From IMG/VR virus record IMGVR_UViG_3300033144_002580, positions 1 through 21,068 of that record: DNA of 21,068 nucleotides; one strand, written 5' to 3'. The notes under the pieces were generated by a model. That model worked only from the letters and a program-made list of their open reading frames with translations, did no database searches and was not told the origin of the DNA. The translations under genes were made by a program, and so were the position numbers. Source of the stretch: a virus. How positions within the stretch are numbered: the first letter of the stretch is position 1; every line of letters starts with the position of its first letter. Positions 1 through 21,068 of this stretch are shown piece after piece.

Positions 1-77
1 TAGTTCGGTGGGAGAAGATGTGGGCTGCGATGGATACCCTCGCCGATGCCCTAAAGAAAATGGATAACCCCGAATGA
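1..77 (+). CDS. C-terminal end of an upstream gene (partial)
   Basis: An open frame enters from the left edge (full codons from position 3) and stops at TGA 75-77. The visible tail is about 24 residues, ending ...ALKKMDNPE, a short amphipathic and charged helix. It overlaps the terminase start in an ATGA arrangement, as expected for co-translated phage genes. Its position directly before the large terminase would fit a small terminase subunit, but too little is visible to say so. Confidence 0.6.
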   Translation, partial: VRWEKMWAAMDTLADALKKMDNPE

Positions 78-1408
78 CCACGGCAACACTCGAACTCGGT
101 GAACGCCTCACGCCACGGTGGTATGACCTTCGATACCACCGCGAGCAGGAGATGATCCGATCCGAGTCCGAGCGGTTCACCGTGATTGTCGCGGGGGCGC
201 GGGCTGGCAAGTCCGAGTGCATCAAGCGCTGGGGAACCGAGCGCTTCCTCATGCACACGCGAGAGCATCCCGAGTTCCCGCTTGGCCGCTACCTCTGCGG
301 CGCACCAACTCAAGACCAAGCGACGAACCTCTGGCTTGACGAACCCGAAGGTCTTCTCGCGTTCCTCCCGTCATGGGCGGTCGTGGGTGTCCGGCGAAGC
401 AACCCGCCGCAGATAACGCTCGCGAACGGGACCATCATCCGGATCGTCGGCCTCGACAAGCCGATGCGTTCCGAGGGCGAACCGTGGGACGGCATCATCG
501 TCGACGAGTATTCCGAATGCAAGGCGAACGTCTGGCGCTACATTCGGCCGATGCTCTCGACGCCTGGCCGCGAGGGTTGGGCTGTGCTTCTCTCCCGTCC
601 ACGCGGCGCGGCGCACATGAAGAAGCTCTACGACGAAGCGCCGATGAAGACCGGGTGGCGAGCGCTGCACTGGACGTCCGAGTCGATCCTGCCACCAGAA
701 GAGATCACCGCCGCCAAGGCGGATATGGACGAGCTGGAATACCGATCCGAATACCTCGCCGAGTTCGTGACTTACGCGGGCCGCGCCTATCACGCGTTTG
801 AGCGCGGCGTCCATCTCGTTGACAAGATCGAATACGACCCAAAGCGGGCGCTGGTCTTCTGCTTCGACTTCAACGTCGACCCGGGGACGGCATCCGTCTG
901 GCAGGAGACGGACATGTCGAACTGCCTCGACGCGGTCTACATCCCGCGCAACTCAACGACCGATGCCGTGTGCCGCCGGCTCATCCAGGACTGGGGAGAG
1001 CATCCCGGCAAGGTGTTCATCTACGGCGACGCGACGGGCGGCGCTCGCGGGTCGGCAAAGGTGGCCGGTTCCGACTGGGTGATTATCAAAGAGATGTTGC
1101 GGCCAGTGTTCAAGGGACGAATCCACTTCCGCGTGCCGCTGGCGAACCCAAGACAGCGGGCGAGAATCAACGCGGTCAACCGTCGGTTGCGCGACGCGAA
1201 CGGAAACGTCCACGTGCGGATCGACGGAAGCCGTGCGATGAAGATGGCCGAGGACTTCGAGCAGACGATGTTGCTTGAGGGTGGCAGCGGTGAAATCGAC
1301 AAGAAATCCGACCTGTCGGTTTCTCACCTCGTCGACGGCGTAGGCTACTACTTTTTCAAGGAGTTCCCAGTCCTCGGGAAGCCGAAGGCAAAGAGCATGG
1401 CGTATTGA
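74..1408 (+). CDS. terL: Terminase large subunit (DNA-packaging ATPase/nuclease)
   Basis: This 444-residue protein is the motor that pumps phage DNA into the procapsid and cuts the concatemer. The ATPase domain shows a Walker A P-loop (GARAGKS, residues 41-47), a Walker B (IIVDEY, 141-146, with D144 and catalytic E145) and a likely coupling motif SRPRG (174-178). The C-terminal RNase H-like nuclease shows the expected acidic residues: D265 in FCFDFN, D319 in IYGDATG and D421 in SHLVDGVGY. Length and domain order are normal for the family. The ATG overlaps the previous stop by four bases. The protein docks on the portal encoded at 1879-3460. The identification is firm; the packaging strategy (cos or pac) cannot be read from this sequence. 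Confidence 0.94.
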   Translation: MTTATLELGERLTPRWYDLRYHREQEMIRSESERFTVIVAGARAGKSECIKRWGTERFLMHTREHPEFPLGRYLCGAPTQDQATNLWLDEPEGLLAFLPSWAVVGVRRSNPPQITLANGTIIRIVGLDKPMRSEGEPWDGIIVDEYSECKANVWRYIRPMLSTPGREGWAVLLSRPRGAAHMKKLYDEAPMKTGWRALHWTSESILPPEEITAAKADMDELEYRSEYLAEFVTYAGRAYHAFERGVHLVDKIEYDPKRALVFCFDFNVDPGTASVWQETDMSNCLDAVYIPRNSTTDAVCRRLIQDWGEHPGKVFIYGDATGGARGSAKVAGSDWVIIKEMLRPVFKGRIHFRVPLANPRQRARINAVNRRLRDANGNVHVRIDGSRAMKMAEDFEQTMLLEGGSGEIDKKSDLSVSHLVDGVGYYFFKEFPVLGKPKAKSMAY

Positions 1409-1409
1409 T

Positions 1410-1682
1410 ATGGTCTACAGATACCAACCCGGCGACGTTAACGTCTGGACCCCGATAGAGAAGGCTGACGATTATTTCCTTCAGGTCGGAGACGTCGCTT
1501 CCGTTTCGCACTTCTGCGGCGAACGATACAACCCGCCGATCAAGTTTCGCGTCGTAGAGATGCGCGAAGAGGAACAGGACGGACGAAGTGGAATTATGAT
1601 CTACGGCGTCCAGGATGGACCGGAGTATCAAGACAGTCCGTTGGACACCAGTGACACGGCGCAACCAAGTAAGGCGGAGTGA
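1410..1682 (+). CDS. Small hypothetical protein
   Basis: A 90-residue acidic protein that I do not recognise. It begins one base after the terminase stop. The N-terminal 75 residues look beta-rich (alternating hydrophobic residues, e.g. FRVVEM, GIMIYGV), and the last 15 residues are a polar tail. There is one cysteine and no membrane segment or catalytic motif. The next gene starts two bases after its stop, so it is translated with the packaging genes. Its place between terminase and portal is typical of small accessory packaging genes, but no function can be assigned. Confidence 0.7.
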   Translation: MVYRYQPGDVNVWTPIEKADDYFLQVGDVASVSHFCGERYNPPIKFRVVEMREEEQDGRSGIMIYGVQDGPEYQDSPLDTSDTAQPSKAE

Positions 1683-1683
1683 T

Positions 1684-1869
1684 ATGGAATGGACAGACTC
1701 GTCTTGGGTCATATTTCTTGTCAGCGCGGGGATCGGGTTCGTGGTCGGGTCTTTCTACTGGAAGTGGATGGCGAAGAAGGGGACCGACGTATCGGAACAG
1801 GAAGCAGAGAAGGTGTTGAGGATCTTCGAGCAGAAGCGTCGACAACGAGGAATCAAGGCGGACGAATAG
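1684..1869 (+). CDS. Small single-pass membrane protein
   Basis: A 61-residue protein with one hydrophobic segment at about residues 8-24 (WVIFLVSAGIGFVVGSF), then a positively charged WKWMAKK flank and a charged helical tail rich in K, R and E. The charge pattern predicts N-terminus out and C-terminus in the cytoplasm. The ATG at 1684 was chosen because it follows the previous stop by one base; an upstream in-frame start at 1615 would overlap the previous gene widely. It could be a holin- or spanin-like protein or an unrelated moron. A lone transmembrane helix does not decide, and no lysozyme gene lies nearby. Confidence 0.65.
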   Translation: MEWTDSSWVIFLVSAGIGFVVGSFYWKWMAKKGTDVSEQEAEKVLRIFEQKRRQRGIKADE

Positions 1870-1878
1870 AGTAGGAGT

Positions 1879-2844
1879 ATGCCAGAGCAGACAGCAACAG
1901 CCACTCAGGCGCAACCCGCAGCCATCACCTCGACCGCCGTCGGTGAACCGTCGGCAGCGAACCAAGAGATGGAGACGAAATACTGGCGGAACACCCGGCC
2001 GCTGCGCGGTGGGTCCGACGCGATGCGTGCCCAAGGAACGCGCCTTCTTCCTCCTCGTGCGAGGGAGGAGGACAAGCAATGGGAACGCCGCAGGGCCGCG
2101 TCCGTCCTTGACCCATACTACGACGATGCCGTTGACCAAGCGGCCTCCATGCCGTTCTCTCGGCCTGTCACGATCCGTGGCGAGGTCCCCGAGCAGCTCG
2201 AACCGCTCGAGCAGGACATGGACCGGCGCGGCTCGAATCTGACCGTCCAGGCGAAGGATGTTCTGGACGCCGGATTCGACGACGGACTGACGCACCTCTT
2301 CGTGGACTTCCCGGCGATTGACGTCGAGACGGCGGAAGAGGAACGGCTGCTGCGGGCACGACCAACGATCGTCCACGTCAAGGCGGAGAACATGCTCGGC
2401 GCGGAGTTCGTCACCATGCCGACGGGCGAGGACATGATGGCGCGGTGTCGGATCAAGGACACATTCAACCGGCCGGCCCGCGGCGACGATCCCTACGAAG
2501 AGGAGACGGTCGAGCGCGTTCGCGTCTACCACTCGCCGATGCCGGCGTCGGCAGAGAAGGCCGACGTCCTTACCTTCGAGCGGTTCGCGGCGGAGGAGAT
2601 CCGCTACGACGACTTCATTGAGATGGGCGGGCTACCTGGTCGGGTCATCACGTGGCTCAGGCCGCCGAAGATGAGGTATACCGCTCAAGACGTTCTATAC
2701 GAAACGGATCGCGCGGCTGAAGGCCAAGCCGTTCTTCTTCAAGATTATCGACCTGAACATCCACCACTGGCGGTTCTTGTCCGTCCACGATTCATACGTC
2801 AACCTGATCCAGGTGGCGGGATGGGTGCGGACCGGCATAGATGA
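1879..2844 (+). CDS. Portal protein (DUF4055 type), N-terminal part before frame change
   Basis: The reading frame from ATG 1879 (upstream SD-like taggag) carries the N-terminal half of a DUF4055-type portal. It has a polar leader of about 30 residues, then YWRNTRPLRGG, a segment with the family look (DPYYDDAVDQAASMPFSRPV), and a helical segment leading to GLTHLFVDFPA. From about codon 266 (base 2674) the frame becomes unlike the family and ends at 2844 with a proline/arginine-rich tail. The family continuation is in the +1 frame (2675-3460). Joined, the two parts give about 526 residues, close to the usual length. The portal is the dodecameric ring at the capsid vertex through which terminase pumps DNA. 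A true truncation would be lethal, so a base-calling error or recoding is more likely than decay. Confidence 0.82.
   Translation: MPEQTATATQAQPAAITSTAVGEPSAANQEMETKYWRNTRPLRGGSDAMRAQGTRLLPPRAREEDKQWERRRAASVLDPYYDDAVDQAASMPFSRPVTIRGEVPEQLEPLEQDMDRRGSNLTVQAKDVLDAGFDDGLTHLFVDFPAIDVETAEEERLLRARPTIVHVKAENMLGAEFVTMPTGEDMMARCRIKDTFNRPARGDDPYEEETVERVRVYHSPMPASAEKADVLTFERFAAEEIRYDDFIEMGGLPGRVITWLRPPKMRYTAQDVLYETDRAAEGQAVLLQDYRPEHPPLAVLVRPRFIRQPDPGGGMGADRHR
2668..2681 (+). other. Probable +1 frame-change point within the portal gene
   Basis: Upstream coding is in the frame of 1879 and downstream coding in the next frame (+1). The +1 frame has a TGA at 2672-2674 and is open and family-like from 2675. 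Dropping one base in aagatgaggt restores a continuous protein reading ...RPPKM-GIPLKTFY. The P-site codon ATG cannot re-pair after a +1 slip (it would face TGA), so the classical slow-AGG slippage mechanism fits poorly. A one-base insertion, biological or technical, is the simpler reading. Confidence 0.7.
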
Positions 2845-3460
2845 GGGCGGAGAGACGGACATCACGCTCGGGCACAGCCGGATCGAGAGCCTTCCAGCAG
2901 GCCAGACGATCGAGACGCTTGAGCACAAGGGGATGGCCTACGAGGCGGGCAAAGACCGTCTCGGACGTCTGGAGGCGCGTCAGAAGTTCCTATCCGCTTT
3001 GCCATTCCTCGAGATGCCAGCGGGCGACATCACAGCGACGGGCGACATCCTTCGGGGCGCATCGGCGCAATCGCAACTCCAGATTGCCGTTCGTGGCCTT
3101 GAGAACACCGTGACGGACGCCTTTCGGGATGCCGCGACGTGGCTCAACGTGAACCGGCCGACGTCCGCGACCGAGCCGATCGTCCTTGAGGACGACTTCC
3201 GGGTTGACGTGTTCAGTGATTTCGCTCACGGTGTGTTCTCGGCGCAGGAGACGCAGGCGCAGCAGGGCGACTACGACCGCAGGATCATCACGCACGAGTC
3301 GTATCTGCTCGAGCGAAAGAAGCGCGGCGGCTACTCGGATACGCTGGACGTGGCGACGGAGGTGGTGAAGGCGCGGGCCGAGCAGATGACGCGGATGCAG
3401 GATATGGCCGGCATGGAGGCCGAGGAACCCGAAGAACCGGAGGCAGAGGCGGCAGCGTGA
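2675..3460 (+). CDS. Portal protein (DUF4055 type), C-terminal part after frame change
   Basis: This frame opens right after an in-frame TGA at 2672-2674. It begins GIPLKTFYTKRIARLKAKP, then a LNIHHWRFLS segment and ITLGHSRIESLP...LEHKG, ending in a long helix and an acidic EEPEEPEAEAAA tail. The IPL...FY and LN..H..W elements are what DUF4055 portal proteins show in the second half, in the right order after the N-terminal part at 1879. There is no convincing start codon or SD for separate translation; the first possible start is a TTG at 2777, which would lose the first conserved block. I read it as the remainder of the same portal gene. Its stop overlaps the GTG of the next gene. Confidence 0.82.
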   Translation, partial: GIPLKTFYTKRIARLKAKPFFFKIIDLNIHHWRFLSVHDSYVNLIQVAGWVRTGIDEGGETDITLGHSRIESLPAGQTIETLEHKGMAYEAGKDRLGRLEARQKFLSALPFLEMPAGDITATGDILRGASAQSQLQIAVRGLENTVTDAFRDAATWLNVNRPTSATEPIVLEDDFRVDVFSDFAHGVFSAQETQAQQGDYDRRIITHESYLLERKKRGGYSDTLDVATEVVKARAEQMTRMQDMAGMEAEEPEEPEAEAAA

Positions 3461-3732
3461 CGACGATGGAATTGCACAAGCGTGACAACGTGGCGCTCAA
3501 GTGCGACAACGGCGAGGTCGCCAAGGGCTGGATCTCGGGTATCGAGGATTACGAGGTTGCAGTTCCAGTCGAGTTGCCGGATGGCGGCGACGGATACGTG
3601 GATAGCCTCGGGCAAATCTTCACGGTGACGTTCCACCAGGATAAGTTCAACGAGCAGACGTCGACCAACCTCATCGGCCGGGAGTTCTACCGGCAGGCGC
3701 TCATCAACGCGATGGAGGCGGCGCAGCAATGA
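3457..3732 (+). CDS. Small hypothetical protein
   Basis: A 91-residue acidic protein, not recognised. It starts at GTG 3457, overlapping the portal stop as GTGA; an ATG nine bases later (3466) is an alternative. The first 70 residues look like a small beta-barrel (VALKCDNGEVAKGWISGI, EVAVPVELP, IFTVTFHQD), and the C-terminus is helical (REFYRQALINAMEAAQQ). Its stop overlaps the next ATG as ATGA, so it is translationally coupled on both sides. The position between portal and head-morphogenesis genes suggests a capsid-assembly accessory role, but this is only context. Confidence 0.7.
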   Translation: MTTMELHKRDNVALKCDNGEVAKGWISGIEDYEVAVPVELPDGGDGYVDSLGQIFTVTFHQDKFNEQTSTNLIGREFYRQALINAMEAAQQ

Positions 3733-3911
3733 GTAAGCCGAAGCGAACCTGGATGCGCGGCGCTGTCGTCTGCCACAATCGTGCGACGGACGACTGGCGG
3801 CTTATCCTCGCCGACGGGCGCGAGTTTCTGTTGCCGAAGATGTTCACATTCTCGGCGGAACAGAAGGCCGCGTTTCGGCGGATGCTATTCGGAGCGAAGA
3901 TAGATGCCTGA
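3729..3911 (+). CDS. Very small hypothetical protein
   Basis: A 60-residue basic protein with no recognised family, starting at ATG 3729 overlapped with the previous stop. The middle contains a beta-like stretch (DWRLILADGREFLLP) and the end a short helix (AEQKAAFRRMLFGAK). Its last eight bases, ATGCCTGA, also hold the first codons of a duplicated copy of the head-morphogenesis gene start (see 3892-3942). This suggests that in an ancestor this gene directly overlapped the gene now at 4340. Confidence 0.62.
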   Translation: MSKPKRTWMRGAVVCHNRATDDWRLILADGREFLLPKMFTFSAEQKAAFRRMLFGAKIDA

Positions 3912-3942
3912 GACCCGGACGCTCCCCGACTTCCGAACATTG
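3892..3942 (+). repeat. Direct repeat copy 1: duplicated start region of the head-morphogenesis gene
   Basis: Aligning this segment with 4328-4378 without gaps gives 41 identities in 51 bases by my hand count. It includes exact runs gagcgaagata, atgcctga and tccccgacttccg. The two copies are 436 bases apart and bracket the gene at 3959-4339. Confidence 0.8.
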
Positions 3943-3957
3943 ACGAAAGGCGGATGA
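3904..3957 (+). pseudogene. 17-codon remnant of the head-morphogenesis gene start
   Basis: ATG 3904 opens a 17-codon frame, MPETRTLPDFRTLTKGG, closed by TGA 3955-3957. Ten of its first 13 residues equal the start of the protein at 4340 (MPET...PDFRTL). It is too short to be a protein of its own and looks like the original start of the head-morphogenesis gene, cut off by the insertion of the 3959 gene. Its stop region (aaaggcggatgat) now supplies the SD of that gene. Confidence 0.6.
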
Positions 3958-3958
3958 T

Positions 3959-4339
3959 ATGATAGTTCTCGACAAACTCGGGTGGCCGGTGGAACGCATC
4001 AAGGGAAGACCTATTGACTACCTAACACGGTGCATCGTCCACGGGCGACGCATCATCTCGCGGAAGACGTGGGATGCACATCGGTTCCTATTCCGCATGG
4101 CCGAACGCACGCGGTCTAAACGTGCCCTTGGCCATGATATTGAATACCCCCTCGATAAACTATTCCAGTGGTGCTACGAGCGGGACTTACGTGGAGCGCA
4201 TTACGTGGATGTAGTTGTTCGCGTGAATGGGAAAGACCAGCGCTTCGAAGCTGATTGGTTGAAGGAAATTTCCAACCAGATGCGGCACGTCCCGGTTGAG
4301 GGATGCTCGCAAGCTCCAGCAGAGTCAGAGCGAAGATAA
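3959..4339 (+). CDS. Hypothetical protein, probable inserted (moron-like) gene
   Basis: A 126-residue basic protein I do not recognise. It begins at ATG 3959 with a good SD (aaagg, about 3946-3950). It is rich in R, H, Y and W (e.g. LTRCIVHGRRIISRKTWDAHRFLFRM, positions 23-48, then FQWCYERDLRGAHYVDVVVRVNG). The histidines and two cysteines made me consider a homing nuclease, but there is no complete HNH, GIY-YIG or LAGLIDADG motif. It sits between two copies of the head-morphogenesis gene start and looks slightly less GC-rich than its neighbours, both signs of insertion. The TAA 4337-4339 abuts the next ATG. Confidence 0.65.
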   Translation: MIVLDKLGWPVERIKGRPIDYLTRCIVHGRRIISRKTWDAHRFLFRMAERTRSKRALGHDIEYPLDKLFQWCYERDLRGAHYVDVVVRVNGKDQRFEADWLKEISNQMRHVPVEGCSQAPAESERR

Positions 4340-4378
4340 ATGCCTGAAACCGCATCCGTCCCCGACTTCCGCACCTTG
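4328..4378 (+). repeat. Direct repeat copy 2: functional start of the head-morphogenesis gene
   Basis: Second copy of the repeat described at 3892-3942. It covers the last codons of the inserted gene and the first 13 codons of the protein starting at 4340. Being joined to the full gene, this is the functional copy. Confidence 0.8.
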
Positions 4379-5494
4379 GCCACGCCACCGCTCACCGTCA
4401 ACCGCCGCCTTTTCGATAGATTTGTCCGTCGTGCTCACCAGATCGAACGGGTCAAGCGGGGCCTGGCCCGGGATACCTCCCGCTTCCTCCGGGATTCGGT
4501 CTTCTCCGGGCTCGGCGAGACCATGACCACGATGCTCAACCGCATCAGAGGCCGCAGGGACGTCGCGGCGGTCCACGGCACGAAAGCCTTCAAGTCGCTC
4601 GTAAAGACGACGCAAGGCACCTTAAACGCTGGCTACGGCCGTGCAATGAACGACTTGGCGAAGCAACTGCGCTTCCTGGCGCTCGAGGAGAGCCGGTTCG
4701 TCGTCAACGTCCTCGGCCAGGACATCCCCTTCGACTACAGCGCCAAGGTGCCGTTGCTGAAGGACTTCAGGAAGGCCATCCGCAACCAGCCGTTCGCCGG
4801 CCGGACCTTGCAGCAGTGGTTCAAGGGGATGGCCACGAACACGGCCACGAACACGATGAGCCAGGTGAACCTCGGCCTGCTCGGCGGGGAGACGACGAAC
4901 CAGATCGTGCGCCGGATGACCGGGAGGAAAGGCGTCTTCGACCGGGCGCTCGGAGAGGCTGAGCGGATTGCCGAGACGGCGGCCGGCCATGCGGGGAACA
5001 GCGGGTCGGACCTGGCGATCGAGGCGAACGAGGAGGTCATCGCCTGGGAGGTGTGGACGGCGATCCTTGACAGCGCAACGTGCGTCATCTGCGGTGGGCT
5101 CGACGGCAACAAGTTCAGGGTTGGCGAGGGACCGATCCCGATCGACTCGACGCATCCTGTCTGCCGCTGCAAGAGAATCCCGCAACTCAAGTCTGCAAAG
5201 GAACTTGGGTTGAAAGAAAGCGACTTGACGCCGCTCGAGAGAAGGTCGATGGACGGCAAGGTCAGCGAGAAGACCACCTACAAGGGATGGATCCGGAAGC
5301 AACCGGCGAAGGTTCAGGACGAGTTCATGGGACCGACGCGAGGCCGTCTTTACCGGGCCGGGAAGCTCAAGATTGACGAGCTGGTCGATACGCAGCTCCG
5401 GCCGTTGAGTCTCAAGGAACTGCGGACCAGGCAGGATCTCTCGTGGGACGACATCAAGGTCCGAAGGCGCCCACGGCCAGAACCCACTGAATAG
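4340..5494 (+). CDS. Minor head / head-morphogenesis protein (Mu F, SPP1 gp7 type)
   Basis: A 384-residue protein. The N-terminal 230 residues are mostly helical and basic. The Mu F-like core has the cysteine/histidine signature WTAILDSATCVICGGLDG...STHPVCRCKR, with C248, C251, H272, C275 and C277 placed to bind a metal or stabilise the fold. A C-terminal segment (YKGWIRKQPAKVQDEFMGPTR, from residue 314) matches the extension of many minor head proteins that precede a scaffold gene. Family members sit inside the procapsid near the portal and are needed for correct head assembly; some are ejected with DNA. Placement after the portal and before the scaffold is canonical. The start at 4340 follows the previous stop immediately. 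Confidence 0.88.
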   Translation: MPETASVPDFRTLATPPLTVNRRLFDRFVRRAHQIERVKRGLARDTSRFLRDSVFSGLGETMTTMLNRIRGRRDVAAVHGTKAFKSLVKTTQGTLNAGYGRAMNDLAKQLRFLALEESRFVVNVLGQDIPFDYSAKVPLLKDFRKAIRNQPFAGRTLQQWFKGMATNTATNTMSQVNLGLLGGETTNQIVRRMTGRKGVFDRALGEAERIAETAAGHAGNSGSDLAIEANEEVIAWEVWTAILDSATCVICGGLDGNKFRVGEGPIPIDSTHPVCRCKRIPQLKSAKELGLKESDLTPLERRSMDGKVSEKTTYKGWIRKQPAKVQDEFMGPTRGRLYRAGKLKIDELVDTQLRPLSLKELRTRQDLSWDDIKVRRRPRPEPTE

Positions 5495-5514
5495 CAACGG
5501 CTTACGAATTACTA

Positions 5515-5546
5515 TTGACAATCTGATTTTGAGACCAAAAGATAAC
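5515..5546 (+). promoter_or_regulatory. Possible sigma-70-like promoter in the gap before the scaffold gene
   Basis: The 120-base gap 5495-5614 is clearly AT-richer than the genes around it. It contains a perfect -35 hexamer TTGACA (5515-5520). The -10 is poor: AAAGAT after 17 bases, or GATAAC after 20 bases. A scaffold/capsid promoter here would make sense, but the weak -10 keeps this tentative. I see no strong hairpin in the rest of the gap. Confidence 0.25.
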
Positions 5547-5614
5547 AGCGTCTTGAGAGGGCGGAAGCATAGCCCGGCGCTCGCACGGATGGCTGACAAC
5601 CAGAGAGGTGAATC

Positions 5615-6415
5615 GTGGCGGATCCGAAACCAGAAGAGACGACCCTCGAAGCCGAGGTGACAGAAGACGAGGGGCCGACGGTCGAGTCGGTGCAGGCGGA
5701 TGCGGCGAAGTTTAAGTCCGCGCTGATGAAAGAGCGGAAGGTGGTCGCGAAGCTGCGGAAGGACCTCGACCCCTTCAAGGACCTCGATGCGACGGCGGCC
5801 CGGGAGGCCCTCACGAAGCTCGAGGAGATCGAGGAGGCGGCAGCAGCGGCGGCGGAAAGCGGCGAGGGCGACAAGCCCAACCCGGCGTTCCTGAAGCTCG
5901 AGCAGGACGTCAAGCGGCTGAAGAACGCGGTCGAGGCAGGCGAGAAGACGCTCGCGGCCGAGAAGAAAGAGCGCGACGTCGACCGGAAGCTGTTCAACCT
6001 GAAACAGAAAGAATCGATGGCGACCGATGCGTTGCTGAAGCACGTATCCGATCCGGCCGATGTGAAGATCCTCAAACGGGAACTTCTGGCGCGGATGGTC
6101 GAAGAAGAAGGCGAGACACATAACGGGAGCCCGATCTATCGTGTCCCGGACGATGACGGTGAACCACGGCTGGTCACCAAGTTGGGGGATACAAACCCCG
6201 ACAAGATCCTTGCGGAATACGTCGGCAAGGACATGCGGGCGGAGTTCCCGAAGAACTTCGGCGGCACGAAGGCTGCCGGAGGCGGTTTGACCGGGATCGC
6301 TGGCAAGACCGAAGACGGCGAGTTTGTCGTCAAGCGCGGCGCGACCCCGGCCGAATATCAGCGAGTGCGGGAGGCCGCACAGAAAGTAGGAAAACTTCCG
6401 ACAATAACGGATTAG
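5615..6415 (+). CDS. Scaffold-like capsid assembly protein
   Basis: A 266-residue, highly charged protein with a GTG start at 5615 and SD agaggtg six bases upstream. It has an acidic N-terminus (about residues 1-28), a long helical/coiled-coil core rich in K, E and A (about 30-155) with an alanine run near residue 75, and a glycine-rich linker (FGGTKAAGGGLTGIAG). It ends with a short basic helix (YQRVREAAQKVGK), the sort of tail that binds coat protein in P22-type scaffolds. The assignment rests on composition, length and position right before the coat gene. No capsid maturation protease is visible nearby, which fits the P22 scheme of reusable scaffold. Confidence 0.75.
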   Translation: MADPKPEETTLEAEVTEDEGPTVESVQADAAKFKSALMKERKVVAKLRKDLDPFKDLDATAAREALTKLEEIEEAAAAAAESGEGDKPNPAFLKLEQDVKRLKNAVEAGEKTLAAEKKERDVDRKLFNLKQKESMATDALLKHVSDPADVKILKRELLARMVEEEGETHNGSPIYRVPDDDGEPRLVTKLGDTNPDKILAEYVGKDMRAEFPKNFGGTKAAGGGLTGIAGKTEDGEFVVKRGATPAEYQRVREAAQKVGKLPTITD

Positions 6416-6441
6416 CGGCAACGCAACCAAACGGCAACTTT

Positions 6442-6469
6442 TCGCGGGCCAGAGTGAGTCAGCCCCCGA
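6442..6469 (+). repeat. Leader stem-loop 1
   Basis: Arms tcg-c-gggc (6442-6449) and gccc-c-cga (6462-6469) pair with one C-C mismatch. The loop is CAGAGTGAGTCA (6450-6461). Confidence 0.75.
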
Positions 6470-6473
6470 CTGC

Positions 6474-6497
6474 CCGACTCGGAGTGAGTCAGGTCGG
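6474..6497 (+). repeat. Leader stem-loop 2
   Basis: Arms ccgact (6474-6479) and ggtcgg (6492-6497) pair over six bases, the inner one being a T(U)-G pair. The loop CGGAGTGAGTCA (6480-6491) is the only variant, with G for A at its second position. Confidence 0.72.
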
Positions 6498-6519
6498 ATC
6501 GGCAAGCGGAAAGGCCATC

Positions 6520-6549
6520 GTCGCAGGCCAGAGTGAGTCAGCCAGCGAC
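6520..6549 (+). repeat. Leader stem-loop 3
   Basis: Arms gtcgc-a-ggc (6520-6528) and gcc-a-gcgac (6541-6549) pair with one A-A mismatch. The loop is CAGAGTGAGTCA (6529-6540). Confidence 0.77.
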
Positions 6550-6560
6550 ACCGCCAGATC

Positions 6561-6590
6561 CTGAAGCGCCAGAGTGAGTCAGCGCTTCAG
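6561..6590 (+). repeat. Leader stem-loop 4
   Basis: Arms ctgaagcgc (6561-6569) and gcgcttcag (6582-6590) form nine perfect pairs. The loop is CAGAGTGAGTCA (6570-6581). Confidence 0.8.
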
Positions 6591-6615
6591 CGACGCGACG
6601 GTTGGCCGAACGTGA

Positions 6616-6654
6616 GCAGAGATGCCTTTCACAGCCGCATGAAAGGAACTCTGC
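6616..6654 (+). promoter_or_regulatory. Hairpin burying the coat gene ribosome binding site
   Basis: Outer arms gcagag (6616-6621) and ctctgc (6649-6654), and inner arms cctttc (6625-6630) and gaaagg (6641-6646), make a 12-bp stem with a small internal loop and a 10-base apical loop. The SD aaagga (6642-6647) of the coat gene is in the 3' inner arm, so opening of this hairpin would control coat translation. Confidence 0.6.
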
Positions 6655-6657
6655 ATC

Positions 6658-7848
6658 ATGTCCAACGACAGAGGCTTCTACGACGAGGACTTTTTCGCGC
6701 AAGAAGCGTTAATGTCCCTCTACAACCACCTCGGCCTCGCCAGCCGAATCTTCATGGGCTACGATCGCGAATACAGTAGCCACGAATCGGGCACCGCGAT
6801 CAAGGTTCGCGGCCCGGGCGCGTTCACGGCCGGCAACGCCCCGACGGCGACCGTGAGTGCCTCGGACATCCTGACCCGTTCCGTCACCGTCACCCTCGAC
6901 CAGTGGAAAGACGTCGTCTTCGGTCTCACCGACAAGGAGATGGCGCTCTCGAAAGAAGAGATCCTTCGGGACCACATCGACCCGGCAGCGGCGGCCATCG
7001 CCGAGGTGATCGACGACTACATCCAGACGTTCTACTACAAGATCCCGTGGGCGTTCGCTCAGGCCGGCGCGACGGCGGCCGTGACGGACATCGTCGAGGC
7101 CAGGCGACTTCTCCAGGTCTCGAAGTGCCCGCTCAAGGACGTCGCCAACATGCACTTCATGTTGACCACGACCCACGAGAAGGACCTCCTCAACCTCGCC
7201 GCGTTCACCCAGTATCAGGGCGGCGACGGGACGGCGGTCAACTCGCAGATCAGCGGCAACCTCGGCATGCGCTACGGCTTCAACTTCTGGGCCAACCAGA
7301 ACGTGACGAGCCACACCGCGAGTTCCACCTCGGACGTCGCGGGTGCGATCGACAGCGGGAACGGCGGATACGACAAGGGCGAGACCACGATGAATATCGA
7401 CGCCCTCGCTTCCGCCGACCTCCTGAAGAAGGGCGACACCTTCTCCGTCGCCGGGAACACGCAGCGTTACGCGCTGACGGCCGACGTGCAGTTGGCGTCG
7501 AACCAGGGTGCCTGCACGTTCACGCCGGCACTCGTGGCCGACGCGGCGGAAGACGCGGTCGTGACCTTCCACACCAAGACCGGCGACGAGTTCCCGTCCG
7601 GCAACTTCTCCCTCGGCTTCCACCGCAACTGGTATGCGTTGGCCTTCGGCAGACTGCCGGAGACGACCATCAGCGGTCTCGGCGCACGGGTCAGCACCGT
7701 GAGCGACCCGATCACCGGGCTCTCGCTCCGGGTGACCATGTGGTACGACGGGAACCTCGCCAAGACGATGGTGCGTGTCGACGCGCTCTACGGCGGAAAC
7801 GTTCTCGACGGAAACATGGCGGTCCGGTTCCACGAGGACGTGACGTAA
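6658..7848 (+). CDS. Major capsid (coat) protein, P22 coat-like
   Basis: A 396-residue protein, the expected size of a P22 gp5-type coat. It has an HK97-fold layout: an N-terminal arm (residues 1-40), a beta-rich region with TVTLDQWKDVVFGLTDKEMA (about 77-96), and a long spine helix (IDPAAAAIAEVIDDYIQTFYYKIP, 107-130). An inserted beta domain follows around residues 237-305 (LLKKGDTFSVAG...), and a beta C-terminus (SLRVTMWYDGNLAKTMVRVDALYGG). The GD.F..AG element is typical of the inserted domain of P22-like coats. It assembles on the scaffold at 5615 into the procapsid. The start at ATG 6658 follows an SD that is inside a hairpin. Expression is probably controlled by the unusual leader 6442-6654. 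Confidence 0.88.
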   Translation: MSNDRGFYDEDFFAQEALMSLYNHLGLASRIFMGYDREYSSHESGTAIKVRGPGAFTAGNAPTATVSASDILTRSVTVTLDQWKDVVFGLTDKEMALSKEEILRDHIDPAAAAIAEVIDDYIQTFYYKIPWAFAQAGATAAVTDIVEARRLLQVSKCPLKDVANMHFMLTTTHEKDLLNLAAFTQYQGGDGTAVNSQISGNLGMRYGFNFWANQNVTSHTASSTSDVAGAIDSGNGGYDKGETTMNIDALASADLLKKGDTFSVAGNTQRYALTADVQLASNQGACTFTPALVADAAEDAVVTFHTKTGDEFPSGNFSLGFHRNWYALAFGRLPETTISGLGARVSTVSDPITGLSLRVTMWYDGNLAKTMVRVDALYGGNVLDGNMAVRFHEDVT

Positions 7849-7870
7849 CCACGGACACGCAACAGTAGAC

Positions 7871-7901
7871 GGTGTCCCTGGTTTTCGGTGCCGGGGACAC
7901 C
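7871..7901 (+). terminator. Strong hairpin after the coat gene (attenuator or processing site)
   Basis: Arms ggtgtccctgg (7871-7881) and ccggggacacc (7891-7901) form 11 pairs with one G-T(U), around a nine-base loop. It lies 22 bases after the coat stop and is followed by tatttt, a weak T-run, and then the SD of the next gene. It could be a leaky terminator that lowers expression after the coat gene, or a 3'-end protector of coat mRNA. Confidence 0.5.
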
Positions 7902-7919
7902 TATTTTGGAGGACAGATC

Positions 7920-8114
7920 ATGGCGGAACAAGTCGTAATGCGGACGCCGGAGGGCAGGGAGCAGGAAGTCCCCCCCGAGCTGGTCGAGTACAAGCTCACC
8001 GTGGGATGGAAGCTGTTCAAGGCCAAGGACGCTCCGTCTAAGGCGCAGGACATCCCGAAGCCGAGCGCCAAGGTGACGTTCAAAGCTCCTCCGCCGGTGT
8101 TCCCCGAGAAATAG
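7920..8114 (+). CDS. Small hypothetical protein downstream of coat
   Basis: A 64-residue protein, not recognised. The ATG at 7920 was chosen for the strong SD ggagga (7908-7913) seven bases upstream; an earlier in-frame start at 7872 would lie in the hairpin. Sequence features are VVMRTPEGREQEVPPELVEYKLTVGW, then a lysine- and proline-rich tail (PKPSAKVTFKAPPPVFPEK). Small proteins in this position may be head-completion or decoration proteins, but nothing in the sequence shows it. Confidence 0.68.
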   Translation: MAEQVVMRTPEGREQEVPPELVEYKLTVGWKLFKAKDAPSKAQDIPKPSAKVTFKAPPPVFPEK

Positions 8115-8150
8115 ATACGGGCACAGACGCCCGGGAAAGTGTGAAACGAT

Positions 8151-8468
8151 ATGGCAGGTGAAGGACACATCAGCGGTTCGAGTTGTCTGGTCGAGAACCA
8201 GCAGCGGTCGGACCTACAGATTCGATACGGATCCCATACGACCCTCGCGGCGGACGATACGGTCGCGTCCGGGCTCAACGTCGTTCTGTGCGTGACGGCG
8301 GTCCTCGAGTCCGACCTCACTCTCGATCCGGCGCACGTCACGGCGGTCGCGAGCACGGGCGGCGACATGCTCCTTAAAACGTGGAAGGGGACTTCGACGT
8401 CGAACCCGACGCCGATTGCGGCCGAGACGTTCACGAAGGTCGTGAACTGGATCGCTGTCGGCTATTGA
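8151..8468 (+). CDS. Small beta-rich hypothetical protein, possible capsid decoration
   Basis: A 105-residue protein, mostly beta-strand by pattern (DLQIRYGSHTTLAADDTV, NVVLCVTAVLES, DMLLKTWKGT) and ending KVVNWIAVGY. Two cysteines are present (residues 12 and 47). The 36-base gap before it contains a small hairpin, cgggc/gcccg (8118-8133). I do not recognise a family with certainty. A compact beta protein directly after the coat gene would fit a capsid decoration or stabilising protein, which is inference from position only. Confidence 0.68.
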   Translation: MAGEGHISGSSCLVENQQRSDLQIRYGSHTTLAADDTVASGLNVVLCVTAVLESDLTLDPAHVTAVASTGGDMLLKTWKGTSTSNPTPIAAETFTKVVNWIAVGY

Positions 8469-8470
8469 GA

Positions 8471-8553
8471 TCACAGATAGAGGAAACCCTTCTATCTTTA
8501 GCGGGAGGGCTGGTCTTTATCCGCCTGATCGGTTCTCCCGCGTTTTGCTGTGA
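8471..8553 (+). promoter_or_regulatory. Predicted three-way-junction RNA leader before the connector gene
   Basis: A closing stem tcac/gtga (8471-8474 with 8550-8553) encloses two hairpins. The first is agatagagg with ccttctatct (8475-8483/8489-8497, one G-U). The second is a long stem starting gcgggag/ctcccgc (8501-8507/8535-8541), extendable with several G-U pairs to 8515/8527. The 3' closing arm ends one base before the SD ggagg (8555-8559) of the next gene. This fits a structured regulatory leader; the second hairpin followed by gtttt could alternatively be a weak terminator. Confidence 0.5.
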
Positions 8554-8564
8554 CGGAGGATGGC

Positions 8565-9095
8565 ATGGCCGCTAGTTTCACAGTCGAGGACGGCACGGGT
8601 CTTGCTGACGCCAACGCTTTCATCGACGTCGCCTACCTCAAGCAATACAACGACGACAACGAGAACGTGCCGGCTGTTGACAAGTCAGACGACACGCGGA
8701 AAGAGAAGTCCATCCGGATTGCGACCGCGAAGATACGGCGGGACAACGAGAGCAAGTGGCGCGGGAGCCGGTGGACCGAGACGCAGGCGCTTCCCTATCC
8801 GCGGACCGACTTCGTTGACCAGGATGGGTGGTCGGTCAGGAGCGGCTCGAGCGGGACGACGCCGACGGTGCTGAAAGAGGCCACGGCAGAGTTGTCGGTC
8901 GCTTGGCTCAACGGCGATACGTTCGACGCGGCCTACAGTCCCGAGATCGAGAGCCTCAGCTACTCGAACGAAGAGAAGTCCGAGTCGGTGGGTTACCGAG
9001 GCGCGGGCCGCGCGGGAACCACGAAGAACTACCCGAAGGTCGCGAAGCTACTCAAGCGCCTGCTGCATTCGGGCGGATTGGTGGAGCCAGGCTAA
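8565..9095 (+). CDS. Head-tail adaptor, P22 gp4 / 'DnaT-like' phage protein family
   Basis: A 176-residue protein. ATG 8565 is preferred because SD ggagg (8555-8559) is five bases upstream; GTG 8550 in the same frame lies inside the predicted leader. The opening, FTVEDGTGLADANAFIDVAYLKQY, then RIATAKIRRDNESKWRGSRWTETQALPYPR and VLKEATAELSVAWLNG, is the pattern of the phage adaptor family. In databases it is often called DnaT-like ssDNA-binding protein. Such proteins sit under the portal and begin the connector. Position after the capsid genes and before gp10/terminator genes agrees. Its TAA overlaps the next ATG by one base. Confidence 0.8.
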   Translation: MAASFTVEDGTGLADANAFIDVAYLKQYNDDNENVPAVDKSDDTRKEKSIRIATAKIRRDNESKWRGSRWTETQALPYPRTDFVDQDGWSVRSGSSGTTPTVLKEATAELSVAWLNGDTFDAAYSPEIESLSYSNEEKSESVGYRGAGRAGTTKNYPKVAKLLKRLLHSGGLVEPG

Positions 9096-9718
9096 TGGCG
9101 ACACTCAAGTGGGAGGTCGGCAAGCTGTTCACGGGACTGCGGAAGGTCCGGGAACGTAGCACTCGCGAGATGGCCGGGGCAGCGAAGGACGTCATCGACC
9201 GCTTCCACAACAAGATGGTCCACGAGCGGCTGAGTATCCACGGCCCCAACAGCCTCGGCGCGAGGACGGGGCAACTCAAGAACGCGCTCAAGGGCGAGGT
9301 GAAGATCCGCAGCACATTGATTATCGGCCGCGTGTTCTTCAGGGGGAAGAAGGCGAACATGCTCGCCAACGTCCACGAGGGAAAGCGCGGGAGGAAATAC
9401 ACCATCATCAAGCCGAAGGGCGCGTGGTTAAAGGTGCCGCTACCGAGTGCGCTCACGCCGACAGGCCGACTCAAAGGACGATTCAAAGGCGGGAAGAAGA
9501 AGGGCCAGTTCATCCGGCGAAGCAAGGCCGGGAACCTGATCATATTCGACCGCACTGGCAAGGGCAAGCGCGGGAAGCTCACGCCCATCTTCGTCCTGAA
9601 GAAGAGAGTCAAGGTCCCGAAGCGCCTCTTTATGCTGAAGACGTGGCGGAAGTTCCGGCGTGAGGCGAAGTTGATTATCCGAGCGGCGCAGAGCCGGGCA
9701 TACAGGAGGAGCGCATGA
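9095..9718 (+). CDS. gp10-like / minor tail Z-like connector protein
   Basis: A 207-residue, very basic protein (many K and R). The N-terminal helix (about residues 1-50), the motif LGARTGQLKNALKGEVKI and later ANVHEGKRG are what HK97 gp10-like or lambda Z-like head-tail joining proteins show (R-T-G.L, then H.E.G). The C-terminus includes an unusually long lysine/arginine/glycine-rich stretch (about 118-175) and a terminal helix. Start at ATG 9095 in a TAATG overlap; its end overlaps the next ATG as ATGA. The family call is moderate, since the C-terminal half is larger than the standard domain. Confidence 0.68.
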   Translation: MATLKWEVGKLFTGLRKVRERSTREMAGAAKDVIDRFHNKMVHERLSIHGPNSLGARTGQLKNALKGEVKIRSTLIIGRVFFRGKKANMLANVHEGKRGRKYTIIKPKGAWLKVPLPSALTPTGRLKGRFKGGKKKGQFIRRSKAGNLIIFDRTGKGKRGKLTPIFVLKKRVKVPKRLFMLKTWRKFRREAKLIIRAAQSRAYRRSA

Positions 9719-10203
9719 CCACCAAGGCGCAGAGCATCCTCCAGGACGTCCACGACACGCTTGAGGCGATACAAGGTGGGTCCTCGTTCGAGACGGCCGT
9801 GAAGGCTGTCTACGGGCACGACAAGCCGTATTTCGAGCCGCAGTCATCGGAGGACAAGGACCGGCCTTACATCAACATCGGCATGCCGTCTGTCGAGACG
9901 GTCGACGAGGCGAACTCAAAGACAATCAAGCGGATGAGCCTGCCGGTCGGAGGCGTCGTGACCTATGACCCGACCGATCCGAAGGCGTCCCGGGCGGCGG
10001 CTCAGGACCTCATGGGCGACGTAGAAAAGGCGCTGCAAGCCGACCACACGCGAGGCACGTATGCGATCGACACGACGGTCACGGCCGAGAGCCAGCCGTC
10101 GATGATCGAGACGAAGATCGAGGGAAAGCCAGGCTGTATCACCACGGACCAGACGGTGGCGATCGACTTCGGTCACAGCCGGACGGACCCGAGTTCAGAC
10201 TGA
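9715..10203 (+). CDS. Tail terminator-like protein
   Basis: A 162-residue acidic protein, coupled to the preceding gene by an ATGA overlap. It starts with a helix (AQSILQDVHDTLEAIQGG), then a strand region (DRPYINIGMPSVETVDE), SLPVGGVVTYDP, a second helix (AAQDLMGDVEKALQADH) and paired strands to the end (TVAIDFGHS). This alpha/beta order, with a helical N-terminus and a late helix between strands, is that of lambda gpU-like tail terminators. So is the slot between the gp10-like protein and tail tube genes. No catalytic residues are expected. The name is inferred from layout and order, not from a diagnostic motif. Confidence 0.62.
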   Translation: MTTKAQSILQDVHDTLEAIQGGSSFETAVKAVYGHDKPYFEPQSSEDKDRPYINIGMPSVETVDEANSKTIKRMSLPVGGVVTYDPTDPKASRAAAQDLMGDVEKALQADHTRGTYAIDTTVTAESQPSMIETKIEGKPGCITTDQTVAIDFGHSRTDPSSD

Positions 10204-10212
10204 GGAGGCGAT

Positions 10213-10461
10213 ATGGACAGATTGCGATTCAAGTGCCGGGAGCGCGGCGGACCGATCACGCTGTTCGGGGAGACGGACATGGCGGACGGGAGCGTGGCGT
10301 CGGCCAAGCTGCTGACGTTCTCGCCGACCAAGGCGGCGGACATCGAGATCAGCATCGAATCGATCGAGAGGATGATCCACGGCGAGCCCGAACCCGCGCC
10401 GACCAAGGTCGAGCCGTTCCCGCCTGCCGTGTCGGAACCCGAAGAGGAAGACGACGGATAG
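10213..10461 (+). CDS. Small hypothetical protein with acidic tail
   Basis: An 82-residue protein, not recognised, with SD gaggag just upstream. A compact beta N-terminus (LRFKCRERGGPITLFGETD), a middle segment (AKLLTFSPTKAADIEISIESIERMI) and a disordered tail rich in P and E (PAPTKVEPFPPAVSEPEEEDDG). Its stop abuts the next ATG with no gap. Small proteins of this kind often sit between terminator and tube genes, with no known role. Confidence 0.65.
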   Translation: MDRLRFKCRERGGPITLFGETDMADGSVASAKLLTFSPTKAADIEISIESIERMIHGEPEPAPTKVEPFPPAVSEPEEEDDG

Positions 10462-10809
10462 ATGACGATCCCGAACCCGAGTCACCCGTTCGAGGTCACG
10501 AAAGACTACGGGCTGCTCGTGAGTGACCCGACAGCCGGGCCGATCCTTCGGGGTCGACGACGGCCGAACATCGTGCGGACCTTCAGGTTTCCCGTGCGAC
10601 TCATGACACAAACCGAGGCGGATTCAGTTCTGACAGACCACGACACGCAGAAAGGCCGGGCTGGAAACTTCAGCTACACGCCGACAGCGCTCGGTGAAGG
10701 GGCCACGACGGTCCGATTCAGCCAGGACACACTCGATACGACGTTCCACGGCGGGCCAGCAGGGCACGAGATGGACATCGTTCTCGAGGAAGACATGCAA
10801 CCTATTTGA
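10462..10809 (+). CDS. Putative tail protein, weakly gpM-like
   Basis: A 115-residue beta-rich protein whose ATG directly follows the preceding stop. The pattern RGRRRPNIVRTFRFPVRLMTQ..., a loop-rich middle with NFSYTP, then TTVRFSQDTLDTTF and DIVLEEDM resembles the layout of lambda gpM-like tail proteins: arm, strand pair, F..P segment, VRF strand, final E. A similar C-terminal layout appears in the protein at 15885. The resemblance is weak and the location before the tube gene is unusual for gpM, so a different tail or connector role is possible. Confidence 0.55.
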   Translation: MTIPNPSHPFEVTKDYGLLVSDPTAGPILRGRRRPNIVRTFRFPVRLMTQTEADSVLTDHDTQKGRAGNFSYTPTALGEGATTVRFSQDTLDTTFHGGPAGHEMDIVLEEDMQPI

Positions 10810-10821
10810 GGAGCAGAATCC

Positions 10822-12036
10822 ATGCCAGCACCAGGACACCCGCTTCGGAACGTTATTCTCTCGATGAAGGAAGAGTCAGTCGCCGATGGAACGTGGGAGG
10901 AGCCGGATGCAGACTACGGCACCACGCTCTACGCGGCCGACTTCCGGTCAGAGTGGGAGACGTTCAAGAACAATCCGTTGCGTCCGTCGTTGACGCCGCG
11001 CAACACGACAATCGGAATGCAGCTTCAGCGTTTCAACTGGGAGGCGGAGATCGGCAGCACGGGTTCGGCCGCTTCCGAGACGCTCGCCACCGGCGTCCCT
11101 CAGTGGGCGGCCAACTGCCCGGGGATGATTTCCGAACAAGGCGAACAGTTTGACGTCTCGGGCGACACGGGGACGCCGATTCCCGGCGAGAAGTTCCTCG
11201 ACAGCGGCGGGACGAACGGGTTCATCTTCTTCTCGATCATCGGCGTTCCACTTTCCGCGACGCAGGTTGTCGGCATCGAGATCGGGACGATCGTAGTTGC
11301 TACGGTTTTCACCGGCGAGGTGAGCGGTGCTACGTTCACGACGGACGCTACCCTCAACACGGCCGACTACAACGTCATCCATCACCCGATCAGCGCTTAC
11401 GGGGCGCGGTCTATCGGCCTGCTCTACCACACGGCGACAACCACCTACACCCGCATCGCTGCGGCAGGATGCCGGGGAACGTGGGGACTCAGTTGCACCC
11501 GCGGCCAGACCGTCCGGCTACAGTGCGAGGCGCTCGGTGTCTTCGAGCAGGGCGAGTGCAAGGAGGTGACCGTCGCCGAGTCGGCGATTGTCTACGATCC
11601 CTACCAGCAACTCGGATTCAAGGGCACCGGGTTCTTCACCGCCTACGGCCAGGCCGTGGCCGATACCGTCTTCTCGACCTTCGAGCTGTCGCTCGGCAAC
11701 CCGCTCGCGGCCCGCGAGAACGCGAACATCAATACCGGTGCGGTGGCCGTGATGCACGGTCCCGGAGGCCGGGAGCCTACCGGGTCATTCGATCCGGAAC
11801 TCGCGATCGACGGATCGACGGACGAGTTGTGGGCGACGCAGGCGGCGACGCAGGGCATCTTCGAGTTCGCGCTCGGCGCGGTCGCGGACGACATTTACGA
11901 GGTGAAGGTTGGCCGTGCGACCATCACCGGATACGACGGCGGAGACAGAGGCCCGGTCAAGATCGCGGCGTTGCCGTTCGACGTCGCCGGCGCGGGTTCC
12001 GCGCTCGAATACGAGGTCATGATCGGCACCAGATAG
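10822..12036 (+). CDS. Major tail tube protein
   Basis: A 404-residue protein with SD ggagcag upstream of ATG 10822. The N-terminal half has the arrangement of siphovirus tube proteins: SEWETFKNNPLRPSLTPRNTTIGMQLQRFNWEAEIGSTGS, then GVPQWAANCPG (substrate loop and disc). A later element, YTRIAAAGCRGTWGLSCTRGQTVRLQCEALG (about residues 209-239), is the tube-fold strand pair. The C-terminal 160 residues add further strands (LGFKGTGFF, FSTFELSLGN, DIYEVKVGRATITGYDGGDRGPVKI). It polymerises around the tape measure protein to form the tail tube. The size is large for the family, suggesting an additional surface domain around residues 105-205. Its place just before the G/GT chaperone genes supports the call. 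Confidence 0.78.
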   Translation: MPAPGHPLRNVILSMKEESVADGTWEEPDADYGTTLYAADFRSEWETFKNNPLRPSLTPRNTTIGMQLQRFNWEAEIGSTGSAASETLATGVPQWAANCPGMISEQGEQFDVSGDTGTPIPGEKFLDSGGTNGFIFFSIIGVPLSATQVVGIEIGTIVVATVFTGEVSGATFTTDATLNTADYNVIHHPISAYGARSIGLLYHTATTTYTRIAAAGCRGTWGLSCTRGQTVRLQCEALGVFEQGECKEVTVAESAIVYDPYQQLGFKGTGFFTAYGQAVADTVFSTFELSLGNPLAARENANINTGAVAVMHGPGGREPTGSFDPELAIDGSTDELWATQAATQGIFEFALGAVADDIYEVKVGRATITGYDGGDRGPVKIAALPFDVAGAGSALEYEVMIGTR

Positions 12037-12068
12037 AAGATCCAATAGAAGGGTAAAGGAGGTTCAGT

Positions 12069-12530
12069 ATGGATTTCGTTTTGGGTCCAGACGATGCCAT
12101 CGAATACGTGTTCGATGAGCACAAGGACCGTGACAAACCACCCGTCATGCTTCTCCGGAACTTCACGATGGATGAACATCGTGAATACATCGACGTGGTG
12201 AAGAAGGCCACGCCGACCGTGCATTCCGGCAAGCAGACCAAACCGGCGGAACTTGATGGTCTTTCGTTTCAGAGCGACGTGCTCAAACTCGGATGGGTCG
12301 GGTGGCGGAACGTCCCGAACGGCGAGGGCCAAGACGTCACGTTCGAGAGTGGCGACGACGGCCGACCGACCGACGTGCAGATCAATCGGTTGCGGGTGAA
12401 TCACCGAGCCGAGTTACTTTCGGCCATCGGCAACCAGTCCAGCGATCTGTCCGAGGAGCAGAGAAAAAACTTAGGATTGCCCTCCTCGTCTACACCGGAC
12501 GAGTCGACCGAGACTGCGCCCGATGCGTAG
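12069..12530 (+). CDS. Tail assembly chaperone, short form (gpG-like)
   Basis: A 153-residue acidic protein with a very strong SD (aaaggagg) six bases before ATG 12069. It begins FVLGPDDAIEYVFDEHKDRDKPPVMLLRNFTMDEHREY and continues with helical segments. Near its end, at codons for R-K-N (12462-12470), lies the heptamer A AAA AAC. Most ribosomes should pass in frame and stop at 12530, giving this short form. Its role by family is to coat the tape measure protein during tail assembly; it is not in the mature virion. Evidence is position (tube, then G, then tape measure) plus the slippery site in the correct phase. Confidence 0.78.
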   Translation: MDFVLGPDDAIEYVFDEHKDRDKPPVMLLRNFTMDEHREYIDVVKKATPTVHSGKQTKPAELDGLSFQSDVLKLGWVGWRNVPNGEGQDVTFESGDDGRPTDVQINRLRVNHRAELLSAIGNQSSDLSEEQRKNLGLPSSSTPDESTETAPDA

Positions 12531-12892
12531 ACGACAGCGAACTGAGGAAGGCGTGGGGTTGCGACGGACCGACCGCCGTGGCACCACATCAGATCATCAT
12601 CGAGACCCCGGAGGGCGGCCTCGAGACGATCAGGGATTGCCCGATCCGGTTGCTTCGAGGCTCGGGGATCACGGGAGTGTTTGAGCTTTTTTACCATTAC
12701 CCTCAACATCTTCCGTTCCCTGGGGCAGTAAATAGCCAGCCTCGGTGGTTGATGAAGGCGTTCGAGTTCATTGGTCGAGAATTGAAACTGATGCCGCCAG
12801 ATACGGACAAGAAAAAGAAGGACTCGATGAAGGACGCGGCGGCGCGGGCACACGCGCTGGTCGCGAAGTTGGGAAACGATGGCAGCAAGTGA
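12069..12892 (+). CDS. Tail assembly chaperone, frameshifted long form (gpGT-like)
   Basis: A -1 slip at 12464-12470 joins the first 134 residues of the G protein to a 140-residue extension read from 12470 to the stop at 12890-12892, about 274 residues in all. The extension begins LRIALLVYTGRVDRD, then SELRKAWGCDGPT, a folded part (HQIIIETPEGGLETIRDCP...FELFYHYPQHLPFPG), and ends in a basic helix (TDKKKKDSMKDAAARAHALVAKLG). The extension has no good start of its own. Its end overlaps the tape measure start (12879). In lambda-type phages the extended form bridges tube protein and tape measure during tail assembly. Confidence 0.75.
12464..12470 (+). other. -1 ribosomal frameshift slippery heptamer A AAA AAC
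   Basis: The heptamer is in phase with the G frame (codons AGA AAA AAC), so both tRNAs can re-pair after a one-base backward slip. A 6-bp stem, ctcgtc (12485-12490) with gacgag (12498-12503), lies 14 bases downstream and might act as a modest stimulator. This is a typical site for G/GT tail chaperone frameshifting. Confidence 0.85.
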
Positions 12893-15888
12893 CACTGACC
12901 TACAAGTCATCCTGAAGATACGGGACATGGCCTCGTCTGCGCTTGTGCGGTTCGAGAAGAATGTGTCAGGCACGGCGGCCAGGTCGACGGCGAGCTTTCA
13001 GCGGCTCTCGACCGTGACGGCAGGATTGCGGAGCCGAATCGTCGGGCTGGTCGGTGCGTTCGCCGGGTTCGTTGCGGTGCGTCGGGCTGTGTCAACGATG
13101 ATCGCGTTCGAGAAAGGTCTGGTCGGTGTCGGGAAGACGGCCAACATCCAGGGCGCGGCGCTCTCTGCGTTGGGCGACGAAATCACCGCACTCGCCATTG
13201 ATATGCGTGCTATCCCGACCACGCAACTCCTTGAGATCGCACAGGCTGCCGGCCAGCTCGGCGTCACGGGGGCAGACAACCTCCTCCGGTTCACCGAGAC
13301 GGTCGGCAAGCTCGGGTCCGCGACTGTGCTCCGAGGCGAAGAGGCGGCGATCACGCTTGCTCGGTTGCTGAATGTGACCAACGAAGGCGTCGAGACTGTG
13401 GATAGACTCGGCGCTGCCATCGTTGCACTCGGGAATAGCTTCGCGGCGAACGAGCGTGAGATCGCATTGATGGGCACGGCGGTCGCCCAGAACACGGCGA
13501 TCTTCGGGGTATCGTCCAGGGAAGCGCTCGCGCTCGGGACGGCGATGGCTGCCGTTGGTCTTCAGACCGAGATTGCCGGGTCAGCCATTGGCCGGGCGTT
13601 CCGGTCGATGGACGCGGCTATCCGTGGGCAAGGTCAGAAACTTCGCGCACTCGCGGACATCATGGGCATGACCGCGGACCAGGCTTCGGACCTCTTCCGG
13701 GCCGATACGGTGCGAGCGTTCCAGATGTTCCTGGTCGGGCTGAACAAAATCGTTGATGCAGGCGGGGACGTCACGAAGGTTCTCGATCAGTTCGGGCTTG
13801 CGGACCTCCGGATTCTCAAGGTTCTCCCTGTCCTGGCGAAACGCCACGAAGACGTCGCTCGTGCGCTCCAGCTTTCGGAGAAGGAATACATTGCGAATAC
13901 CGCGCTGAACATCGAATACGCCCGCGCTGCCGATACCCTCGGCGCGAGGCTTCAGGGACTCGCCAATACGTTCAACGCGGTCATAACGCAACAGCGAGAC
14001 GCAAAGGATACGCTGACGGTTCTTGTCGACACGATCACTGGGGCCGTTGCGATCATCGGGGGGCTCGACGACGCGGCGGTCAATGCGTCAGACGCATCCA
14101 AGAAACTTGCGGAGACTATCAAATTGGTTGCGAAGGGACTTATTGCTCTGGTTGCGGTTCGCATTGTCTCGGTCATGAAGAACGTGGCACTCGCGATTGG
14201 CGGGGCTGCTATCGCGGCCAAAGGGCTCGCTATCGCATTGATTGCCAACCCATTTGTAGCAGCAGCCGGCGCCGTCGCTGCTCTTGGCGGTGCGATGCTT
14301 TTCCTGAGTGACCAAGGCAGAATGGCAACTGTCGGATTCGTTCGGATGGGTAAGGAAGTCAGCGCGTTGACCGGGTTGCTCGATGACGCGGCGGCAGCGG
14401 CTCGGAGTATCGACCTCGGCGCGGCCCCGGATGTAACGGTCACATCGCTCGAAAAACAGTTGGAAGCTCTCCAGTCTATCGCCTCGAAAGGCGGCGGCGA
14501 ACTGGTCGACATCGGGCGTATCGCCAAGCTCGTTCCGTCGATCGATGTGGACGCGACCCTCAAGCGCTGGAAAGACCAGATCAAATTCGTCGGGAAGAAG
14601 GTCGAAGACGAGGCGCTCGGTCCGTCCATCGAACTTACTCCCGTCATTCGTTTCGGCATCATTCAGTCCCAAGTGGCTGACCAGATTGCGGTAATCGAGA
14701 AGCAACTTGAGGCCGCTCGTGGACAGGTCGGAACCATCAAGGCGGAAGAAGAGACGGCGGCAGCTCACGACAAGTCGCGGGCATCGATAGATAAGAAGGT
14801 TGCATCGCTCGAAAACGAACTGCGGCTGGTGAAAGAGGTGGGCGTCGCACAGGCTGTCCTCCGGTTCGAGACCGAGAATGCGGTCGCCCTCTCCAAGATG
14901 GAATCGAACGAGCGAGAGGATGTCCGCGACAAGGTATCGCAACTTGCCGAGGGCATCTTGGACGAAGCCCAGGCACGCAAGGACGCCTCAGATAAGCAGA
15001 GGCAGACGATTGTTGATCTGGAAAAGGAACGCCAGCTACGCGTCTTAGCTGGGGCGACCGTCGCTCAGATGCGGATTGCGCTTGAGCAAGAAGGCCGCGT
15101 TATTGGAATGACGGCCGCGGAGCGCGAGATCGAAATCAAGGCGATACAATTCGAGAACGCCCTCCGGCGCTCGGGTGCGAAGGATATTGAAGCGCAGACA
15201 GAAGCGTATCGTAATCTATCGATCGAACAGCAGAATCGCCGAATAGCCGCAGGGACCGACGGCGCGTCGATGCTTCAGCCTGAAGGCTTCGCCGAAGGCT
15301 TTTCTCAAGTGACTGCCCAGTTCGACACCGCCGGGAAGCGAATGGCAATCGTCGGGGCCGACGTGGCGAGCGCTCTCCTCGACTCATTCACCATCGACTT
15401 CTTCGACCCGATGACCGGCCGATTCCGTGACCTCGGGGAGATTGGCCGAAGCGTCATCAACAGCCTCCTTAGCGCCTTCTCTCAGATCGCCTCACGGTTC
15501 GCGGCGATGAGCGTCCTCGGTGGCCTCGGCCGACGGCCGCCTTATCCCGGCCGCGAAGGGGCTCGTCATGAGCCAGCCGACCATCCTCGGGATCGGCAGC
15601 GGCAAGGGCGTGCTGGCAGCCGAACGCCACAGGAAAGAGGCCGTGCTGCCGCTTGCTACCACGTCATCGGGCGACCTCGGGGTTCAGGCCGTGGGCGGTG
15701 GTGGTGGAGGCGGGGACGTCACCTTCAACTATGCGCCGGTGATCCACGCGCCACAGGACACCGACCTCGCTGGCCTCGACCGCATCATGCGGGACTCGGA
15801 AGGCAGGATGAACAACTGGTGGCTCTCCCAGATGGCCAAGGGCGGCAAGGTGCGGAGTTCCCTGATCCGGACGGTGAGGACAGCATGA
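12879..15888 (+). CDS. Tail tape measure protein (with a +1 frame change near 15528)
   Basis: About 1002 residues when the two frames are joined. The first 884 or so are read from ATG 12879. They include a TP901-type tape measure domain (about residues 60-330, with LGVTGADNLLRFTETVGKLG and SREALALGTAMAAVGLQTEIAGSAIGRAF), a hydrophobic region with two or three membrane-like helices (about 418-478), and a long charged helical/coiled-coil region (about 600-745). The end, read in the +1 frame to TGA 15886-15888, is the usual tape measure tail: ADGRLIPAAKGLVMSQPTILGIG...KEAVLPL, then a glycine run. It sets tail length and leaves the tail during DNA ejection. Without the frame change, the frame from 12879 runs on as R/P/G-rich nonsense into the next gene. 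Confidence 0.85.
15508..15535 (+). other. Probable +1 frame-change point within the tape measure gene
   Basis: The frame of 12879 is sensible up to FAAMSVLGGL and then turns R/P-rich. The +1 frame, closed by TGA 15508-15510, is family-like from ADGRLIPAAKG onward (about 15529). Omitting one G in ctcggccgacgg restores SVLGGL-ADGRLIP. No slippery site is evident, so an inserted base (real or technical) is the simpler reading. Confidence 0.7.
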
Positions 15889-17516
15889 CCGTCCAAAAGG
15901 TTCTCATCGAATCAGGAACGCCGGGCGGGCCTCTGTCCATCTCGGGCATCAGGGACTTGGACGGCGTTCTCTACGCTTGCTACCACGACTCGGCCGCTTC
16001 ACCCACGGCCAGAACCAAGCTCTACAAGTCGACGGACGACGGCGCGGTGTGGGCGGCGGAAACGTGGTCCGATACCATCGGGGCGACGGCTGCCGCGGCT
16101 GGCGGTGACGAGCCGGTCCTGATCTGTGACGAGGCGAACAACATCTGGTGCGGCATGAGTCGCTACCAGGGCGTCGACAGTCCGCACGTTATCCAGCGAG
16201 ACGAGGCGGCGGAAATCTGGGGCGGGCCTGGCGTCTTCCTTGTCGGCTATCACCAGTTCACCCTGAAGACCGCCGTCACCAGCTTCGGAATGATACTCGA
16301 CCCGTCGCGCCGGACGGCCGGCGTCTGGAACATCATCGCGGCCTACATCGATTCGGGTGTGGTCTACGTGTCCGAACTCGCGGACGGTGAACAAGCAATT
16401 GGCGGCTCATCCGCGACGGACGTGCGTATTGCCTCGAACTCGGCCGGGTTCTGCTTCCTGATCTACACGGACGGCGGGTCGCTTTACTACTCGGCTCGAG
16501 CGCCGAAGGCGGCGAAGACAACCTGGTTGAGCCCGATCGCCATCAGCGAAGGCGGCGACACCGTGCAGACGGCCGAGGCGATTGCGGCTGACCAAAGAGG
16601 GTGGCCGGCGGGGATCTATCGATACGACGGCGGCGGCGGGAAGTCGTTCTTGAAACTGATCGAGATCACGGATACGCCGGTCGGCACGCCGACACTCATT
16701 CACACTCGCGTCGATACGGCCACGCCGACCGACTATACGACGTTCCCGGGTCACTCGCTGATGTATGACTCGAGGGGGTCGGTCTACGTCGTCGGCCTGC
16801 TCGATGACGGTGGCCTCGGCCGCGCGGAACCTGTCCGGTGGGAAATGCTCCGGCCGCTAGGGGTGACGTCGTTCGTCTACGCGCCGGTCGAGAGCGGTTC
16901 GTCTGCCGACTCGCAAGACACGGCCTCGATGGGTTCACTCAACCCGGACCGTATCGGATTCAGGCCGAACCGAAACGTCCAAGGCGCGACGTTCTGGTAT
17001 CTGAAGGACGACACGGATTTCTACTGGTATAACACCGACCCGTATCCGGGGACGGGCGGCTATCCGACGATCTTCTCGACCGAGGCCGGCGACCCTCCTT
17101 ACCGCGAGGCTGATACCACCGTCAAGTCCACCATCCCGCTCGAGGGCGAGGGCGTGGCCGCGACGACGTTCCCACTCATCACGCCGCAGACGATGTCGGT
17201 CCGGTCCTCCACGTTCGAGACGCACGATCACAAGTTCGAGGCAGGCTACCGGGCGACAATCTCGAAGTTCGAGGATGGCCGGACGTGGATCAAGATCAAC
17301 TTCGACAACGTGAGCGGAACCGACGTCGGCACCCTCGAGACGTTCCTTGGAGCGCGGATCGAGGACCAGGCACCGTTCCACTTCGACATCCCCGAGACGG
17401 ACCCGCCGGTATCGATCGACGTGTTCATTGCCGCCGGCCGGATCGTGAAGCGGAAGATACCCGGCGGACGGTGGGCGCTCGGTGAGTTCCTGTTCGCGGA
17501 ACAGGTGGTGAGCTGA
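15885..17516 (+). CDS. Tail-tip protein: beta-propeller (BNR/Asp-box-like) fused to a gpM-like domain
   Basis: A 543-residue protein. ATG 15885 overlaps the tape measure stop as ATGA. Residues 1 to about 400 are repeated beta strands. One Asp-box-like motif, STDDGAVW (about 49-56), is followed by blades of the form D-x-x-N-x-W-C-G, GVWNIIAAYIDSGVVYVSEL, GSLYYSARAP and GSVYVVGLLDDGGLG. This resembles sialidase/BNR propellers used for glycan binding. The last 115 residues (from FPLITPQTMSVRSSTFETHDHKFEAGYR to LFAEQVVS) follow the gpM-like pattern: R..I.F, FL.AR..D.APFHFD, SIDVFI, FLFAE. Order after the tape measure and before gpL is that of lambda gpM. I see no clear catalytic sialidase set, so binding is more likely than cleavage. 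Confidence 0.72.
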   Translation: MTVQKVLIESGTPGGPLSISGIRDLDGVLYACYHDSAASPTARTKLYKSTDDGAVWAAETWSDTIGATAAAAGGDEPVLICDEANNIWCGMSRYQGVDSPHVIQRDEAAEIWGGPGVFLVGYHQFTLKTAVTSFGMILDPSRRTAGVWNIIAAYIDSGVVYVSELADGEQAIGGSSATDVRIASNSAGFCFLIYTDGGSLYYSARAPKAAKTTWLSPIAISEGGDTVQTAEAIAADQRGWPAGIYRYDGGGGKSFLKLIEITDTPVGTPTLIHTRVDTATPTDYTTFPGHSLMYDSRGSVYVVGLLDDGGLGRAEPVRWEMLRPLGVTSFVYAPVESGSSADSQDTASMGSLNPDRIGFRPNRNVQGATFWYLKDDTDFYWYNTDPYPGTGGYPTIFSTEAGDPPYREADTTVKSTIPLEGEGVAATTFPLITPQTMSVRSSTFETHDHKFEAGYRATISKFEDGRTWIKINFDNVSGTDVGTLETFLGARIEDQAPFHFDIPETDPPVSIDVFIAAGRIVKRKIPGGRWALGEFLFAEQVVS

Positions 17517-18178
17517 TGCCGCGCACCATCCCTGACGACTTCGTTGCCGAGACACTCAAGATCGCGCAGGAAGACCCGTTCATCGAGCTGTTCGAGATCG
17601 ACGTGAACGCCACACAGAAGCTCCGCATCACGCCTTATCTCCGGGCGGTGACATGGCCGAGCGGCGGCGGGGGCGACACGTATGAACCCTTCCCGTTGCT
17701 CTACGACGCTCTCCGCGAGTCGAGCGAGGAAGACGCGACGACGGCCTCAATCACCATCCCGAACCCGGACGGCCAGTTGATCCCGTATCTGATAGCGAAC
17801 CGTGGGCTCACGGACAAGTCGGTGGTGATCCATCTGGTGAACAAGAACACGCTCGATGAGACGGTGGCGATCAAGTGGGACTACGAGGTGGCGCACGTCT
17901 CGGCGACGATGCAGACGATCATCTTCGAGCTTGGAGCGGCGGAACTTTACGAACACACCGCACCCCACCAGCGGTATAGCCGGTGGCATTGCAATTGGAC
18001 GTTCGGCGACCCGTTTACGTGCATGTATGACACGTCACGACCGGGTGCCTTTCAAGTTTGTCCGAAGACTTGGCCCGCGTGTGTTGAGCGCGGCGATGAG
18101 GAGGAAACGGCTGGTGTCAAACGACTCCACCCACAGCGAGCCCGGATCTTTACCGGGATTCCGCGCCAAGTTACTTGA
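17516..18178 (+). CDS. Tail-tip protein, lambda gpL-like (Fe-S cluster)
   Basis: A 220-residue protein starting in a TGATG overlap with the previous gene. The N-terminus (IAQEDPFIELFEIDVN) and middle strands (ATTASITIPNPDGQLIPYLIAN, TLDETVAIKWDYEVAHVSA) form the gpL-like hub domain. The C-terminus has four cysteines, C159, C169, C182 and C189, spaced as in gpL proteins that bind an iron-sulfur cluster (C...F..C, then VCPKTWPAC). It ends ARIFTGIPRQVT, like the family's closing F-G-G-x-P. It would form the tail-tip hub with the M-, K- and J-like proteins. Its end overlaps the next gene by 65 bases. Confidence 0.8.
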   Translation: MPRTIPDDFVAETLKIAQEDPFIELFEIDVNATQKLRITPYLRAVTWPSGGGGDTYEPFPLLYDALRESSEEDATTASITIPNPDGQLIPYLIANRGLTDKSVVIHLVNKNTLDETVAIKWDYEVAHVSATMQTIIFELGAAELYEHTAPHQRYSRWHCNWTFGDPFTCMYDTSRPGAFQVCPKTWPACVERGDEEETAGVKRLHPQRARIFTGIPRQVT

Positions 18179-18539
18179 CGCGGCGAACGAGGCTGTCCTG
18201 AACCCGGGCCGGTATCGGCATCCCCGATGCTTCCGGCTGGTGACGGATCTGTTCGCCAAGTGTGGGGTCACGCTGCCGGAGCTGATCGATGGCATCGACG
18301 ATGAGGACACGTTCATCCGGAACCGGGAACGGTTCGCTGGCAGGTTCGGGCTGGCCAAGCTGCCCTACGAACCAGGCGACCTCATTGTCTTTAGGCGGAA
18401 GGGTTTCGCCTGCCATTTCGGGATGATTCTCAACGACAGGCTCTCGATCCACGCAGGCAGGGCCATACGGGTCGCTGTGGTCCGCACACGGCGACTTCTC
18501 CGAGGATTCGACGCTGAGGTCATGCGATGCAAAGCCTGA
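18114..18539 (+). CDS. NlpC/P60 cysteine peptidase, lambda gpK-like tail-tip protein
   Basis: From GTG 18114 (SD gaggagg, about nine bases upstream) the product is 141 residues. Likely catalytic residues are C39 in HPRCFRLVTDLFAKCGVTLP, H101 in CHFGMIL, and H113 in LSIHAG as the third polar residue. The YEPGDLIVF strand before the histidine is also typical. NlpC/P60 domains cleave peptidoglycan peptides. In phage tail tips they help assemble the tip or open the cell wall during DNA entry. An ATG at 18096 in the same frame is an alternative start. The stop TGA 18537-18539 lies in the first unit of a 27-bp tandem duplication. Confidence 0.82.
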   Translation: MSNDSTHSEPGSLPGFRAKLLDAANEAVLNPGRYRHPRCFRLVTDLFAKCGVTLPELIDGIDDEDTFIRNRERFAGRFGLAKLPYEPGDLIVFRRKGFACHFGMILNDRLSIHAGRAIRVAVVRTRRLLRGFDAEVMRCKA

Positions 18540-18573
18540 CAGGAACTCATGCGATGCAAAGCCTGACAGGAAC
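18520..18573 (+). repeat. Perfect 27-bp tandem duplication at the gpK/gpJ junction
   Basis: Units 18520-18546 and 18547-18573 are identical. Each contains atgcgatgcaaagcctga, holding both the stop of the gpK-like gene and the start of the gpJ-like gene. Because 27 is a multiple of three, the gpJ frame stays open through both units. This gives alternative ATG starts (18527 and 18554) and a possible nine-residue N-terminal repeat, MQSLTGT. Confidence 0.92.
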
Positions 18574-21068
18574 CGCCCAGGTGACCGTATTTCGGGACGT
18601 GCAGGATCCCGGCGGGAACCGTGAGATCAAGCCTCATCCCGTGCCGCCCGGGACGACGGTGGGCGATCTTGTCGAGAAGGTCCGGGGCGACGCCGGCTAC
18701 GTCTCCGCCTACCACAACGGCGTGAAGGCCGACCTCGCCGAGGTGGTGCATCCGGGCGACTGGCTCACGGTGGCGGCGTTCCCGGAGGACCCGATCTCGC
18801 TCGTCACGTTTGGGTATTACGGTTTCTCTCTGGCAGCTCTCGGGACTTTCCTCTCGTCCCCATTCTTCATCTCAACCGCGATCATGGCCAGCCTTGCCGC
18901 AGCATCGGCGCTCCTGGTTGACGAACCGAGGACGCCAGACCCGCCGTCCAGCCCGACGTATGGCAAGGCGGGGATGTCGTCGACCCGCGCCGAGGGTTCC
19001 CCGATCGCCGTAACGTTCGGCCGGATGAAGGTGCCGGGGCAAGTCATCTTCCAGCGGGTCCAGCACATCGCCGGGAATGCCCAGCGCTACGGGTCGCACT
19101 CCGTGACGCGCGGCAACCTCCGGCAACTGACGATCGCCGCGCTCGGCGAGAGCGTCCACTCCATCGGCGGGCAGACGTCGGACATCACGACGGCGTGGTT
19201 CTCGGAAGTATCGGGGGCGGGGACTACGTTCTGGCCCAAACTCAAACTCCCGCCCGTCAAGACTGATCCATACGTCGGGATCCGGGATACCAGCTCGCGG
19301 CAGAGGGTCGCGTTCTTGTGTCCGCACCCGTTGAATTTGACGGAAGACATTATTATTTCGCTCGTCCGGCTTGTTCTTTTTCGCATCGGGGACCTCGCCG
19401 GCTACAAGGTCCGGGTGACAGCGCAATCCAACCAGGCGATCCTTGCGCTGCCTGACGGCGTTGACATCTTCACGCCGATCGAGATGGACGCGAACGACGT
19501 CTTCAAGGCAACAAGCGCGGCGAACGGTTATCTCGCCTCCGTGCCGTTCGCGTTCGATATACCGGATATTGCGATCAAGCCGCCGGGAGCCCCGAGTTGG
19601 TTTTGGATCGTCGTTGACGGTGACTGGCCTGTCAGTGCGTCGAATTACATCGGCCTCATGCTTCACACGTTCCTGCATCTCCAGGCTCGAATCGCACACT
19701 GGAACGGCGGGACGTGGACCGGCATTCTGAACACGATGGCGAACGCTGAGGTCATCGGCAATCCAGATCAGTGGACCGGGTCTGGCGTCAAGGTCAACGG
19801 CAACGACCTCGCGAACTTCACGCAGTCGGGAAGCATCACGACGCGGCGCGGCCGGTCGGGGCAACTGGCTATTCCTGGCCCGAACGAGGTCACGAGGCAG
19901 ACGCCGGTCGGGGCAGCATTGACACGCAACAAGATGTTGACCGCTTCGACGAATGACGAGGTTGATGCCGTCTCGCTCCTCGTGACCTTCATCCACGGCT
20001 GGCATGGCTCCGGCAAGTTACACGCGAAAACGAATGCACCGTTCAACGTCGATATTGGTGTCCGGGCTCAGGGGCAAACCGGGCCGGGTTACCCGGTTTC
20101 CTTTACGCATAAAGAGGCCCCATTCATCGCCTCGCCAGGCCATACGATCCTGATCCTCGTCGAGTTCCCGGTCAACTCGAAGTCACCGTACGGACAGCTC
20201 AACGGCCAAAAGGTCGAGATCATGATGAAGCACGTCGGGCTACCCGGCGTGACGCAGATGGACGCGGAGTGGACGCTCATCCAGGAGATCAGCGACGACC
20301 AGGCGCAGACGCACCCGCTCACGGCGATGGTGGCGATTGACAGCGACGTGGCGACGCAGGGCGGGGCGCTTCGGGATATAACGGCCGTCGTCGAAGGGCA
20401 AGAGGCGTGGGTCTTCTCGGGCGGCGGCACGACACGGACCTGGCAATACACCACGAACCCTGCCTGGTGTTGCTTGAAGTGGCTGCTGAATCAACGCTTC
20501 GGCTCCGGAAACACGTTGACCCTTGGCAACATCGACATCGACAGCTTCGAGGAGTGGGCGGACTTCTGCGATGAACTGATCGACGACGGCAGCGGCAAGA
20601 ACACCACCATGAAGCGGTGGGAGACCGGCCTGAACATCGACACGGACAAGGCTCACTGGGAATGGGCCAAGATGTTCTCCGCGTCGAGCCGGACGAAGCT
20701 GCTCCGCGTCGGGAACACGATCCGAGCCAAGCCGGAGACGGCCGCAACCACCACGACGCAACTGTTCACGATGGGCAACATCATCGAGGGTAGTTTTCAG
20801 ATCGAGTTCTTCGGCATCCGCAAGCGGCCGGACCACGTCTATGTGGACTTCCTCGATGAGGAACTGGACTTCGACTGGAACTCCGCACCCGACCACGCCG
20901 AAGGCATGCGGCCGGACGACCCGTCCCTCGTCGAGCACGTGGAAATTCTCGGCTTGACGAACCTCCACCGGGCGAAGAACCTGGCGCGGTTCTACACGAA
21001 CCTGATGAAGTCGCTCACGACGGCGATCCAGTTCGAGGCGTCGATGGACGCGGTGGCTGTCGAGCCAG
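18527..21068 (+). CDS. Host-specificity / central tail fibre hub, lambda gpJ-like (partial)
   Basis: An uninterrupted frame to the window edge, at least 847 residues from ATG 18527 (SD gaggt six bases upstream) or 838 from ATG 18554. In order: a ubiquitin/MoaD-like N-terminus (QVTVFRDVQDPGG...PPGTTVGDLVEKV...GDWLTVAAFP); a hydrophobic segment at about residues 95-131; the gpJ-type opening TYGKAGMSSTRAEGSPIAVTFGRMKVPGQVI (about 154 on); a probable inserted beta domain (about 245-405); NDEVDAVSLLVTF; and GGALRDITAVVEGQEAWVF...QYTTNPAWCCLKWLLNQRFGSG (from about residue 614). gpJ forms the tip hub and fibre that recognises the host receptor. The N-terminal ubiquitin-like part recalls lambda gpI, fused here to the J protein. 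The receptor-binding C-terminus lies beyond the window. Confidence 0.85.
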   Translation, partial: MQSLTGTHAMQSLTGTAQVTVFRDVQDPGGNREIKPHPVPPGTTVGDLVEKVRGDAGYVSAYHNGVKADLAEVVHPGDWLTVAAFPEDPISLVTFGYYGFSLAALGTFLSSPFFISTAIMASLAAASALLVDEPRTPDPPSSPTYGKAGMSSTRAEGSPIAVTFGRMKVPGQVIFQRVQHIAGNAQRYGSHSVTRGNLRQLTIAALGESVHSIGGQTSDITTAWFSEVSGAGTTFWPKLKLPPVKTDPYVGIRDTSSRQRVAFLCPHPLNLTEDIIISLVRLVLFRIGDLAGYKVRVTAQSNQAILALPDGVDIFTPIEMDANDVFKATSAANGYLASVPFAFDIPDIAIKPPGAPSWFWIVVDGDWPVSASNYIGLMLHTFLHLQARIAHWNGGTWTGILNTMANAEVIGNPDQWTGSGVKVNGNDLANFTQSGSITTRRGRSGQLAIPGPNEVTRQTPVGAALTRNKMLTASTNDEVDAVSLLVTFIHGWHGSGKLHAKTNAPFNVDIGVRAQGQTGPGYPVSFTHKEAPFIASPGHTILILVEFPVNSKSPYGQLNGQKVEIMMKHVGLPGVTQMDAEWTLIQEISDDQAQTHPLTAMVAIDSDVATQGGALRDITAVVEGQEAWVFSGGGTTRTWQYTTNPAWCCLKWLLNQRFGSGNTLTLGNIDIDSFEEWADFCDELIDDGSGKNTTMKRWETGLNIDTDKAHWEWAKMFSASSRTKLLRVGNTIRAKPETAATTTTQLFTMGNIIEGSFQIEFFGIRKRPDHVYVDFLDEELDFDWNSAPDHAEGMRPDDPSLVEHVEILGLTNLHRAKNLARFYTNLMKSLTTAIQFEASMDAVAVEP

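Follow-up and report, generated by a model that had tools for sequence, protein, structure and literature searches.

A four-hairpin array between the scaffold and coat genes

Why would a virus place four tandem hairpins, all capped by the same loop, ahead of its coat gene? The array in question lies at 6442-6590 on the + strand of a 21,068-base virus record, the whole of which we refer to as the window. The head genes of the window are arranged in the order terminase, portal, head morphogenesis, scaffold-like and P22-type coat. The gene preceding the array (5615..6415, + strand, 266 aa) has no match in Pfam or PHROG, phrog_206 included, and probably encodes the capsid scaffold; its product weakly resembles (26%) the scaffold encoded by contig G025 (locus L350), a carrier of the element described below. 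The gene following the array (6658..7848, + strand, 396 aa) encodes a coat protein of the P22 family (PF11651/phrog_283), which is at most 37% identical to the related coats of annotated phages and forms a long unplaced branch in the tree. A separate hairpin with a predicted folding energy of -21.9 kcal/mol is located 5' of the coat gene (6611..6660, + strand), where it buries both the coat Shine-Dalgarno sequence (AAAGGA, 6642-6647; unpaired probability ~0) and the start codon. No copy of the hairpin element was found in the window's own scaffold leader.

The 12-base loop, C(A/G)GAGTGAGTCA, occurs at 6450-6461, 6480-6491, 6529-6540 and 6570-6581, so that all four copies are found where a first-pass annotation of this DNA had placed them, between the scaffold and coat genes. 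Hairpin 1 (6442..6469, + strand) has the structure TCGCGGGC - CAGAGTGAGTCA - GCCCCCGA, with seven of eight positions paired and an apical GA-GUGAG-UC; hairpin 2 (6474..6497, + strand) is CCGACT - CGGAGTGAGTCA - GGTCGG, with six pairs including one G-U; hairpin 3 (6520..6549, + strand) is GTCGCAGGC - CAGAGTGAGTCA - GCCAGCGAC, with eight of nine positions paired; and hairpin 4 (6561..6590, + strand) is CTGAAGCGC - CAGAGTGAGTCA - GCGCTTCAG, in which all nine positions pair. The annotation had counted 9, 8, 7 and 6 bp, which is correct as a count, but its description of the loops as exactly closed does not hold, given one C-C mismatch in hairpin 1 and one A-A mismatch in hairpin 3. Its further statement that the stems share no sequence is true of copies 2 and 4, which are unrelated, but not of copies 1 and 3, which share 90% identity over their 29-nt units.

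Each left arm of the array has its own right arm as the best or equal-best partner, and the observed arm pairing was matched by none of 200,000 random arm draws from the same region. In the four-copy alignment 86% of the cells are paired, versus 56% in shuffles and 25-39% when the arms were slid. The four hairpins are real, far beyond chance, and the early view that the region is a folded nucleic acid is borne out by this own-arm pairing as well as by relatives that show the same design with compensatory stem changes (see below). The copies are spaced 30, 49 and 41 nt apart, which rules out a protein repeat. An intrinsic terminator, with its GC-rich hairpin and downstream T run, was also rejected, as 6416-6657 contains no terminator-like site.

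Although the 12-base loop is constant among the four copies, as had been claimed, it is not predicted to be open. Two extra pairs (GA/UC) are predicted within it in hairpins 1, 3 and 4, which would consist of the stem, a CA/A internal loop, the GA/UC pairs and a GUGAG pentaloop, while for hairpin 2 a rival fold, GACUC/GAGUC, is predicted in the full leader. Rather than a 12-base open loop, it is probably the apical pentaloop with its short closing helix that is conserved.

We also observed three other features in the window. The coat message may have a 3' end of its own, given a strong terminator-like hairpin (7871-7901; 12 pairs, TATTTT tail) immediately downstream of the coat gene. A perfect 27-bp tandem duplication (18520-18573) is found at the junction ahead of the ORF at 18527, and two 54-nt segments (3889-3942 and 4325-4378), 80% identical to each other, are located at the starts of successive ORFs.

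Searches for the exact array

An exact-loop tandem search of IMG/VR returned two matches, which is about the chance level, and neither is comparable to the window array, one being an array of degenerate repeats next to a TnpB-like ORF and the other AT-rich. The five matches of a single 16-mer search are all coding coincidences, the 69 matches of a tandem search of GTDB are all repeats without the hairpin design, and a relaxed three-copy core search gave mostly coding repeats and nothing comparable. The annotation had suggested a covariance model of the four hairpins as a check; such a model (R1), built from the four window copies, matched the window only, with no match in ten GTDB genomes, among the sequences scored. 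Comparison of the leader DNA with phages and plasmids yielded short chance matches only. The loop had been said to match no known element, and accordingly neither the window nor the carrier leaders matched any of 4227 Rfam families at the gathering threshold; a search of the open-access literature likewise found nothing on such an element. Judged from these IMG/VR and GTDB searches, the exact array appears to be private to the window, and they brought up no relative with its 12-base loop, so that homologous leaders keeping this loop were not at hand for comparison of their stems. As a separate observation, the IMG/VR contig L005 carries at 730-3025, beside a TnpB-like ORF, numerous degenerate copies of the 10-mer GAGYGARYCA at intervals of about 35 nt, a CRISPR-like spacing.

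Hairpins with a GNGAY pentaloop in the leaders of related phages

A coat scan with exact peptides gave no matches. A second profile, built from closer coat relatives, added 80 loci, and their coat leaders revealed a class of hairpins. Leaders of phages with related coats contain sets of one to four hairpins whose stems are unrelated and whose pentaloop is constant (G-N-G-A-Y), located before the coat gene or, more often, directly 5' of the scaffold ribosome-binding site. For instance, the coat leader of locus L302 contains GAGCC-GGGAC-GGCTC, GATCGGTC-GGGAT-GACCGATC and TTGCC-GGGAT-GGCAA, and that of L329 contains four GTGAT/GCGAT hairpins. Some members have a bulge below a short upper stem (L350, GCGAG-C-AGC-GTGAC-GCT-CTCGC; also L053, L382 and L409). 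About 60% of the relatives have no GNGAY hairpin in either leader. Gene starts in the uncultured contigs are our own calls, and the folds are predictions. A prophage-like locus in a Pseudomonadota genome (L423, position 1413) has the coat-leader hairpin CGGCC-GGGAT-GGCCG, so the element is also present in a bacterial genome.

The element was encountered again in loci fetched after the class had been named (L380, L381, L390 and L397). When hairpins were selected by loop sequence alone, with stem thresholds (at least four or at least five pairs) set by hand, 8 of the 13 GGGAY 5-mers in the leaders of all newly fetched loci sat on stems of at least four pairs and control 5-mers gave 0; in all leaders the figure was 18 of 32, versus 0-8% for control 5-mers. 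When 75 distinct coat leaders were folded without preselection, 26 of the 83 pentaloop hairpins had the loop GNGAN (22 excluding the window's four), although GNGAN 5-mers make up 2.5% of leader sequence. Since GNAAN hairpins numbered just two in the same leaders, there is no general preference for GNRA-like loops. Across 112 distinct loci, 28% of the GGGAY 5-mers in coat leaders were capped, i.e., closed by at least five pairs, as were 26% of those in scaffold leaders, which were still unexamined when the class was named; the corresponding values are 2% elsewhere on the + strand, 1% on the minus strand, and 0-2% for control 5-mers within the leaders.

Covariation and position of the GNGAY hairpins

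An alignment of 20 class hairpins shows double changes at all six pairs, which supports rather than proves covariation because these hairpins were partly chosen by their pairing. Individual comparisons are clearer in kind: loci L360 and L412 are nearly identical apart from the third stem, where GAGGG/CCCTC is replaced by the compensatory GAAGG/CCTTC, and Pseudomonas phages Ab18 and PaMx11 have CCCATG/CATGGG and CCCGTG/CACGGG, respectively, as the arms that enclose the same GAGAT loop. Both L360 and L412 carry four tandem GGGAY hairpins, 26-27 nt apart, before the scaffold start, and these arrays are the closest architectural parallel to the window array.

Among the 48 hairpins that were placed relative to a scaffold start, 20 cover the start codon or end within 20 nt of it, so that the 3' arm adjoins or overlaps the Shine-Dalgarno sequence. 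The scaffold start codon lies in the hairpin loop in L380 and within the hairpin in G019 (the L306 contig), and in G020 (the L307 contig) the scaffold Shine-Dalgarno sequence is in the 3' arm of an extended hairpin. Loop subtypes in the scaffold and coat leaders agree within a phage, being GGGAY in L306, L307 and L380 and GTGAY in L350 and Bordetella phage CN2. Beside their GGGAT hairpins, the scaffold leaders of L380 and L397 also have a long hairpin with a constant loop CGGGT, about 25 nt 5' of the start.

Does the window array belong to the GNGAY class?

Like the class, the window array consists of + strand hairpins between scaffold-like and coat genes, with stems that vary among copies while pairing is kept. 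Its pentaloop GUGAG fits GNGAN, with G rather than C/T as the fifth base and with the GA/UC closure above an internal loop. We regard membership of the same functional class as quite probable, and as probable rather than certain because a model of the GGGAY class (R2) gave no match at the window array. The window scaffold's lack of a phrog_206 match and the absence of a copy from its own leader also speak against membership; the portal, head morphogenesis and scaffold genes that the window shares with the L350 contig speak for it.

Alternatively, the array may have been invented independently, as a private repeat whose resemblance to the GNGAY hairpins is one of position alone; this would be compatible with any mechanism. 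The different loop with its internal loop, the failure of R2 and the long branch of the window coat are all consistent with such an origin, and no intermediate loops were found. On the other hand, all four window copies fold locally to GTGAG, whereas an arbitrary loop would fit GNGAN by chance in about 2.5% of cases (the 5-mer frequency); the array occupies the same gene junction as the class, and a bulge beneath a short upper stem is seen in some relatives (L350, L053, L382 and L409). We therefore consider independent invention unlikely, while giving it more weight than any of the other alternatives below.

The element follows the scaffold family

Cultured carriers, found via the scaffold, are Ab18, PaMx11 and CN2, with the element in both scaffold and coat leaders, and Bradyrhizobium phage BDU-MI-1, with the element in the scaffold leader. 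The coats of Ab18 and CN2 belong to phrog_212, in contrast to the phrog_283 coat of the window, and by BLAST the Ab18 coat is unrelated to the window coat. The scaffolds of Ab18, CN2, L360, L380 and L326 belong to phrog_206. Because phages with unrelated coats but the same scaffold family carry the element, it is tied more to the scaffold than to the coat. The first-pass annotation was hence right to link the hairpins to capsid genes, as the design recurs before scaffold and coat genes, but its emphasis on the coat calls for revision, given the carriers that combine a phrog_212 coat with a phrog_206 scaffold. Since the element tracks the scaffold family, the scaffold protein is the best candidate ligand, and on this association most likely the one.

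We found no clear GNGAY copy in two other phrog_206 phages, Xp15 and CcrRogue, and no clear GNGAY hairpins at the scaffold/coat junctions of Vibrio phage KF4, Nanhaivirus, P22, Xp15, JG012, CcrRogue and MW202657. The coat is the only gene detectably common to the window and contigs G018-G021, G023 and G024, and the L350 contig (G025) has the portal, head morphogenesis and scaffold genes in common with it.

Other leader structures were observed in the course of this survey. The Nanhaivirus-like loci L036, L037, L038, L039, L041 and L044 share a different, single covarying coat-leader hairpin, GCGCGGT...ACCGCGC, some 75 to 25 nt upstream of the coat start, with folding z-scores of -2.4 to -4.3. 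The scaffold leaders of L008, L039 and L041 contain near-identical palindromic repeats, TATAAGCGACTTATA, which look more like DNA-binding sites. Upstream of 857 in L026, a long-range inverted repeat, TTGACCGCTCCTT...AAGGAGCGGTCAA, buries the coat Shine-Dalgarno sequence, and the 258-nt coat leader of Caulobacter phage CcrRogue (L434, 1990-2250) contains the repeat CACGAAACCCTGGTTTCGTG and has a very stable predicted fold.

A putative translational operator of the capsid genes

We propose, with a probability of roughly 0.55, that the array is a multi-site translational operator by which a loop-recognising protein, most likely the scaffold, would control the capsid genes. The array would act as a set of RNA hairpins in the coat-gene 5' leader, in a region where the head genes are co-directional. 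The protein would recognise the constant apical loop (GUGAG in the window, GNGAY in the relatives), with the stem needing to be double-stranded but free in sequence, and once bound would block or time capsid-gene initiation, so that scaffold and coat stay proportionate to assembly. In the relatives the proximal hairpin adjoins or covers the scaffold ribosome-binding site and sometimes the start codon, where bound protein could act directly. In the window the array is located upstream of the coat gene, beside the separate hairpin that is already predicted to bury the coat Shine-Dalgarno sequence, and it is less evident than in the relatives how bound protein would block the ribosome directly, as the array ends 68 nt 5' of the coat start. 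With the scaffold protein as the most likely ligand, control would be autogenous, through feedback from unassembled scaffold, and the several hairpin copies might allow cooperative or graded binding. More tentatively, and at somewhat less than even odds, the hairpins may represent a widespread operator family of dsDNA phages, in which scaffolds of phrog_206 and its kin bind tandem GNGAN hairpins, shut down their own translation and tune that of the coat; this reading suggests that the window array is a four-copy variant with a loop of its own, and that loop and protein co-evolve.

Three other roles were weighed against translational control. Tandem 5' hairpins could shield capsid messages or set processing sites without any dedicated ligand. 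Tandem stems before highly expressed genes fit such protection, and the leaders of the window's coat family are often strongly folded; yet protection needs no specific loop, which is at odds with the 26 GNGAN against two GNAAN hairpins, and the tight placement at the scaffold ribosome-binding site also argues against it, leaving a role in mRNA stability or processing improbable. Less probable again is control of the capsid genes by a host RNA-binding protein of the CsrA/RsmA type, which binds GGA loops over ribosome-binding sites. GGGAY, the commonest loop, does contain GGA and lies at or beside the Shine-Dalgarno sequence, and this subtype thereby resembles CsrA/RsmA hairpins; however, the GTGAY, GCGAY and GAGAT loops lack GGA, as do three of the four window loops (copy 2 alone has it). 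Moreover, Pseudomonas aeruginosa, the host of Ab18 and PaMx11, has RsmA, and these phages nevertheless use GTGAY and GAGAT, and the loop subtype agrees within a phage while following no single host consensus. Finally, a DNA-level function, with the repeats as protein-binding or cruciform sites in dsDNA for promoter control, packaging or recombination, seems very unlikely: an inverted repeat by itself cannot tell RNA from DNA, and intergenic repeats that serve as repressor-binding sites in the DNA are known from phages, but here pairing is kept while stem sequence is free, G-U pairs are used, the GGGAY hairpins favour one orientation (26-28% in + strand leaders versus 1% on the minus strand) and their positions track ribosome-binding sites, from which we infer action at the RNA level.

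Among known systems, the proposed translational operator resembles the coat operators of RNA phages (MS2, PP7 and Qbeta), which are likewise short hairpins with a specific apical loop, located at a ribosome-binding site and linked to capsid protein genes; they are often bulged on the 5' side, two or three pairs beneath the loop, and their stem sequence is largely free. In the MS2 replicase operator the start codon is inside the hairpin, as is the scaffold start codon in L306 and L380. The likeness is one of design and implies no relationship. The present carriers are dsDNA phages with tandem sets of up to four hairpins, which have a GNGAY/GUGAG pentaloop and precede scaffold and coat genes; the window coat is P22-like (PF11651/phrog_283), so a levivirus-type coat does not fit as the ligand. 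The T4 autogenous operators (gene 43 hairpin, regA, gene 32) are leader RNA structures at which binding of a phage protein limits translation, but they concern other genes and loops, and tandem copies that combine a constant loop with variable stems are absent from them. The P22 scaffolding protein is reportedly under post-transcriptional autogenous control (King, Casjens and colleagues), which resembles our proposal in coupling scaffold synthesis to assembly, in the scaffold-then-coat gene order and in the related coat family. In P22 itself the portal and scaffold genes are only 13 nt apart and the coat gene follows without a gap, which leaves no room at these junctions, so that P22 lacks the element there.

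To our knowledge, the control of the scaffold-to-coat ratio in tailed phages has lacked a molecular explanation ever since P22 was described as using autogenous control. The hairpin sets before capsid genes point to an undescribed RNA switch that balances the capsid proteins. As a concrete RNA element in cultured, tractable phages (Ab18, PaMx11, CN2 and BDU-MI-1), they make the ratio question directly testable, and their tie to one scaffold family names a candidate binding protein. If the proposal is correct, an MS2-like operator logic would operate in dsDNA phages, and the hairpins with their proteins would provide new orthogonal RNA-protein tagging pairs.
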